From contig NZ_BONW01000044.1 of NCBI RefSeq assembly GCF_016862915.1, positions 1 through 64,000 on the forward strand: a DNA stretch of 64,000 bases, written 5' to 3'. Under the pieces are notes generated by a model, which saw only the letters and a list, made by a program, of their open reading frames with translations, was not told the origin of the DNA and did no database searches. Shown here piece after piece: positions 1 through 64,000 of the stretch. The DNA comes from Plantactinospora endophytica. GTDB lineage: Bacteria > Actinomycetota > Actinomycetes > Mycobacteriales > Micromonosporaceae. Position numbers and translations under genes: made by a program. Every line of letters starts with the position of its first letter. Position 1 is the stretch's first letter.

Positions 1-72
1 AGACAACCAGCCGAAACCAGCCACCCGGGGCTCATCTGTCCGCGCCTTCCGTTTCCGTCAGGCACTTTTACT

Positions 73-101
73 ACGTTAGCTGACCGTTTTCGCTTCGTCA
101 A
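73..101 (-). promoter_or_regulatory. Strong sigma70-type promoter reading out of the left edge
   Basis: Read on the minus strand, a TTGACG -35 (96-101) and a TAACGT -10 (73-78) are separated by exactly 17 bases. Transcription would start near position 66 and leave the window with no coding start in the remaining sequence. A near-consensus promoter followed by a non-coding leader behind tyrS would fit an rRNA operon whose 16S gene lies just outside, but that gene is not visible, so this part is inference. Confidence 0.6.
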
Positions 102-479
102 ACCGATTGAATTCGGCCCGACATCTGCTCAAAGTCGATCGAGCTTTCCCAGATCAGGACGCAGCCTATCGACTTCGCCGATCAAGGATTCCGGCAGTCC
201 GGCCGCTCGCGGAGTTCCCCACGCGCTCGCCCGGCTCGCTGCCGATCGTTCACTCTACCCGGTCGGGTCCGCAACTCCAAATCGCCCTGTCCGAGCCTCC
301 GGAGTCGCCCCGCCCGCCAGGCCCGATGCGGCGGTTACCCGCCGTCTGACCTGGTACCTCACCTGTAGGTTCCGGCCTTTGCGCGTTTCGCGCCGTTCGT
401 CCGTTCCCCTGCGGGCAGAGAGAAAATTACGCGGCGGGGCGAGCCGGCGTCAAATCCACGGAAGGCATTCCGCGTCACA
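102..479. other. Non-coding stretch downstream of tyrS
   Basis: This stretch is slightly less GC-rich than its surroundings, and I find no convincing gene in it. The short open frames have unlikely composition and no ribosome site. It probably holds the tyrS 3' end and upstream sequence for the outward promoter at 73-101. A weak 5-bp hairpin (GCGCG-TTT-CGCGC) near 381 is too short to call a terminator. Confidence 0.5.
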
Positions 480-1781
480 TCACCGCGCCGGCACCAGCTC
501 CACCCCGGCGAACGTCCGCTTGCCCCGGCGGAGTACCAGGAAACGGCCGTGCAGCAGCGCCTCGGACGGAACCGTCGCCTCGACGTCGGTCACCCGCTCG
601 TTGTTCACGTACGCGCCGCCCTCGGTGATCGCCCGCCGTGCCTCGTTCAGGCTGCCAACCAGGCCCGTCTCGCGAAGCAGCCCGGCCACCGGCGGAAGGG
701 TCTCCAGTTGGACCAGGCCGGCCTCGGACAGCGCCGCCCGCAGGGTCTCCGGGGCCAGCTCGTCCAGGGCGCCCCGGCCGAACAACGCCTGGCTGGCGGC
801 GACCGCCTGCCGGGCCTCCTCCTCGCCGTGCACCAGCGCGGTCAACTCCTCCGCGAGCGCCCGCTGGGCCACCCGGGCCGCCGGCCGCTCCGCCGTCGCC
901 TTCTCCAACTCCTCGATCTCCGAGTGCGAACGGAAACTGAAGTAGCGTAGGTACTGCGCCACGTCCCGGTCGTCGCTGTTGACCCAGAACTGGTAGAAGG
1001 CGTACGGGCTGGTCATCGTCGGGTCGAGCCAGATCGCGCCGCCCTCGGTCTTGCCGAACTTCGTGCCGTCCGCCTTGGTCACCAGCGGGGTGACGAAGGC
1101 GTGCACCGGGCCGGCGCCACGACGGCGTACGTAGTCGACCCCGGCGGTGATGTTGCCCCACTGGTCCGAACCGCCGAACTGCAACGTGCAGCCGTACCGC
1201 CGGTGCAGCTCGAAGAAGTCGTTGGCCTGGAGGAGCTGGTAACTGAACTCGGTGTAGCTGATCCCACTCTCCAGCCGGGCCTTGACCACCTCACGGGCCA
1301 GCATCCGGTTGACCGGGAAGTGCTTGCCGACGTCGCGGAGGAACTCGGCGACCGACATCTCGCCGGTCCAGTCCAGGTTGTTCACCGGACGCGCCGCGTT
1401 GTCACCCTCGTACGACACGAAGGGCGAGAGCTGGGTCCGGATCCGCTCCACCCAGCTCGCCACCACCTCCGGGCTGTTCAGCGTCCGCTCGCCCCGCTCG
1501 TTCGGGTCGCCGATCAGACCGGTGGCGCCACCGACCAGCAGCAGCGGCCGGTGACCGGCGAGTTGCAGCCGGCGGGCGGTCAGCACCTGCAACAGGTTGC
1601 CGATGTGCAGGCTCGGCGCGGTCGGATCGAACCCGACATAGAACGTCACCGGACCCGAGCGGAAGTGCTGCGCCAGCTCGGCGGGATCGGTCGAGTCGAA
1701 GAGGAGACCCCGCCACCGCAGGTCGTCGAGCGGAGACTCCCCGCCGGCGGGCGCGGCGGAGGAAAGGCTGCTGTCGGTCAC
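480..1781 (-). CDS. tyrS: Tyrosyl-tRNA synthetase
   Basis: This enzyme charges tRNA-Tyr with tyrosine using ATP, in the cytoplasm. The 433-residue protein has the normal bacterial TyrRS length. The N-terminal Rossmann core carries the class I HIGH-type signature as HIGN (about residue 57) within GFDPTAPSLHIGN. The KMSKS-type loop appears as KFGKTEGG, the usual form in this subgroup. The last about 70 residues form an S4-type RNA-binding domain (GLVGSLNEARRAITEGG). The ATG start at 1781 precedes the conserved core by a short disordered leader. The gene is divergent from the alpha-galactosidase gene. I see no T-box leader in the 163 bases upstream. Confidence 0.97.
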   Translation of the reverse strand: MTDSSLSSAAPAGGESPLDDLRWRGLLFDSTDPAELAQHFRSGPVTFYVGFDPTAPSLHIGNLLQVLTARRLQLAGHRPLLLVGGATGLIGDPNERGERTLNSPEVVASWVERIRTQLSPFVSYEGDNAARPVNNLDWTGEMSVAEFLRDVGKHFPVNRMLAREVVKARLESGISYTEFSYQLLQANDFFELHRRYGCTLQFGGSDQWGNITAGVDYVRRRGAGPVHAFVTPLVTKADGTKFGKTEGGAIWLDPTMTSPYAFYQFWVNSDDRDVAQYLRYFSFRSHSEIEELEKATAERPAARVAQRALAEELTALVHGEEEARQAVAASQALFGRGALDELAPETLRAALSEAGLVQLETLPPVAGLLRETGLVGSLNEARRAITEGGAYVNNERVTDVEATVPSEALLHGRFLVLRRGKRTFAGVELVPAR

Positions 1782-1944
1782 GGTGCAGATTCTCCACCAT
1801 GCCGGCGGCCGGCCCGTAGCCGGTTTCGACGGCCGGGCGGCCCCCGGTGGGTGACACCGGACCGTTGACGGGACAGGACGGTCGAAGGCACGCTACCCGG
1901 GCCAGCCCGGAACAAATCTCCCGACCCGTGGAGGCGTACCCCCT

Positions 1945-4131
1945 GTGACCGTGCCGAGTCAGACCCGCCCGCCTGCCTCGGACCCCGTCGCCGACGGCGG
2001 CCTGGTCCACCTGCGCCGGGCCGGGGTCAGCCTGCTGCTCGACGGCACCGATCCCGGGATACCGGCAGTGCTGCACTGGGGCGCCGACCTCGGGCCGCTG
2101 ACCGGTCCGGAACTCGCCGATCTCGGCGCCGCGTTGCGCCGGCCGGCCCGCCCCGGCACCCCCGAGGGCCGGGCGGTCGGCATCCTGCCGGAACACACGT
2201 ACGCCTGGTTCGGCCGGCCCGGCCTGTCCGGGCACCGCGCCGGCCGCGACTGGTCGCCCCGGTTCCGCCGGACCGACCTGCGGGTGCGGGACGGACAGGA
2301 CGACACCGGCGCCACGATCGTCGTCACCGCCACCGACGACGCCGCCCGACTCGACCTGGTCCTCGAACTCGAACTGGACCCGGCCGGGCTGCTCCGGCTG
2401 CGCGCCGAACTGGCGAACCCGCCGGACGCCGACCCCTACCAGCTCGACGGTCTGGTGCTCGGGCTGCCGGTGCCACCGCAGGCGGACGAACTGCTCGACC
2501 TCACCGGCCGCTGGTGCCGGGAACGCGCACCACAGCGGACCCCGTTCACCGTGGGCACCCGGTCCCGGGAGAGCCGGCGCGGCAAGCCCGGACTGGACGC
2601 CTCGCTGCTGATGGTGGCCGGTACGGCCGGCTTCGGCTTCCGCTCCGGCGACGTCTGGGGAGTACACCTGGGCTGGAGCGGCAACCACCGGATCTACGCC
2701 GAGCGGACCCCGGACGGCGAGGCAGTGCTCGGCGCCGGCGAACTGCTGCTGCCCGGCGAGATCACGCTCGCGCCCGGCGAGCGCTACCGGACGCCCTGGC
2801 TCTACGCGTCGTACGGGCACGGGCTGGACGAGCTGTCCGGGCGGTTCCACGCCCACCTGCGCCGGACGGCGGAACCGGAGCGGCGGGCCCGACCGGTGGT
2901 GGTGAACACCTGGGAGGCGGTCTACTTCGACCACGATCTCGACCGGCTCACCGCGCTGGCCGACGCCGCCGCCCGGGTCGGCGCGGAGCGGTTCGTCCTG
3001 GACGACGGCTGGTTCCTGGGCCGCCGCAACGACCAGGCCGGGCTCGGCGACTGGTACGTGGACCCGGCCGTCTGGCCCGACGGACTGCACCCGCTCGTCG
3101 CACACGTACGCGGGCTGGGGCTGGAGTTCGGGCTCTGGGTCGAGCCGGAGATGGTCAACCCGGACTCGGAACTGGCCCGTACCCATCCGGAGTGGATCCT
3201 CGCCACCGGGGACCGGATGCCCCGGCAGGCCCGCTGGCAGCAGGTCCTCGACCTGACCCACCCGGAGGCGTACGCACACGTGCTCGGCCGGCTCGACGCG
3301 CTGGTCCGGGAGTACGAGATCGCGTACCTGAAGTGGGACCACAACCGGGACCTGCTCGACGCCGGCCACCAGCCGTCCGGGCGTCCCGGGGTGCACGGGC
3401 AGACCCTGGCGACCTACCGACTCCTCGACACGCTGCGGGAACGCCATCCGGGCCTACAGATCGAGTCGTGTTCCTCCGGCGGCGGCCGGGTCGACCTGGG
3501 CATCCTGGAACGGACCGACCGGATCTGGGGCAGCGACTGCATCGACGCGCTGGAACGGCAGTCGATCCAGCGCTGGACCCAGCTCCTGCTGCCGCCGGAG
3601 CTGATCGGCTCGCACGTCGGGTCGGCCCGGGCGCACACCACCGGACGTACCCACGACCTCGGGTTCCGGGCCGGCACCGCGTTCTTCGGCAGTTTCGGCA
3701 TCGAGTGGGACATCACCGCGGCCAGCGCCGAGGAGGAGCGGGAACTAACCTGGTGGGTGGCGCTCTACAAGCGGCATCGCACACTCGTGCACGGCGGGAC
3801 GGTGGTCCGGGTCGACCATCCGGACCCCGCGCTGTGGGTGCACGGGGTGGTCGCGCCGGACCGCAGCGAGGCGATCATGGCGATTGTGGCCACCGCGACC
3901 GGCACGCCGGTCAACCCCGGTCCGGTACGCCTGGCCGGGCTGGACCCCGACCGCCGGTACCTGGTCCGGGTGGTCGCGCCGGAGAACGCCGACCGCATCC
4001 TGCCCGCGCCGCCTGCCTGGACGACCGATCCCGGGGTACGCCTCACCGGACGCGCCCTCGCCCACGCCGGCCTACAAGCCCCGCCGTTGCGCCCGGAACA
4101 GCTCCTGCTGGTCCACCTGGACGGCAACTGA
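1945..4131 (+). CDS. Alpha-galactosidase, GH36 family
   Basis: This enzyme hydrolyses terminal alpha-galactosides such as melibiose and raffinose. The 728-residue protein has the GH36 layout: an N-terminal beta-sandwich (to about residue 300), a central TIM barrel and a C-terminal beta domain. Barrel landmarks are VLDDGWF, FGLWVEPEMVNPDS, the nucleophile segment YLKWDHNRD and the acid/base segment WGSDCIDALERQ, all matching the family. There is no signal peptide, so it acts in the cytoplasm on imported sugar. The GTG start at 1945 follows a GGAG-type ribosome site. No sugar transporter is adjacent, so the uptake partner is not evident. GH36 members differ in substrate, and the exact one is not certain. 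Confidence 0.93.
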   Translation: MTVPSQTRPPASDPVADGGLVHLRRAGVSLLLDGTDPGIPAVLHWGADLGPLTGPELADLGAALRRPARPGTPEGRAVGILPEHTYAWFGRPGLSGHRAGRDWSPRFRRTDLRVRDGQDDTGATIVVTATDDAARLDLVLELELDPAGLLRLRAELANPPDADPYQLDGLVLGLPVPPQADELLDLTGRWCRERAPQRTPFTVGTRSRESRRGKPGLDASLLMVAGTAGFGFRSGDVWGVHLGWSGNHRIYAERTPDGEAVLGAGELLLPGEITLAPGERYRTPWLYASYGHGLDELSGRFHAHLRRTAEPERRARPVVVNTWEAVYFDHDLDRLTALADAAARVGAERFVLDDGWFLGRRNDQAGLGDWYVDPAVWPDGLHPLVAHVRGLGLEFGLWVEPEMVNPDSELARTHPEWILATGDRMPRQARWQQVLDLTHPEAYAHVLGRLDALVREYEIAYLKWDHNRDLLDAGHQPSGRPGVHGQTLATYRLLDTLRERHPGLQIESCSSGGGRVDLGILERTDRIWGSDCIDALERQSIQRWTQLLLPPELIGSHVGSARAHTTGRTHDLGFRAGTAFFGSFGIEWDITAASAEEERELTWWVALYKRHRTLVHGGTVVRVDHPDPALWVHGVVAPDRSEAIMAIVATATGTPVNPGPVRLAGLDPDRRYLVRVVAPENADRILPAPPAWTTDPGVRLTGRALAHAGLQAPPLRPEQLLLVHLDGN

Positions 4132-4246
4132 CCCGGCCGGGATGAGCCGCGTTCCGGCGCACTGCCGGGGACCGCGCCCGACGAGACCGCCCGGCACAAC
4201 TCCCCGTCCCGGGCTACGGTGTGGTGCCGTCGGGGCCGGGCACCGG

Positions 4247-4924
4247 TCAGCGGCCCGGTACCGTGACCAGTCCGGTCCGGTAGGCCACGATGACGAGCTG
4301 GGCGCGATCCCGGGCGTGCAGTTTGCCGAGCAGCCGGCCGACGTGCGTCTTCACCGTGGCCGGACTGAGCCGCAGATGGCCGGCGATCTCGGAGTTGGAC
4401 AGGCCCCGCCCGATCAGCGTGAGCACCTCCCGTTCCCGGTCGGTCACCCCGGTCAGCTCGCGGGCCACCGGCCGGTCCGGCTCCGGCCACCGGGCGAACT
4501 CGGCGATCAGCCGACGGGTCACGCTCGGGGCGAGCAGCCCCTCCCCGGCGGCGACCACCCGGATCGCCGTCAGCAGATCCTCCGGCGGGGCGTCTTTGAG
4601 CAGGAAGCCGCTGGCGCCGGCCCGGATCGCCGCGTAGACGTACTCGTCGAGGTCGAAGGTGGTGAGGATCAGCACCCGGACCCGACCGGCGGTGGGTGAG
4701 GCGACGATTCGCCGGGTCGCCTCGATGCCACCCAGCTCGGGCATCCGGACGTCCATCAACACCACGTCCGGGTGCTCCCGCTCGGCCAGCTCCACCGCTG
4801 CCGCACCGGTGCCGGCCTCGCCGACCACGGTCAGTCCCGGCGTGGTCTCGATCAGCACCCGGAAACTGCCCCTGAGCAGCGCCTGGTCGTCGGCGATGAG
4901 TACCCGGACGGGCTCGGTGCTCAC
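4247..4924 (-). CDS. NarL/LuxR-type response regulator
   Basis: This is the DNA-binding output of a two-component system. The N-terminal receiver domain (residues 1-125) shows the acidic pair in LIADDQ, the phospho-acceptor Asp in VVLMDVRMPE, the Thr in LILTTFD and the Lys in FLLKDAPP. The C-terminal LuxR HTH (about 150-215) reads LTDREREVLTLIGRGLSNSE and on to TVKTHVGRLLGKL. It is 225 residues, the usual length. The ATG start overlaps the stop of the upstream histidine kinase gene by 4 bases, so the two are translated together. The divergent ABC exporter is the likely target, by analogy with similar loci. Confidence 0.95.
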   Translation of the reverse strand: MSTEPVRVLIADDQALLRGSFRVLIETTPGLTVVGEAGTGAAAVELAEREHPDVVLMDVRMPELGGIEATRRIVASPTAGRVRVLILTTFDLDEYVYAAIRAGASGFLLKDAPPEDLLTAIRVVAAGEGLLAPSVTRRLIAEFARWPEPDRPVARELTGVTDREREVLTLIGRGLSNSEIAGHLRLSPATVKTHVGRLLGKLHARDRAQLVIVAYRTGLVTVPGR

Positions 4925-6186
4925 CGGTCGCCGGCCGCCGGGTCGTGCACCGAACCGGCTGCCACGCCGGCTGGCAGGCCATCCGCCCTCAGGTCGGCGG
5001 GCCGGATCGGCAGCCTAGCCGAGATCCGGAAACCGCCGCCGCCGGTCGGCGCGGCCTCGAAGGTGCCGCCGTACAGGTGGACCCGCTCGCGCATGCCGAT
5101 CAGGCCCTGTCCCTTCGGGTCCGCCGGCCGGACCGGTCGACCGGGCTCGTTGACCACCTCGACCCGCAACTCGTCCCCGGACCCCGTCACGGCCACCCGA
5201 CAACGGACCGGCCCGGCGTGCTTGACCACGTTGGTCAGGGCCTCCTGGACGATCCGGTACACCGAGCGGCCGACATCCTCCGGCGGTCTCGTCCCGTCGG
5301 GCAACTCCAGCACCAGCTCCGGAACCAGGCCGGCCGCCGCCGCCCGGTCCAGCAGGCCCGGCAACTCGGCCAGGCCGGGCGCCGGACCGAACTCGGCCGA
5401 CGCGTCAGGCGTACCGGCCCGGAGCACGCCGAGGGTACGGCGCAGCTCCGCCAGCGCACTCCGGCTGGTCGCCTCGATGTCCCGCAGCGCGTCCCGGACC
5501 TCCGTCGGGCGCGACTCCGCCACGTGGTTCGCGATCGCCGCCTTGACCGTGATCACGCTCATGCTGTGCGCCACGATGTCGTGCAGCTCGCGGCTGATCC
5601 GCAGCCGCTCGTCGACCGTGGCCTGCCGGGTCAGCTCCACCGCCGACCGGGCCGCGTACGCGCGCCGCTCGCGTACGGCGCGGCCGAGGATCCAGGTCGC
5701 GATCAGGAGCAGCAGCAGAAAGCCGATCCCGGCGACCGCCTCGTCCCGGTCCGACGTCTTCGGCAGTACCGCCAGCACGGCGCCGGCCAGTACCAGCGAC
5801 AACGCCTGGACCGACCGGCGCAGCGGCAGGACGACCGCCGCCTGGTAGAGCGCGAAGGCGACCGCGACGAACACCGGTGGCGAGGCGTAGACCGGTACCA
5901 CCTCGAACAGCAGGGCGGCGCCCGCGCCGACCGTGACCACGAACAGCACCGGTACCGGCCAGCGTCGGCGTACCGCGATCGGGACCGAGACGGCGAGCGT
6001 GAACAGCAGGGAGAGCCAGACCGGCTCGTGCACCAGCGGATCGGGGATCCCGGTCTCCGCCGGCGGATCCGCGGCGGCGTACCCACAGACCAGCGCCAGC
6101 CCGACCGCCGCCAGTACGTCGAGGACGATCAGGTCGACCCGGCGCAACCGGCGGGTGAGCAGCGGACGCGGGTGGACGGCGGTCAT
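4921..6186 (-). CDS. Sensor histidine kinase (HisKA_3/NarX-like)
   Basis: This membrane sensor kinase is the partner of the adjacent LuxR-type regulator. It has 421 residues. The N-terminal half contains several hydrophobic segments (LIVLDVLAAVGLALVCG; LSLLFTLAVSVPI; FVAVAFALYQAAVVL; LLLLLIATWILG). The HisKA_3 dimerisation segment carries the phospho-acceptor in SRELHDIVAHSMSVI, and the ATPase domain shows NVVKHAG and GQGLIGMRERV. I chose ATG at 6186 (MTAVHPRP). The frame stays open to 6576, but that part is antisense to the repeat-coded start of the ABC ATPase and is not protein-like for this family. Confidence 0.92.
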   Translation of the reverse strand: MTAVHPRPLLTRRLRRVDLIVLDVLAAVGLALVCGYAAADPPAETGIPDPLVHEPVWLSLLFTLAVSVPIAVRRRWPVPVLFVVTVGAGAALLFEVVPVYASPPVFVAVAFALYQAAVVLPLRRSVQALSLVLAGAVLAVLPKTSDRDEAVAGIGFLLLLLIATWILGRAVRERRAYAARSAVELTRQATVDERLRISRELHDIVAHSMSVITVKAAIANHVAESRPTEVRDALRDIEATSRSALAELRRTLGVLRAGTPDASAEFGPAPGLAELPGLLDRAAAAGLVPELVLELPDGTRPPEDVGRSVYRIVQEALTNVVKHAGPVRCRVAVTGSGDELRVEVVNEPGRPVRPADPKGQGLIGMRERVHLYGGTFEAAPTGGGGFRISARLPIRPADLRADGLPAGVAAGSVHDPAAGDR

Positions 6187-6353
6187 CCGTCGACGGTAGC
6201 GGCCGACCCGGCCCGGCGCGTCCACCCTCGGCGGGTCATCCTCCGGTCTGACCCGCCGTGCGCGGAGGCCGCCGGCATACCCCGCCGGGCCGGGCCGGAA
6301 GTGACGGCTCCGCTCCGATGTGCCGGGCCGGCCGATGACCGATCTTCGACGAC

Positions 6354-7316
6354 ATGACGGAACTCTCCGACGGCACGACAGAACCAGCCGGAACGACAGA
6401 CCGAGCCGGGACAGCGGGACCAGCGGGAACGACAGACCGAGCCGGGACAGCGGGACCAGCGGGAACGACAGGACCAGCCGGGACAGCGGGACTGGCCGAA
6501 GCGACGGGACGAACGGGAACAGCGGGACCGGCCGGAACGACGCGACGAGCCGGAACGACGCGGCACGAGGGGGCACCGGAGCTGACGGTCGCCGTGCGGC
6601 TCCACGAGGTGGTCCGGGCGTACGGCGACGGACCCCGGCGGGTGGCCGCGCTGGACGGGGTGACGGTCGACTTCGACCGGGGTACCTTCACCGCCGTGAT
6701 GGGGCCGTCCGGCTCCGGCAAGTCGACGCTGCTGCACTGCGCCGCCGGGCTCGACCGGCCGACCGGCGGCACGGTCACCATCGACGGAACCGACCTCGGC
6801 ACCCTCGGCGAGACCGCGCTGACCCTGCTGCGCCGGGCCCGGGTCGGGTTCGTCTTCCAGTCGTACAACCTGGTGCCGGCGCTGACCGCGGCGCAGAACG
6901 TGGCGCTGCCGCTGCGACTGGCCGGCCGCCGGCCCGACCCCGCCGAACTCGACGCCACACTTGCCGAGGTCGGCCTGACCGGGCGGGGCCGGCACCGCCC
7001 GGACGAACTCTCCGGCGGCGAGCAGCAGCGGGTGGCGATCGCCCGGGCCCTGATCAGCCGGCCGGCGGTGCTCTTCGCCGACGAGCCGACCGGCGCACTG
7101 GACACCCGGACCTCCCGGGACATCCTCCGGCTGCTGCGCGACCTCGTCGACCGGCACCGGCAGACGGTGGTGATGGTGACCCACGACCCGGTGGCCGCCG
7201 CGCACGCCGACCGGGTGGTGCTGCTGGCCGACGGACGGGTGGTGGACGAACTCGGCGGCGACCTGGCGGCAGAGACGATCGCGGCCCGGATGACCAGGCT
7301 GGAACCGGCATGCTGA
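6354..7316 (+). CDS. ABC transporter ATP-binding protein (MacB/LolD type)
   Basis: This is the ATPase subunit that powers the FtsX-like permease encoded next. Walker A is [11 protein letters not shown], the Q-loop lies in VFQSYN, the signature is LSGGEQQR, and Walker B with D-loop is [12 protein letters not shown]. The ATPase domain fills roughly residues 75-300. The first about 70 residues are a low-complexity Thr/Ala/Gly/Pro extension coded by tandem DNA repeats and are unlike the family. The ATG at 6354 has no clear ribosome site. A GTG near 6594, behind a GGAG at about 6579, would give a normal-length ATPase, so the true start is uncertain. The stop overlaps the permease start. Confidence 0.9.
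6395..6466 (+). repeat. 36-bp perfect tandem duplication in the ATPase gene start
   Basis: Positions 6395-6430 and 6431-6466 are identical 36-base units beginning GACAGACCGAGCC. Degenerate copies of the same theme continue to about 6560. Translated, they give repeated [12 protein letters not shown]-like peptides. The unit length is a multiple of three, so copy number can change without breaking the frame. Confidence 0.9.
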
Positions 7317-9877
7317 CCCTCGCCGCGCTGCGGGCCCGCTGGACCGGACTGGTCGGCCCGTTCGTCGCGCTCTGCCTCGGCGTGGCGCTGATGTCGATGA
7401 CCGCGCTGATCCTGGTCTCCGCGCAGCCCCGGGTGCCGGACCGGTACGCCGGGGCGGCGGTGCTGGTCGCCGGGCCGACCGTGGAAGGGATTCCGGGTAC
7501 CTTCCACGAGCGCCGCCCCTGGTCGCCGGAGCAGGTCGCCGCGCTGACCGGACGGCTCGCCGCGATCCCCGCGGTGACGGCGGCGGTACCCGACCGCTCG
7601 TTCTACGCCCAGGCGGTGCTCGACGGCCGGCCGGTCGGCGAACCGGCGCTGGCGGACCCGCAGGGGCACGGCTGGTCGAGTGCGGCGCTGGCGCCGTACC
7701 GGCTGACGGCGGGAGGCCCGCCGGAGCGGCCCGACGAGGTGGTGCTGGACCAGGCGCTCGGGCTCGCCCCGGGCAGCCCGGTCACCCTGCTGACCGCTAC
7801 CGGACCGGCCCGGTACACCGTGGCGGGCACCCTGGACGGGCCCGGGTTCTACCTCGCCGATCCGGTGGCGGCACCGCTGGCCCGAGGGGTCCGGCTGATC
7901 GGCCTGGTGCTCGCGGACGGCGCCGACCGCTCGGCGGTGCGGGTCGCGGCCGAGGCGGTCGTCGGCCGGGACGGCACGGTGCTGACCGGCGACGGCCGGG
8001 CGGAGGTCGAGCCGCCCCGGGACGTACGGACCCGGTGGATCGGGATGCAGGTACTGACCGCGATGACGGCGCTGGCCGGATTCGTCTCGATCTTCCTCGT
8101 CGCCTCGACGTTCGCGTTCGGGGTCGCCCAGCGGCGCCGGGAGTTCGGGCTGCTGCGTGCCGTCGGCGCCACCCCGGGACAGCTCCGCCGGCTGATGTAC
8201 ACCGAGGCGCTGACGGTCGGTGCCGTCGGGGCGGCCGTCGGGGCGGTGCTCGGTACCGCCTGCGCGCCGGCCTTCGGCGCCGTACTTGTCGACGCCGGCT
8301 TCCAGCCCGCCGGGTTCCGGGTCCGGCTCGCGCCCTGGCCACCCGCTGCGGCGTACCTGGTGGGCCTGGTCGTCGCCCTGCTCGGCGTCTGGGCGGCATC
8401 CCGCCGGGCCGGCCGGGTACGCCCACTGGAGGCGCTGCGGGAGGCGGTGGTGGACCGTCGGCCGATGACCCGGTCACGGTGGATCGGCGGGATCGTCAGC
8501 ACGGGCGGTGGACTGCTGCTGACCGTACTGCTGGCCGGGGCGGGACCGGACGACATCGTGAACTACGCGCTGTACGCCTCGATGGCGCTGACCGCCGGGC
8601 TGACCCTGCTCGCCCCGGTGCTGGTGCCGCCGCTGACGTACGCGCTGACCTGGCCGTTGGAGCGGCTGCCCGGTGCGACCGGGATGCTGGTCCGGCGCAA
8701 CGCGCTGACGGCTGTCCGGCGTACCGCGTCGACGTCGGCGCCGATGCTGCTCACCGTCGGGTTCGCCGTGCTGATCGCCGGCTCGGTCGCCACCTCGACC
8801 GGCGCGTACGCGAGTCGGGACGCGGGGGCGATCCGGGCCGGTTCGGTGCTCGTTCCGGCCGGTACCCCGGGACTGTCGGACGCGGCGGTGGCCACCGTCG
8901 CCGGAACCACGCTGCTGCCCAGCACCGTCTACGCCGAACCGGCGGACGGGGCGCTGTCCGGGGCCGTCGGCGACGCCGGGTGCACCGGCGGCGGGTGCGA
9001 CCGGGCGGACGGGACCGGCACCGCCGGTGGTGTGCCGGTCGTCGCGGCCGGGGTCGAGCCGACCGGGTTCGCCCGGGTCAACGGGCGGCTCGACGTGCTC
9101 TCCGGGGACTTCGCGGCGTTCGGCGGCCCGGAGACCACGGTGGTGACGGCCGGGCTGGCCGAGCGGCTGGGCTGGTCGGCGGGTAGCGGTGTCGGGGTCG
9201 GCTATCCGGACGGCACCAGCGGTATCGTCCGGGTGGTGGCGGTGGTCGCCGACGGCTCCGTACCGGTCGAGATGCTGTTTCCCCGGGAGGTGATCCGGGC
9301 CCACGACCCGTCCGCGCTCACCGAGGCGGTCTTCACGGCAGGAGCCGCCGGGAACGGGAACGAGGACAGCGGAACAGGAAACGGCGGGGTCGATTTCCGT
9401 GCCGCGCTCGGCGCTCGGCTGGTCACGGTCTCGGAGTACGCGGCGGAACGGGACGCGGCCGAGGACCGGCTGGTCTGGCTCGCCACGCTGATCCTGATCG
9501 CGGTCTCGGCCGGCTACACCGCCATCGCGCTGGCGAACACCCTGCTGATGGCGACCGCGCACCGGGCCCGGGAACTGCTGGTGCTGCTCCGCTCCGGTGC
9601 CACCGTCCGCCAGGTGCTGGCCACGGTCGCGGCCGAGTCGGCGCTGGTGGTGGCGATCGGTACCGCGCTCGGCCTGCTGGTGCCGCTCGTCGCACTGCTG
9701 GCGATCCGGTCGGCGCTGAGCGAGCAGTTCGGGGTACCGGTCGACGTGGTGGTGCCCGGTCCGACGATCGGGTTGGTGGTGACCGGCTGCCTGGTGCTGG
9801 CGCTGGCCGCCAGCGTGCTGCCGGCCCGGCTGGTACTCCGGGCCGGCCCGGGTGGCGGCGGGCACCGGGTGGAGTGA
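7310..9877 (+). CDS. FtsX-like ABC transporter permease
   Basis: This is the membrane subunit of the exporter powered by the preceding ATPase. It has 855 residues with the two-block layout of FtsX/MacB-type permeases. An N-terminal membrane segment ([19 protein letters not shown]) is followed by an extracytoplasmic domain and three helices around [18 protein letters not shown] further block ([34 protein letters not shown]), a second outer domain and a C-terminal helix set ([19 protein letters not shown]) follow. The ATG at 7310 lies inside the ATPase 3' end (ATGCTGA), so translation is coupled. Transporters with this layout next to a two-component system often export peptides or antibiotics, but no substrate can be read from the sequence. 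Confidence 0.93.
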
Positions 9878-10014
9878 CTCGGACCCGTACAAGATCAGGG
9901 GTGTTCCGCGGCGGTGCGGACCGGGAAGAAGCCCCGGGTGGGTCGGGTGGTGGGCCGTCGGTGCCGGTGCGGCCACCGGCGGCAGCCGATCGGACCCGAG
10001 CTGGGCGTGGGGGC

Positions 10015-10043
10015 TTGACTCCCCGGCGCACCGGGTCGACAAT
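10015..10043 (+). promoter_or_regulatory. Promoter of the TauE/SafE gene with flanking CCTA/TAGG element
   Basis: TTGACT (10015-10020) and GACAAT (10038-10043) are spaced by 17 bases, a good sigma70-type promoter. Directly after the -10 comes CCCTATGGGTTAGG (about 10044-10057), in which CCTA and TAGG form a short inverted repeat around the expected start of transcription. This would be a natural operator site. The leader to the gene is about 165 bases long, and I see no recognised riboswitch in it. The rest of 9878-10216 holds no gene. Confidence 0.5.
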
Positions 10044-10216
10044 CCCTATGGGTTAGGTGGGGAATTGACGCAGCGGTGCGCGGTTGCCCAGCACCCCGTA
10101 CCCCGTCCCCTGGTACGCCCGGACGTCCGAACTGCCGGCGCCGGCCCCCCGGCCGGAACGCCTCGACCGCCAGCCCGGACAGCCTCCCCCGACCACTTTC
10201 CCGGGAAGGAACGCCC

Positions 10217-11173
10217 GTGCGAAAACTCCTGCTCCTCGCCCTGGTGGGGCTCGGCGCGCAGCTCGTCGACGGCAGTCTCGGCATGGCCTACGGCGTAACC
10301 TCCACCACCCTGCTGCTGGCGATCGGCACCAACCCGGCGGCGGCGTCCGCCACCGTGCACCTGGCCGAGATCGGCACCACCCTCGCCTCCGGCGCCGCCC
10401 ACTGGCGGTTCGGCAACGTCGACTGGAAGGTCGTCGCCAAGATCGGCATACCCGGGGCGGTCGGCGCGTTCGCGGGCGCCACCTTCCTGTCCAGCCTCTC
10501 CACCGAGGTCGCCGCGCCGATCATGGCGCTGCTACTGCTCACCCTGGGCGTCTACATCCTGGTCCGGTTCACCGTCGCCGGCATCCCCCGGGACCGGCTC
10601 GGCCAGCCGCTGCGCAAGCGGTTCCTGGCCCCGCTCGGACTGGTCGCCGGCTTCGTCGACTCGACCGGCGGCGGCGGTTGGGGGCCGGTCGGCACCCCGG
10701 CGATCCTGGCCAGCGGACGGATGGCGCCGCGCAAGGTGATCGGCTCGATCGACACCAGCGAGTTCCTGGTCGCGGTCGCCGCGAGCCTCGGCTTCCTGGT
10801 CGGTCTGGGCAGCGAGAACGTCAACTTCGGCTGGGTCGTCGCGCTGCTCATCGGTGGGGTGATCGCCGCGCCGATCGCCGCCTGGCTGGTCCGACACATC
10901 CCGCCACGGATCCTCGGCTCGGCGGTCGGCGGCGTGATCATCGTGACCAACACCCGTACCCTGCTGCGCAGCGACTGGATCGACGCGCCCGACAACGTGC
11001 GCTACTCCGTCTACGCGATCATCTACCTGGTCTGGGCGCTCGCGCTGGCGTACTCGATCCGGCAGTACCGCGCGCACCGCCACGAGGAGACCGTGGAGGC
11101 GATCGACACCGTCGCACCGGCCGCCGCCGGGGACGCGTCGAGCGAGAAGAGTTCCGCGCCGACTCCGGTGTGA
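10217..11173 (+). CDS. TauE/SafE (TSUP) family anion exporter
   Basis: This integral membrane protein belongs to the sulfite/organosulfonate exporter family. Its 318 residues contain about eight hydrophobic segments. The family motif appears in both halves: LGAQLVDGSLGMAYGV near the N-terminus and LVAGFVDSTGGGGWGPVGTP after residue 140. The start is GTG at 10217 behind a strong GGAAGGA site (10204-10210). The open frame reaches further upstream but only into leader sequence. A short charged C-terminal tail (EETVEAIDTVAP) faces the cytoplasm. The substrate is probably a sulfur oxyanion, but none can be assigned. The gene stands alone and ends at a strong terminator. Confidence 0.92.
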   Translation: MRKLLLLALVGLGAQLVDGSLGMAYGVTSTTLLLAIGTNPAAASATVHLAEIGTTLASGAAHWRFGNVDWKVVAKIGIPGAVGAFAGATFLSSLSTEVAAPIMALLLLTLGVYILVRFTVAGIPRDRLGQPLRKRFLAPLGLVAGFVDSTGGGGWGPVGTPAILASGRMAPRKVIGSIDTSEFLVAVAASLGFLVGLGSENVNFGWVVALLIGGVIAAPIAAWLVRHIPPRILGSAVGGVIIVTNTRTLLRSDWIDAPDNVRYSVYAIIYLVWALALAYSIRQYRAHRHEETVEAIDTVAPAAAGDASSEKSSAPTPV

Positions 11174-11212
11174 CGCCGGAGGCGATGCGGCGGGACGTAC
11201 CCGAAAATGACC

Positions 11213-11243
11213 GGCGGCCGCGACCTTCCTGGTCGCGGCCGCC
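11213..11243. terminator. Bidirectional terminator, 13-bp perfect hairpin
   Basis: GGCGGCCGCGACC (11213-11225) pairs perfectly with 11231-11243 around a TTCCT loop. It lies between the convergent TauE/SafE and FKBP genes. It has no U-tract, as is common in high-GC actinomycetes. Confidence 0.8.
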
Positions 11244-11271
11244 GCGCGTGGTGCCCGCCGGTCGGGGCGGG

Positions 11272-11994
11272 CTACTGCACCGCCAGGATGTCGACCACGA
11301 ACCGGAGCGGGCCGGCCGGCTGGCCACCGGTCGGGTTGTCGCCGTACGCGAGGTCCGCCGGGATGTCGAGCTGCACCCGACTGCCGGCCTTGACCCCCAC
11401 CAGGCCCTGGTCCCAGCCGGGGATGACGCCGCCGACACCGATCTGCACCGGGAACGGCTCACCCCGGTTCCACGAGGCGTCGAACTCCTGGCCGGTCTGG
11501 TAGGAGACGCCGACGTAGTTGACGGTGATCGTCTGGCCGGCCCGCACCGCCGGGCCGGTCCCCTCGATCAGCGGGGTCACGGTGAGCTTGGTCAACTCAC
11601 CGCTGCCGCCCTTGACCTCCGGCCGCTGCGCCAGCCGGGGATCCAGGTCGGCGGGCGGCCGGGCCGACGTTCCCGGGCTCTCCGGCGCTCCGGTCGGCGC
11701 CGGCGGGGCGGTCGGCGCGTCGGCCGGGGGGTCGGCGGGCGACGGCTCGGCGCTGGCCGCCGGAGCGGCCGAGGACGTCGGCTCGTCCATCAACTGCGGC
11801 AACACGACGATGGCGGCGACACCCAACCCGGCCAGGAGGACTCCGATGGTTCCGCCGGCCACCCGCTGCACGCGGGCCCGGGACGCGGCGGCCTGGGCAG
11901 CGGCCGCTTCCGCGGCGGCCCGGCGCTCCTGCTTGGTCGGGCGCCGCTGGCTCGTCGGCCCCGGCTGCTCGGGGCTCTGGACCGGATCACTCAT
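11272..11994 (-). CDS. Membrane-anchored FKBP-type peptidyl-prolyl isomerase
   Basis: This is probably a prolyl isomerase assisting folding outside the membrane. Of 240 residues, the first about 45 are charged and cytoplasmic. They are followed by one membrane helix (GGTIGVLLAGLGVAAIVVL), a Ser/Pro/Ala-rich linker (about 75-125), and a C-terminal FKBP domain with ITVNYVGV, FDASWNRGEPF, VIPGWDQGL and LAYGDNP. The active-site aromatic and aspartate positions of the family are present. I chose ATG at 11994, with GAGGAG about 11 bases upstream. The open frame continues to 12099, but that part is not conserved-looking. Confidence 0.9.
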   Translation of the reverse strand: MSDPVQSPEQPGPTSQRRPTKQERRAAAEAAAAQAAASRARVQRVAGGTIGVLLAGLGVAAIVVLPQLMDEPTSSAAPAASAEPSPADPPADAPTAPPAPTGAPESPGTSARPPADLDPRLAQRPEVKGGSGELTKLTVTPLIEGTGPAVRAGQTITVNYVGVSYQTGQEFDASWNRGEPFPVQIGVGGVIPGWDQGLVGVKAGSRVQLDIPADLAYGDNPTGGQPAGPLRFVVDILAVQ

Positions 11995-12292
11995 CTGATC
12001 TTGCACTCCTCGGTGGAAAAGTGGAGTAGGGCGGGACGCCGTCGGCCCGTCGAAGGGCTCCGCACACCGTACCCGCGTCGATGCTGCCAGCTTCGGCACG
12101 GTCCGCCGGCACGAGCTGGGACCGGTCGGTGTCGATGCCGCCGGCTCGACCGCCCCCGTCGACTTCGGGGCTTTCGTCGATTTCGGGGCTTTCGTCGACT
12201 TCCGGGCCTCGACCGGCGTCGGTGCCTTCAGCGGCTTCGGGGCCGGCGCGTTCGATCGGGTCGTCGGGGCCGTCTTCCTCGGTCCAGCTCAT
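11987..12292 (-). CDS. Chimeric acidic open frame made from a duplicated gene start (doubtful gene)
   Basis: The first 12 codons (MSWTEEDGPDDP), with their ribosome site, are a copy of the start of the HAAS protein gene at 14979. After that the frame diverges into an acidic low-complexity stretch (ESPEIDESPEVDGGG) coded by 18-bp repeats near 12160-12210. It then overlaps the FKBP start by 8 bases. It has a functional-looking start but no recognisable domain. It is either a young chimeric gene or simply debris of the duplication. Confidence 0.3.
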   Translation of the reverse strand: MSWTEEDGPDDPIERAGPEAAEGTDAGRGPEVDESPEIDESPEVDGGGRAGGIDTDRSQLVPADRAEAGSIDAGTVCGALRRADGVPPYSTFPPRSARSDE

Positions 12293-12305
12293 GGTCACCT
12301 TCCCG
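12245..12305 (-). repeat. 61-bp direct repeat, copy 1
   Basis: This matches 14932-14992 at 60 of 61 bases, in the same orientation, 2687 bases apart. The repeat spans the ribosome site and first codons of the HAAS protein gene. Here it abuts a peroxiredoxin remnant. The second copy is at the genuine gene, which suggests that this one is the derived copy. Confidence 0.9.
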
Positions 12306-12307
12306 GC

Positions 12308-12508
12308 CAGTTCGCGGACCAGCCGCAGCGCCTCCTCCACCCCGCCGGTGACGTCCGGGACCGGATACCGCACCGCCCGGACCGTTCGCTCGGCGTCGAC
12401 GACCAGGGTCAACCGCTTCAGGCGTACGGTGCCGTCGGCCCGGAAGGTCGGCAGCCGCAGCGCGCTGGCGAGTTCGAGCCCGGCGTCGGGGAGCAACGGA
12501 GAAAGAGA
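12308..12508 (-). pseudogene. Peroxiredoxin C-terminal remnant
   Basis: The translation on the minus strand reads SLSPLLPDAGLELASALRLP then TFRADGTVRLKRLTLVVDAE and RTVRAVRYPVPDV. This resembles the C-terminal third of the redoxin/AhpC-like peroxiredoxins common in actinomycetes. The N-terminal part, with the peroxidatic Cys, is missing: upstream sequence runs into the MFS gene, and downstream it is joined to the 61-bp duplicated segment. No start codon with a ribosome site leads this part. I read it as the leftover of a peroxiredoxin gene removed by rearrangement. Confidence 0.6.
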
Positions 12509-12632
12509 CTCACCTGTCCTAAGCTCTGGCCGGACGGAGTCCACCCCGTCCCCCTCCACCTCGTCCACCCCGTTCACCCGCACGTCGACGGCGACGGGCC
12601 GGGACGGAGCCTGCCGCGCCGGGAGGAGTTCG

Positions 12633-13976
12633 ATGCGCGACGTACCCCGGGTCGTCTGGACCCTCGCCGCCGGACGGTTCGTCAACGCCGCCGGTTCGTT
12701 CGTCTCGTTCTTCCTGTTCCTCTACCTCACCGGGCCGCGTGGCCTGCCGGTCGGCCAGGCCGGGCTGATCAGCGGCGCGCTCGGCGCCGGAATGCTGCTC
12801 GGCAACTTCACCGGCGGCTGGTTCGGCGACCGGTTCGGGCACCGGCGTGCCCTGCTGGCCGCGTCGGCGGTCGCCGGGCTGGGCACGCTGGCCATCCCCT
12901 GGCTGCCGGTGCTGACCCTCGGACTGGTCACCCCGTTGATCGGCTATGCCGGCGCCGCCTCGGGAGTGGCCCAGGGCGCGCTGGTCGCCCTCGCCGTACC
13001 GGCCGGTGAACGGAGACGCTCGGTGGCGATCACCCGGGCCGCGTTCAACGCCGGCTGCGTGATCGGGCCACCGGTCGGCGCGCTGCTCTCGACGTACAGC
13101 TTCAGTTGGCTCTTCGTCCTCGACGGTGTGCTCACCCTGCTGGTCCGCGCGGTGACCGCGCGGCTGCTGCCGGCCGACCCGCCGCGCCCGGCGCACCGGC
13201 CGAGCGGGCTACCGGCGCTGTGGCGCGCGGTCCGCGCCGACCGCGGCCTGCTGGTGCTGCTCCCGGCCGTCGTGGTGGTGGACGTCGTGTACCGGCAGCT
13301 CTACTCGACGCTGCCGGTCTGGCTGCGCGACCACGGGCAGCCCGTCGGGCTGTACGCCGCGCTGATCGCGCTCGGCTCCGCGATGATCCTCTGTCTGGAG
13401 ATCCCGGTGACAATGGCACTTGCCCGGCGACCGGCGCTCGCGCTGATCGGTGCCGGTTACTGCCTGGTCGGAGTCGGCTTCGGACTCTTCTCGCTGGGTA
13501 CCGCCGCCTGGCTGGTGGTCGCCGCGATGGTGGTACTCACCTGCGGGGAGATCCTCTACAAGACGACGGCCACGGCGCACGTGCTCGACGCCGCCCCACC
13601 CGCCCTGGTCGGGCAGTACCAGGGGCTCTACATGGGAGCGGCGACCAGCGGCACGATCCTCGCCCCACCGGTCGGCGCCCTGGTCTACACGGTCGCCCCC
13701 GGACTGCTCTGGCCACTGTGCGCGATCGCGGCCATCACCGCCGGCCTGGTCGCGTGGAGCACGGGACGGCGGCGGCCGGAGCCGCTCCCCGACCCGTCCG
13801 ACCCGACCGGGCAGTCCGCTCCGACCGATCCGACCAATTCGGCTGATCCGACCGGGCCGTCCGACAGGTCCGGTCCGACCAGGCCGGACGGACCGGCCGG
13901 CAGCGGTGGGGCCGACCGGTCGGAACCGCCTGCGGTCGTCAGCGGCCAGGCCCGGTCGGGGCAGCAGGGCGACTGA
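12633..13976 (+). CDS. Major facilitator superfamily transporter
   Basis: This is a 447-residue, 12-helix MFS permease, probably an efflux pump. The characteristic loop between helices 2 and 3 reads GGWFGDRFGHRRALL (consensus G-x3-D-R-x-G-R-R). The helices are clear throughout, for example FVNAAGSFVSFFLFLYLTG at the start and YLVGVGF-type segments in the second half. The ATG at 12633 sits behind GGGAGGAG (12621-12628). The frame is open 550 bases further upstream, but only antisense to the peroxiredoxin remnant. The last about 65 residues are a disordered tail of DPTGPSD-like repeats. The substrate is unknown. Confidence 0.9.
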   Translation: MRDVPRVVWTLAAGRFVNAAGSFVSFFLFLYLTGPRGLPVGQAGLISGALGAGMLLGNFTGGWFGDRFGHRRALLAASAVAGLGTLAIPWLPVLTLGLVTPLIGYAGAASGVAQGALVALAVPAGERRRSVAITRAAFNAGCVIGPPVGALLSTYSFSWLFVLDGVLTLLVRAVTARLLPADPPRPAHRPSGLPALWRAVRADRGLLVLLPAVVVVDVVYRQLYSTLPVWLRDHGQPVGLYAALIALGSAMILCLEIPVTMALARRPALALIGAGYCLVGVGFGLFSLGTAAWLVVAAMVVLTCGEILYKTTATAHVLDAAPPALVGQYQGLYMGAATSGTILAPPVGALVYTVAPGLLWPLCAIAAITAGLVAWSTGRRRPEPLPDPSDPTGQSAPTDPTNSADPTGPSDRSGPTRPDGPAGSGGADRSEPPAVVSGQARSGQQGD

Positions 13977-14012
13977 GGGGCCTCGTCGTCCGCCCGCTCT
14001 CTTCGAGCGCGT

Positions 14013-14034
14013 CGGCGCCGGCCAACGGGCGCCG
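14013..14034. terminator. Hairpin between convergent genes
   Basis: CGGCGCC (14013-14019) pairs with GGCGCCG (14028-14034) over an 8-base loop. It lies between the MFS gene and the HAAS protein gene, which converge here. It is a modest stem with no U-tract. Confidence 0.45.
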
Positions 14035-14049
14035 GACCGCGCCGGCCGG

Positions 14050-14979
14050 TCAGCCCAGGACCATCCTCGCCGGGCCCGGATCCGACCCCGGACCGGCCGG
14101 CTTCGCAACGGTGGGACTCGGACCGGAAGAGCTCGGACCGGTGGAGCTCGGGCCGGTGGAGCTCGGGCCGGTGGAGCTCGGGCCGGTGGAGCTCGGGCCG
14201 GTGGAGCTCGGACCGGTAGGGCGTGGACCGATAGAGCTTGGACCGGTAGGGCTCGGGTCGGTGGGGATCTGACCGGACGGTGACCTGCCGTCGGGCGGGT
14301 CGGAGGGCGGCTGCGCGGCGCCCCGGATCGGGCTCAGTGCCCAACGCCGGGCCAGCACGGTCGCCCCGCCCAGTGCGGCGGCCACGATGCCCGCCTCGAC
14401 CAGCAGCACCGGCGGCGACAGGCTGTAGCCGGTCAGCGCGGCGAACCCCATCGTCACCGGAACGGCCAGGATCCCGGCCGGCGGCACCAGCAGTGCCATC
14501 CGGACGACGGTGCGCCCGATCCCGGCGCTGTCCCGCATGCCGTACCGCACCGCGAGCAGGCCGCCGCCGACGAAGACGAGGGCGCTCAGCACGTACCGGA
14601 GCAGGACGTTCAGCACCGGATCGGGGCCGGGCAGCACGTGCAGCGGTACCAGCCACCAGGTCCAGACCAGCACGAAGGCCAGCAGCAGCCCGGGTACGCC
14701 GCCTGCCAACGCGGTCAGCAGCAGCCGACGGAACTCGTACGGTGCCCGGCGCGCCCCGGCCGCCACGGCGAGTTCGTGGGCGAACCGGCGTACGTCGTCG
14801 CCGAGCAACTGCCGTGGCGCCACGCCGTCGGCCGCCGCCCCGACGAGTTCCCGGCGCAGATCTCCGGTCAGGGCGGTCCGCTCCGTCATGACGATTCCCA
14901 TGGCCCGCCACTCCCGGTCGGCCAGCGCGACGGCGCGTTCGACCGGGTCGTCGGGGCCGTCTTCCTCGGTCCAGCTCAT
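14050..14979 (-). CDS. HAAS-type signalling membrane protein, PadR partner
   Basis: The N-terminal about 85 residues form a cytoplasmic helical region of the kind that accompanies PadR regulators. Six hydrophobic helices follow, starting with LLLTALAGGVPGLLLAFVLVW. The C-terminal about 85 residues are a Ser/Thr/Gly/Pro tail made of repeated SSTGP units. It has 309 residues. ATG at 14979 is chosen because GGAAGG lies 5 bases upstream and the PadR stop precedes it. The two genes form one operon. The family is thought to sense or respond to membrane state under PadR control. No enzymatic motif is visible. Confidence 0.75.
   Translation of the reverse strand: MSWTEEDGPDDPVERAVALADREWRAMGIVMTERTALTGDLRRELVGAAADGVAPRQLLGDDVRRFAHELAVAAGARRAPYEFRRLLLTALAGGVPGLLLAFVLVWTWWLVPLHVLPGPDPVLNVLLRYVLSALVFVGGGLLAVRYGMRDSAGIGRTVVRMALLVPPAGILAVPVTMGFAALTGYSLSPPVLLVEAGIVAAALGGATVLARRWALSPIRGAAQPPSDPPDGRSPSGQIPTDPSPTGPSSIGPRPTGPSSTGPSSTGPSSTGPSSTGPSSTGPSSSGPSPTVAKPAGPGSDPGPARMVLG
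14111..14260 (-). repeat. 15-bp minisatellite, ten units, coding the SSTGP tail
   Basis: Ten contiguous 15-base units with the theme GTGGAGCTCGGGCCG occur. Four consecutive copies (14141-14200) are identical and the outer units have diverged. Translated on the minus strand, each gives Gly-Pro-Ser-Ser-Thr. The frame is kept because 15 is a multiple of three. Confidence 0.92.
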
Positions 14980-14992
14980 GGTCACCTTCCCG
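14932..14992 (-). repeat. 61-bp direct repeat, copy 2 (parent copy)
   Basis: This contains the ribosome site and first codons of the HAAS protein gene and the last codons of padR. It matches 12245-12305 at 60 of 61 bases. Confidence 0.9.
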
Positions 14993-15362
14993 TGCCTCCG
15001 GTCGACGGCGCCACGTCGGTCAGCGTGGCGTTGACGGTCTCCACGAATCCGCTCCACTGGCTGGCCCAGAGGTCCAGCGTCTGCCGGCCGGCGGCGGTCA
15101 GCGCGTACACCTTGCGGGGTGGTCCGGCCGGGCTGTCCTGCACCTCGTCCGCGACCAGTCCGAGCCGGCGCATCCGGGTGAGCAGGGGATAGACGGTGCC
15201 GTACCCGACGGTGCCGAAGCCGACGGCGTTGAGCCGGCCGACCAGTTCGTAGCCGTGCGCGGGTGCGCCGGACAGCAGCGCGAGCATGCACATGTCGAGC
15301 ACTCCGCGCAGCAGTTGGGTCTGCCGGTCGGCACCGTCGTCACCGCGTCCGGGAGCTGTCAT
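14982..15362 (-). CDS. PadR family transcriptional regulator
   Basis: This is a 126-residue winged-helix repressor. The PadR domain reads LLRGVLDMCMLALLSGAPAH, then GYELVGRLN, GTVYPLLTRMRRLGLV and PPRKVYALTAAGRQTL, the standard pattern. It is the first gene of an operon with the HAAS membrane protein, whose start codon lies 3 bases beyond its stop. Its own promoter overlaps a perfect TAATAG/CTATTA inverted repeat, so it probably represses itself. The expected mRNA start lies one base before the ATG, so the transcript may be leaderless. Confidence 0.93.
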   Translation of the reverse strand: MTAPGRGDDGADRQTQLLRGVLDMCMLALLSGAPAHGYELVGRLNAVGFGTVGYGTVYPLLTRMRRLGLVADEVQDSPAGPPRKVYALTAAGRQTLDLWASQWSGFVETVNATLTDVAPSTGGTGR

Positions 15363-15369
15363 GCGTCAC

Positions 15370-15398
15370 ATAATAGTGCCGCTATTAGGTGACGTCCA
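15370..15398 (-). promoter_or_regulatory. padR promoter with overlapping operator
   Basis: On the minus strand, TGGACG (15393-15398) and TATTAT (15370-15375) are spaced by 17 bases. The inverted repeat TAATAG-TGCCG-CTATTA (15371-15387) covers the -10 element, the usual place for PadR autorepression. The remainder of 15400-15530 holds nothing that I recognise. Confidence 0.6.
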
Positions 15399-15531
15399 CT
15401 AGTTTGCGACACCTGATAGCGGCCCCGAGCCCGGCGAGAAGATCGACTTGTCGTGGCAAGAAATTGGAAAGACCGCCGGCCAGCCGTTTCTGGCATCGTC
15501 GGAAGCACCACGACGGGCCGACGAGGGAACA

Positions 15532-15609
15532 TCGGACACCCGGGGCCTGCCCGGCCACGCGTCCAAGGGGGACGTCGGACACCCCGGGGTCCGCCCGGCC
15601 ACGCGTCCA
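15532..15609. repeat. 34/35-bp imperfect direct repeat
   Basis: Positions 15532-15565 and 15575-15609 both read TCGGACACCC, a CGGGG-type core, then GCCCGGCCACGCGTCCA. They lie in the leader of the thioredoxin-fold gene. The function is unknown. They could be simple duplication or tandem protein-binding sites. Confidence 0.8.
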
Positions 15610-15730
15610 CGCCCGCACGGGTCCGCTCGTCGCGCCCGGAAGCGGGCGGAAGGACGTCGTACGGAGACGGGGGTTCCGGCCGGCCGGCACGCCGACCGGA
15701 GCACTCCGCCGCCGATCCGCAGGAGGTGCC

Positions 15731-16273
15731 ATGTCTCTGCCTGTCGCCGCCACGGCACTGCTCGGCATCCTCGGCGCCGCCAACCTGGCGCTGACCCTCT
15801 GGCTGGCAACCCGACTGCGCGACCAGGCCAACCAGCTCGCCGAGCTGTCCCGGCCGGCCACCACCCCCTGGACCGGAATGGCGGTCGGCGACTTCACGAC
15901 CTCGTCGGTCGACGGCGAGCCGGTCAGCCGTGACCTGCTCCGGGAGGACACGCTCGTGGCGTTCCTCGATCCGGCCTGCGCTGTCTCGGAGGAGCGGCTG
16001 ACCAAGCTGGTGACGTACGCCCGAGCTGTCCGTGGCGGACGGTGCCGGGTGCTGGCGGTGGTGGTCGGCGAGGCCCCGGAGACCGAGGCGTTCGTCGACC
16101 GGCTGCGCCCGGTCGCCCGGGTGGTGACCGAGCCGGACCACACCGCCCCGCTCGGCACCGCGTTCCGGGTCGCCGCCTATCCGGTACTGCTCAGGGTCGC
16201 GACCGACGCCGCCGGAAAGCTGGTGGTCACCAGCAACAGCCTGGAAATCCAGCGCGTCACGGCATCGAGATGA
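15731..16273 (+). CDS. Membrane-anchored thioredoxin-fold protein lacking CXXC
   Basis: This 180-residue protein starts with one membrane helix (AATALLGILGAANLALTLWL). A thioredoxin-like domain of the MauD/TlpA type follows from about residue 50 (GDFTTSSVDGEPVSRDLL, LVAFLDPACAVSEERL, FRVAAYPVLLRV). The active-site position carries a single Cys in DPACAVSEE where relatives have Cys-x-x-Cys, so ordinary disulfide exchange is unlikely. The cis-Pro motif AAYPVLLRV is kept. The ATG at 15731 follows AGGAGG (15721-15726). It is monocistronic, ending before a strong terminator. It may be a binding or scaffold relative of the redox proteins. Confidence 0.75.
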   Translation: MSLPVAATALLGILGAANLALTLWLATRLRDQANQLAELSRPATTPWTGMAVGDFTTSSVDGEPVSRDLLREDTLVAFLDPACAVSEERLTKLVTYARAVRGGRCRVLAVVVGEAPETEAFVDRLRPVARVVTEPDHTAPLGTAFRVAAYPVLLRVATDAAGKLVVTSNSLEIQRVTASR

Positions 16274-16365
16274 CCGGCAGGACACGTGAGCCCGAACCGC
16301 CGGAGCCGCGCCACCCGCTCTCCCGCACCGTCCACCCGAGCAACACCTCGCGCCGAACAGGCGGA

Positions 16366-16400
16366 CGGTGCCGAGCCGGCTACCGCCCGGCTCGGCACCG
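16366..16400. terminator. Bidirectional terminator, 14-bp perfect hairpin
   Basis: CGGTGCCGAGCCGG (16366-16379) pairs perfectly with 16387-16400 across a 7-base loop. It separates the convergent thioredoxin-fold and GH1 genes. Confidence 0.8.
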
Positions 16401-16415
16401 TTGCCTGCTGCCGGG

Positions 16416-17804
16416 TCAGCCCACTGCGGAGGAACTCTCCGTCGTCGAACCCGGACGCCCGCCGAGCCGCTGGTGGTCCCGGATGATCTCGGCGTACCGC
16501 AGTCCGCTCGCCTTCATCGTCCGCCGCTGGGTGGCGTAGTCGACGTGGATCAGGCCGAACCGCTTGTCGTAGCCGTACGCCCATTCGAAGTTGTCCAGCA
16601 GCGACCAGTAGAAGTAGCCGTCGACCGGTACGCCCCGGGCGGCAGCCGCCGCCACTGCCTGGACGTGCTCCTCCAGGTACGCCGTCCGCTCCTTGTCCTC
16701 GATCCCGCCCTCCGGGGTGAACGTGTCCGGCCAGGCCGACCCGCTCTCGGTGACCAGGATCCGGCTCGGGGCGTACCGCTCGGTCACCGAGACCAGCAAC
16801 TCCTCCAGCCCGGTCGGGTACGCCTCCCAGCCCATCGCGGTCTGCACCGAGCCGGGTACCGGAATCTGCCGCGCGTGCGGTACCGGCCCGTCCGGGTCGT
16901 CGACGATGACCTGCCGGAAGTAGTAGTTCAGCCCGAGGAAGTCGGTCGGGGCGGCGATGCACTCCAGGTCACCGGGGCGGACCGGCGGCTCGACGCCGTA
17001 CACCTCCAGCATGTCGGTCGGGTAGCCCCGCCCGTACAGCGGGTCCAGCCACCACCGGTTGACGTGCCCGTCGGCGCGGACCGCCGCCGCGACGTCCTCC
17101 GGCCGGTCGCTGCCCGGCTCGCACGGGCTCGGGTTGAGCACGATGCCGACCGACGCCGGCCGGGCCGCCGCGGCCCGGATCGCCGCCATGCCGAGGCCGT
17201 GCGCGAGCAGGGTGTGGTGCGAGGTGGCGACCGCCCGGGTCAGGTCCTGCTCGCCGGGGGCCATCCGGCCGTCCAGGTGACCGATCCAGGAGACGCAGAG
17301 CGGCTCGTTCACGGTCACCCAGTCGGTGACCCGGTCGCCGAGCGCCCCGGCGACCACCGATGCGTAGTCGGCGAACGCCTCGGCGGTGGCCCGGTCCGGC
17401 CAGCCGCCCCGGTCCTGGAGCGCCTGCGGCAGGTCCCAGTGGTAGAGCGTGACCAGCGGCCGGATCTCGGCGGCCAGCAACGCGTCGACCAGCCGGTCGT
17501 AGAAGGCCAGCCCGGCCGGGTTGACCCGACCGGTCCCGTCCGGCATCACCCGGGGCCAGGCCACCGAGAACCGGTACGCGTCGACGCCGAGCCGGCGCAT
17601 CAGGGCCACGTCCTCCGGCCACCGGTGGTAGTGGTCGCACGCCTCGTCACCGGTATCGCCGTTGTCGACGTTACCGGGCACCCGGCTCCACGTGTCCCAG
17701 ATGGACGGACTGCGGCCGTCCACTCCGACAGCCCCTTCGATCTGGTAGGCCGCGGTGGCGACGCCCCAGGTGAAGTTCGGCGGTAACTTGGACAGATCCG
17801 GCAC
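16416..17804 (-). CDS. GH1 family beta-glucosidase
   Basis: This cytoplasmic enzyme hydrolyses beta-glucosides. It has 462 residues, the family norm. Signatures in order are [14 protein letters not shown] at the N-terminus, the acid/base Glu in VTVNEPLC (residue 167), and the nucleophile Glu in [12 protein letters not shown] (about 355), with [16 protein letters not shown] near the C-terminus. The common nucleophile motif TENG is TESG here, which still occurs in the family. It is the last gene of the sugar operon after the two permeases. The ABC importer therefore probably brings in a beta-linked gluco-oligosaccharide, which this enzyme splits. Confidence 0.95.
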
Positions 17805-17898
17805 TGGTCGACTCTCCTTCAGATGGTTCGGAGCGTGATGACCGCGCTGGTCATAGCCCGAGATGGACGTGGTTCTGCGGACAGGACGTACTTCACCG

Positions 17899-18738
17899 CT
17901 ATTTGACCGCTCCGGCGGTCAGGCCGGCGACGAAGTAGCGCTGGAGGGCGAGGAAGCCGATCACCACCGGGATGCTGACCACCACCGAGGCGGCCATCGC
18001 CTGGTTCCAGTAGACGTTGTACTGCGTCGCGTAGCCCTGGAGCCCGACGGCGAGGGTACGGCTGTGCTCGTCGGTCATCACCGAGGCGAAGAGCACCTCG
18101 CCCCAGGCGGTCATGAAGGCGTACACGGTGACCGCGACGATGCCCGGCACCGCCGTCGGCAGAATGACCTGGAACAACGTGCGCAGCGGTCCGGCGCCGT
18201 CGACCTGGGCCGCCTCGTCGAGCCCGCGCGGGATCGAGTCGAAGTAGCCGACCAGCATCCAGATGGAGAACGGCAGCGAGAAGGTCAGGTAGGTGATGGT
18301 CAGCCCGAGCCGGCTGGCGTACAGCTCGATCCCGGTCGCGTTGCCCAGGTTGACGTAGATGAGGAAGAGCGGCAGCAGGAAGAGGATGCCGGGGAACATC
18401 TGCGTCGAGAGCACGGTGACCGAGAAGAGCTGCCGACCCCGGAACCGGTAGCGGCTGATCGCGAAGGCGGCGAAGATCGCGATCGCCACCGAGACCACCG
18501 CGGCGGAGCTGGCCACCAGCAGGCTGTTCACCAGATACCGGCCGAGCGGCACCGTCTGCCACATGTCCACGAACGGCTGGAAGGTGACCCGGCTGGGCAG
18601 CCAGGTGAAGGGGCCCTGCACGTCGCGCAGCGGCTTCAGCCCGGAGCTGAGCATCACGTACAGCGGGGCGACGACGAAGAGGGTCAGCAGGCTGAGCACG
18701 ATGCGGCGGGCCCAGCGTTCGCCGGTTGACTCACGCAT
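17899..18738 (-). CDS. Sugar ABC transporter permease, MalG type
   Basis: This is the second membrane subunit of the carbohydrate importer, with 279 residues and six helices. It starts at [21 protein letters not shown]. The coupling loop that contacts the ATPase has the family form [25 protein letters not shown]. The start overlaps the MalF-type gene stop by 8 bases. No ATPase gene is in the operon. Actinomycete sugar importers often share one MsiK-type ATPase coded elsewhere. Confidence 0.95.
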
Positions 18739-19720
18739 GCTCTCTCCTGCGGTTGGTGACGAGCAGGTAGACGGCGGTGACGACGAGCAGGAAGAGCAGC
18801 AGCGCCACCGACATCGCCGACCCGAGACCGAAGTTCCAGGTGACGAAGGAGCTCTGGTAGATGTGGATCGAGATCAGGTCGGCCTGCCTCGGCGCGGAGC
18901 CGCCGAACAGCACGTACGGGGTGTTGAAGTCGTTGAAGGTCCAGAGGAAGAGGACCAGCAGCAACACCTGGTTGACCGGCCGGAGCATCGGCAGGGTCAC
19001 GTCGCGCAGCCGCCGCCAGAAGTTCGCCCCGTCGATCGCCGACGCCTCGTAGAGTTCCGGCGGCACGTTCTGCAACCCGGCCATCAGGCAGAGGAAGGCG
19101 AACGGCCAGGACTTCCAGACCGAGACGATCAGCAGGGCGACGAAACTGTTCTCCCCGATCAGCCAGAACGGCGGGTTGGCGCCGTCGATCAGGCCGAGTT
19201 GGTCGAGGGCGTGGTTCACCAGGCCGGTGTCCCGCTGGAACATGAACGTCCAGGTGATCACGGCGGTGTAGACCGGCAGCGCGTACGGGGTCAGGAAGAG
19301 GGTACGCAGCAGCGCCCGGCCCTTGAACGGCCGTTGCAGGAAGACCGCGGCGGCCAGTCCGAGCATCCAGGAGAAGCCCACCGAGAGCGTGGTGTAGAGC
19401 GCGGTGACCCAGAACGAGTGCAGCAGGTCCTTGCCGGTGGCGGAGTCGAAGTCGAAGGTGACCCGGTAGTTCTCGAAGCCGGCGAAGGGCGCGGTGGACC
19501 AGTCCCGGATGTGGAACTGGGTCAGTTCGAGCAGGCTCATCCAGACCCCGACCAGCATCGGGACGACGTGGATGCCGAGTTCGAGCAGGGCGGCCGGGAC
19601 GAGCAGCAGGTACGGCAGGTACGACCGTCGTACGGTACGGCGCTTGCGCCGGCTCGGCGGGCCGTCCTGCGCTGGTCGCCCGGCGGGCCGTACGGGGCCG
19701 GGGGCGGTGGTGGTGGCCAT
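18731..19720 (-). CDS. Sugar ABC transporter permease, MalF type
   Basis: This is the first membrane subunit of the importer, 329 residues. A basic N-terminus (PPSRRKRRTVRRSYLPYLLL) leads into six helices. The coupling loop reads YEASAIDGANFWRRLRDVTLPML, the classic EAA motif. It lies 70 bases downstream of the binding-protein gene, after a strong hairpin, so it is probably expressed at a lower level than the binding protein. Confidence 0.95.
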   Translation of the reverse strand: MATTTAPGPVRPAGRPAQDGPPSRRKRRTVRRSYLPYLLLVPAALLELGIHVVPMLVGVWMSLLELTQFHIRDWSTAPFAGFENYRVTFDFDSATGKDLLHSFWVTALYTTLSVGFSWMLGLAAAVFLQRPFKGRALLRTLFLTPYALPVYTAVITWTFMFQRDTGLVNHALDQLGLIDGANPPFWLIGENSFVALLIVSVWKSWPFAFLCLMAGLQNVPPELYEASAIDGANFWRRLRDVTLPMLRPVNQVLLLVLFLWTFNDFNTPYVLFGGSAPRQADLISIHIYQSSFVTWNFGLGSAMSVALLLFLLVVTAVYLLVTNRRREHA

Positions 19721-19738
19721 CGGATCCTCTCAAGGTGG

Positions 19739-19771
19739 ACCGTGGAGGGGGCGGCGGTCCCCCTCCACGGT
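19739..19771 (-). terminator. Intercistronic hairpin between binding protein and permeases
   Basis: ACCGTGGAGGGGG (19739-19751) pairs perfectly over 13 bases with 19759-19771. It sits inside the operon and probably acts as a partial terminator or mRNA stabiliser. Either would raise the ratio of binding protein to membrane subunits, a familiar arrangement in such operons. Confidence 0.75.
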
Positions 19772-19790
19772 CAACCGTCGGCGTCGCGGC

Positions 19791-21092
19791 TCAGCTGCCC
19801 ATCTTCTGTTGCGCTACGCCGAGCTTCTCCTTCACCTGCGCCTCGGTGACGGGCTTGCCGCCCGCGGCGTCGGCGAAGAGCTCCTTCATGGCGGTACCGA
19901 CCAGGGTCTCGAACTGGCTCTCCTCGGGCACCTGCGGCAGCGGCGCGGCGGTGGTGCCGAGCACCTCGCCGAGGACCTTCTGCTCCGGCGCCTGGAACGC
20001 CGGGTCGGCGTTGGCCGTCTTGACCGACGGCAGCGAGCCGTAGGTCTTGTTGAGGATCACCTGCTCCGCGTCGCTGGTCATGAACTTCACGAACTCCAGC
20101 GAGCCGTCGAGGTTCTCGGTGTGCTTGAAGACCGCCATGTTGATGCCGGCGACCATGCTGTTGACCTTCTTGCCGCCCGGCGGGGTGGTGGCCGGGAACG
20201 GCACCGGGGCGATGCCCCACTCCTCGGGGCTCATCCCCTGGGCCTTGAAGTTCGACCCGGCGGCCTGCCAGAGCAGCATCGCCGCCTTGCGGTTGGCGAA
20301 GTCGGCGACCGACTGGTTCTGGGCGTACTCGGCGTTGCTGGGGTTGACGATCTTGTCAACCGCCATCAGGTCGATGTAGCGCTTCACGGCCGCGACGTTC
20401 TGCGGGGTGTCGAAGGTCGGCTTGCCGGCGGAGTCGAACCACTCGCCGCCCCACTGCTGGCCGAAGGTGAAGGCGTGGTGGGAGTTCTCCGACGGGTTCG
20501 CGCCCTCCACCGCCAGGCCCCACTGGCCGGACTTGGTGAGCTTCTTACCGGTCTCGACCAGTTCCTCCCAGGTGGTGGGCGGGGTGGTGACGCCGGCGTC
20601 GGTGAACATCTTCTTGTTGTAGTAGAGCGCGTACGCCAGGCTGTAGAGCGGCACGGCGGCCGGCGGCTTGCCGGGGGCACCGGCGGCGGCCAGCGCGGCC
20701 GGCACGAACCGGTCCTTGCCGCCCACCTTGGCCAGGGTCGCGTCGTCGAACGGGACCAGCGCGTTGGTGGCCTGCAACGACGCCGACCAGGTGTTGCCGA
20801 TGTTCACCACGTCCGGGCCCTTGCCCGAGGTGGCGGCGGCGAGCAGCCGGTTGAGCAGGTCCGACCAGGGGACCACCTCGACGTTGACCTTGATGCCGGT
20901 CTGCTGCTCGAACTTGTCCAGCTCGGGCTGGAGGGTCTGCTTGTCGAACTCGATGCTGGCGCCCTGGTTGCTGGCCCAGTAGGTGAGCGTCTTGGCGGCG
21001 CCCTCGGACGAGTCGCCGGAGTCGCCGCAGGCGGCGATGGAGGCGGTCGTCAGCAGGGCCGCGACAGCCATAACGAGGTGTCGTCTGGACAC
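19791..21092 (-). CDS. Sugar ABC transporter substrate-binding lipoprotein
   Basis: This is an extracytoplasmic solute-binding protein (family 1) of 433 residues. The signal peptide VSRRHLVMAVAALLTTASIAAC ends in an IAAC lipobox, so it is lipid-anchored outside the cell. The mature protein shows family features such as LTYWASNQGASIEFDKQTLQ near the start and EFVKFMTSDAEQVILNKTYG near the end. I chose GTG at 21092, with an AGAAGGG site upstream. An in-frame ATG further upstream would add an implausible leader. It is the first gene of the operon. Confidence 0.94.
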   Translation of the reverse strand: MSRRHLVMAVAALLTTASIAACGDSGDSSEGAAKTLTYWASNQGASIEFDKQTLQPELDKFEQQTGIKVNVEVVPWSDLLNRLLAAATSGKGPDVVNIGNTWSASLQATNALVPFDDATLAKVGGKDRFVPAALAAAGAPGKPPAAVPLYSLAYALYYNKKMFTDAGVTTPPTTWEELVETGKKLTKSGQWGLAVEGANPSENSHHAFTFGQQWGGEWFDSAGKPTFDTPQNVAAVKRYIDLMAVDKIVNPSNAEYAQNQSVADFANRKAAMLLWQAAGSNFKAQGMSPEEWGIAPVPFPATTPPGGKKVNSMVAGINMAVFKHTENLDGSLEFVKFMTSDAEQVILNKTYGSLPSVKTANADPAFQAPEQKVLGEVLGTTAAPLPQVPEESQFETLVGTAMKELFADAAGGKPVTEAQVKEKLGVAQQKMGS

Positions 21093-21250
21093 GACTTGCC
21101 CTTCTGCGTCGGCCGGCGGCCTCGCCGACCCGTCGGCGCTGACGCCGGAGCGGGGCTGGTGGGGCGGCCGGGGGTGGTGGAGCGGTACGGGCACGATCAC
21201 CGTCGGCGGAGGGATGGAGCTGGCGCCACCGAAGGGGGTTCCATCAAGGC

Positions 21251-21294
21251 TTAATTTACGCGGTTATTAAAGTGTCTAGTAGCTCCGACGTCAA
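21251..21294 (-). promoter_or_regulatory. Sugar operon promoter overlapped by a probable ROK operator
   Basis: On the minus strand, TTGACG (21289-21294) and TTTAAT (21266-21271) are spaced by 17 bases. The AT-rich inverted repeat TTAAT-N10-ATTAA (21251-21270) spans the -10 and the expected start. It stands out sharply in this GC-rich DNA. A related site precedes the secreted protein gene (22781-22800). The adjacent divergent ROK repressor is the likely binder. Confidence 0.65.
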
Positions 21295-21345
21295 GGAGGA
21301 GCCGTACAGTGACACCCGGCGAACCCGGGTTTATCGAGGTGGTGG

Positions 21346-22548
21346 GTGGACCTGGAACGGACGACGAACCGGATCGTGCGACAGCGCAACCGGTCCGCCC
21401 TGCTGTCGAAGCTGTTCCTCGAGGGGCCGCTGACCCGGCAGGATCTCGCCCGCTACACCGGGCTGAGCCAACCCGCCGTCAGCAACGTGGTCGGCGACCT
21501 GATCGGGGCCGGCCTGGTGGTCGAGGCCGGTGCCGTGGAGTCCGACGGCGGCCGGCCCAGCATGATGCTCCGGGTGGCACCCCGCTACGCCCTGGTCGCC
21601 GGGGTCGACGTCGGCGAGACCCGGATCCGGGTCGAGCTGTTCGACCTGGCGATGACCATGCTGGCCAGCGCGGACTACCCGCTCGACGCGGCCGGGCCGG
21701 CACCGGCCGCCGTGGTCCGGCACATCCTGGCCGGGCTGGACGCCGTCACCGAGCAGGCCGGGGTACCCCGGTCGGACATCCTCGGCATCGGCATCGGCGT
21801 CTCCGGGGTGGTGGTGCAGGGCGGCGAGGCGATCGTGCACGCCCAGACCCTCGGCTGGCACGGCGTACCACTGGAACGGCTGATCCGGGCCGAGGTCGAC
21901 CTGCCGGTGCACATCGACAACGGCGCGAAAACCCTCGGCCAGGCCGAGATGTGGTTCGGCGCTGGACGGGGCAGCCGGCACGCCGTCTTCGCGCTGGTCG
22001 GCTCCGGTGTCGGCGCGGCGGTGGTGACCAACGGGGTGATGTACCGGGGCGTCTCCAGCAGTGCCGGCGAGTGGGGGCACACCACCCTGGTCTACGACGG
22101 CCGCGCCTGCCGGTGCGGTGCCCGGGGCTGCCTGGAGGCGTACGTCGGCGCCGAGGGGATCATCGACCGGTACCGGGAGGCCCGGCGCGGTCACGACGTA
22201 CCCGGTGCCGACGAGGAGTCCCAGATCGGCGCCCTGATCGAGGCGGCGGACCGGTCCGAGACCGCGCGTCGGGTGCTGGAGGAGACGGCCGGCTACCTGG
22301 GCGCTGGCGTGGCGAACCTGATCAACCTGTTCAACCCCGAGCGGGTGGTGCTGGGCGGCTGGGCCGGAGTGGCGCTCGGCGCCCACCTGCTGCCGGCGAT
22401 CCGGGCGGCGGCGGCCGGGCAGGCGCTGCACCAGCCGTACGAGCAGGCCGCGATCGAGCTGGGCCAGCTCGGCGTCGACGCGGTGGCGCTGGGCGCCGCC
22501 ACCCTGCCGGTGGCCCGGCTGCTCGCCGCCGGTGGCACCCGCAACTGA
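21346..22548 (+). CDS. ROK family transcriptional repressor
   Basis: This is a sugar-responsive repressor of the XylR/NagC type, 400 residues. An N-terminal winged helix (LTRQDLARYTGLSQPAVSNV, about 25-60) is followed by the ROK sugar-kinase-like fold with GVDVGETRIRVELFD. The zinc motif CRCGARGCLEAYV is also present. The GTG at 21346 follows GAGG (21336-21339). It is divergent from the sugar operon and probably controls it. The 3' end, including the stop codon, has been duplicated twice downstream in a 65-bp tandem repeat, so the present C-terminus (LLAAGGTRN) may have been copied recently. Confidence 0.92.
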   Translation: MDLERTTNRIVRQRNRSALLSKLFLEGPLTRQDLARYTGLSQPAVSNVVGDLIGAGLVVEAGAVESDGGRPSMMLRVAPRYALVAGVDVGETRIRVELFDLAMTMLASADYPLDAAGPAPAAVVRHILAGLDAVTEQAGVPRSDILGIGIGVSGVVVQGGEAIVHAQTLGWHGVPLERLIRAEVDLPVHIDNGAKTLGQAEMWFGAGRGSRHAVFALVGSGVGAAVVTNGVMYRGVSSSAGEWGHTTLVYDGRACRCGARGCLEAYVGAEGIIDRYREARRGHDVPGADEESQIGALIEAADRSETARRVLEETAGYLGAGVANLINLFNPERVVLGGWAGVALGAHLLPAIRAAAAGQALHQPYEQAAIELGQLGVDAVALGAATLPVARLLAAGGTRN

Positions 22549-22705
22549 CCCGGCCAGCCGTCTACGCCCGCCCGGCGGCCCGGCCGCTCGCCGCCGGCGA
22601 CACCCGCAACTGACCCGCCCCGCCGTCCGTGCCTGTCGGGTGGCCCGACTGCTGGCCGCCGCTGGCGCCCGCAACTGACCCGTCCGGCCGTCCGTGCCCG
22701 TCCGG
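22511..22705 (+). repeat. 65-bp tandem repeat made of the ROK gene 3' end
   Basis: Three units begin at 22511, 22576 and 22641, each with CGCAACTGACCC at the same offset (22540, 22605, 22670). A partial fourth follows. The first unit codes the last residues and stop of the ROK gene. The later units are diverged copies lying in non-coding DNA. The period is exactly 65 bases. Confidence 0.88.
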
Positions 22706-22780
22706 CGGCTGGTCTGGCGGCCCGGCCGGCGCCGCCGACCCCCGTCGATATCGCGGCTTCCGTGCGTTCCGGCATTCGGG

Positions 22781-22814
22781 ATAAATTACGTCGTAATAAA
22801 TTGATGTCTTGACG
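22781..22814 (+). promoter_or_regulatory. AT-rich operator and -35 element upstream of the secreted protein gene
   Basis: ATTACG-T-CGTAAT (22785-22797) is a perfect inverted repeat inside ATAAATTACGTCGTAATAAA. It agrees at 11 of 15 positions with the site at the sugar operon (TTACGCGGTTATTAA). A TTGACG -35 (22809-22814) follows. The matching -10 is weak (CAACAC region at about 22832). Common control with the sugar operon is inferred from this similarity. Confidence 0.5.
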
Positions 22815-22849
22815 CGGCCGGAACGTGGGCGCAACACTCGTGATCCTCC

Positions 22850-22861
22850 GAGAGCGCTCTC
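22850..22861 (+). promoter_or_regulatory. LacI-type palindromic operator
   Basis: GAGAGCGCTCTC is a perfect 12-bp palindrome with the central CG of LacI-family operators such as the CebR site. It lies just downstream of the promoter of the secreted protein gene. No LacI-family gene is in the window, so the regulator would be coded elsewhere. The remaining bases up to 23080 show no gene. Confidence 0.5.
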
Positions 22862-23080
22862 TAACGTCCACAGCCGACCGGTCGACGCCGCCCGCCGTCG
22901 GTCGTTCTCGCAGGTCGGCGCCGACATCCGACCCCCGACACCCCACCACGAGCACCGACGAGCACCGCAGGCCGCCGCAGCATCCCCGCGGCCGGCCCAT
23001 CCACACCGCCACTGGCCCGTCCACTCCCGACCCTGGAGGGGTGGACGGCGCCAGACACCTCCGCACGGACAGGCAGGGTC

Positions 23081-25312
23081 ATGATTTTTCATCGTTTTCC
23101 TCCCCGGGCACATCCCGGCGGCCGACCTCGGACCCGGCGGCTCGCCGGCGTACTCGCGGCGACGCTGGTGTTGGTGCTGACCCCGTTCGCCGGCCCCACC
23201 CCGGCGGCGAGCGCCGCACCCACGCTGATCTCGCAGGGCAAGCCGGCCACCGCCTCCTCCACCGAGGGCGGGGCGTTCGGCGCCTCGTCCGCGGTCGACG
23301 GGAACACCGGCACCCGCTGGTCCAGCGCGTTCAGCGATCCACAGTGGCTCCAGGTCGACCTCGGCGCGAGCGCCACGATCAGCCAGGTCGTGCTGCGCTG
23401 GGAGGCCGCGTACGGGCGGGCGTTCCAGATCCAGCTCTCGGAGAACGGCAGTAGCTGGACCAACGCCTACAGCACGACCACCGGCACCGGCGGTACCCAG
23501 ACGCTGAGCGTCTCCGGCACCGGCCGGTACGTCCGGATGAACGGCACCGCCCGGGGCACCGGCTACGGCTACTCGCTCTGGGAGTTCGAGGTCATCGGCG
23601 AGTTCGGCGGTAGCAACCCCGGCGACCCGGTCGAGCCGACCGACCCGCGCAACCCGAACTTCGGGCCGAACACCTTCGTCTTCGACCCGTCCACCCCGAC
23701 CTCCACCATCCAGGGCCGGCTGAACTCGCTCTTCACCCAGCAGGAGACCGCCCAGTTCGCGCCCCGGCGGTACGCGGTGCTGTTCAAGCCCGGCACCTAC
23801 ACCGCCGACGTCAACCTCGGCTTCTTCACCCAGGTCGCCGGGCTCGGCATGTCACCGAACGACGTCAACCTGAACGGGCACGTCCGGGTGGAGGCGTTCT
23901 GGATGGGCGGCAACGCCACCCAGAACTTCTGGCGGGCCGCCGAGAACCTCTCGGTGACCCTGCCGGCCGGCACCATCGTGGAACGCTGGGCGGTCTCCCA
24001 GGCCGCGCCGTACCGGCGGATGCACCTGCGCGGCGCCGGCAACCAGATCCAGTTGTGGAACGGCGGCGACGGCTGGTCCAGCGGCGGCCTGATGGCCGAC
24101 ACCAAGATCGACGGCATGGTGGTCTCCGGCTCGCAGCAGCAGTGGTTCTCCCGGAACAGCGAGTTCGGTAGCTGGACCGGCTCGGTCTGGAACATGGTCT
24201 TCACCGGAGTCACCGGGGCACCGGCCCCGAACTTCCCGAACCCGTCGCACACCGTGGTCGGCCAGACCCCGGTGGTCCGGGAGAAGCCGTTCCTCTACAT
24301 CGACGGCACCGGCGAGTACCGGGTCTTCGTACCGGCGCTGCGCACCAACAGCCAGGGCACGAGCTGGTACAACAAGACCCCGGCCGGCTCGTCGATCTCG
24401 CTGAGCCAGTTCTTCGTGGTCCGGCCCGGCACCACCGCGGCCACCATCAACGCCGCCCTGGCCCAGGGCAAGAACCTGCTCTTCACGCCTGGTCTCTACA
24501 AGACCACCGAGACGATCCGGGTGACCCGACCGGACACCGTGGTACTCGGCCTCGGCCTGGCCACCATCGAGCCGCAGAACGGCATTCCCGCGATGACCGT
24601 GGCCGACGTCGACGGGGTGAAGGTCGCCGGCATCATGTTCGAGGCCGGCGCCACCAACTCGTCGGTGCTGATGGAGGTCGGCCCGGCCGGCTCCTCGGCC
24701 AGCCACGCCGCCAACCCGACCTCGCTGCACGACGTCTTCTTCCGGATCGGCGGCGCGGTACCCGGCAAGGCCACCACCAGCCTGCGGATCAACTCGCACA
24801 ACGTGATCGGCGACCACATGTGGCTGTGGCGGGCCGACCACGGTGACCCGGGCACCTACGGCTGGAACATCAACACCGCCGACACGGGGCTGGTGGTGAA
24901 CGGCAACAACGTCACCATGTACGGCCTCTTCGTCGAGCACTACCAGAAGACCGAGGTGATCTGGAACGGGCAGGGCGGACGGACGTACTTCTTCCAGAAC
25001 GAGAAGCCGTACGACCCACCGAACCAGGCGGCCTTCATGAACGGGTCGACCCGGGGCTATCCGGCGTACAAGGTGGCGGACTCGGTGACCAGCCACCAGG
25101 CGTGGGGGTTGGGCAGCTACTGCTACTTCAACGTCAACCCTGGCGTGGTCAACGAACGCTCGTTCGAGGTGCCGGTCAACTCCGGAGTCCAGTTCCGCAA
25201 CATGGTGACGGTCTCGCTCGGCGGGGTCGGCACGATCAACCGGATCATCAACAACAGCGGTGGCACCGCCAACACCGCCAACCAGGTGCAGTACCTGACC
25301 AACTTCCCGTAG
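23081..25312 (+). CDS. Secreted F5/8-type-C (CBM32-like) plus beta-helix protein, probable carbohydrate-active enzyme
   Basis: This 743-residue exported protein has a Sec/Tat-like signal (RPRTRRLAGVLAATLVLVL, cleavage near ASA/AP). Residues about 48-175 form a discoidin-like carbohydrate-binding domain (GKPATASSTEGGAFGASSAV and on to WLQVDLGASATISQVVLRWE). A Pro-rich linker (GDPVEPTDPRNPN) leads to a about 540-residue domain with the repetitive strands of a right-handed beta-helix (TVADVDGVKVAGIMFEAGAT, VIGDHMWLWRADHGD). Proteins of this kind are sometimes labelled adenylyl cyclase, which the sequence does not support. Its position beside a beta-glucosidase importer and its shared operator suggest polysaccharide attack outside the cell. 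The exact activity is unknown. Confidence 0.7.
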   Translation: MIFHRFPPRAHPGGRPRTRRLAGVLAATLVLVLTPFAGPTPAASAAPTLISQGKPATASSTEGGAFGASSAVDGNTGTRWSSAFSDPQWLQVDLGASATISQVVLRWEAAYGRAFQIQLSENGSSWTNAYSTTTGTGGTQTLSVSGTGRYVRMNGTARGTGYGYSLWEFEVIGEFGGSNPGDPVEPTDPRNPNFGPNTFVFDPSTPTSTIQGRLNSLFTQQETAQFAPRRYAVLFKPGTYTADVNLGFFTQVAGLGMSPNDVNLNGHVRVEAFWMGGNATQNFWRAAENLSVTLPAGTIVERWAVSQAAPYRRMHLRGAGNQIQLWNGGDGWSSGGLMADTKIDGMVVSGSQQQWFSRNSEFGSWTGSVWNMVFTGVTGAPAPNFPNPSHTVVGQTPVVREKPFLYIDGTGEYRVFVPALRTNSQGTSWYNKTPAGSSISLSQFFVVRPGTTAATINAALAQGKNLLFTPGLYKTTETIRVTRPDTVVLGLGLATIEPQNGIPAMTVADVDGVKVAGIMFEAGATNSSVLMEVGPAGSSASHAANPTSLHDVFFRIGGAVPGKATTSLRINSHNVIGDHMWLWRADHGDPGTYGWNINTADTGLVVNGNNVTMYGLFVEHYQKTEVIWNGQGGRTYFFQNEKPYDPPNQAAFMNGSTRGYPAYKVADSVTSHQAWGLGSYCYFNVNPGVVNERSFEVPVNSGVQFRNMVTVSLGGVGTINRIINNSGGTANTANQVQYLTNFP

Positions 25313-25411
25313 GCCGGCCTCCCACACCCGGCCGGTAGCCCGGGCCCGCGTCGTGACCACCACCACGGCGCGGGCTCGGGCCGCCCCGACTCCGGCGCCG
25401 CCACGACCGCA

Positions 25412-25530
25412 CGCCCGGTGCGGTCAGGCCGGCGCGGTCAGGCCCGGCGCGGTCAGGCCCGGTGTGCTCAGGCCCGGTGTCGTCAGGCCCGGTGTCGTCA
25501 GGCCCGGTGCCGTCAGGCCCGGTGTGCTCA
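25412..25530 (-). repeat. 15-bp minisatellite at the mpg 3' end, eight units
   Basis: Eight units of the theme GGCCCGGTGTCGTCA run from 25412 to 25530 with small changes. One unit is a base short. The last unit ends with the complement of the mpg stop codon (25528-25530), so each unit repeats the stop in phase. It looks like slippage growth of the gene's end. Confidence 0.9.
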
Positions 25531-25906
25531 GGCCCGCCGGGGCACGTGCCGGCGGTAGGCGCTCACCGTCGGGTCGGCGTCGATCCAGAACCGCCACGGC
25601 AGGTCGTGCGCGCCGGTGACCCCGACCCGTGGACCGGCCGCGATCGTTTCCGGCGGCAGCGGTGCGGCCGGCGGGCGCAGCCGGACCGGTCCGTCACCGA
25701 GCAGGTAACGACCGTAGACGGCCCGGTCCAGGCCGAGCGCCGCGCAGAGCCGGGCGGGTCCGCGCGCCAGATCCACATCCCGGCGTACGGCGGTGCGCCG
25801 GCTCCGCGAGATCTCCACCCCGTCGACCACCTCACCGGCCCGGAGCAGCACCGCCGACGCCTCGCCGTCCGGCCCGGTGACCACGTTCACGCACCAGTGC
25901 ATGCCG
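25528..25906 (-). pseudogene. mpg: 3' half of host 3-methyladenine DNA glycosylase, split by the element
   Basis: This codes the C-terminal about 124 residues of an AAG/MPG-family glycosylase: MHWCVNVVTGPDGEASAVLL, then RAGEVVDG, LARGPARLC and GVTGAHDLPWRFWIDADPTV. The 5' half is at 38696-38930, 12.8 kb away. Joining the two at the shared TGCCG restores codons for ...FTYGMHWCVN..., exactly the family sequence, so the split is caused by insertion and not decay. Excision would restore the gene. The internal ATG has no good ribosome site, and this half lacks the catalytic Glu, so it is not expected to work alone. Confidence 0.93.
25902..25906. other. Left attachment site of the integrative element (core TGCCG)
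   Basis: The host sequence CCAGTGCA-TGCCG meets element sequence CAAGCCTGG here. The same TGCCG occurs at the right boundary (38696-38700). The reconstructed empty host site reads CCAGTGCATGCCGTAGGTG and keeps the mpg frame. A short identity core like this is typical of large serine recombinases. Confidence 0.8.
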
Positions 25907-26026
25907 CAAGCCTGGCACTAAGCACGTACTTGCCGGCGGGTCTGTCCTCCAAGTTGCAAACGGCCGGGGCGGGTGCGCCAACACCCGATCTCCCCGGCCT
26001 TGGCCGACGCAGGAGGTCGACCCGCC

Positions 26027-26758
26027 TTGAGTGTAGAAGCTGTCTCGTGGGCGCTGAACGATGCGCCCGACGTTCCCCCATCCTGCTTGGCCGTGCTGCT
26101 CGGCCTGGCCAACCACGCGCACGCCAACGGCCGAGGCGCGTACCCGTCGCAAGAGCGGCTTGCCCACTACGCCCGTAAGTCGACCCGTTCGGTACGTGCT
26201 GACCTGGCCAGCCTCGAACGTCTCGGCATCATCCGTCGTGGCGATCAGCGGCACGTCGCGTTCATCCCCGTTGACCGCCGACCGGTGGTGTGGGACCTGG
26301 CCGTAGAGCGCACCCGCCCGATCCCTACGGCACTCGACCGGTTCGCCGAGCCGGTATCGGGTCGCTCAGCCGAGGTTCCTCAGCCTGTGGATAACCGGGC
26401 GGAAGCAGAGTTCCGGGCGGTACCCAACCGGGCGGAAGCACAGCGCACGACGGCCGGAAGCACAGCGCAGAGCGGCCGGAAGCCTGCTTCCTACAAACCG
26501 TCCTTGAACCATCAAGAACCAACTACCCGCGCGGCAGCGCGGGATGGTGCCGGGTCGTCTGTGGATGCCGGGTCAAACCGGATTGCTTCTCCGAAGGATC
26601 AACCCCAAACCTCGGCCCGTCGTGGCTGGGAACCGCCGAGGGGTGCGGCCTTGCCGCCCGCTACGGGTGACGCTCGCTGCACGAAGCCGGGGCACGTAGG
26701 CCAGCCTGCCGGTTCCTGCGCCGTCTGCCGCAGTGAGGCGCTTGGGGGTGCCGCGTGA
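26027..26758 (+). CDS. Helix-turn-helix protein of the element, possible replication or control protein
   Basis: This 243-residue protein has an N-terminal winged helix (residues 1-90): PSCLAVLLGLANHAHANG, YPSQERLAHYARKSTRSVRA and DLASLERLGIIRRG. This type is common in phage and plasmid replication and control proteins. The middle is disordered, with repeated RAEAxxR segments. The end holds a four-Cys/His pattern (RCTKPGHVGQPAGSCAVCR) that may bind zinc. I chose TTG at 26027 because AGGAGG (26011-26016) stands 10 bases before it. The open frame extends to 25973 without a better site. It is the first gene of the left-hand operon. Confidence 0.65.
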   Translation: MSVEAVSWALNDAPDVPPSCLAVLLGLANHAHANGRGAYPSQERLAHYARKSTRSVRADLASLERLGIIRRGDQRHVAFIPVDRRPVVWDLAVERTRPIPTALDRFAEPVSGRSAEVPQPVDNRAEAEFRAVPNRAEAQRTTAGSTAQSGRKPASYKPSLNHQEPTTRAAARDGAGSSVDAGSNRIASPKDQPQTSARRGWEPPRGAALPPATGDARCTKPGHVGQPAGSCAVCRSEALGGAA

Positions 26759-26922
26759 CTCCCCTTGCCATCTGGGCTCTGTCCCTTGCTGGCGCCGGGC
26801 TCGCCCTGGTCGTCGCCCTGGTCGCCTTCATCTCTCACCACTCGGTCGGCAGCCACGCCGACCAGCTTGCCGACGCCATCGCCCACCGCTCGGACGTTCC
26901 CCGCGTCCCCACCCGCCGCTGA
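26755..26922 (+). CDS. Small single-helix membrane protein of the element
   Basis: This is a 55-residue protein: one hydrophobic helix (LAIWALSLAGAGLALVVALV) followed by a short His/Asp-rich tail (HHSVGSHADQLADAIAHRSD). The GTG start overlaps the preceding stop (GTGA). The DUF2637 gene begins 12 bases after the stop, and GGAG overlapping the stop serves as its ribosome site. It lies where actinomycete plasmids and AICEs keep small spread (Spd) proteins, so a role in intramycelial transfer is a reasonable guess only. Confidence 0.65.
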   Translation: MTPLAIWALSLAGAGLALVVALVAFISHHSVGSHADQLADAIAHRSDVPRVPTRR

Positions 26923-26934
26923 GGAGCGTCCCCC

Positions 26935-27708
26935 GTGAACATCACCTCCATCACTTCCCGCGCAACTACTGCCCTGGTCGCACTCATCGCCGGCTACGCC
27001 AGCTTCCGTCACATCGTCCAGGTCGCCACCGAGGCAGGCGAACACTCGTCGGTTGCCGTTGCCCTGCCGTTCGCCATCGACGGCGCGATCCTGGTTGGCA
27101 CGCTGGCGATGCTCGACGACAAGCGCAGCGGCCGGAAGCCTCGCGTGTCTGCTCGGCTGGCTGTGGCGTTCGGCATCGTCGCCACCCTTGCCGCCAACAT
27201 CGCCAGTGCACAGCCGACGTGGACTGCTCGTGCCGTTGCCGCCGTTCCCCCGGTCGCCTTCCTGCTCGCCATCGAGGTGCTGTCTCGGCGGGGCAAGCTG
27301 ATCCGGCCTGAGCCGGTCGACCAGGGCGAGCCAGTCAAGGTGGCTGAGCCGGTCATCGTTGAGCCGGTCGAGAGCCTTGCGGCTGAGCCCGTAGCCGAGC
27401 CGGTTGCGGTCGAGCCGGTCAAGGCTCAGCCGGTCAAGGCTCAGCCGGTCAAGGCTCAGCCGGTCAAGCGGGAGCGGACCAGCGAGCCTGCCCGCAAGCC
27501 GGTCCCCCGGTCGCTCACCTCGGCTGACCGGATCATGTCGGCTCACCTCGCCGAACCCGAGGCGACTCACGGCCGGATCGCTGAGCTTGCCGGGGTGTCG
27601 GTGGCGACGGTGAAGCGGTACCGGCCGACCCGCTCGGCTTCTCCGACGCAGCCTGCGGAGACTGCCACCACCGGCATCATCCCTGAGCTTGCCGGGGTGA
27701 CGGCATGA
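26935..27708 (+). CDS. DUF2637 membrane protein of the element (spread-type)
   Basis: This 257-residue protein has four hydrophobic helices in the first about 120 residues (TTALVALIAGYASFRHIV, VALPFAIDGAILVGTLAM, LAVAFGIVATLAANIASA, AAVPPVAFLLAIEVL). This is the DUF2637 pattern found in actinomycete integrative elements and plasmids. A linker of repeated EPV/QPVKA units (about 128-180) is coded by a 15-bp repeat. The C-terminus has a helix-turn-helix-like stretch (THGRIAELAGVSVATVKRYR). It lies between the small membrane protein and the Tra translocase and so is probably part of the transfer machinery. Confidence 0.8.
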   Translation: MNITSITSRATTALVALIAGYASFRHIVQVATEAGEHSSVAVALPFAIDGAILVGTLAMLDDKRSGRKPRVSARLAVAFGIVATLAANIASAQPTWTARAVAAVPPVAFLLAIEVLSRRGKLIRPEPVDQGEPVKVAEPVIVEPVESLAAEPVAEPVAVEPVKAQPVKAQPVKAQPVKRERTSEPARKPVPRSLTSADRIMSAHLAEPEATHGRIAELAGVSVATVKRYRPTRSASPTQPAETATTGIIPELAGVTA

Positions 27709-29465
27709 CCGAGCTTGAGCGGGCTATCCGCAAGCTGCGGCGCAAGCACACCGTGTCGCGGGTGGCCTACCGGTACGTCTCCGGTAGGCCGCTCAGCGGC
27801 AAGGCCGGTCACCCGTACCTGAGCCGGGGTGCTGGTCGGCTCGCCGGTTGGCAGCGTCAGGTGATCCGGTTCGCGGTGCCAACCGTTGGGTTGGTCGCAA
27901 CGGTTCACCCTGAGCCGGTCGGCTCACTGGTCGGCTCAGCCGTTCTGGTCGCTGGCTACCGGCTCAGGCGACGGCTCACCATGCGCCGGTTCAACCGGGA
28001 GTACGTCACCCCGACCCTGGCTGCCCTTGCACCCGCGATGGGTCTACAGACGGGCGTACGGCTACACGTTGACCCGTCGTTGGGCAACCTCACTCCTCGG
28101 CTGGCCAAGCCTCTGAGTCCGGCTGAGACAGCCGTACGTGCCTGGTACGGCGAGCGGGTAGAGCCGGTGATCCGGTGGCTACCTGAGCGTGCACAGCGGG
28201 CAGCCTGGTCGGTGCAGCGCACCGCTCGCCCGGTCACATCCAAACTGGCCGCGTTCCGTCGCCCGGTCGACCCCGACCAGGGTCCGCGTATCGAGCTGAC
28301 GGCAGACACCCCGTACCTGACCAAGGAACAGCGGCAGTTGGTGTCATCCATCATCGGCAGCAAGATCCCCGTCTCTGACCTGGTCGAGTCGTGGAACCAG
28401 GTAGGCCAGCGGGTGCGAGCCGTCTGGACTGTGCGCAAGCGTCCGCCCGCACGGGTCGGTGTCGACCAGGTCGCCGAGCACCTCCCCCGGCTGGCTGAGT
28501 GGGAGTTCTACATCGGGCAGGGTGCAGGCGATCGGCCGGTGATCCTGTCTCTACGCGACGACTCCCCACACATCGCGGTGAGCGCCGGATCGGGCGCGGG
28601 CAAGAGCGTGCTTGCCGAGCTGGTTGCCGTGCAGGTGCTCGCCCGGGGTGGTCGGGTGGTCATCCTTGACCGCAAGGGCTCGCACCGTTGGGCGCTCGGT
28701 CTGGCTGGCGTCGACTACTGCACCCGCCCTGAGCAGATGCATGATGCCCTGGTCAAGCTGGCTGCGCTCGCCGACGAGCGGAATACCCTTGCCCTGCATG
28801 AGCCGGAAGACTGGAACCCCGGTGCCCGGGTGCTGGTCATTGCCGAGGAGTTGAACGCGACCATCGGGCAACTCGTCAACTTCTGGGCCGAGGTGCGCAG
28901 CAACGGTGACCCCAAGCGGTCCCCTGCCGTGTCGGCTCTGGCTGACCTGCTGTTCATGGGTCGCAGTGCCAAGGTCAACGTGCTTGCCATCGCGCAGATG
29001 TTGACCGCTCGGGCGATCGGCGGACCCGAGGCACGGGAGAACTTCGGCATCAGGTGTCTCGCCCGATACACCGCAAACAACTGGAAGATGTTGGTTCCCG
29101 AGGCAGCCATGCCCCGGGCATCTCGCACCCTCGGCCGGTGGCAGGTGGTCATCGGTGGACAGGCAACTGAGGTGCAGGTTGCCTACCTGTCCGCCACCGA
29201 GGCACGGGCGCTTGCATGTCCCCGGTCCTCGGGGACTTCCGAGGTCAGCGGCCTATCAAGCCCTGCCGGGGACTTCCTGACGCTGCGGCAGGCGATCGAT
29301 GGTGGCGTGATCCCGTGGAAGTTGGACGCTGCCAAGAAGCGCCTACAGCGCAAGGTGGGCAAGGTGCCTGCGCCGAGGGGTAAGAGCGGCAACGCGGATC
29401 TGTACGCCCGAGCAGATCTGGTCCGGTGGGCAGGGAGCGAGAGCGACGAGAGGATCAGTCAGTGA
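27705..29465 (+). CDS. FtsK/SpoIIIE-like conjugal DNA translocase
   Basis: This motor protein is the likely transfer protein of the element and moves double-stranded DNA. It has 586 residues. The N-terminal third has hydrophobic segments (VIRFAVPTVGLVATV; LVGSAVLVAGYRL). The ATPase core has Walker A GSGAGKSVLAEL at about residues 295-305, a strand with Asp in VVILDRKGSH, and Walker B-like VLVIAEELNA (about 377). The C-terminal about 80 residues form a small winged-helix-like segment (LTLRQAIDGGVIPWKLDAAK) that could read transfer sites. The ATG overlaps the DUF2637 stop by 4 bases. Such proteins act as hexamers at the membrane. Confidence 0.9.
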   Translation: MTELERAIRKLRRKHTVSRVAYRYVSGRPLSGKAGHPYLSRGAGRLAGWQRQVIRFAVPTVGLVATVHPEPVGSLVGSAVLVAGYRLRRRLTMRRFNREYVTPTLAALAPAMGLQTGVRLHVDPSLGNLTPRLAKPLSPAETAVRAWYGERVEPVIRWLPERAQRAAWSVQRTARPVTSKLAAFRRPVDPDQGPRIELTADTPYLTKEQRQLVSSIIGSKIPVSDLVESWNQVGQRVRAVWTVRKRPPARVGVDQVAEHLPRLAEWEFYIGQGAGDRPVILSLRDDSPHIAVSAGSGAGKSVLAELVAVQVLARGGRVVILDRKGSHRWALGLAGVDYCTRPEQMHDALVKLAALADERNTLALHEPEDWNPGARVLVIAEELNATIGQLVNFWAEVRSNGDPKRSPAVSALADLLFMGRSAKVNVLAIAQMLTARAIGGPEARENFGIRCLARYTANNWKMLVPEAAMPRASRTLGRWQVVIGGQATEVQVAYLSATEARALACPRSSGTSEVSGLSSPAGDFLTLRQAIDGGVIPWKLDAAKKRLQRKVGKVPAPRGKSGNADLYARADLVRWAGSESDERISQ

Positions 29466-29806
29466 TCGAGACCGTGGCCTACGCCAGCCACACCGCGCAC
29501 ATCGACCCGATGACCGGTGAGGGTCTATTGGTCCTGCCGAGGGTCGCCGACGACATCGACCCGCTCGGCGGGGTGGTCACCTTGCACGCCGCTGACTGGG
29601 ATCACGCCATCGGGGATCTCGGCCAGCGAGGCTGGCAGCCGAGCGAGGATGACGGCGGGGACCTGGTCCACGTCGGCACCACCGTTGACGGTCGCCCGGT
29701 CATCGGTCTCTACGGGCGAGAGCCGGTCACCTCGCTGCCGAGTGTCGACCAGGCTGCCGAGTCGTGGCGGGAACTGCTCACCGTCGCCGAGGTTGTCACC
29801 GAGTAG
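29462..29806 (+). CDS. Unknown 114-residue protein of the element
   Basis: This begins at GTG 29462, overlapping the translocase stop (GTGA). It is an acidic, soluble, globular-looking protein with no recognisable domain (DPLGGVVTLHAADWDHAIGD, QRGWQPSEDDGGDLVHVG). It is the last gene of the transfer operon and ends before a hairpin. Coupling to the translocase suggests an accessory role, nothing firmer. Confidence 0.6.
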   Translation: MIETVAYASHTAHIDPMTGEGLLVLPRVADDIDPLGGVVTLHAADWDHAIGDLGQRGWQPSEDDGGDLVHVGTTVDGRPVIGLYGREPVTSLPSVDQAAESWRELLTVAEVVTE

Positions 29807-29816
29807 GCAGCGAACC

Positions 29817-29859
29817 AGCGAGCCCGGCTCTCTCACGTCGAGGGGGTCGGGCTCTCGCT
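29817..29859. terminator. Hairpin between convergent element genes
   Basis: AGCGAGCCCG (29817-29826) pairs with CGGGCTCTCGCT (29848-29859), with a two-base bulge. It separates the transfer operon from the convergent Xis-like gene. Confidence 0.5.
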
Positions 29860-29863
29860 GTGC

Positions 29864-30046
29864 TCAGCCCTGGTCGGGTCGGTTCTCCCTGATCCACTTC
29901 TCCACATCACGCCGACGCCAGACCTTGCCCATGATCAGCTTAGCGACCGGATCGGGGAACCCCTTGGAGTTGGTGATCACGTTGGCACGCTGCCGGCTGA
30001 TGTCGCCGAGCATCGCCCGAATCTCCGCCACTCCGACAAGGTCCAC
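29864..30046 (-). CDS. AlpA/Xis-like small DNA-binding protein
   Basis: This 60-residue protein has the MerR/AlpA-type fold: VGVAEIRAMLGDISRQRANV, then ITNSKGFPDPVA and KVWRRRDVEKWIRENRP. These are the hallmark of excisionase-like and AlpA-like proteins. It probably helps excision by directing the serine integrase, or regulates the element. The start is GTG 30046. It diverges from the gene at 30151 across a region with an inverted repeat. Confidence 0.75.
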   Translation of the reverse strand: MDLVGVAEIRAMLGDISRQRANVITNSKGFPDPVAKLIMGKVWRRRDVEKWIRENRPDQG

Positions 30047-30114
30047 AGCTATTGACGGTAGACGTGGACATGTGCTACGGGAGCGACAACGTCCTAAGAC
30101 GCGAGCACAGGCCG

Positions 30115-30134
30115 TTGACGGTCGACTACGTCAA
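30115..30134. promoter_or_regulatory. Inverted repeat in the divergent control region
   Basis: TTGACG (30115-30120) and CGTCAA (30129-30134) form a perfect 6-bp inverted repeat with an 8-base spacer, between the Xis-like gene and the gene at 30151. TTGACG could also serve as a -35. A second TTGACG stands at 30052. This is a good candidate for the element's control switch. Confidence 0.45.
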
Positions 30135-30150
30135 GCGACACCATGTGAGG

Positions 30151-30474
30151 ATGTCCAGCGAGAGCACACCCAAACCGGCCCGGTTGTCGATCTTCCGCCG
30201 GAACCGCCCCCGTCCGCTTGTCGCACCAGGCGACACCGTGCACGCTCCCGAGTTCGCGCACTTCCAGCCGTACGACGACACGGCGCGGATACTCGGGGAC
30301 CTTCGCCTACGGGTTACCGCCATCCCGGTCGGCACGGCGCCAGTACGGGAAGGCTTCCAACTGTTGCGCGGGTACGTGGTCGACGCTGACGGGTTCGAGG
30401 CTGTCGCCGAATCCTGGCACTACGTGCGGTTGGCTTCCTGTCGGGTGTCGATGCCACCCGGGGAGCGCCCCTGA
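30151..30474 (+). CDS. Unknown 107-residue protein of the element
   Basis: The first 17 residues are basic (SIFRRNRPRPLV). A soluble beta-rich domain follows (FAHFQPYDDTARILGDLRLR, FQLLRGYVVDADGFEAVAES). No family is recognised. ATG 30151 is my choice. GTG 30145 or an upstream start at 30052 remain possible, but the latter would run through the inverted repeat. The transcript may be nearly leaderless. Confidence 0.5.
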   Translation: MSSESTPKPARLSIFRRNRPRPLVAPGDTVHAPEFAHFQPYDDTARILGDLRLRVTAIPVGTAPVREGFQLLRGYVVDADGFEAVAESWHYVRLASCRVSMPPGERP

Positions 30475-30533
30475 CCGGCGGTGCGTTGGCTGGACACGTC
30501 GAGGGATGGCCCATTGAGCCAGACGCGAAGATG

Positions 30534-30561
30534 CCCCGGCACCCATCACGGGTGACCGGGG
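30534..30561. terminator. Hairpin between convergent element genes
   Basis: CCCCGG (30534-30539) pairs with CCGGGG (30556-30561), with an inner ACCC/GGGT stem, followed by CTCTTGTCGTT. It lies between the genes ending at 30474 and 30581. Confidence 0.55.
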
Positions 30562-30580
30562 CTCTTGTCGTTCCCGGGAG

Positions 30581-31045
30581 TCAACGGTACCGCTGGCGTG
30601 CCGTCGCAAGCTGCGTCTTGATCGTTTGCTTCGGCACCCCTAGACGGTCCGACAGCACATTGATCGGGGCGGGGTGGCCGGCTGCGTCCAGCATGTCGAA
30701 CAGCGCAAGAAGGCCACGGTAGTACTCATCCGCTCCCTTGCGCGGACTGTCCGGCATCCTGGCTACAGCGCCCCTCAGAGCACGTGCCGAGATCCCCGAT
30801 AGGTGCGCTGTCTCGGGCTGGCCGACTACCTCGGCTTGCATCTCGGAGATCAACCGCTCGACCCGGCGGGCTACGCCCGTCGTGTATCCACGAACCTTGA
30901 CCTTCGGGTCAGCGTCCACGGCCAGCGACACCGACACCTCAGCCGGTCCCTCAGACAGTGGCTTTCCATCCTTGGTCTCCCAGGTCGCGGTGACGATCCA
31001 GCCCGCTTCCGTCTTCGTCTTCGTGACCCTGCCTGCTGCGCTCAT
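30581..31045 (-). CDS. Unknown 154-residue protein with C-terminal HTH
   Basis: The N-terminal half is beta-rich (VTKTKTEAGWIVTATWETKD, EVSVSLAVDADPKVKVRGYT). The C-terminal 40 residues look like a helix-turn-helix (INVLSDRLGVPKQTIKTQLA, then TARQRYR). It is transcribed alone, opposite to the operon starting at 31377. It could be a regulator of that operon. Proteins of this shape are common as unknowns in actinomycete elements. Confidence 0.65.
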   Translation of the reverse strand: MSAAGRVTKTKTEAGWIVTATWETKDGKPLSEGPAEVSVSLAVDADPKVKVRGYTTGVARRVERLISEMQAEVVGQPETAHLSGISARALRGAVARMPDSPRKGADEYYRGLLALFDMLDAAGHPAPINVLSDRLGVPKQTIKTQLATARQRYR

Positions 31046-31376
31046 ACCGACAGCCTGACAGGCTCAACCCCGCATTGACAACCTAGGACTGTCAGACATG
31101 TGCCGTACATCACTCAGCTCTGGCCTGTCAACCCTGGGTTGGATGGAGTAGATTGGTTGTTGTGGGGCTGACTGCCCCGCGCTGGAAGTTGACAACTCAA
31201 GATCAGTGCGAACCGAGGCAGTGCGACCCGGGTCAACCAGCGCGGACCCGACGCAGCGACGAACTACGCCACGACCCGAGGATCGTCCTCGGCGAGCGAG
31301 ACGGCGTGATGCGACCCGCGCACAGATAGGCGACCGGCCACCGGGGCCGGATGCGAACGACAACGAGAAGGAGCGC

Positions 31377-31550
31377 ATGAGGGGCCCGACCGGCGGGCCT
31401 GAATCACGGAAGCAGGTGATCAACCTGACCGACGAACTGCGCGAGATCGCCCGGCGGATCGCCGAGGCTGCACCACCCCTGACCCCCGACCAGCGCGCCC
31501 GCTTGCGCGGGCTACTCAGCGCGACCGACCGCCACGGGGTGGCCGAGTGA
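31377..31550 (+). CDS. Unknown 57-residue protein of the element
   Basis: The ATG at 31377 follows GAGAAGGAG at a good distance, which is why I prefer it to the longer frame from 31206. The protein is helical and charged (NLTDELREIARRIAEAAPPL then TPDQRARLRGLL), like a small DNA- or protein-binding helix pair. It opens a run of four overlapping small genes. Confidence 0.6.
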   Translation: MRGPTGGPESRKQVINLTDELREIARRIAEAAPPLTPDQRARLRGLLSATDRHGVAE

Positions 31551-31741
31551 CTGGATACCTGGTCGCCGAGTGGACTCGGTCCGAGGGGTACGCCGATACC
31601 GGCATCCGCACCGACACCTACGCCGAGGCCGAGGCTGAGGGGTGCCGGCTGCACCGGACCTACGGTCCACAGTCCCGCTACCTGCCGATGTCCCTGCCAC
31701 GGGCTATCGACCTGGGTGTGGTCTGGAGTGGTGGCCGGTGA
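31547..31741 (+). CDS. Unknown 64-residue protein of the element
   Basis: The GTG start overlaps the previous stop (GTGA). It is a small soluble protein rich in Tyr/Arg (YLVAEWTRSEGYADTGIRTD) with no recognised domain. The 4-base overlaps on both sides support it as a real operon member. Confidence 0.55.
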   Translation: MTGYLVAEWTRSEGYADTGIRTDTYAEAEAEGCRLHRTYGPQSRYLPMSLPRAIDLGVVWSGGR

Positions 31742-31971
31742 ACATCCCCGCAACGTTCAACCCATCTGCCCTTGTCGAGGCGTACAGGCAAGCGCTGAGC
31801 GCCTACGACTACTACCGCGAGCTGAAGGCCAAGGGAGACGCCGAGTCGATGGATGAGGCGCGATGCCTGCTCCTCGGCTGGGGCGAGGTCTGGGAACTGC
31901 TCGACGCGATCGGCCTGCCAGTCGAGCAGGACGAGGACAGCGACGGAGCCGGTGATGAGGCCATCGACTGA
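31738..31971 (+). CDS. Unknown 77-residue acidic protein of the element
   Basis: The GTG start at 31738 overlaps the preceding stop. The content is helical (ALVEAYRQALSAYDYYRELK, DEARCLLLGWGEVWELLDAI) with a very acidic tail (EQDEDSDGAGDEAID). The family is not known to me. Confidence 0.6.
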   Translation: MNIPATFNPSALVEAYRQALSAYDYYRELKAKGDAESMDEARCLLLGWGEVWELLDAIGLPVEQDEDSDGAGDEAID

Positions 31972-32330
31972 TGACCATCAACTTCAACGGCGACCCCTGG
32001 GGCGGCATGAACCAGGCGGCACAACGACGGAAGGCCAAGGACCCCCGACACGCGCTGGTCTACCGCGTAGAGGCTGCCGCGATCGGTTGGGCCAACAACA
32101 TCGGGCATAGCCGGTTCGACGGTTTGACCCTGAGGCAGATCCTCACCGACGGGCGGGGCAACGAACCGAGCCGGCAGATCATCGACAAGGCCGTCCGCAA
32201 GGCGAAGGAGCTGGGGCTGATCGAGCCTGAGTCCAACTCCCGGTGCCTGGTCGTGTCTCGTCGAACCTTCCAGCGGGGCGGCCGGGGCTCCTACATCTGC
32301 CAGGTACACGGCATCTCGCGGGGACGGTGA
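31971..32330 (+). CDS. Unknown 119-residue protein, possible winged helix
   Basis: Basic overall. The segment FDGLTLRQILTDGRGNEPSR and on through IIDKAVRKAKELGLI looks like a winged-helix DNA-binding region. The stop overlaps the first of three GGTGAAGCCTG repeats in the following non-coding region. An element protein acting on that region is conceivable. The ATG overlaps the previous stop by one base. Confidence 0.6.
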   Translation: MTINFNGDPWGGMNQAAQRRKAKDPRHALVYRVEAAAIGWANNIGHSRFDGLTLRQILTDGRGNEPSRQIIDKAVRKAKELGLIEPESNSRCLVVSRRTFQRGGRGSYICQVHGISRGR

Positions 32331-32733
32331 AGCCTGGGGGGTGAAGCCTGCGAGGCTTCAAGGTGAAGCCTGTGAGGCTTCGCCATCTGTCCTCTGAGCT
32401 GGGAGAACGCAAGCGTTCTCTTATCTCTTCTACACCCTCACCACAACCCGAACGCCGGTAGCGCTGGGGCCCTGTGCGCTTCGCGCGCTGTGCCGCTGCG
32501 CTCCTGGTAGTCCATGCAGCGGCGAGAGCATGAGCGGCCGGAGGCCGCAACGCCCGAGAGACCTGCTCAACAGGTTGGGGCCCGTTCGGGCCCACCATCG
32601 GGAAGCTTCCTGCCGCTGCCCCGAGGTACCCGGGCACTCTGCTCCGCGCTCGCCACTGCACCGCGAGAGCAACCCCAACTGATCACCCTGCCGACAAGAG
32701 CCGGCTATCACCCATGAACGGAGACACCGACCA
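32326..32733. promoter_or_regulatory. Structured non-coding region of the element (candidate origin or transfer locus)
   Basis: About 400 bases without a credible gene but full of structure. GGTGAAGCCTG occurs three times (32326, 32340, 32362). Two perfect GAAGCC/GGCTTC hairpins lie at 32343-32359 and 32365-32381. An 8-bp inverted repeat GAGAACGC-AA-GCGTTCTC lies at 32403-32420, followed by TTATCTCTT. GCGGCC/GGCCGC is at 32534-32548 and GGGCCCGTTCGGGCCC at about 32578-32593. Clustered direct repeats are the usual form of TraB-type transfer sites, and hairpin clusters occur at origins. A double terminator is the plain alternative for the first part. Confidence 0.5.
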
Positions 32734-32970
32734 GTGACTACCCCTCCACCCAAACTCACCAAAAAGGAACGCGAGGCTGCCCGCAACCTTGCCGAGCAGC
32801 GATGGGCCCTGGCCCATGACGTCAAGCGCAACGCCGCTGCTCGACTCGCCCAGGTGCAAGCCGATCCCAACTGCACTGCCGACGAGATCACCGAGGCGAC
32901 CGAGGCACTGAGCGAGGCAACCGCGCTCTACCGCTCTGCCCAGGCTGCCGCTCAGGGTGATCGGTGGTGA
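32734..32970 (+). CDS. Unknown 78-residue charged protein of the element
   Basis: It is almost wholly helical and charged (KLTKKEREAARNLAEQRWAL; ADEITEATEALSEATALYRS), probably a coiled coil. The GTG start at 32734 is the first after the structured region. Its stop overlaps the next start. Confidence 0.55.
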   Translation: MTTPPPKLTKKEREAARNLAEQRWALAHDVKRNAAARLAQVQADPNCTADEITEATEALSEATALYRSAQAAAQGDRW

Positions 32971-33425
32971 CCTACGCCTGCCGCGCTCCCCGGAAGCATC
33001 GGCTGCGCGCGTCTCGGGTCTGGGATGAGTCGAGCATGATCCTGCCGACGCTGGTCTCTCAGGTACTCACCAACGTCTGCGGGAACCTGGTCGACATCCA
33101 ACCCTCTGCACCTCGGGGCGAGGTAATGCGACCGGAGATCCGGCCGGCGATCCGGGTACGTCCGAGGTGCATCCCGTGGGTCGAAGGTAACCGGCTGACC
33201 GGTCGACTGCTGGTCGTGACGTTCGTTGACGGTGGCGACCCGCTGACGATCAATCCGCTGACCCTGGTCAACCGGGTGACTGGCGACGTGCTTCCCGAGC
33301 ACATGACCGGCCTGCCCGGGGTGGCGATGAAGCTGCGCACGATGGATCGGCCGATCATCCGCGACAAGATCCCGCACCGCCCGTCCTACGTGGCGCACTA
33401 CTGGTCGGCTGTCGCGACCCTCTGA
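32967..33425 (+). CDS. Unknown 152-residue protein of the element
   Basis: GTG 32967 overlaps the previous stop (GTGA). An in-frame GTG three bases earlier is also possible. The protein is basic and beta-rich (RPAIRVRPRCIPWVEGNRLT, GRLLVVTFVDGGDPLTINPL) with several Arg-rich turns. No domain is recognised. It is followed by a 75-base gap and a strong ribosome site for the next gene. Confidence 0.6.
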   Translation: MTYACRAPRKHRLRASRVWDESSMILPTLVSQVLTNVCGNLVDIQPSAPRGEVMRPEIRPAIRVRPRCIPWVEGNRLTGRLLVVTFVDGGDPLTINPLTLVNRVTGDVLPEHMTGLPGVAMKLRTMDRPIIRDKIPHRPSYVAHYWSAVATL

Positions 33426-33499
33426 CCACCAACCCAACCACTACCACCCATCCCGGGCCGGCTACCTGCCGGCCTTCAACTGTCTCTGGAGGAATTCCC

Positions 33500-34621
33500 G
33501 TGGCTACGAAGCCCAACAGCAAGACCACCCGCACCGCTACCGACATCGCTGCCGAGAAGCTGACCGAGGCTCGGGCCCTGGTCGACCAGCGACGCACCGA
33601 GCATGAGCAGGCCGAGGAGACGCACGCCGAGCTGATCACGCGGTTAACCCGTGGCGACGCCAGCGTGAGCGCGCTCGACCTGGTAACCGCCGAGGCTGAG
33701 ATCACCCGTCTTGGCTACCTGGTCGAGGCTGCCCGGAAGGCAGTCACTCCGGCTGAGAAGGCGCTCGACTCCGCGCAAGCGATCGACTCGCCGACGCTGG
33801 CCCGGTTCGTTGCTGAGCGGATCGAGGCTGACCCGTTCGCCTTCGGGGTGTACGGCTTCCCGGTGACGGTCAACGCCGACGACCGGACCAAGCCGGGCGT
33901 GTACGTCAACCAGGCGACGGCGACCAAGACCGATCCGGGTACCGGCATCATCTCCGGCCACGTCGGCATCACGGTCGTCACGCCGAACGGCTCGCCGATC
34001 GATGGCGCTGCCGTGCTGGCCGGTCTGGCTGCCATCGAGCGGGCCGGCGCTGCGCTGGTGAACGCCAACGCCAGCCCGAGCCCTGACGGGGTGACCGTCG
34101 ATGTTCGGCTGACCGACGTCAAGCCGGACATGCCGACCCTGACGGCCGACATCGACAGCAACGCTCTGCGGAACTTCGCCCTGGACCTGATCGAGAACAT
34201 CACCAAGCAGGGCGGCTGGTCCAGCCGGGGCGACAGTGACCCGTACGGCGGTGGCCTGTACGGCGGTAGCGGTCTCTGGGATCGCGGAACGAGCGTCAGG
34301 CGGATCCTGTCTGGGCTCGACACCGTGACCGTCACCAGTCAAGGGCGAGACGGCGACCAGGAGCAGCGCACCGTGCGGGTTGTCTTCGACCTGTCGTCTC
34401 GGCAGTTCGGCGCCCGTGACCTGAGCGAGTTCACCCGGACCAGCATCGGCAACCTGGTCGGCGAGATGGCGGCCGGTATCGGCCGGATCGAGGCTGCCCG
34501 CGTGGTGAGCGGGGAGCCGACCATCGAGAAACCAACCCCTGGCCGGGAGTTCAGCGACTCCGCCAAGTCCGGAGTGCGGTTGGTCGTCGAGGTTGACGCT
34601 GTCGCCCGGATCGCCGGCTGA
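33500..34621 (+). CDS. Unknown 373-residue protein with N-terminal coiled coil
   Basis: The N-terminal about 100 residues form a coiled coil (DIAAEKLTEARALVDQRRTE, AEAEITRLGYLVEAARKAVT). A beta-rich region (VYGFPVTVNADDRTKPGVYV, ADIDSNALRNFALDLIENIT) and a Gly-rich loop (YGGGLYGGSGLWDRG) follow. The C-terminus is alpha/beta. A GGAGG ribosome site precedes the GTG. It is the largest unknown protein of the element and ends before a hairpin. It might be structural or DNA-binding, but I cannot tell which. Confidence 0.65.
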   Translation: MATKPNSKTTRTATDIAAEKLTEARALVDQRRTEHEQAEETHAELITRLTRGDASVSALDLVTAEAEITRLGYLVEAARKAVTPAEKALDSAQAIDSPTLARFVAERIEADPFAFGVYGFPVTVNADDRTKPGVYVNQATATKTDPGTGIISGHVGITVVTPNGSPIDGAAVLAGLAAIERAGAALVNANASPSPDGVTVDVRLTDVKPDMPTLTADIDSNALRNFALDLIENITKQGGWSSRGDSDPYGGGLYGGSGLWDRGTSVRRILSGLDTVTVTSQGRDGDQEQRTVRVVFDLSSRQFGARDLSEFTRTSIGNLVGEMAAGIGRIEAARVVSGEPTIEKPTPGREFSDSAKSGVRLVVEVDAVARIAG

Positions 34622-34635
34622 CAAGACCATGATGG

Positions 34636-34669
34636 GGCGGGGTGCTGGGTGCGATCCCGGTGCCCCGCC
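34636..34669 (+). terminator. Hairpin after the central element operon
   Basis: GGCGGGG (34636-34642) pairs with CCCCGCC (34663-34669), with an inner GGG/CCC pair. It lies just after the stop of the 373-residue protein gene. The remaining bases up to 34888 show no gene. Confidence 0.5.
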
Positions 34670-34888
34670 TTCGGCGTATCCGGCGGCCGACCCTGCAACA
34701 GTGGCACGTTTCGACACCATCTCAACCAGCATCTGCCCTGCTCAAGGCCGAGATACCCCGATCCGAGCGACTTCGGAACCGTGGCAAGATCTCAGCCGCT
34801 AAGACGTGGCGGTAGCGAAGCCCCGGCCGAGGGGGTCATACCCCCAGGTTGCTCGGGCGGAGTGGGCGCCCTGTGGTTGGATCGCCTC

Positions 34889-35449
34889 ATGACGTCACCA
34901 GGGCTGTCAACCGCAACACAGTTGCCTGCGCTGATCGTGATCTCGGACCTGGGTAAACCCAGCGTCCTGGATGTCGCGGACTACTTCACGTCAATCGGCG
35001 GACTCTGGGCGTGGGCATGGGAAGTTGCTCTGGACGTGACACCCGATGAGGCGAATGACCTGGTTGAGTATCAGAATTGGGCCGTCGAACCGGAGCAACC
35101 AGAACTTCTGGCTACCTCGATCCGTCTCGGAAGTCCATTAGAGTCGGTCTTAACGACTGCCGTTGACAACTATCTGCCGATCGCCTACAGCGTTACTGGC
35201 ATAGCTGTCGTTGAGCGTGTTATTCGTCTGATCATGGATTGGCAGGCGCATCGGCAGACCCTATCGCTGCAACGGCGCGAGATGGACACACAAGAGGCCG
35301 AGGAGGCGATGCGGGAGGCAGCAGGCGCCGAATTGCGGCCTCGACGGAGTGGCAGTAGCCAACTTCGGCGGACTGAGACCGCGATCGTCCGGCTAGCGCG
35401 ACACCGGATCATCGAGGTGCGTCGCGAGGACGGAGGCGAGGGGGCTTGA
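34889..35449 (+). CDS. Unknown 186-residue protein, atypical composition (possible cargo)
   Basis: The gene is notably less GC-rich than its neighbours, a sign of separate origin. It has a hydrophobic stretch (YLPIAYSVTGIAVVERVIRL) followed by a charged helical part (LSLQRREMDTQEAEEAMREA). This looks like a membrane-bound or membrane-adjacent protein with a helical arm. I chose ATG 34889. The longer frame from 34649 has no ribosome site. Its stop overlaps the next start, so the two form a pair. Confidence 0.6.
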   Translation: MTSPGLSTATQLPALIVISDLGKPSVLDVADYFTSIGGLWAWAWEVALDVTPDEANDLVEYQNWAVEPEQPELLATSIRLGSPLESVLTTAVDNYLPIAYSVTGIAVVERVIRLIMDWQAHRQTLSLQRREMDTQEAEEAMREAAGAELRPRRSGSSQLRRTETAIVRLARHRIIEVRREDGGEGA

Positions 35450-35856
35450 TGTCAGAGCACGACAGCCAACCAGTGATTTCTGAGCGGAAAAACGGGGATC
35501 GGCTGATCGGCATCGCCGGTCCGTTGGCTCAAGACCTGTACGACCAGGGCACTCCACCTGTGCACGGACTCGCCAGCAAACCTGTGCCGTCGCCCCGCGT
35601 CGCCGACGTGCGGATAGGGGACCGGCTACGAGTGGAGCGGGTAGGCGATCAGTGGACCGTGCGGGACCGTGAGGGGCAGCTCGGCATCCTGCGTTGGCGA
35701 CGGGCCGACGACGGCAGGCGGCACGCAGTGACGGGCAAGGTTGTCCGGCTACCGCACGCGGGCACCCTGCATGTACAACGGCTCGTCATCGACCCGCAAG
35801 GCGCGGTGAAGGACATCGGCGGGTACGTCGAACCGGAGCAGACTCCCGGTCGCTGA
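35449..35856 (+). CDS. Unknown 135-residue protein, partner of the preceding gene
   Basis: The ATG overlaps the previous stop (TTGATG). The second half is beta-rich and basic (VADVRIGDRLRVERVGDQWT, GKVVRLPHAGTLHVQRLVID), like a small OB- or SH3-like barrel. No signal peptide is seen. The function is unknown. Confidence 0.55.
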   Translation: MSEHDSQPVISERKNGDRLIGIAGPLAQDLYDQGTPPVHGLASKPVPSPRVADVRIGDRLRVERVGDQWTVRDREGQLGILRWRRADDGRRHAVTGKVVRLPHAGTLHVQRLVIDPQGAVKDIGGYVEPEQTPGR

Positions 35857-35914
35857 CCAAGGGTGAGGAAGGCAGGGCCGAAAGGGTCACGTCCCCAGGG
35901 CGAATCAGGCTCGT

Positions 35915-36481
35915 TCACACCTTCGCGGACACCTCTGGCGGTTCATCCTCATCGGGTCGCTGCGGAAGAACGAATCGATGGGTCCAGTCCACTCTTCCAA
36001 GGCGAGGCTTCATCGACTCGTGTTTTTCGAGGAACAGACGAAGCGAGGAATTATCCCATGCCTTTAAGTGATCATCGTAGTACACAGTTAGAAGATTTTG
36101 CAGCGAAGACACCTCATGCTGCGCGCCGTGAAGCGCTTTGTCGGCAGACTGCGCGCTCCGCTCAACACCCCTGAGCCGTTCACTCTCCTCAACACTCGCA
36201 GCCCTTGTCTTTTCAAGCTCTAGGCGCAATTCTTCGTTCTCGCGCTTCGCTACGGCCAACTCTTCTTGCACGCGATCAAGGCTATCCGTAAGGCGGGTCA
36301 TCATGGTGTCAGCAACCTGTACCGCCTTTTCGGCTATGTTGATCTTCTTCTCTCGCCGATTAAGCAGATGACCGACCAGCAATGAAATCAACGTGCCCAA
36401 GCCAAGGGCAGTCGCAATCGCAACACCTATGGCAACCTTCTCGGCCGTAGTCACGTCGCCTGCCCTCGTCAGCTCTGGCAC
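35915..36481 (-). CDS. Membrane-anchored coiled-coil protein, atypical composition (possible cargo)
   Basis: This 188-residue protein has one N-terminal membrane helix (VAIGVAIATALGLGTLISLL) and a long coiled coil (about 50-125: LTDSLDRVQEELAVAKRENE, ELRLELEKTRAASVEESERL). A basic/aromatic C-terminal domain follows (YYDDHLKAWDNSSLRLFLEK). The DNA is much less GC-rich than the host, with AT-rich codons that are rare elsewhere here, so it was probably acquired separately. It stands alone on the minus strand. Entry exclusion or a defence role would fit such a cargo gene, but nothing proves it. Confidence 0.6.
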   Translation of the reverse strand: MPELTRAGDVTTAEKVAIGVAIATALGLGTLISLLVGHLLNRREKKINIAEKAVQVADTMMTRLTDSLDRVQEELAVAKRENEELRLELEKTRAASVEESERLRGVERSAQSADKALHGAQHEVSSLQNLLTVYYDDHLKAWDNSSLRLFLEKHESMKPRLGRVDWTHRFVLPQRPDEDEPPEVSAKV

Positions 36482-36638
36482 CTAGCCGAGCAGACTACCA
36501 ACACATGCCCATCCCGCGATCCTCGGAACGGGCGGCCGGTAAAGCCGATCATGTCGGGTCGTGTCCTACACCAACCACGCTCTGCCCACCGTCTGCGAGT
36601 CCCCACGCCAACGGGAGTTGCCGAGCCGGGCTCAGTGG

Positions 36639-37256
36639 TTAGCGCGACAGGCTCGCGCTGGCCAGCTTGCTTCGCCGGTACGCGGACACGGTCGGATCAC
36701 CCGTCAACCAGTACCGCCAGGGCCAGTCATGCGCCCGGCTGACACCGACCCTCGGTCCAGATGAGACAGCCGCAGGCGGGCGGGCAGGCGGAGCCAACAC
36801 CAGCGATCCGCCGTCGAGCAGGTGCGCGCCGCTGTGCTGGGTTGTCAGCGCCAACGATTGACCCAGGTTGCCGGGACCACGGGCGAGCGACCGCAGAGCA
36901 ACGTGCTCACCTCGGCGATGCTGCGCCAGGTCGACCCCCTCGACTACCCGACCAGCCCTGAGCAGGACAGCCGACGCGTCACCCTCGGTGCCGGTGACCA
37001 CGTTGGCGCAGAAGTGCAGCCCGTGCGACAGGTAGACGTACAGCCGTCCGGCCGGACCGAACATGACGGCGTTGCGGGCAGTCTGACCACGCCACGCATG
37101 CGAGGCGGGATCGGTCTCGCCCGCGTACGCCTCGGTCTCGGTCAGCTCGACGGTGACCACGCCGTCAGGTGTGTGATGGGTGAGCGTCCAGCCGATCAGC
37201 GCAGGGGCGACCAGGGGGGCGGGTTGCGCCAGGATGGCGAGCGGATCAGGCGACAA
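36639..37256 (-). CDS. mpg: Complete 3-methyladenine DNA glycosylase carried by the element
   Basis: This base-excision repair enzyme removes alkylated purines. It has 205 residues, complete for the family: the catalytic Glu region VELTETEAYAGETDPASHAW, then VMFGPAGRLYVYLSHG, LHFCANVVTG, and the C-terminal GVSRAHDWPWRYWLTGDPTV. I start it at TTG 37256, with GGAGG 9 bases upstream. This puts its start 11 bases inside the integrase gene. It replaces the function of the host gene that the element breaks. At the position matching the host att site its sequence is changed, so it lacks the TGCCG target. Confidence 0.92.
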   Translation of the reverse strand: MSPDPLAILAQPAPLVAPALIGWTLTHHTPDGVVTVELTETEAYAGETDPASHAWRGQTARNAVMFGPAGRLYVYLSHGLHFCANVVTGTEGDASAVLLRAGRVVEGVDLAQHRRGEHVALRSLARGPGNLGQSLALTTQHSGAHLLDGGSLVLAPPARPPAAVSSGPRVGVSRAHDWPWRYWLTGDPTVSAYRRSKLASASLSR

Positions 37257-38664
37257 CGGGTGAACCCTCCCGAGTCTCGGTCTGCGGCATCCGCCAGGTG
37301 AGCTGAACGTCTTCACCCCGAGGCAGCCTGGCACCCTTGCGGCGAGGCATCAGGCGGATCGACTCGCACGCGGTCTCGATAATCGTGCGTACCCGCTCGG
37401 TCTCCATCTGGTCGATGGCTTCCCACACGGACTCGATGTCCGACAGGTCGACACCAACCCGCGCTGTCGCGATCTCGGCGAGGCGATCACGGATCTCGGT
37501 CAGCCGGCTGTCTGCCGCAGCAGTACCGGCGGCAAGCGCAGCCTGGTCGACCGTGCCAGCGACGAACAACTCAGCCAGTGACTGCTTCCGGGCGAGTACG
37601 GCGGACTCTTCTACCCGCAGTTGCGTCGACTCCTGCTCGGCTTCCTGGTCGACAGGCTGAACGTTCCACTGGTCCGCTTGGTTGATCAGCCGGCGCAACA
37701 CGTAGGAGTCGAGCCAGTCGGCAGGGATGGTGATACACCGACCTTCCCGGCAGGTGTAGATCCGGTACCGCTCGCCTGCCTGGTTCTGCTTGGACCAGCC
37801 TTGCGACGCCTTCCCGCCACACCGCGAGCAGGTCGCTACACCTACCAGCAACCCCTTGCGCCTGCCACCCCCGCCCGTGTTGCGGCTGGGCTCTGACAGG
37901 TGACGGACGGTCGCGCGGTACACATCCTCAGGAACGATCGGTTCCCACGTCGCGGGGTTGCCAGTCTCTGCCCCGTTGTACGTGAGGATGGCAGCGTTCC
38001 GCTCGCACATAAGGACATGCCTCAGGTTGGAGGAACGCCAACGGTTGCCCTTCGGGGTGAGGATGCCGGCAGCGTTCCACCTGGCAGCGATCGAGTAGAC
38101 CGACTGCCCCGTCAGAACATCCGCGTACGCCTGCCGCAACGGCTCAGCCTCGCTCTGCCGGTGATCCCCGTTCCGCTCGAACCCGAACGGGCGAACGGTC
38201 CACCAGGGGCGGCCGGTTTGTACCCGCTGGTGTTGCGCTGCCTTCTGCCGGGCGGACTTGATCTCGACCTCTTGCCGTGCGGCGCTGCCGAGGATGCGAG
38301 CGAGGAACCGACCGTTCGGCGTCGACAAGTCCAACTCTCCGGACACCGTCGCCAGCGTGACTCCGGTCCGCTCGGTGAGGTCGACCAGGTCTTCAAGGTC
38401 TCGCAGGTTCCGGTACATCCGGTCGACCTGCCAGGCAACGACAACGTCAACGGCACCCGAGGTGATCAGGTCGAGCACCTGCCGCCAGCCTGGCCGAACC
38501 TTGCGGGTAGAGGCTGAGACCGAGTTGTCGACGATCACCGCAGTGACCTGCCAGCCTCGCTGCTCACACAACTCTCGGCATGCCTGTTCCTGCCGGGCTA
38601 CGCCCAACCCCTCGCCGGTGGCGTCCAGCGAGATACGCGCGTAAATCACAGCCCGTTTGCCCAT
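37246..38664 (-). CDS. int: Large serine integrase
   Basis: This site-specific recombinase inserts and excises the element. It has 472 residues. The catalytic domain starts VIYARISLDATGEG with the nucleophile Ser12, followed by VVVAWQVDRMYRNLRDLEDL. The recombinase domain (about 155-270) includes FGFERNG and SIAARWNAAGILTPKG. A zinc ribbon has paired Cys in TCSRCGG and CREGRC, and a coiled coil (about 340-400) follows. It lies 31 bases inside the right end, reading inward, the normal place for an integrase gene. Its 3' end overlaps the element mpg start. Confidence 0.95.
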   Translation of the reverse strand: MGKRAVIYARISLDATGEGLGVARQEQACRELCEQRGWQVTAVIVDNSVSASTRKVRPGWRQVLDLITSGAVDVVVAWQVDRMYRNLRDLEDLVDLTERTGVTLATVSGELDLSTPNGRFLARILGSAARQEVEIKSARQKAAQHQRVQTGRPWWTVRPFGFERNGDHRQSEAEPLRQAYADVLTGQSVYSIAARWNAAGILTPKGNRWRSSNLRHVLMCERNAAILTYNGAETGNPATWEPIVPEDVYRATVRHLSEPSRNTGGGGRRKGLLVGVATCSRCGGKASQGWSKQNQAGERYRIYTCREGRCITIPADWLDSYVLRRLINQADQWNVQPVDQEAEQESTQLRVEESAVLARKQSLAELFVAGTVDQAALAAGTAAADSRLTEIRDRLAEIATARVGVDLSDIESVWEAIDQMETERVRTIIETACESIRLMPRRKGARLPRGEDVQLTWRMPQTETREGSPVVA

Positions 38665-38695
38665 CGTGCTATCCTACATGCTCACGGACAGACCT

Positions 38696-38700
38696 TGCCG
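38696..38700. other. Right attachment site of the integrative element (core TGCCG)
   Basis: Element sequence GACAGACCT-TGCCG meets host sequence TAGGTGAAG. The reconstructed circular attP reads ACCTTGCCGCAAGCC, centred on the perfect 11-base palindrome CTTGC-C-GCAAG, which fits a serine integrase site. Confidence 0.8.
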
Positions 38701-38930
38701 TAGGTGAAGTACGCGTAGGCGTACCCGGCCGGCCCGAACATCACCGAGTTGCGTGGCGTACGCCCCCGGTGCGCGTGCGACGCCGGGTCCCCGCCACTGC
38801 CGGCGTACGCCTCCACCTCGGTGAGCCGGACGGTGACGCCGCCGGCCGAGAGGGTGGCGCCGAGCAGCCCGCGCGCCGCCGGTACCACCGGGCCGGCCAG
38901 CAGGGCGGCGAACTCCTCGACCCGCGTCAT
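38696..38930 (-). pseudogene. mpg: 5' half of host 3-methyladenine DNA glycosylase, split by the element
   Basis: This codes the first 78 residues: [20 protein letters not shown], the catalytic region [20 protein letters not shown], and [16 protein letters not shown]. It then reads four element codons (KVCP) and stops at about 38682. It keeps the host promoter and start, so a short inactive product may be made. The 3' half is at 25528-25906. Confidence 0.93.
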
Positions 38931-39007
38931 CCGGCTAGGACATCACGGTCCGGTGGCCGGGCCTCGGCCGGGGTGGGCAGCACCGGAACCGTTGGCGCTG
39001 TCCGGCG

Positions 39008-39077
39008 TGCTCCGCCGACCCGACACTCAGGTGCCGACGGACTGCTCCGCCGACCCGACGCTCAGGTGGCGACGGGC
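39008..39077. repeat. 35-bp tandem duplication at the end of the PH-like gene
   Basis: TCCGCCGACCCGAC begins at 39011 and again at 39046, with neighbouring bases also matching, so the unit is 35 bases. The period is not a multiple of three, and the stop codon of the gene (39027) lies in the second, frame-shifted copy. The duplication has therefore created or moved the end of the protein. Confidence 0.85.
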
Positions 39078-39692
39078 CAGGGCGACGAAGCCGTCCGCGT
39101 CGTCGACGAAGAGGCGCAGTTCGTGCACGGGGTCGTCGGTGCCCTTCGGCACGGGCAGCACGGTCGGCTCGCGCAGCAGGACGTCGACACTGGTCTGGCT
39201 GGCGACGCCGACGCTGAGTACGACCCGGGTGTCGGTCCGCTCCACCTGGACGGCCCGGCTGGACGGCAGCGAGCGGTGCCGCCTGCGTACCGTCTCGATC
39301 GCCGTCCAGGGCAGCGTGAGGTCGAGCGAGATGCCGTTGCGGATCCGCACGCCCGAGTCGCCGAGCAGGTGGGGATGGACGCGCAGGCTGGCCAGCAGCC
39401 CGATCATCCAGAACAGTCCGTAGACGCCCACCACGGCGGCGATGATCCGGGCGATCTTCCAGGGCAGGATCAGGTCGAGGATCGGGATCTCGATCGCGGA
39501 GACCACGATGAAGACGATCAGCAGCGGCGTCACGACCCCCGCGTACCCGAAGGGCACCGTCCCGGCCGGGCCGGTCGGCCGGCGCGTTGTCCACCGAAAC
39601 AGACTGCGCCACATGCCCAGCTCGTAGACGGTGGCCTTGCGCAGCAGTGTCCAGACGGCGCGCAGGACCCGCGCGGCGGTGCTGCGGTTCAC
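39027..39692 (-). CDS. Membrane protein with PH-like domain
   Basis: This 221-residue protein has two helices (VVTPLLIVFIVVSAIEIPIL; IIAAVVGVYGLFWMIGLLAS) and then a PH-like beta domain (VRIRNGISLDLTLPWTAIET, VLSVGVASQTSVDVLLREPT). This architecture is widespread in actinomycetes without a firm role. The GTG start overlaps the MarR gene stop (GTGA), so the MarR protein probably controls it. The C-terminus has been altered by a 35-bp duplication. Confidence 0.7.
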   Translation of the reverse strand: MNRSTAARVLRAVWTLLRKATVYELGMWRSLFRWTTRRPTGPAGTVPFGYAGVVTPLLIVFIVVSAIEIPILDLILPWKIARIIAAVVGVYGLFWMIGLLASLRVHPHLLGDSGVRIRNGISLDLTLPWTAIETVRRRHRSLPSSRAVQVERTDTRVVLSVGVASQTSVDVLLREPTVLPVPKGTDDPVHELRLFVDDADGFVALARRHLSVGSAEQSVGT

Positions 39693-40156
39693 CGGTCCCC
39701 CTCGGAAGGTTGCTGCCGCGCCGGGTCGAGGCCGCGCAGCCGGTTCAGGATCTCGCCGAGCCCGGCGGTGAGGCAGTCGAGCCGCTCCGCCGGCATCTGC
39801 GCGAACAGCAGGTCGGCGAACTCCCGCTGGCCGTGCTCCATCGCCTCGACGGTCCGCAGGCCGCGCTCGGTGAAGGTGACCAGGGTCGCCCGCCGGTCCG
39901 TCGGGTGCGGCTGACGGCTGACGAACCCGGTCGCCTCCAGCCCGTCGACCAGCCCGGTGACGGTGCGGGCGCTCACCCGGAGCGCGGCGGCGAGGTCCCG
40001 CTGCGGCATCGGACCGTGCCGGCGCAGCTCCCAGAGCAGGTGCGTACGCGAGACGGTCAGCCCGTCCCGGGCCAGGCTCCGGGTCATGTCGTCGTTGATC
40101 AACACGACGAGTTCGAGGATCTGGTCGAGTGCGTTGATGCGTCTGTCACCAATCAT
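39689..40156 (-). CDS. MarR family transcriptional regulator
   Basis: This is a 155-residue winged-helix regulator: LTVSRTHLLWELRRHGPMPQ, RDLAAALRVSARTVTGLVDG and the wing FVSRQPHPTDRRATLVTFTE are classic MarR features. It is the first gene of a two-gene operon with the PH-like membrane protein. The upstream GTGAG/CTCAC inverted repeat is a likely autoregulatory site. Confidence 0.93.
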   Translation of the reverse strand: MIGDRRINALDQILELVVLINDDMTRSLARDGLTVSRTHLLWELRRHGPMPQRDLAAALRVSARTVTGLVDGLEATGFVSRQPHPTDRRATLVTFTERGLRTVEAMEHGQREFADLLFAQMPAERLDCLTAGLGEILNRLRGLDPARQQPSEGDR

Positions 40157-40170
40157 GTGCCTGCCACACC

Positions 40171-40185
40171 GTGAGTCATGCTCAC
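40171..40185 (-). promoter_or_regulatory. Probable MarR operator
   Basis: GTGAG-TCATG-CTCAC (40171-40185) is a perfect 5-bp inverted repeat 15 bases upstream of the marR start. Spacing and size fit a MarR-type site. The proof would be binding data. Confidence 0.5.
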
Positions 40186-40349
40186 TAGTTTGTCACAGCA
40201 CCGGTACGAGCGTCACCTCCCGGGCGACCGCCGGAGCGATGATTCATGGTGCTCAATTGCTCACTCGCTCGGGATCTCGGTCTCCGGCCTTGCAGGTTGC
40301 GATAGGCGAGGCAAAGGTAACTTTCAGTCGCCGAAATGGAGGACCCATC

Positions 40350-40520
40350 ATGTATGTCACCGCGGCAGGGCTCGCCGGGATGGCGTTGGGTTTCATCGCC
40401 GGCCTGTGCACCTACCGAACGTCCCGCCGCTGGTGCGCCGCGTGCGGCGGCAGCCTGAGCTGCCCGGCCTGCGCCAGTGTCGGCGTACGCCGGAACACCG
40501 CCGCCCGGCGGTTCCGATGA
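40350..40520 (+). CDS. Small membrane protein with two CxxC pairs
   Basis: This 56-residue protein has one helix (YVTAAGLAGMALGFIAGLCTY) and then CAACGGSLSCPAC, a likely zinc knuckle. The ATG at 40350 follows GGAGG (40338-40342) and its stop overlaps the next gene start by 4 bases, which supports a real small gene. The family is not known to me. Confidence 0.65.
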   Translation: MYVTAAGLAGMALGFIAGLCTYRTSRRWCAACGGSLSCPACASVGVRRNTAARRFR

Positions 40521-40978
40521 GCGCCACCCCGTCCGCGTCACCGAACGTGCCCCCGGGCACCGTGCTGGAACTCGCCAAGGAGGACTGGCGGTACGGCGGC
40601 CACCCGCTCCGGCTCAGAGTCGAGTTCGTCCGCCTCGACCTGTCGACGTACTACGACAACCAGTGGGTCTGGATCAGCGGGCAGCGCCTCGCCCAGGACG
40701 GCAGCCCGCTCGGTCACCTGGACGCCCTGGTCCGGGTCTCCGCGCTGTCCTGCCCGGGTGGCGACAACGGACGCGGGACCACGCCCGGGACGTCGGCCGA
40801 CGGCAGCCGTACCGCTGGTCGTCGCAACGCAACGATGCCTCGGACCGCGCCTCGACAGCGCACCCGGCAGGGCCGCGGCCGACGGTCGGGTGAGGTCGAC
40901 CGCGGCCCGGACCCGCAGGACGAGCCGCGGCAGGAGCGTCCCGGCGGCGAGAACCGCGAGAACCGAAGCCACCCGTAG
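40517..40978 (+). CDS. Conserved-looking unknown protein with disordered tail
   Basis: The first about 85 residues are globular (ELAKEDWRYGGHPLRLRVEF, DLSTYYDNQWVWISGQRL, GHLDALVRVSAL), a pattern that I associate with short unknown actinomycete proteins. The following about 65 residues are Arg/Gly/Pro-rich and look like read-through of unrelated sequence, so a frameshift or lost stop near 40750 is possible. The ATG overlaps the preceding stop (ATGA). Confidence 0.55.
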   Translation: MSATPSASPNVPPGTVLELAKEDWRYGGHPLRLRVEFVRLDLSTYYDNQWVWISGQRLAQDGSPLGHLDALVRVSALSCPGGDNGRGTTPGTSADGSRTAGRRNATMPRTAPRQRTRQGRGRRSGEVDRGPDPQDEPRQERPGGENRENRSHP

Positions 40979-41017
40979 CCGCGCCGTCGGCTAGCGGAGC
41001 AGAACCGCTCGCTCGGT

Positions 41018-41770
41018 TCAGCCGTCCGTGGCCGTCGCGACCGCGTCGTGATGCGCCAGTACGCCCCGGGCGGCGGCCAGAGCGGTCTCCGCCTCCGGTG
41101 TGCGCGCGCCGGCCGAGCGGACCACGGTACGTAAGTGCTGGTCAACCGCGTCCGCGAGGTGGCGCCAGCGGGCTGGGCGCCCGGTCGCCGGGTCGAGTAC
41201 CGAGCCGGAGTCGCGGGACCGCAGCGTCTCGGCGAGGGCGGCGTCCAGCCCGCGTACCGCCCGGTCCAGGGACTCGGCGGACCCGTCCGGGGCGGTGTAG
41301 CCGGGTGCCTGGTCGAGCACCATCCGGAAGACCGTGACCAGGTCGTCGGCGTGCCCGGAGACCCAGCGCCGGGTCCGGTGGATCCGGCCGAGTTCGGGCC
41401 AGCGCTTCCGGGCCGCCTGTCGGGTGCTGCCGGTCGACTCCCCCAGGTCGGCCAGGCTGGCGCCCAGCCACACCGCGTCCGCCGCGTCCTCGGCGGCACA
41501 CCTGGTCGCCACCTCGGCGAGCAGCGCCTGCGCGGCCTGGCCGGCCCGGACCCGGCGCAGGTACGCCGCCCGGCGGAGCCGCTCGTCGTCGACGTCCCCG
41601 GGCTTCGCCGCACCGTCGGCCAGATCGTCGTCCGGATCGTCGGACGCCGGCTGCTCGGCCAGCGTCGTGATGATCCGCCGACTGAACTCCTCGACCAGAC
41701 CGGTGAGTTCGTCGTACTCCCGCTCGGAGAGCTGGTCGAACGATGCTTCCATCCGGCGTACCCGGGCCAT
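41018..41770 (-). CDS. Unknown 250-residue protein, probable DNA-binding regulator
   Basis: It is mostly helical. The central segment WLGASLADLGESTGSTRQAA then RKRWPELG resembles the helix-turn-helix found in short actinomycete DNA-binding proteins. I chose ATG 41770 because AGGAG stands 7 bases before it. Its promoter region contains a perfect 16-bp inverted repeat built from two AACCTGAGGTT elements, as expected for an autoregulated DNA-binding protein. The exact role is unknown. Confidence 0.6.
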   Translation of the reverse strand: MARVRRMEASFDQLSEREYDELTGLVEEFSRRIITTLAEQPASDDPDDDLADGAAKPGDVDDERLRRAAYLRRVRAGQAAQALLAEVATRCAAEDAADAVWLGASLADLGESTGSTRQAARKRWPELGRIHRTRRWVSGHADDLVTVFRMVLDQAPGYTAPDGSAESLDRAVRGLDAALAETLRSRDSGSVLDPATGRPARWRHLADAVDQHLRTVVRSAGARTPEAETALAAARGVLAHHDAVATATDG

Positions 41771-41785
41771 GGTCACACTCCTGAC

Positions 41786-41831
41786 AACCTGAGGTTTACA
41801 GCGAGAACCCTAGCACTGTAAACCTCAGGTT
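41786..41831 (-). promoter_or_regulatory. 16-bp perfect inverted repeat over the promoter of the 41770 gene
   Basis: AACCTGAGGTTTACAG (41786-41801) and CTGTAAACCTCAGGTT (41816-41831) are perfect complements with a 14-base spacer. Each arm itself contains the palindrome AACCT-G-AGGTT. On the minus strand a TTGTGA/TAGGGT pair with an 18-base spacer overlaps them. Two operators placed on each side of the start of transcription fit repression by looping or cooperative binding. Confidence 0.65.
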
Positions 41832-41866
41832 CACAACGAGGCGTCAGTGAGCCGTCGAGCCGAGCG

Positions 41867-43015
41867 TCACCGCCCGCTCAGCGAGCCGAAGAACGCGCGG
41901 ATCTCGTCGGCGAGCAGGTCCGGCTCCTCGTGTGGCATGAAGTGACCGCCCACCCCCGGCTCGCTCCACTGGCGCAGGTCCGGGCAGGCCCGCTCGGCCA
42001 GTTGCCGGGGAAAGCCCGCCATCCCCGGTTCCGTGCTCAGGGTGACCGCCACCGGCACACCAATGTCCGGCCGGGGCGCATTGTGCGGATAGTCGAGGTA
42101 CTGCCGGAACGACGAACCGACCGCACCGGTCGCCCAGTACAGGGTGATCACGGTCAACAGGGTGTCCCGGTCGAACCGGCTCGCCAGGTCGCCGTGGCAG
42201 TCGCTCCAGTCCCGGTACTTGTCGACCAGCCAGGCCGCCAGCCCGGCCGGCGAGTCCACCAGTGCCGCCGCGACGGTGTCCGGCCGGGTACCCATGATCG
42301 CGCTGTAGCCACCGTCGGTCTCGTCGTAGCGCTGCTCGGCCTCGACGAAGGCCCGCTCGGCGGAGTCGAGAGGCCGGGCGTCGAAACTCGCCGGGAAGGG
42401 CGGATGGATCAGGTGCACCCCGACGACGTGCTCCGGCCACGACGCGCCCAGCCAGCCGGCCACCGCACCACCGATGTCACCACCGAAGACGCCGTACCGC
42501 CGGTGGCCGAGCAGCTCGGTCATCAGCCGGTGCAGCGTCCGGGCCATCACGGCCCGGGTGAGCGGCTCCGCCGGCAGCTCGGAGTAGAGGAAACCGGGCA
42601 TCGACGGCACCACCACGTCGAACGCGGTGGCCGGGTCGGCGCCGTACCGGCCGGGGTCGGTCAGCCGGTCGGCCAGCGGCAACAGCTCCACGAAGCTGCT
42701 CGGCCAGCCGTGGTTCAACAACAGCGGCGGCGGCGCCGGCACCCCGGCCGGCCGCCGTCCGGGTATCCGCAGGAAATGCAGGCGCCGGCCGTCGATCTCG
42801 GCCAGATACTGCGGGTACGCGTTCAGCGCGCCCTCCCGGGCCCGCCAGTCGAAGCCGTCGGCCCAGTAGCCGACCAGCTCGCGCAGGTAGTCGGGATCGG
42901 TGCCGGCCTGCCACGGCCGGTCGGTACTGCGATCGGTGAACCGGGTACGCCGGAGCCGGTCGCGCAGGTCGTCGAGGACCGGATCGGGAATCTCGATCCG
43001 GAACGGGGAAATCAT
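41867..43015 (-). CDS. Epoxide hydrolase (EHN plus alpha/beta-hydrolase)
   Basis: This 382-residue enzyme probably opens epoxides with water. The N-terminal EHN segment (PFRIEIPDPVLDDLRDRLRR, DWRAREGALNAYPQYLAEID) is followed by the hydrolase core. The oxyanion motif is HGWPSS, the nucleophile Asp lies in FGGDIGGAV, and the catalytic His in GGHFMPHEEP. No signal peptide is present. It is transcribed alone. The natural substrate is not evident, and detoxification or secondary metabolism are both possible. Confidence 0.92.
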   Translation of the reverse strand: MISPFRIEIPDPVLDDLRDRLRRTRFTDRSTDRPWQAGTDPDYLRELVGYWADGFDWRAREGALNAYPQYLAEIDGRRLHFLRIPGRRPAGVPAPPPLLLNHGWPSSFVELLPLADRLTDPGRYGADPATAFDVVVPSMPGFLYSELPAEPLTRAVMARTLHRLMTELLGHRRYGVFGGDIGGAVAGWLGASWPEHVVGVHLIHPPFPASFDARPLDSAERAFVEAEQRYDETDGGYSAIMGTRPDTVAAALVDSPAGLAAWLVDKYRDWSDCHGDLASRFDRDTLLTVITLYWATGAVGSSFRQYLDYPHNAPRPDIGVPVAVTLSTEPGMAGFPRQLAERACPDLRQWSEPGVGGHFMPHEEPDLLADEIRAFFGSLSGR

Positions 43016-43268
43016 CGAAGTCCTCCAGTATGGAGGGCGTCATCCCCTGGCCGGTGCCGGCGCGGAACGCACCGGGGTCAGGGTCAGCGGAGACAGCTGG
43101 CCGGAGAGGACGCCCGAACGGAACGGTCGCATCGCATCGGGCTCACCTCCTCTCGGCGCTGACCGCAGGATCCTCGCACGGCCGGCAACGGCCCGCAAAC
43201 CGGTTTCCCGACCTGCCCCCGGCGCTGCTTGCAGAGCTGGAGGACCTCCGGGAGGTCCGGTGCGGCGC
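43016..43268. other. Intergenic region without a gene
   Basis: About 250 bases between argH and the epoxide hydrolase gene. I see no open frame with proper composition or a ribosome site. It must contain the epoxide hydrolase promoter and the argH 3' end. No strong hairpin was found. Confidence 0.4.
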
Positions 43269-44735
43269 TCAGCTTCGCGGTACGACCTGCTCGGTGGACC
43301 ACTCCCGCCAGCCGTCGAGCTGGTCGGTGGCGGAGACGAGCTGGTCGGCGACCGGCCCCGGCCCGGTCGAGCCGGGGGTGGTCCGGGCGGCCAGCGCGGA
43401 ACGGACCGAGAGCACGTCCCGGACACCCGGGTCGAGATGTTCGCTGACCAGCCGCAGGTCGTCGTCGGAGACCTCGTCCAGCTCACAGTTGCGGGCCACG
43501 CAGAGCGCCACCAGCCGGCCGGTCACCTCGTGCGCCTCCCGGAACGGCACGCCCTTGCGGACCAGCCAGTCGGCGACCTCGGTGGCGAGCGAGAAGCCGA
43601 CCGGCGCGGCGGCGGCGAGCCGGTCCACCCGGACCGTCATGGTGGAGATCATCCCGGCCAGTGCCGGCAGCACCAGGTCGAGCGTGTCGATCGCGTCGAA
43701 CGCCGGCTCCTTGTCCTCCTGCATGTCCCGGTCGTACGCCATCGGCAGGCCCTTGAGCATGGTCAAAACAGTGACCAGCCCGCCGATCAGCCGCCCGGAC
43801 TTGCCCCGGGCCAGCTCGGCGACGTCCGCGTTCTTCTTCTGCGGCATGATCGACGAGCCGGTGGCGAACGAGTCGTCCAGCTCGATCCAGCCGAACTCCT
43901 GCGAGGTCCACATCACCACCTCCTCGCCGATCCGGGACAGGTGCACCCCGAGCAGCGCGGTGACGAAGAGGAACTCGGCCACGAAGTCCCGGTCGGCGAC
44001 CGCGTCCATCGAGTTGGCGAACGAGGTCCGGAAGCCCAGCTCCTTGGAGACCGCCACCGGGTCGAGCGGCAGCCCCGAGCCGGCCAGCGCGCCCGCGCCG
44101 AGCGGGCTCACCGCCGCCCGGTGGTCCCAGTCGCGCAGCCGGTCCAGGTCCCGCAGCAGCGGCTGGACGTGCGCCAGCAGCCAGTGCCCGAAGGTGACCG
44201 GCTGGGCGTGCTGCACGTGGGTCATTCCCGGTGCCGGGGTCTCCAGGTTGCGGGCCGCCTGCTCGACCAGCGCGTCGGCCAGCCCGACGATCCGGGCGCC
44301 CAGCCCCCGGGCGTGGTCACGCAGATAGAGCCGCAGGTCGGTGGCGACCTGGTCGTTGCGGGACCGACCGGCCCGCAGCTTGCCGCCGAGCGTGCCGAGG
44401 CGTTCCAGCAGGCCGCGTTCGAGCGCGGTGTGCACGTCCTCGTCCTCGACGGTGGGCCGGAAGGTGCCGGTCAGCACCGCCGCCTCCAGGTCGTCCAGCG
44501 CGGCCAGCATCCGACCGAGTTCGTCCGGGTCCAGCAGGCCGGCGGCGGCCAGCACCCGGGCGTGGGCCCTGGACCCGGCCAGGTCGTACGGGGCGAGCCG
44601 CCAGTCGAACTGCACGCTGACCGACAGCCGGGCCAACGCCTCGGCCGGGCCACCGGCGAACCGGCCGCCCCACAGGCTCGTACGGTTGGTTCCGGCGCTG
44701 TTCTCGGTCAAGCTCTTGTCGTCCACGCCGAACAT
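43269..44735 (-). CDS. argH: Argininosuccinate lyase
   Basis: This is the last step of arginine synthesis: it splits argininosuccinate into arginine and fumarate. It has 488 residues. The N-terminus reads TSLWGGRFAGGPAEALARLS. The fumarase/ASL signature GSSIMPQKKNAD is intact. LRAGRSRNDQVATDLRLYLR and GMTHVQHAQPVTFGHWL are family motifs. I chose ATG 44735 behind AAGGG. The gene is 8 bases downstream of the argG remnant, so it is still transcribed with the arg operon. Confidence 0.96.
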   Translation of the reverse strand: MFGVDDKSLTENSAGTNRTSLWGGRFAGGPAEALARLSVSVQFDWRLAPYDLAGSRAHARVLAAAGLLDPDELGRMLAALDDLEAAVLTGTFRPTVEDEDVHTALERGLLERLGTLGGKLRAGRSRNDQVATDLRLYLRDHARGLGARIVGLADALVEQAARNLETPAPGMTHVQHAQPVTFGHWLLAHVQPLLRDLDRLRDWDHRAAVSPLGAGALAGSGLPLDPVAVSKELGFRTSFANSMDAVADRDFVAEFLFVTALLGVHLSRIGEEVVMWTSQEFGWIELDDSFATGSSIMPQKKNADVAELARGKSGRLIGGLVTVLTMLKGLPMAYDRDMQEDKEPAFDAIDTLDLVLPALAGMISTMTVRVDRLAAAAPVGFSLATEVADWLVRKGVPFREAHEVTGRLVALCVARNCELDEVSDDDLRLVSEHLDPGVRDVLSVRSALAARTTPGSTGPGPVADQLVSATDQLDGWREWSTEQVVPRS

Positions 44736-44743
44736 TGAACCCT

Positions 44744-44889
44744 TCACTTGTCGGAGCCGCCCAACCGGGCGTCCCGGGTCGTCGCCAGCCTGCTCGGCGC
44801 ACCCCACACCCGCACGAAGCCCCTGGCCGAACACGCAATGACGGCCGAGGTGTCCAGCCTCCCGGCGTACGCCGGTACGACGCGCCCAC

Positions 44890-44893
<4 letters not shown>
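44744..44893 (-). pseudogene. argG: argG remnant (argininosuccinate synthase), internally deleted
   Basis: This 49-codon frame sits between argR and argH, exactly where argG is expected. It starts [20 protein letters not shown], which matches the ArgG N-terminus, where the ATP-binding loop normally reads AYSGGLDTSVAI. Here SGG has become AGR, so even the loop is broken. The remaining part (ARGFVRVWGAPSRLATTRDA) may be the joined C-terminal end. A normal argG is about 400 codons, so roughly 350 are missing. The ATGA overlap with argR is preserved. A working argG may exist elsewhere. Confidence 0.7.
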
Positions 44894-47703
<2,810 letters not shown>

Positions 47704-47707
<4 letters not shown>

Positions 47708-48609
47708 GACGGGACCGCCCCGGAATCGGGAACCACCATGGTGCCGAATCCTTCCGATGTGAAAACTTCCAGCAGGGTCGAGTGCGCCACCCGACCGTCC
47801 ACCACGTGCGCGGCCGGTACCCCGCCGCTGACCGCCCGCAGGCAGGCCTCCATCTTCGGCACCATGCCCGACTCCAACTTCGGCAGCAGCGCGGCGAGCT
47901 GCCCCACGGTGATCTCGGAGACCAGGCTGTCGGTGTCCGGCCAGTCGGCGTAGAGCCCGGGTACGTCGGTCAACACCACCAGCTTGCGGGCGTTCAGCGC
48001 GACGGCCAGCGCGGCGGCTGCGGTGTCGGCATTGAGGTTGTGCAGTACGCCGTCGGCGTCCGGCGCCACGCTGGAGATCACCGGAATCCGGCCGGCCGAG
48101 ATCAGGTCGGCGACGGCGGAGACGTTCACCTCGTCCACGTCACCCACCTGGCCGATGTCGACCGGTTCGCCGTCCACGTACGCCGGCCGGCGTACCGCGG
48201 TGAAGAGCCGGGCGTCCTCGCCGGAGAGGCCGACCGCGTACGGGCCGTACTCGTTGATCAGGCCGACCAGCTCCCGGCCGACCTGACCGACCAGCACCAT
48301 CCGGACCACGTCCATCGCCTCCGGCGTGGTGACCCGCAGCCCGCCCTTGAACTCGCTGGTGATGCCGAGCCGGCGCAGCATGGCCGAGATCTGCGGCCCG
48401 CCGCCGTGCACCACCACCGGCTTCAGGCCGGCGTAACGCAGGAAGACCATGTCGGCGGCGAACGCCCGCTGCAACTCGGGCTCGACCATGGCGTTGCCGC
48501 CGTACTTCACCACGACGGTGGAGCCGGAGAAGCGGGCCAGCCAGGGCAGCGCCTCGATGAGGGTGGCCGCCTTCCGCTGCGCCTCGGTCAGGTCCCGGGT
48601 GAGAATCAT
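47704..48609 (-). CDS. argB: Acetylglutamate kinase
   Basis: This enzyme phosphorylates N-acetylglutamate, the usual arginine feedback point. It has 301 residues. The amino-acid-kinase motifs [28 protein letters not shown] and [20 protein letters not shown] are intact. ATG 48609 overlaps the argJ stop by 4 bases. I read the long frame beyond 48609 as antisense to argJ, not part of this gene. Confidence 0.96.
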
Positions 48610-49817
48610 GTCGAGTACGCCGAGTTCTCGTGCACGTACGCGTGCGACAGGTCGTTGGTCCAGATGGTCGCCTCGGCCGGGCCGGCGTGCAGGTCGATCC
48701 GGATGGTCACCTGCCGGCCCGAGAGGTCCACCTTGGCCCGGTCCTCGGCGGCGGCCCCGCCCCGGCAGACCCAGATCCCGTTGACCGCCACGTCGATGTC
48801 GTCCGGCTCGAAGGCCGCGCCGGTGGTGCCGACGGCGGCGAGGATCCGGCCCCAGTTCGGGTCGTTGCCGAAGAGCGCGGTCTTGACCAGGTTGTTCCGG
48901 GCGACGGACCGACCGACCTCGACCGCGTCGTCCTCGTCGGCCGCACCGACCACCTCGATGGCGACCTCCTTGCTCGCCCCCTCGGCATCGGCTATCAGTT
49001 GCCGGGCCAGGTCCCGGCAGGCCTCGGTGACCGCGGCGGTCAGCTCGGCCTGGCTCGGTGCGATTCCGGAGGCGCCGCTGGCCAGCAGCAGCACGGTGTC
49101 GTTCGTGGAGAGGCAGCCGTCCGAGTCGACCCGGTCGAAACTGACCCGGCAGGCTTCCCGGAGCGCCTCGTCGAGCACGGCCGGCCCGGCGATCGCGTCG
49201 GTGGTGACCACGCAGAGCATGGTGGCCAGGGCCGGCGCGAGCATGCCGGCGCCCTTGGCCATCCCGCCGACCGTCCAACCGGTACCGGCGACCACAGTGG
49301 TCTTGGAGCGGGTGTCGGTGGTCATGATCGCCTCGGCCGCCGCCAGCCCGCCGTCGACGGCCAGCTCGGCCACCGCCGCCGTGACGCCGGGCAGCAGCCG
49401 GTCCATCGGCAGCCGCTCGCCGATCAGCCCGGTCGAGCAGATCGCCACCTCCCCGGCCCCAATCGCCGGCCCACCACGGCCGGTACCGGTGCCGTCGTCA
49501 TCGCCGATGCCGATGCCGATGCCGGAGAGGGTCGCGGCGGCGTGCTCGGCGGTGGCGTGGGTGTCCTGGAAGCCGGGTGCCCCGGTGCAGGCGTTGGCGC
49601 CGCCGGAGTTGAGCACCACCGCCCGGACCAGACCGGCCCGCAACACCTGCTGACTCCAGAGCACCGGGGCCGCCTTGACCCGGTTGGCGGTGAAGACGCC
49701 GGCCGCTGCCGCGTCCGGCCCGTCGTTGACCACCAGCGCGACGTCGCGGGCACCGCCGGACTTGAGTCCGGCGGCGACGCCGGCCGCCCGGAAGCCCCGG
49801 GGTGCGGTGACGCTCAT
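48606..49817 (-). CDS. argJ: Glutamate N-acetyltransferase / amino-acid acetyltransferase
   Basis: This enzyme recycles the acetyl group from N-acetylornithine to glutamate. It has 403 residues and is an N-terminal nucleophile enzyme that cleaves itself before the Thr in [20 protein letters not shown]. Substrate motifs [13 protein letters not shown] and FGNDPNWGR are present. A loop with repeated [16 protein letters not shown] (about residues 95-112) is longer and more repetitive than usual. It is the second gene of the operon. Confidence 0.95.
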
Positions 49818-49950
49818 GCCATCCCTCCCTGGTCGCCCGTCAGTTCTACCGTCGTCGGTGCCTGCCGATCCATCGTCGTCGGTGCCTGCCGCGTCCGGTC
49901 GGCCGCTGCCGCGTCGCCCCCTACGGTTGCGGAGCGGCCCGCCGCCCCGG

Positions 49951-50958
49951 TCACGGTGCGACTCCGTGCACGGAGAGACCGGTGGTCTCCGGCAGCCCCA
50001 GCATCAGGTTGGCACACTGCACCGCCTGGCCGGCGGCGCCCTTGCCGAGGTTGTCGATGGCGCTGACCACGATCAGCCGACCGGAGTCGACGTCGACGGT
50101 CGCCTGCAGATGGCAGGAGTTGCTGCCCAGCGTGGCGGCGGTGTGCGGCCACCGACCTGCCGGCAGGACGTGCACGAACGGCGCGTCCGCGTACGCCTGC
50201 GCCAGCACCTCGCGCGGCTCGGCCGGGTTGTCGCCGACGGGCGGTGCGGTGACGGTGGCCAGGATGCCGCGCGGCATGGGGGCCAGGACCGGGGTGAAAG
50301 ACAGTCCGGTCGCCCCGCTGGCCTGCTTGATCTCCGGCACGTGCTGGTGTGCACCGACCTTGTAGGGCGAGAGGTCGCCCATCACCTCGCTGCCCAGCAG
50401 GTGCGGCTTGGCGGACCGGCCGGCCCCGGAGGTGCCGGAGGCGGCGACCACCACCACGTCGTCCGGCGCGGCCACCCCGGCGGCGAGCAGCGGCGCCAGG
50501 GCCAGGGTGGTGGCGACCGCGTAGCAGCCGGTTGCGGCGACCCGGGTCGCGGTGGCGATCGCCGCCCGCTGGCCGGGCAGTTCCGGGAGCCCGTAGGTCC
50601 AGGCGCCGGCATGGCTCCCGCCGTAGTAGCGGGTCCAGGCGGCGGCGTCGGTGAGCCGGTGGTCCGCGCCCAGGTCGACCAGGCGGACCCCGTCCGGCAG
50701 GGCGGCCGCCAGTGCCGCCGACTCGCCGTGCGGCAGGGCCAGGAACACCAGGTCCGCGTCGGCGAGCACCGCCGGTTCGGTCCGGCCGAAGACCAGGTCT
50801 AGGCCGGTGAGCTGCGGATGTACGGCGGCGACCGGCTGACCGGCCTGGCTGTGCGCGGTGGCGGCGACAAGGTCGAGTTCGGGGTGCCCGGCGATCAGCC
50901 GGAGCAGTTCACCGCCCGCGTAACCGCTCGCACCGGCGACCGCTACTCGAATTCCCAT
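49951..50958 (-). CDS. argC: N-acetyl-gamma-glutamyl-phosphate reductase
   Basis: This NADPH-dependent enzyme reduces N-acetylglutamyl phosphate to the semialdehyde. It has 335 residues. The nucleotide loop reads AVAGASGYAGGELLRLI, the catalytic Cys is in VAATGCYAVATTLALAP, and HQHVPEI carries the active-site His. ATG 50958 has GGAGG 5 bases before it, better than GTG 50964. It is the first gene of the arg operon. The 133-base gap to argJ contains two copies of CGTCGTCGGTGCCTGCCG, 23 bases apart. Confidence 0.96.
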   Translation of the reverse strand: MGIRVAVAGASGYAGGELLRLIAGHPELDLVAATAHSQAGQPVAAVHPQLTGLDLVFGRTEPAVLADADLVFLALPHGESAALAAALPDGVRLVDLGADHRLTDAAAWTRYYGGSHAGAWTYGLPELPGQRAAIATATRVAATGCYAVATTLALAPLLAAGVAAPDDVVVVAASGTSGAGRSAKPHLLGSEVMGDLSPYKVGAHQHVPEIKQASGATGLSFTPVLAPMPRGILATVTAPPVGDNPAEPREVLAQAYADAPFVHVLPAGRWPHTAATLGSNSCHLQATVDVDSGRLIVVSAIDNLGKGAAGQAVQCANLMLGLPETTGLSVHGVAP

Positions 50959-50968
50959 GCCCACCTCC

Positions 50969-51024
50969 GCATTTCTATGCAGAGAGCACGCTAGCAGGGA
51001 CGGGAATTGACTGCAAGTCTATGC
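50969..51024 (-). promoter_or_regulatory. arg operon promoter with two ARG-box-like sites
   Basis: On the minus strand, TTGCAG (51011-51016) and TAGCGT (50988-50993) are spaced by 17 bases. Similar imperfect palindromes lie on each side: GCATTTCTATGC (50969-50980) and GCAAGTCTATGC (51013-51024), 44 bases apart centre to centre (about four helical turns). They resemble ArgR boxes of actinomycetes and probably bind the ArgR coded in this operon. Confidence 0.65.
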
Positions 51025-51171
51025 GGTGCACTGAATGGTCTATCGCAGCAGCTGGGCTGCCGAGCTCCGACCAGCCCGGTGGTGCTTCGGCGCAGTGGGT
51101 GTCTGCGGTCGGGACTGTCGAGCTGCCCCGTCTGTGCCTCCACCGGACGCGCCGGATGTCGGACGCCCTGG

Positions 51172-52347
51172 TCAAAGGCGCAGCCGCCACAGACCCAGCC
51201 GGTCCGGAGCGGTCCGGCAGACCAGGGCGGTCGACCCGGCCCGGCAGTCCACCACGCCGGCCGGCAGGGCGCCGATGATCCGCAGTTCCGCACCGTCGGC
51301 CACGGCCAGCAGCGACCGGCCGCCGTACGCCTCCGGGCGGATCAGGATGTCCGGGGACCAGACGATCGAGTTCCATCCGTACGGCCGGGCCCGGCTCCAC
51401 TGCTCCGCACCGGTAACCGGGTCCAGGGCGACCACCCGCGACTCGCCGTCGAGGCAGGCCATGCCGGCACAGTCCCGTACCACCTCGCCGGTCCCGGCAC
51501 CCGGACGGGTCCAGCGCAGGCTCAGTCCGGGCAGGTCGTAGCCGCTGATCGTCGGCTCCTGCCCGACGGGGTGCCGCAGCACCAGCCGGTCGCCGACCAC
51601 CCGGGGATTGCTCTGCGCGTAGTCCGCCGGCGGCAGTTCCCCCGTGCCGACCAGCGCGCCGGTGGCGAGGTCGTGCAGCTCGGCCGTGACGTTGTCGTTC
51701 ACCACCAGCACCCGGTCCGGTACGCCGGGCACCGGCTGCACGACCGCGGTCGACGACAGCGGCAGCCGCCACCGCACCTCTCCGGTGGCCAGGTCCACCG
51801 CCTCGACCGCGCCCTCCAGCCGGCGACCGGCGCCGGAGACGCTGCGCACCTCGGAGACCCCGAGCCCCACCTCGCTGCCGGCGACCCGGATCACCCGGCC
51901 GGGCCGGCTCCACCGGATCTCACCGGTACGGGCCGAGCGGGCGGCGGTCACCGTACGCCGGCCGACCGAGTCCACCTCGGCGACCAGCAGGAGGTCACCG
52001 ACCCGCTCCGCGTGGTGCCGACCGGCGATGGTGACCGGTACCGTCCAGCGCCGCTCCCCGCTCGGCAGGTCGTACGCGGTGAGGGTGCTCGACCGGCCGA
52101 CCAGCGCGGCGGAGACGAGCAACACGTCGTCGGCGACGAAGTAGGTGCTCTCGGCCGGTACGTCGAGAGATCCCGTCGGCCGCAGTGCACCGCCGGGCGG
52201 GGCGGCGGCGGTGAGCCCGAAGAGCACCAGCAGGCCGGAGAACAGTCCCGCCAGCCAGCGCACCGAGACCCGGCGGGAGCCGGGCGAAGGTGGCGTCTCG
52301 GCGTCCGGCAGGCCGCGCTCCACGCCAAGGTCGATGAGCACCGTCAT
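51172..52347 (-). CDS. Membrane-anchored PQQ-like beta-propeller protein
   Basis: This 391-residue protein has a short cytoplasmic start, one helix (VRWLAGLFSGLLVLFGLTAA) and an outer domain of repeated blades of the PQQ/quinoprotein type (TAYDLPSGERRWTVPVTIAG, AVDLATGEVRWRLPLSS, ALDPVTGAEQWSRARPYGWN). It lacks the catalytic residues of PQQ dehydrogenases that I would expect, so it is probably a structural or sensing propeller. Two Cys pairs (DCAGMAC, VDCRAGSTALVC) may form disulfides outside the cell. I chose ATG 52347 with GGAG upstream. Confidence 0.75.
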   Translation of the reverse strand: MTVLIDLGVERGLPDAETPPSPGSRRVSVRWLAGLFSGLLVLFGLTAAAPPGGALRPTGSLDVPAESTYFVADDVLLVSAALVGRSSTLTAYDLPSGERRWTVPVTIAGRHHAERVGDLLLVAEVDSVGRRTVTAARSARTGEIRWSRPGRVIRVAGSEVGLGVSEVRSVSGAGRRLEGAVEAVDLATGEVRWRLPLSSTAVVQPVPGVPDRVLVVNDNVTAELHDLATGALVGTGELPPADYAQSNPRVVGDRLVLRHPVGQEPTISGYDLPGLSLRWTRPGAGTGEVVRDCAGMACLDGESRVVALDPVTGAEQWSRARPYGWNSIVWSPDILIRPEAYGGRSLLAVADGAELRIIGALPAGVVDCRAGSTALVCRTAPDRLGLWRLRL

Positions 52348-52457
52348 TCCGGCTCTCCACCTGATCTTCCGATCCGACGCGACGCTGACGGGCGCCGGCC
52401 AGCCGAGCGTAGCCGGGTTCAGCTCGACGGCAACCGGCGCACACGCCCGCCCACCTG

Positions 52458-53315
52458 CTATGCGGTCTCCTCCACCAGCCCATGCTGGCGGCGGTACGCC
52501 TGAAGCGCCACATCCCATGCCTCGGTGTACTCCGACGGCCCCATCTGGAGGTCACCGTGGCCTTTGACCGCGTACTCCAGCAGGGTGATCAGATCCGGCA
52601 CGGCCTGGTTCCGCTCCTGCACAAACTCGCCGAAGACCTTGGCGAACCGCTCACCGGTGAGCCGGGCCGCGTGGGACGTCACCGGATCCTTGTCGAGGCT
52701 CTCCAGCACGTCACGCCACCGCCTGGTCATCTCGTCGGCCTGCTCGGTCCGCAGCATCCCGAGTTCGTGTTCGCACTCCAGCCTGATCCGCTCCTCCCAG
52801 TAGGGACGGAGGCGCTCGCGTACCCGGGGGTCAGGGGTGACCCAGACGTGCACGCTGAACCGGGGTGTCGGGCCGTCGGCGCCCCGGGGCCAGCGCTGGC
52901 CACCGAGGTCGGCGTTCAGCGCCCGCTGCAGTTCGTGTGAACGGTGCGGGGCGAAGGTTCGGGCGATGGTGGCGGTCCGCTCCCGGACGAGTACGTTCGC
53001 CCAATGGCTGTGCTGGTGCACCCGGTACCGCAGCTCGTCGTAGGTGATCCGGTTCGCGGTCCAGCTGAAGACGGCCCGGATCAGGAAGTCGAAGGCGTCG
53101 CCCATCGCCGGCACCACGATCGGCTCTGGCGTCTCCCAGCGCAGTGTCACCACCTCGGGCGGTGGGGGTACCGGTGGCACCGACGGCGGAGGCGGCAGCG
53201 GCGGCCCGAACAGACGCCGCCACCAACCGACCTCGGGTTGCGACTCTGAACCGGCCGGCGGTGGCGTCGGCGGCCGACCGGCGGGGAATCCAGGTGTGAC
53301 AGGGGGAAGTGACAT
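52458..53315 (-). CDS. Unknown 285-residue protein, third gene of the cyclase/NTPase operon
   Basis: The first about 55 residues are Pro-rich (PAGRPPTPPPAGSESQPEVG). The rest is an alpha/beta domain with a long helical second half (VFSWTANRITYDELRYRVHQ, RLRPYWEERIRLECEHELGM). Some strand patterns recall SPFH/band-7 proteins, but there is no membrane helix and I do not assign it. It begins one base after the NTPase stop, so it is certainly co-transcribed and probably acts in the same system. Confidence 0.6.
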   Translation of the reverse strand: MSLPPVTPGFPAGRPPTPPPAGSESQPEVGWWRRLFGPPLPPPPSVPPVPPPPEVVTLRWETPEPIVVPAMGDAFDFLIRAVFSWTANRITYDELRYRVHQHSHWANVLVRERTATIARTFAPHRSHELQRALNADLGGQRWPRGADGPTPRFSVHVWVTPDPRVRERLRPYWEERIRLECEHELGMLRTEQADEMTRRWRDVLESLDKDPVTSHAARLTGERFAKVFGEFVQERNQAVPDLITLLEYAVKGHGDLQMGPSEYTEAWDVALQAYRRQHGLVEETA

Positions 53316-53316
53316 G

Positions 53317-55584
53317 TCAGCCCTCGATCGTCAGACGGGAGACCCGGAAGAGCAGTTCGTTCCGGGGCATGATGGGACGCCACACGTGCCGCACCTGGTG
53401 GTCGAGACGGCGCCGCAGTGGCCGGTCGGTGATGGTCAGGCGGAGCAGTTCCAGGCAGCTGTCGGCGACTTCGGGCCGGCCATCAGCGCGGTTGAGCCAG
53501 TAGCCGAGGGTCCGCCAGGACCGGTACGCGGTTTCCGGCAGGGAGAGAGCGACGGCCCAGAGCGCACCCACGTCGGACATCCGCAGCGTTCCGGACCGGA
53601 CCAGTTCCAGCAGCTCCGGCCAGTGCGCCTGAGGTGGCTCCGCCCAACGTTCGGCGAGGACCCGCAGTGCCCGCGCGGCGTGCAACCGCACCTCCCTGTC
53701 GGCCGACCCGGCCCATCGGACCAACGCCGGCACCACCAGATCGGCCGAGCCGGCCTGGTAGATCTCCACCAATGCCCGGACCACGGAGTTGTTCCGGCGC
53801 TGCAACCGGGCCCGGGCCACCTTGCCCAGTTGGTCGATCGCGGCTTCGGGCCAGAGCCAGCCGAGGCCGAGCGCGTACGCCCGAGCGACGGTGTCACGTT
53901 GGTAGGCGCTGCCGTCCTTTGCCCAGTTGTCCAGTTCGATGCGGATCCGACGCTGCAGTTGGGGCTGCAACGCCGTCGCGACCAGGGCGATCCCGGCGGC
54001 CTGCCGTACGCCCGGTCGCCGTTCTCCGGCAAGTTCGCGAATCAACCCGATGGCGGCGCCGGCATCACGTCCGGCGGCCCAGCCGATGGCCCCGGCGGCG
54101 GCCTGCCGAGACCCTGGTGCCGCCGTCCGCACCAGATCGGCAAACCAGTTCAGTAGCCGCTCGGGGACGGCCCATTCGCGCCACGCGACATCCAGCATGT
54201 TGGCCGGCAGTTGGGCGGACTCCGGCCGGAATCGCAAACTCCGGGCGCCGGGGCGCAGGTCCGGATTCTCCAGCACCGTCGCCTGGCGCAGCGGCGGTCC
54301 GAGCAGCAGTTCGAGATCAGGCTGCCGAAGCGTCGATCCCATCCCCGGTTCTTCCGATCCGGGGCCGCCGAGCAGCCGCTCGGCGGCGGCGCCGATCTCG
54401 GCAAGGGGTTGTCCGGCGAGCACGGCACAGGAGAGCCGGAAGGCGCGTAGATAGTCGGCTCCGCCGAGTTCCGTCAGCGTGGCGTCCGACCCGGCTGGCT
54501 CGAGGATCTCCTGAGCGCGCTGCCGTAGTTGTTCCGGCAACTGACGCCCCAGCAGTTGGGCGAGCGCCGTACCCCTGGGGATACTCTGCGCGATCGCGTC
54601 GACCAGCCGGACGACCTCGGCTGGCCGGGGCGAACCGGCCAGGTACGCCCGCAGCGTCGACTGGGTGAGACATTCCCTTGAGATGTAGTCGGATCGGCAG
54701 CCGCCGTCGCAACCCGGGCAGCCGGCCAGGCAGCGCCCCCGCAACCGATGCGCAAGCTGCCGACGAAACACCTCCGACGCCTCGGCGGCCTGGTGTTCCA
54801 CCAGTTCACCGGCGAGATCCTGGCTCTGCCGGGCGAAGTCGCCGATCAGGATCAGGCTGGATCCGAGAGTCTCCATCCTGGCGGCGAGGCCGATCCTGGT
54901 GAAACCGTCCACCGGAAGCTGACCAGGGTCGAGCCTCAGCAGATATCCGAATCCACCCCGGAGCAGCCGGTCCCGGCGGATGAGTTCGCCGAGCTGACCG
55001 GCGGAGAGCACGGCGACCCGGTCCCCGGCGTGCCGCCGGGCCAAGGCGAGACAGGCGGCGGTGTACCGGCCGGTGCCGGGCCGACCGTCGAGGCAGACCA
55101 GATGCTTGCGCTTGAGGAGCAGGTCGAGCCGGTCGTCGGTGGGTGCCGGGGCGTAGCCGCCGTCCATGTCGCGTACGGCCGCCGCCGACAGCACCTGACA
55201 CCAGATGGTGCTCTCCGTATCGGAGACGGTGATGTTGTTGATCGACCCGATCGCGGTCGCCCCGTGTCCGGTGGCGTTCTGGCCGTCGACCCGCACGTCG
55301 CGGACGCCGATCTCCGCTCCCGTCAGGCCGAGCGAGCTGAGCCGGGCGAGTACGTCGCTGGCGGTAGCAAACTCCTCCTCGTCCTCCTCGTCCTCCCCAT
55401 CCGGGTCTTCCTGGCCGGCCAGGTCGGGAGCATGCTCGGCAGCGGCTTCCGGAGCCTCTTCCCCGACCATCGGCGACGGCGCCTCGCCACCGATGCCGGC
55501 ACCGGCAGCGAACGGCTGGTCGGGCCGTGGATCCGGATCCGGGACCGACGGTACGGGTGCCGGCCCGATCTGTGGCTCACTCAT
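53317..55584 (-). CDS. STAND-like NTPase with helical repeats
   Basis: This is a large 755-residue protein. Residues 1-80 are disordered and very acidic (EDPDGEDEEDEEEF). Residues about 92-116 hold the motif VRVDGQNATGHGATAIGSI, shared with the upstream cyclase-like protein. An NTPase domain follows, with P-loop DGRPGTGRYT (166-175, Arg in place of the usual Lys) and Walker B-like SSLILIGDFA. A Cys cluster (CLAGCPGCDGGC) follows. The second half is made of HEAT-like helical repeats (LPANMLDVAWREWAVPERLL, DREVRLHAARALRVLAERW). ATG overlaps the cyclase-like stop (ATGA). The layout is that of STAND sensors, but the altered P-loop makes ATP use uncertain. Confidence 0.65.
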   Translation of the reverse strand: MSEPQIGPAPVPSVPDPDPRPDQPFAAGAGIGGEAPSPMVGEEAPEAAAEHAPDLAGQEDPDGEDEEDEEEFATASDVLARLSSLGLTGAEIGVRDVRVDGQNATGHGATAIGSINNITVSDTESTIWCQVLSAAAVRDMDGGYAPAPTDDRLDLLLKRKHLVCLDGRPGTGRYTAACLALARRHAGDRVAVLSAGQLGELIRRDRLLRGGFGYLLRLDPGQLPVDGFTRIGLAARMETLGSSLILIGDFARQSQDLAGELVEHQAAEASEVFRRQLAHRLRGRCLAGCPGCDGGCRSDYISRECLTQSTLRAYLAGSPRPAEVVRLVDAIAQSIPRGTALAQLLGRQLPEQLRQRAQEILEPAGSDATLTELGGADYLRAFRLSCAVLAGQPLAEIGAAAERLLGGPGSEEPGMGSTLRQPDLELLLGPPLRQATVLENPDLRPGARSLRFRPESAQLPANMLDVAWREWAVPERLLNWFADLVRTAAPGSRQAAAGAIGWAAGRDAGAAIGLIRELAGERRPGVRQAAGIALVATALQPQLQRRIRIELDNWAKDGSAYQRDTVARAYALGLGWLWPEAAIDQLGKVARARLQRRNNSVVRALVEIYQAGSADLVVPALVRWAGSADREVRLHAARALRVLAERWAEPPQAHWPELLELVRSGTLRMSDVGALWAVALSLPETAYRSWRTLGYWLNRADGRPEVADSCLELLRLTITDRPLRRRLDHQVRHVWRPIMPRNELLFRVSRLTIEG

Positions 55585-56411
55585 CGCGCCCGGCCCTCGC
55601 CGCCGAAGTTCGCATCTTCACCGATCGACCCGATCGCCATCGCGCCGTGTCCGACAGCGTTCTGGCCGACGACCCGGATCCCGCCGACGTTGATCGCCCC
55701 TGCGGGGTCGGCGCCACCGGCGGTCGTACCTGGCAATGCGGGGCCGTCCTCGCTGGATGTGCCGGGTTCCGGCTGGCCGGGCCCGGGTGTCGGCTCGGCG
55801 AGGAGCATCTCCGTCGGAACCGCCGACAGGTCCTCGTCCACGACGCAGATCCAGGCGGACTCGCGGAAGTCCTTGTCCGGAAGGTGCACCTCGATTCGCC
55901 GAAACCGCTCGGGCCGGAGTTCTTCCGGGTACTCGCTGACCACCTCCCGGTAGATGCCGGAGGAGACGATCAGGGCCACTCCGGCGTCCGGAAACAGGGT
56001 CAGCGCCTTCTTCAGTTGACGCGCGTCGCAGAGCCGGCAGACCTCGATCACCGCCGTACCCGGGAAGCCGTTGGCACCGTCGAGGTGGACCAGCCCCTGG
56101 TGCAGGGCCACCCGGAGCCGGACCCTCGCCTCCGGCAGCCGGCTGCTGTTGTAGTGCCGCAACCGCCGGTTGAGGTCCGGCACCAGCCGACCGATCACCT
56201 GCGGTTCCCTGGCGTCGGCCGGCAGGATCGCCAACTCGCCGTCGCCCGCCTGCTGGGTCTTCCACGAGATCCGGTCCAGACCCACGGCCGTGGCCGCCTC
56301 GTGGAGCAACTGTTGAAACGCCTGCTGTGCCTCGTACTGCCGTACATTTCCACGTCTGCTGTACCGCTCCATGTCCACCGAGATGAGCAGCCGTCGCTCC
56401 GGGTGGTTCAT
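55581..56411 (-). CDS. Class III nucleotidyl cyclase-like protein with C-terminal signalling motif
   Basis: This has 276 residues. The N-terminal 200 residues follow the class III cyclase pattern: a metal Asp in LISVDMERYSRR (D13), KTQQAGDGELAIL with the second Asp (D57), and GFPGTAVIEVCRLCD, where the family has G-x-x-V-N-x-A-x-R-L. The Arg is kept but the Asn is not, so activity may be changed or lost. After a Pro/Gly linker, the C-terminus carries IRVVGQNAVGHGAMAIGSI, repeated at the N-terminus of the next protein. ATG 56411 follows a GGAAAGGA-type site. It diverges from a CRP-type regulator gene, suggesting cyclic-nucleotide signalling. Confidence 0.65.
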   Translation of the reverse strand: MNHPERRLLISVDMERYSRRGNVRQYEAQQAFQQLLHEAATAVGLDRISWKTQQAGDGELAILPADAREPQVIGRLVPDLNRRLRHYNSSRLPEARVRLRVALHQGLVHLDGANGFPGTAVIEVCRLCDARQLKKALTLFPDAGVALIVSSGIYREVVSEYPEELRPERFRRIEVHLPDKDFRESAWICVVDEDLSAVPTEMLLAEPTPGPGQPEPGTSSEDGPALPGTTAGGADPAGAINVGGIRVVGQNAVGHGAMAIGSIGEDANFGGEGRAR

Positions 56412-56787
56412 GCCTGATCCATCCTTTCCGCAGCCGAACGCCCGTCCGGGAGACGGGCGCCGAGGGCACATCAAAGCGGTATCGAGCCATCGAGACTCCG
56501 TAGAAGTACGGGTTCTGCCACTACTGCCCGGACACAGTCGGGAAGGCGGCTTTCCCTCCTGGCGAGGGATGCGACGGCAGATCGTCGGTTCTGCTGGGGG
56601 AATGGCCCCACTCTGGACAGCACACCTCGCCGACCTGCTCGCCGCAGCGGGCGGACCGCCTCTCGTCGTGCTGGCGGCTCTGTTGCTCGAAGCCCTTCTC
56701 CGAGAAGGCGCCCGCCGATATAGATCGCGCAGGGCATCTGTCCGGCTACGCTTCGACGACGTCCGGCCCCATCTCCCAGGAGTCGCC
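56412..56787. other. Divergent control region between cyclase-like operon and CRP gene
   Basis: About 375 bases with no convincing gene. The CRP frame is open upstream but has leader-like composition. TATAGA at 56719-56724 is the best -10 candidate toward the CRP gene, but no good -35 stands before it. I saw no clear CRP-type palindrome by eye. The minus-strand promoter of the operon must also lie here. Confidence 0.4.
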
Positions 56788-57507
56788 GTGCCGCCTCGAC
56801 CTGACCTCCCGCCCACAGCCGACTGGCCGCACGGGACGTTGCTGTCCAGACTCGACCCGGACGCCCGTGCGGAACTGCTCGGGCTCGGCGTCCGGCGACG
56901 GGTCGCGGCCGGGCAGATCCTGCTGCACGAGGGGGCGGAGGGATCGCATCTGGTGCTGCTGCGGCAGGGTCTGACCAAGGTGACGGCAAGCCATCCCGAC
57001 GGGCGGAGCACGCTGCTCGCCATCCGGTTCCGCGGCGACCTGGTCGGCGAGATGTCCGCGCTGAACGGACGGCCACGGTCGGCAACGGTCACCACCTGCG
57101 GCCCAGCAGTGGTGAACATCATCCAGTTGCACCAGTTCAAACCGTTCCTGCGCAACCATCCGGAGGCGGCTTTCGAGATGACGGCGATGGTGGCGGACCG
57201 GCTCCGCTGGTCCAACCAGCGACGGATCGAGTTCACCTCATATCCGGCCCGGGTCCGGGTCGCTCGGATCATTGCCGAACTGGCCCGCAGCCATGGACGC
57301 CGTACGCCGGACGGGATCGTCATCGACATCCACCTGACCCAGCCGGAACTCGCCACCGCCTGCGGCGCCGCCGACACCACGATCGAGAAGACGCTGCGCC
57401 AACTACGCGCCGACGGAGTCGTGGATACCGACTACCGGCGGATCACCATCCGGGACCTGGGCCAGTTGTGGGAAATCTGCCGCTTCGACCCGATCGACGG
57501 CCGCTAG
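56788..57507 (+). CDS. CRP/FNR family transcriptional regulator
   Basis: This 239-residue protein has the CRP layout. The N-terminal cyclic-nucleotide-binding domain includes VAAGQILLHEGAEGSHLVLL and the phosphate-binding cassette GDLVGEMSALNGRPRSATV, with the Gly-Glu and Arg-Ser/Ala positions kept, so ligand binding is likely. A dimer helix and a C-terminal winged helix (LTQPELATACGAADTTIEKT) follow. I chose GTG 56788 because AGGAG stands 5 bases before it and the length then matches the family. The cyclase-like gene next door makes a cyclic-nucleotide ligand plausible. Confidence 0.88.
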   Translation: MPPRPDLPPTADWPHGTLLSRLDPDARAELLGLGVRRRVAAGQILLHEGAEGSHLVLLRQGLTKVTASHPDGRSTLLAIRFRGDLVGEMSALNGRPRSATVTTCGPAVVNIIQLHQFKPFLRNHPEAAFEMTAMVADRLRWSNQRRIEFTSYPARVRVARIIAELARSHGRRTPDGIVIDIHLTQPELATACGAADTTIEKTLRQLRADGVVDTDYRRITIRDLGQLWEICRFDPIDGR

Positions 57508-57707
57508 CCTAGGGGCGATGTCGTAAGCGCCGTCATGGTTGATGTTCGGAGCCGTTAGGTGCGGTGAACCAGCCCGCTTCGGCGTCGATGCTGTGCGAGG
57601 CGACCGGCAGGAACCGGTTCGGTGGACGCGTGCGTCGACGCGCCCGGGGAGGTGTGCGTCGTCGGGCTTGGCATGACGTTCCGCAGAGTCACGTACGACA
57701 CGCGCCG

Positions 57708-58988
57708 CTAGCGTCCCGCCACGTCCGGCCGGTCGGCGGTTCCGCCGGTCGACTGCTGCCCCGGTAGCCGGGTCGCCGCCGACGGCTGGCCAGCCGAGCG
57801 TAGCCCGTCGACCGGTACACCCGGCTCCGGCCGCAGTCGGCGGATCTGCCAGATCGCCAGGCCCACCAGCAGTACGCCGACAGCGGCCCAGACCCCGGCG
57901 GCGAACGCGGTCGAGCGCTGCTCGGACAGGATCCCGAGGCCGGGACGGGCGACCGCGATCCCGACCCCGGCCAGACTGGTGACCACGCCGAACACGAGGG
58001 CGCGGACCCGGCGCGGGGTGGCGTCGTTGGTCAGCACCTCCAGCACCGTCATGCCCAGCGCGTAGCCGAATCCCATCACCGGCAGGAACAGGAACGGGCC
58101 GAGCCACTCCGCCTGGCTGACCGCGACCAGGGTGGCGAGGACGAGCAGGAACGACACCGTCAGCGCAGGCCGGCGACGCCGCACCGGGACGTACCCGGCC
58201 AGCAGGCCGCCCAACACCGAGGCGGCCGCGAACGCGGCGTACATCCCACCGGTGAGCTGCGCGGAGAGGCCCAGTTCCAGGGCCAGCGGCTGGAACAGGA
58301 TCCGCGCGCTCCAGCCGAAGAGCAGCAGCAGCACGCCCAGCCACACGGCCTGGCGCAGCCGGACGTCGGTGATTGCGGCCCGGATGTCGGCGACCACGGA
58401 GGAGAGTGTCGTGCGCACCCGCGATCCGGCAATCTCCGGCAGGGTGAGGGCGAGCAGGAAGGCCAGGGCGGCCAGCCCGGCGGTCACCGCGAACGGCAGC
58501 CGTGGGTCCGCCTGGTAGAGATAGCCGGCGGCCAGCAGCGAGAGCAGTACGGAGCCGCTGCCCACCGCCCGGATCAGCCCGAAGGCCCTGGTCGGGTTGA
58601 TCTCCAACTCGTCCTGGAGGCAGAGTTCGTAGAGGTAGGCGCTGGCCGCCCCGGAGGTGAGCGCCCAGAGCACGGCCCAGAGCACCCAGGCGGCGAAGAG
58701 CATCTGCACGGTACGGATCTGCGTGATCGCCACGAACGTCAGCACCGCCCCGCCGGCCAGCATCAGGTACGCCCGCCGCCGCCCGACCCGGTCCGCCAGC
58801 ACTCCCACCGGAAACTCGCAGGCCACCGAGACGATCCGGAACACCCCGTCGGCGAGTACCGCGGTGGTCAGTGGAAAGCCGAGGTCCAGCAGGTAGATCA
58901 GCCAGACCGGGAACCAGAACTGCACCTCCAGCAGGAACTGGGTGACCGCGAAGGTGCGGATCGCCCGGCTGCGCAGTACCTGCCTCAT
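57708..58988 (-). CDS. Major facilitator superfamily transporter
   Basis: This is a 426-residue, 12-helix permease. The loop after helix 2 reads GVLADRVGRRRAYL, the MFS signature. A second, weaker version (GYVPVRRRRPALTV) is in the second half. I chose ATG 58988 (MRQVLRSRAIRTF). A TTG at 59012 is possible. The C-terminal tail is disordered (GQPSAATRLPGQQSTGG). The substrate is unknown. It lies 55 bases downstream of the membrane protein gene, probably in the same transcript. Confidence 0.88.
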   Translation of the reverse strand: MRQVLRSRAIRTFAVTQFLLEVQFWFPVWLIYLLDLGFPLTTAVLADGVFRIVSVACEFPVGVLADRVGRRRAYLMLAGGAVLTFVAITQIRTVQMLFAAWVLWAVLWALTSGAASAYLYELCLQDELEINPTRAFGLIRAVGSGSVLLSLLAAGYLYQADPRLPFAVTAGLAALAFLLALTLPEIAGSRVRTTLSSVVADIRAAITDVRLRQAVWLGVLLLLFGWSARILFQPLALELGLSAQLTGGMYAAFAAASVLGGLLAGYVPVRRRRPALTVSFLLVLATLVAVSQAEWLGPFLFLPVMGFGYALGMTVLEVLTNDATPRRVRALVFGVVTSLAGVGIAVARPGLGILSEQRSTAFAAGVWAAVGVLLVGLAIWQIRRLRPEPGVPVDGLRSAGQPSAATRLPGQQSTGGTADRPDVAGR

Positions 58989-59043
58989 CCGACCGGCCCG
59001 GGTTGCGCGCAAGTCGGTCCGGCGGCGTGCGCTCGGCAGCGAC

Positions 59044-60504
59044 TCACGTGCTGCGGTCCCGCCGGAAGAAGAGGTAGACGATGACCAGCAGCGCGGAGAC
59101 CACTCCGGAGGTGACCAGGATGGCGTCCGCCGGCTGTGAGGCGACCCAGGCCACCAGGGAGGACCGACCGAGGTCGTAGACGGCCATCTCCGGGTCGGTG
59201 GCGATCGACCGGCCGAACTCGGTGACCGCGAGGGCGGTACCCAGGATCGAGGTCATCGCGATGCCCAGCAGGATCAGGTCGGTGAACATCGCCGACCGGG
59301 CCGTACGCCGGGCGGCCAGCTCGGCCAGCCGCCGGCCGCAGAGTTCGACCTTGAACATGACCGGCTGCTCCAGCAGCTTCTCGTAGTCCCAGAAGTCGAG
59401 GATGGCGTCCATCTCGACCCGTACCGCCCGCTTCAGGTACTTCGACAGGTCCTGGCGCTCCATGATGATCAGCTCGGCCCGCTGGCTCAACCGGGTCAGG
59501 TGTCCCCTGAGCTGCTCCAACTCCCAGCGCGAGCCGGCGGCGGCCGAGTCGGCGAGGATCTTCGACAGCCGGGCGTCGACCCGTTCCAGCACACCGTAGA
59601 AGACCTGGGCGTAGCGCAGCGCCTCCCACTGGTCGCGGAACGGGTCGCCGGGCAGCATCCGGCCGCCCGCGCCGGCCCGGTCCAGGAACAGGTAGTTCAG
59701 CCAGCGGACCAGGTGGTCGGCCTCACCGTCGAGCAGCCGGTCGGCCGGCGGGCGGTGGTCCCCGCTGATCACGACGTCCTTGAGCCAGTGCCGGGTCATC
59801 ATCTCGGCTCCGGGCGCGGACGGGTCGACCACCAGGCTGCGGGTGACCCAGAGCGTCTCGCCGTACTCCGCCGTCACCGGATCGTCTGCCGGGGTGGCCG
59901 CGCGGAGCACCTCCTCGTCCCGGTCCGCCTCGCGCAGCAGGGCGAGTACCGGATCCAGGTACCGCCGGACCACCTCCCGGGCCGCCTCCTCGCCCAGTTC
60001 CACCGCCCGGGCCTGCAACCCGTCGAGCCGAACCGGCAGCTCGTCGGCCGGGCCGGCCAGCCACGGGTCCACCTCCGCCAGCAGTTCCAGCAGCATCAGC
60101 CCGTGGTCGTAGAGCCGGAAGCTGATCTCGACGATCCCGGCCCAGAGCAGGTCGGCGGAGCACTCGGCCAGGTGTTCGGGGCGCAACGTGCCGGTCAGCA
60201 CGTGCAGGGTCCGCTCCGCCGCGTGTTCGCTGATGGTCCGGTAGAGGTTCAGGGAGCTGCGCGGCCGGGTGTGCTTCAGCACCACCACCGGCGGCGTCCC
60301 GGCGGGTGCCGGCGAGGTGGCGGCCAGCGGTGCCGGCCCGGCGACGTCCGCCGGGACCGGCGGCACGAGCCGGGGCAGCAGTTCGTCCAGCGCCGGTTGC
60401 CGCTCGGCCCAGAACCGCGCGTGCGCCTCGGGGTCCCGCAGTGCCGCTCCGGGTACGGCGTAGAAGTCGACCACCACCGGGGTGAGGATCCGTAGCTGGG
60501 TCAT
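59044..60504 (-). CDS. Unknown membrane protein paired with an anchored solute-binding protein
   Basis: This 486-residue protein has a large cytoplasmic, mostly helical part (residues 1-400: ISEHAAERTLHVLTGTLRPE, LWAGIVEISFRLYDHGLMLL, and coiled-coil-like WELEQLRGHLTRLSQRAELI). It ends with two membrane helices (MFTDLILLGIAMTSILGTAL; AILVTSGVVSALLVIVYLFF). No enzyme motif is visible. ATG overlaps the stop of the binding-protein gene (ATGA). The pair looks like an outer sensor and an inner effector. Confidence 0.6.
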   Translation of the reverse strand: MTQLRILTPVVVDFYAVPGAALRDPEAHARFWAERQPALDELLPRLVPPVPADVAGPAPLAATSPAPAGTPPVVVLKHTRPRSSLNLYRTISEHAAERTLHVLTGTLRPEHLAECSADLLWAGIVEISFRLYDHGLMLLELLAEVDPWLAGPADELPVRLDGLQARAVELGEEAAREVVRRYLDPVLALLREADRDEEVLRAATPADDPVTAEYGETLWVTRSLVVDPSAPGAEMMTRHWLKDVVISGDHRPPADRLLDGEADHLVRWLNYLFLDRAGAGGRMLPGDPFRDQWEALRYAQVFYGVLERVDARLSKILADSAAAGSRWELEQLRGHLTRLSQRAELIIMERQDLSKYLKRAVRVEMDAILDFWDYEKLLEQPVMFKVELCGRRLAELAARRTARSAMFTDLILLGIAMTSILGTALAVTEFGRSIATDPEMAVYDLGRSSLVAWVASQPADAILVTSGVVSALLVIVYLFFRRDRST

Positions 60505-61583
60505 CGGCCCTCCGTTCCCAGCCGCAGCGCCCGGGCGTCGACGTGCAGTACCCGCCCCTGTGCCGGCCCGTTCGTCAGTTTCACCTCGACCAGGATCCGT
60601 GCCGGGCTCGGGCCGGCCCGGTCGACGAACTCCGCCGGCCAGTCGAGCACCTGCGCCCGGGTGCCCTGCGGGGCCAGCAGCACCAGCCGGCCCCGGTCGT
60701 CGAGCAGTTCCACCAGCCCGCTCGGGCCGACCGGGTCCAGGGTGACCTCCCGGTGCGCGGACGGATGGAGTTCGGCGACGATCTCCGCGTACTCCTCCGT
60801 CTGGCGGAGCTGGGCGAGCACCCGGTTGAACTCCCGCATCACCGGGGCCGCCTCGGCGCTGTCCGCCATCATGAAGTACAGCCCCTCGGCGGAGTGCACC
60901 AGCGGGTCGTCGCCCTGGAGGTGGCCGAAGTCCGCGACGTCTCCGGCGAAGGCGGGATCGGCCAGCGCCGCCTGGCCGGAGAGCAACCCCTCGGCGAGTA
61001 CGTCGATCCGCCCTTCGGCGAGCGCCCGGAAACCGTCCAGCGTGGACGGGAACTCCACGAACCCGGTGACGGCGGACTCCAACTCGTCCCAGTAGTCGTA
61101 CCCGGTGATCCCGCCGACCCGGAGCGCGCGCAGGTCGGCGGCGGAGGTGATCTTCGGCTGGCCGGCCCGGCGGTCGTAGAAGAGCACGTACTCGAAGTCG
61201 ACGAGGGGATCCGACAGCAGCAGGTCGGCCCGGCGCGACTCGCTGCCCACCAGCGGGAACGCTCCGACGGTGACGCCGGAACGGACCTGTTCCTCGGCCA
61301 GCGACCAGGAGGTGTACCTGATCTCGGGCCGGTACCCGGACCGGTTCAGCACCTCGACCACCAGTTCGGTGACCGGGCCGCCGTCCGGCAGCTCCCGGCC
61401 CACGAACGGCGCCCAGTCGCCACTGGAGACCAGTACCGGCCGGGACGGGGAGGTGGGTGACGGGCGGAGTCCGACCACGACGAACACCCCGGCACCGACC
61501 ACCAGCACGAGCAGGGCGAACACCGGGCCCCAGATCCGGAGCGGCTTGAGCAGTGCGGACAACCTGATGGGGTTCGGCGTCAC
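60501..61583 (-). CDS. Membrane-anchored solute-binding domain protein (SBP_bac_3-like)
   Basis: This 360-residue protein has an N-terminal helix (GPVFALLVLVVGAGVFVVVG) followed by an outer domain of the amino-acid-binding type (LVSSGDWAPFVGRELPDGGP, YTSWSLAEEQVRSGVTVGAF, VGGITGYDYWDELESAVTGF). The helix is followed by a long linker and has no lipobox, so it stays in the membrane. After the binding fold there is a further about 80-residue beta domain. No ABC permease is nearby. It is paired with the following membrane protein and so is probably a sensor, not a transporter part. GTG 61583 was chosen behind GGAAG. Confidence 0.7.
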   Translation of the reverse strand: MTPNPIRLSALLKPLRIWGPVFALLVLVVGAGVFVVVGLRPSPTSPSRPVLVSSGDWAPFVGRELPDGGPVTELVVEVLNRSGYRPEIRYTSWSLAEEQVRSGVTVGAFPLVGSESRRADLLLSDPLVDFEYVLFYDRRAGQPKITSAADLRALRVGGITGYDYWDELESAVTGFVEFPSTLDGFRALAEGRIDVLAEGLLSGQAALADPAFAGDVADFGHLQGDDPLVHSAEGLYFMMADSAEAAPVMREFNRVLAQLRQTEEYAEIVAELHPSAHREVTLDPVGPSGLVELLDDRGRLVLLAPQGTRAQVLDWPAEFVDRAGPSPARILVEVKLTNGPAQGRVLHVDARALRLGTEGR

Positions 61584-61733
61584 GTTCGATCTTCCTATCC
61601 GGACAGTGACGTCCCGGCTGCCACGGCACGGCGTACCCCGGGACGTTCTCCGCGAGACCGTAGGGTACAAGATCCGCGAAACCGGACGGACCCGCTGCGC
61701 CGGTAAAGCGCGCGGTCCACGTCGGAACGACGA

Positions 61734-61761
61734 CGGCCGCCGCGCCTGTGCGCGACGGCCG
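61734..61761. terminator. Terminator after pheT
   Basis: CGGCCG-C-CGCGC (61734-61745) pairs with GCGCG-A-CGGCCG (61750-61761) with one mismatch and a CTGT loop. It follows the pheT stop at 61792 on the minus strand. Confidence 0.65.
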
Positions 61762-61791
61762 CCACCTATCCTCCGAACGGGATCCCCCGCG

Positions 61792-64000
61792 TCAGGCGCC
61801 CCGGAGCACCGCACCGAACCGGCGGGCCGCCTCGGCCACCGCCGCGTCCCGGGCCGCCACCGCCTCCTCGCCGGTCAACGTCCGGTCCGGCGCCCGGAAC
61901 ACCAGCTTGTACGCCAGCGACCGGCGTCCCCGACCCAACTGCTCCGCCTCGTACACGTCGAAGAGCCGGATCGACTCCAGCAGTTCACCGGCGCCCTCGG
62001 CCAGCGCCCGGCGCACCTCGTCGGCCGGCACGTCGGCGTCCAGCACCAGCGCCACGTCGATCAGCGCGGGCGGGTACCCGGAGATCTGCGGCGCCGGCAC
62101 CACCGGGGCGGGCGGCAACGCGTCCAGGTCGAGTTCGAGGGCACTGGTCCGGGCCGGCAGGTCCAGCGCGGCCAGCGCCGCCGGATGCAGTTCACCGGCG
62201 TGCCCGACCAGTACGTCGTCGACCCGGAACTCGGCACACCTGCCGGGGTGCCAGGGCGCGTACGCCGTCTGCCGGACCACGATCCGGTCACCCGCGATCC
62301 CGGCGGCGGCCAGCACCATCCGGCCCGCCTCCACCGCGTCCGCCCAGCCGGCCGGGCGACCGGCGCCCCACCAGCCGGCCGGCTCGACCTCGCCGCTGAG
62401 TACGGCGGCGACCCGCCACGGCTGGTCCGGGAGTACGGCGTCGGCGGCCCGGAACTCCTCGTCGCTCGGCCGGTGGTCGACACCCATCGCGGGCGGCGCC
62501 CCGGTGTGCGGTCGGGGCAGGAAGACCATGCCGATCTCGTAGAGCGCCACGTCCCGGTGGCCTCGGCCGAGGTTGCGACGCAGCGTGCCGAGCAGGGTGC
62601 CGAGCAGCATCGTCCGCATCAGCGGCTCGGTGTCGGCGAGCGGGTTGGCCAGCCGCACCGCGTTCCGGCGCGGGTCGTCGGCGGGCAGACCGAGCCGGTC
62701 GAACAGCTCCGGGGCGACGAACGGCGGGGAGAGCGCCTCGACGTAGCCGTTCTCGGCCAGCGTCCGGCTCACCGAGCGGCGCCGCCGCTGCTCCGGGGTC
62801 AGCCCCCGGCCGGGCGGCGCGACCGGCAGCACCGACGGCACCTTGTCGTAGCCGTCCAGCCGGATCACCTCCTCGACCAGGTCCGCCGGGTCGGTGAGGT
62901 CCGGCCGCCAGCTCGGCGGGGTCACCACCAGGGTGTCCGGGCCGCTCGCGTGCCGCCCCCCGTGCCCGTTGCCGGTCGCGGTACGCCCGTCGCCGATCGC
63001 CACCGCGCAGCCGACCCGCTCCAGCAGCGCGATCGTCCGCTCCGGCTCGTACGCCACCCCGGCGCGTCGAGCCGGCAGGTCCGCCTCGATCACGATCCGC
63101 TGGGCGGGGCGGACGTGGTCGATGTCCAGCACCTCGGCGCCGGCCGTGCCACCGCCGTACGTGGTGAGCAGCTCGACCGCCCGCTCCAGGGCGACCAGCG
63201 GCAGGGCCGGGTCGACGCCCCGCTCCCAGCGCTTGGCTGCCTCGCTGAACAGCCGGTGCCGGCGGGCCGTCCGGCCGACCACCACCGGGTCCCAGTGCGC
63301 CGCCTCGAAGAGCACGTCGGTGGTGCTGTCGGCGACCTCGCTGGTCTCGCCGCCCATCACGGCGGCAAGCGAGATCGGCACCCCGCCGTTCGACGCTCCA
63401 CCGTTCGGCACTCCGCCGTCCCCGGCAGTCCCGCCGTTCCCGCTCGCCCCGCCGGGCAGGCCGGCGTCGCAGATCACCAGGTCCTCGGGGTCGAGGGCCC
63501 GGTCGACGCCGTCCAGCGTGGTCAGCCGCTCCCCGGGCACCGCCCGGCGGACCACCAGCTCGCCCCGGAGCGCGGCCAGGTCGAAGGCGTGCATCGGCTG
63601 GCCCAGCTCGACCATCAGGTAGTTGGTGATGTCGACCGGCAGCGAGATGGTCCGGATGCCGGCGTGGGTGAGCCGCTGCCGCATCCACTTCGGCGACTCG
63701 GCGGCCGGGTCGATCCCCCGTACCACCCGGGCGGCGAACCGGTCGCAGCCGACGGTGTCCAGCACCCGGACCGGGTACGCCGGCTCCGCCGTCGCTCCCG
63801 TGGCGGGCGCCAGCCCCGGGTCGCGGAACGGCACTTCGAAGGCGTGCGACAGCTCCCGGGCCAGGCCGCGTACGGAGAGCGCGTACCCCCGGTCCGGGGT
63901 AATCTCGACCTCGACGATCACGTCGTCGAGCCCGACCAACGGCCGCGCGTCGTCGCCGGGCTTGGCCGGCACGTCCTCGGGCAGCACCAGGATGCCGTCG
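61792..64000 (-). CDS. pheT: Phenylalanyl-tRNA synthetase beta subunit (5' end beyond window)
   Basis: This is the beta chain of the alpha2/beta2 enzyme that charges tRNA-Phe. About 735 residues are visible, and the frame is open through the right edge. Sequence at the edge (DGILVLPEDVPA) lies in the middle of the EMAP-like N-terminal region, so about 100 residues are missing. B3/B4 editing, B5 and the catalytic-like core follow (VEVEITPDRGYALSVRGLAR, ITNYLMVELGQPMHAFDLA). The C-terminal FDX-ACB anticodon-binding domain is intact (LFDVYEAEQLGRGRRSLAYK). A Gly/Asn/Ser-repeat loop (about 63390-63450) is unusual for the family. pheS should lie just outside. Confidence 0.95.
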   Translation of the reverse strand, partial: DGILVLPEDVPAKPGDDARPLVGLDDVIVEVEITPDRGYALSVRGLARELSHAFEVPFRDPGLAPATGATAEPAYPVRVLDTVGCDRFAARVVRGIDPAAESPKWMRQRLTHAGIRTISLPVDITNYLMVELGQPMHAFDLAALRGELVVRRAVPGERLTTLDGVDRALDPEDLVICDAGLPGGASGNGGTAGDGGVPNGGASNGGVPISLAAVMGGETSEVADSTTDVLFEAAHWDPVVVGRTARRHRLFSEAAKRWERGVDPALPLVALERAVELLTTYGGGTAGAEVLDIDHVRPAQRIVIEADLPARRAGVAYEPERTIALLERVGCAVAIGDGRTATGNGHGGRHASGPDTLVVTPPSWRPDLTDPADLVEEVIRLDGYDKVPSVLPVAPPGRGLTPEQRRRRSVSRTLAENGYVEALSPPFVAPELFDRLGLPADDPRRNAVRLANPLADTEPLMRTMLLGTLLGTLRRNLGRGHRDVALYEIGMVFLPRPHTGAPPAMGVDHRPSDEEFRAADAVLPDQPWRVAAVLSGEVEPAGWWGAGRPAGWADAVEAGRMVLAAAGIAGDRIVVRQTAYAPWHPGRCAEFRVDDVLVGHAGELHPAALAALDLPARTSALELDLDALPPAPVVPAPQISGYPPALIDVALVLDADVPADEVRRALAEGAGELLESIRLFDVYEAEQLGRGRRSLAYKLVFRAPDRTLTGEEAVAARDAAVAEAARRFGAVLRGA

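Follow-up and report, generated by a model that had tools for sequence, protein, structure and literature searches.

The locus considered here lies in a stretch of 64,000 nucleotides from Plantactinospora endophytica (assembly GCF_016862915.1, contig NZ_BONW01000044.1), hereafter the window, and raises the question how an integrative element can settle in the middle of mpg, the gene of a 3-methyladenine DNA glycosylase, and what then becomes of the broken function. Our answer, to which we assign a probability of roughly 0.8, is whole-gene replacement: the element would break the only mpg of its host and supply a whole, distantly related mpg as substitute. A reading of the sequence alone had described the host gene as cut in its middle, and both its N-terminal and its C-terminal part are recovered with profile PF02245, one at either end of the element as that reading had them; the exact ends had to be shifted to two crossover dinucleotides, which give the element a length of 12,794 bp. 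The features of the locus are as follows.

38700..38930, minus strand: N-terminal part of host mpg (PF02245 positions 5-74, E 3.2e-21)
38698..38699, minus strand: right crossover dinucleotide, GG on the coding strand (placed from intact relatives and in-register attP arms)
38674..38697, minus strand: attP arm beside the integrase (matches the inverted other arm, register on GG)
37246..38664, minus strand: large serine integrase, 472 aa (PF00239 8.6e-33, PF07508 5.7e-9)
36639..37256, minus strand: element mpg, 205 aa, TTG start (PF02245 3-181 of 181, E 2.2e-61)
35915..36481, minus strand: open frame (weak coiled-coil-type family matches)
31971..32330, plus strand: small protein (tblastn to L077, L078, L076)
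27705..29465, plus strand: FtsK/HerA-like ATPase, candidate DNA-transfer protein (PF01935 9.8e-7, phrog_1358 1.2e-4)
26935..27708, plus strand: DUF2637 protein (PF10935 4e-17)
25973..26758, plus strand: helix-turn-helix protein, replication-initiation-like (PF13730 8.9e-10, phrog_1032 1.2e-23)
25906..25929, minus strand: attP arm at the left end (in-register match to the opposite arm)
25904..25905, minus strand: left crossover dinucleotide, GG on the coding strand (placed as the right one)
25528..25903, minus strand: C-terminal part of host mpg (PF02245 positions 72-180, E 1e-33)

Compared with three genes of the same genus, the N-terminal part of the host gene is 92-95% identical over 78 residues and the C-terminal part 88-95%, and the intact mpg of same-genus genomes runs continuously across the position of the split. 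The break falls in the conserved Tyr-Gly-Met codons. From there the host frame reads four codons into the element and ends at a TGA (38684-38682), so that the element does not rebuild host mpg in place; a separate gene is supplied. Attachment sites attP of large serine integrases consist of imperfect inverted arms flanking a 2-bp centre, with little identity to attB; set in register on GG, the arms agree at 14/24 positions in the window (shuffle p 0.0002), 15/24 in G231 and 12/24 in G782, neighbouring registers giving 1-7. No tRNA gene serving as integration site was found within the window. Joined, the host halves give one continuous frame, and they are conserved like intact genes (dN/dS 0.13-0.20 against congeners), so that the insertion looks recent; from the same in-frame, undecayed halves it may be inferred that the gene would be restored when the element leaves, as the sequence-only reading held. 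That reading had also named a second complete host mpg elsewhere in the genome as a finding which would make replacement irrelevant; the profile search of the whole assembly yielded three PF02245 matches only, namely the two host halves and the element gene. Because of these three matches, the unbroken gene of the congeners and the recurrence of the arrangement described below, the combination of split and substitute is not attributed to chance. An assembly artefact is unlikely too, since the arrangement recurs, among others within a single contig of Micromonospora sp. U21.

The claim of a complete, divergent mpg on the element, starting inside the 3' end of the integrase gene, is borne out, with an overlap of 11 nt. 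The gene shares about 55% identity with the host type, scores 240.5 bits against NCBIfam NF002003 (cut-off 182) and matches the human AAG chain with E 6.5e-25; it is a full-length member of the MPG family and encodes a predicted glycosylase. The columns of the residues which we take to be catalytic (Glu, Tyr, His, Asn and Arg) are unchanged in the element copies. What is altered is the Tyr-Gly-Met motif, which is present in 30/30 sampled resident genes; the window copy has His-Gly-Leu instead, and Ser-His-Gly-Leu is found at this place in all nine element-type copies. His at the motif also occurs in 2/26 further resident genes, and the absence of Tyr-Gly-Met therefore does not exclude membership of the family. 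The motif Tyr is presumably the residue which intercalates into DNA in human AAG, so that its replacement by His may change the activity or specificity of the substitute. Element-type genes are under purifying selection, with dN/dS of 0.12-0.27 (0.12-0.26 in 15 pairs among six copies of a second genus, introduced below), and in four of these six the integrase is 5'-deleted, frameshifted or was not found.

In the MPG tree, to which 27 rows were added after a first version and from which rows below 140 residues were left out, the element MPGs of both groups fall into one branch (support 96/88), G417 being the only other row in it, and host mpg genes group with their own families, apart from this lineage. 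Support for the element branch was weak (61/14) in the first, smaller tree, which was built without nearer residents. The nine element-type copies alone do not form one branch in the free tree, and their monophyly is not rejected (p-AU 0.425). Duplication of host mpg as origin of the second copy is ruled out by the trees.

The element probably is a small conjugative or mobilizable integrative element of actinomycete type. Actinomycete integrative and conjugative elements (AICEs) range in size from about 9 to 24 kb, and an element of 12.8 kb with a site-specific integrase fits this range. The zinc-ribbon match of the integrase (PF13408, 6e-5) falls just short of the cut-off. The matches to a transfer protein of FtsK/SpoIIIE type are HerA/FtsK-like and weak only, and the replication-initiation match at 25973-26758 is of phage type (PHROGs); the true start of the latter frame may be a TTG near 26027. 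Pfam scans of 19 element frames gave no RepAM or Prim-Pol match, no directionality factor for the integrase was identified, and a promoter scan gave no sigma-70-type promoter near the left end. A prophage was considered and rejected: the eight element frames scanned with PHROGs contain no phage structural gene, and searches of viral contigs, which detect close relatives only, turned up one distant integrase and nothing related to the element mpg. A known plasmid was dismissed likewise, the element having no near DNA match. The small protein at 31971..32330 has counterparts of 40-42% identity in three elements of the second genus (L077, L078, L076).

The arrangement was sought in 354 genomes of the family, 392 genomes of a second, Streptomyces-like genus and 394 genomes of the class. 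In the family, all three close integrases (the window included) lie in a broken mpg and bring a full one; in the second genus, all four integrases of the clade lie in an mpg broken at the same site and carry a full mpg. Target and cargo thus coincide in 7/7 clade integrases, across two families and two gene orders, and the seven form one branch (support 100/99). The overlap of integrase and mpg holds for three genomes; in the second-genus elements mpg instead follows directly after the broken host frame, which ends in ATGA with the ATG being the start of the imported gene (4/4 elements, and retained in G422). A further 22 integrases, which are more distant (identity no higher than 41%), gave no mpg match in their short loci. 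Within the family and class samples no genome has an mpg broken at the attachment site without a second full mpg. It speaks against replacement that mpg is absent from 111 of the 394 class genomes, so that its loss may cost little.

Eight genomes with two PF02245 pieces were rejected as cases (G037, G106, G156, G216, G267, G042, G397, G381), their break lying off the site at profile positions 82-152, and G105 was left out of the count as a contig break within a continuous frame. Kept apart from the seven are G015, G024, G064 and G140, in which a broken host mpg is joined by a second one from a different lineage and whose searched loci gave no integrase of this clade. In G140 mpg is occupied by a different element, which has inverted ends of about 90 bp and brings an mpg whose motif is changed to Phe-Gly-Met; the two contigs on which these ends lie gave no serine recombinase match, and the genes of this element have no Pfam, NCBIfam or PHROG match. 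A solitary N-terminal mpg fragment was seen in G344.

Relatives of the element occur in several states of decay. In Micromonospora sp. U21 about 19 codons of host mpg are gone; in G431 the host junction is deleted and the integrase lacks its first 65 codons; in G835 one base is missing at the host junction and the integrase is open (with CTG where G782, whose integrase is frameshifted, has GTG); in G913 the integrase is open as far as readable, its 5' part being N. Restoration of host mpg looks impossible or doubtful in U21, G431 and G835. The same split without an integrase, which the sequence-only reading would have held against itself, does occur in G422; since the element-type mpg is kept there, as it is in G549 next to a mere scrap of host mpg, we read both as later stages and do not count them against replacement. 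With the integrase broken or lost, the element-type copy stays intact as the sole mpg of the genome, and in some relatives the imported gene seems to have replaced that of the host permanently.

Why the integrase should spare the gene it brings is suggested by the target site. Over the central 24 bp of the window attB the element copies have 7-9 mismatches and the sampled family residents 0-2 in 15 of 16 cases, the remaining one having 6, while residents of other families differ at up to six bases; against the attB of the second genus its six element-type copies have 13-15 mismatches and nine residents 0-2. Carrying Ser-His-Gly-Leu where the integrase attacks, the substitute should not serve as a target for the element that brings it, and probably escapes. 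The altered motif may stem from the donor lineage rather than from evolved protection, because His is shared by two residents: G630, and G417, which has Ser-His-Gly-Ile, lies inside the element MPG branch and had no integrase detected.

From these observations a course of events may be proposed. The integrase would recognise the codons surrounding Tyr-Gly-Met, where conservation of mpg is highest, and insertion would break the only host gene of this glycosylase family, for which the imported, distantly related mpg would stand in once expressed. In the window type, host stub, integrase and mpg follow each other in this order on the same strand, their frames overlapping; in elements of the second genus, ribosomes ending the host stub could start the imported mpg, since the host frame ends in ATGA. 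With a substitute supplied and altered at the attack site so that the rescue copy is spared, insertion would therefore be tolerated. Excision would rejoin the host gene as long as its halves are undamaged; where decay reaches these or the integrase first, the sole mpg left to the cell would be the imported one, kept by selection, and the chromosomal mpg would end up taken over. We tentatively go further and regard it as possible, rather than probable, that this is a natural disrupt-and-rescue element, which destroys a host gene at a near-invariant motif and leads by an immune rescue copy to stepwise takeover; it may be one of several kinds, as G140 suggests.

Three other explanations have to be weighed. 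The mpg could be ordinary cargo, gained by chance or for extra alkylation repair, its location in host mpg being coincidental, and mpg genes are indeed found on other mobile DNA (relatives in 151 plasmid and 13 phage records); the agreement of target and cargo in every clade integrase and the lack of site-broken genes without a full second copy make this unlikely. Less likely still is an old gene displacement, in which a second mpg was acquired or duplicated and an integrase later invaded the redundant old copy without functional link. Such a history would suit the double MPG genes without integrase in G003, G005 and G379, as well as G015, G024 and G064 with no clade integrase near their broken gene. 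It accords poorly with a second mpg that lies inside the element, overlapping or adjoining the integrase or the junction, with relatives of this gene that track the integrase between families, and with the well-conserved host halves of the window.

His at the motif in all element copies might also mean a changed job, the enzyme acting on other substrates such as the modified DNA of rivals, or in host defence, with host repair lost. We consider this the least credible of the three in view of the unaltered catalytic columns; a housekeeping role is better suited, because the copy remains intact, constrained and the sole mpg after integrase loss. Whole-gene replacement is the reading we retain.

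Comparable systems exist. Gene-restoring islands damage a gene on integration and bring sequence by which its function is kept (PMC12884075), and a thaumarchaeal element provides a new stop codon (PMC6563490). The window element resembles such islands in maintaining function; as far as they are described there, a short end is supplied in place, whereas here the break is mid-gene and a separate whole gene, altered at the target, is brought. SpyCI islands in mutL, skin in sigK and the comK prophage split genes that are rejoined on excision (PMC4129442, PMC8987985); they act as off-switches, and the portions consulted mention no substitute gene. Actinobacterial serine integrases likewise enter protein genes, as in the AICE Faln2929 and in mycobacteriophage Bxz2, the latter in a putative DNA glycosylase gene; the portions consulted mention no substitute for either (PMC3218068, PMC9262239). 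Among the titles and abstracts listed from the open-licence literature, none joined a serine integrase to an mpg target or substitute. Synthetic cleave-and-rescue drives destroy a host gene and rescue it by a recoded, target-resistant copy; the present element is natural and recombinase-based, with the insertion itself being the damage, and the likeness is one of analogy, not membership.

Such replacement would show how a mobile element can land harmlessly in a conserved gene by supplying a copy that should escape its attack, and it outlines how an insertion that does no harm could turn into a state in which the cell depends on the element. It would also account for the exchange of a repair gene, at its own locus, for a distantly related homologue, and it points to an integrase whose attB in many mpg genes of actinomycetes is predictable. 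If the disrupt-and-rescue proposal is true, arrival would cost the host little, and the element would be hard to lose once the host halves have decayed.

In the window, the host methylpurine-DNA glycosylase gene (mpg, family PF02245) is split by a 12,794-bp element carrying its own mpg, laid out as follows.

38930-38700, minus strand: host mpg N part (PF02245 positions 5-74)
38699-38698, minus strand: crossover GG, integrase side
38684-38682, minus strand: TGA closing the broken host frame, inside the integrase-side arm
38664-37246, minus strand: integrase, a large serine recombinase
37256-36639, minus strand: element mpg, full length
25905-25904, minus strand: crossover GG, left side, after the left arm
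25903-25528, minus strand: host mpg C part (PF02245 positions 72-180)

Read along the minus strand, the host N part is followed by GG, the arm, the integrase, the element mpg, other element genes lying on either strand, the left arm, GG and the C part. The broken host frame gains Lys-Val-Cys-Pro and stops, with the integrase ATG 17 nt past this stop. The split as located by the sequence-only reading is borne out to within a few bases, and the complete element mpg it had described, starting within the integrase 3' end, was recovered as a full-length PF02245 match whose TTG start overlaps the integrase stop by 11 nt. A second complete host mpg, which would make the replacement irrelevant, is absent: no PF02245 match beyond the host halves and the element mpg occurs in the whole 9.68-Mb assembly, and the element mpg is therefore the sole intact mpg of the genome. 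A 15-bp tandem repeat (GCCCGGTGCGGTCAG, 8.3 copies, 25413-25536) touches the host mpg 3' end.

Intact genes of the same genus read TAC TTC ACC TAC GGG ATG CAC TGG at the site. The N side of the window departs from this run after TACGG and the C side joins at GGCATGC, the crossover centre being positions 1 and 2 of the Gly codon in Tyr-Gly-Met. The element arms form an imperfect inverted repeat about GG (14/24 matches in register against 1-6 in neighbouring ones; shuffle p 0.0002), as do those of the G231 (same family) and G782 (second, Streptomyces-like genus) elements about the same centre (15/24 and 12/24). Joined in silico, the window host halves give one open frame with 90-94% identity to three same-genus genes and dN/dS of 0.13-0.20 against them (0.18-0.20 among those three); on this sequence, the host gene shows no decay since insertion. 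At the host C-part junction, Micromonospora sp. U21 (L042 near 4886) and second-genus G835 (L076 near 14346) have a single G where GG is expected, a sign of either imperfect rejoining or subsequent decay.

Among 354 Micromonosporaceae genomes, integrase matches (E <= 1e-60) were found in 20, the window counted, of which only U21 (93%) and G231 (81%) are close to the window integrase, the remainder showing <= 41% identity. Both integrases lie in a broken mpg and have an mpg overlapping their end, which is the arrangement the earlier reading had proposed to search for. Of the U21 element ~2.4 kb remains, holding the integrase and mpg in reversed orientation, and the U21 host N part is short by about 19 codons. 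The G231 element falls on two contigs, and next to its host C part the helix-turn-helix gene (58%), the DUF2637 gene (66%) and the initial 53 residues of the FtsK-like gene (83%) each have a relative. Good family genomes nearly all contain mpg (332/335).

In a class sample, where PF02245 occurs in 283/394 genomes, the pattern was spotted in G431; of 392 genomes of its genus, four carry the clade integrase (E <= 1e-85). In all four, a full mpg accompanies a host N part that stops at profile position 73; the C part was found in three, the G913 sequence past the integrase reading N. Here the imported mpg directly follows the host stub, and the integrase lies at the opposite end on the opposite strand. 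In all four, the junction reads TACGGCATGTCAAGGC(A/G)GTC(A/G)GCATGAA(C/T)G, and at its ATGA the host frame stops (TGA) and the imported mpg begins (ATG).

A single branch (support 100/99) unites the seven integrases, and no mpg match occurs in the loci of the other 22 integrases of the tree, which reach ~1.5 kb to each side. Family and class genomes with more than one PF02245 match, plus one weak lone match, were re-examined (17 genomes in one round, 5 in another), and none has an mpg broken at the crossover site without a full second copy. In G140 a different element (L052 4741-5829, L053 5451-5860) interrupts mpg close to this site and brings a complete mpg whose motif is Phe-Gly-Met. The ends of this element are inverted, about 90 bp and 87% alike, its two contigs gave no serine recombinase match, and its large genes gave no family matches. 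In G015 (L045), G024 (L046) and G064 (L047, L048) the host mpg is broken or a fragment, and a full mpg of another lineage reads Ile-Tyr-Gly-Leu at the motif. No clade integrase was found in their searched loci; by sequence they look like older replacements.

Tyr-Gly-Met stands at the crossover in 30/30 aligned residents (mpg genes outside elements) and Ser-His-Gly-Leu in 9/9 element-type copies (those of the seven elements, G422 and G549). Over the central 24 bp, element copies mismatch the window attB at 7-9 positions, as against 0-2 in 15 of 16 family residents (6 in one) and 2-6 in residents of other families; against the second-genus attB, its six copies show 13-15 mismatches and nine residents 0-2. 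Since 26 further residents, chosen by likeness to the element mpg, include two with His and one with Phe at this motif, the altered motif may derive from the donor. Full element-type copies keep unchanged the catalytic columns Glu, Tyr, His, Asn and Arg, their roles being assigned from human AAG (aligning to the element MPG at E 6.5e-25). Each of the related genomes G003 and G005 (L056, L057) has a pair of complete MPG genes, of which one is a distant paralogue reading His-Gly-Ile at the motif.

In an MPG tree of 79 rows, the nine element-type copies and the resident of G417, from another family, form one branch (96/88), host genes grouping with their own families; constraining the nine copies alone is not rejected (p-AU 0.425). 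An earlier tree lacking nearer residents supported the element branch weakly (61/14). The nearest residents reach 65% identity, the same closeness as between the two element groups. The G417 gene (L102/L130), sole mpg of its genome, reads Ser-His-Gly-Ile and has no clade integrase within 15 kb; it may belong to a donor lineage or mark a takeover long past. Most family residents lie elsewhere in the tree than the split G231 resident (L043, L044), which clusters with the G229 resident and the second-lineage mpg genes in G105 and G140; it looks as though it had been replaced once already.

All nine element-type mpg frames are open, with dN/dS of 0.23-0.27 (three family pairs) and 0.12-0.26 (15 second-genus pairs). 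An intact integrase is present in the window, U21 and G231. Its frame is open in G835 and, over the readable part, in G913; the G431 integrase is 5'-deleted, that of G782 is frameshifted, and the loci of G422 and G549 yielded no integrase. Read by eye, the shortened host stub of G422 runs in frame as far as the ATGA where the imported mpg starts, and the imported-type mpg of G549, its only PF02245 match, is preceded by an apparent scrap of the host mpg start. Pieced together from separate genomes, these states suggest a sequence of decay stages.

The element body (a replication-initiation-like protein, a DUF2637 protein and an FtsK/HerA-like ATPase, the last a weakly matching candidate transfer protein) is consistent with a small conjugative element, which may be an AICE. 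Published work describes islands restoring their own target gene (PMC12884075), AICEs with serine integrase inserted in protein genes (PMC3218068), a putative DNA glycosylase gene occupied by a mycobacteriophage (PMC9262239) and switches splitting a gene (PMC4129442, PMC8987985); the titles and abstracts searched yielded no serine integrase linked to an mpg target or substitute. Gene-sparing integration is already known in kind, and we rate a whole homologue without the target as a new means to it. At the level of genomic comparison, the target, the substitute, its recurrence, its difference at the target and its retention are evident; the substitute MPG would be active, expressed via the host or integrase transcript and able to escape the integrase, and the element may still be able to excise.
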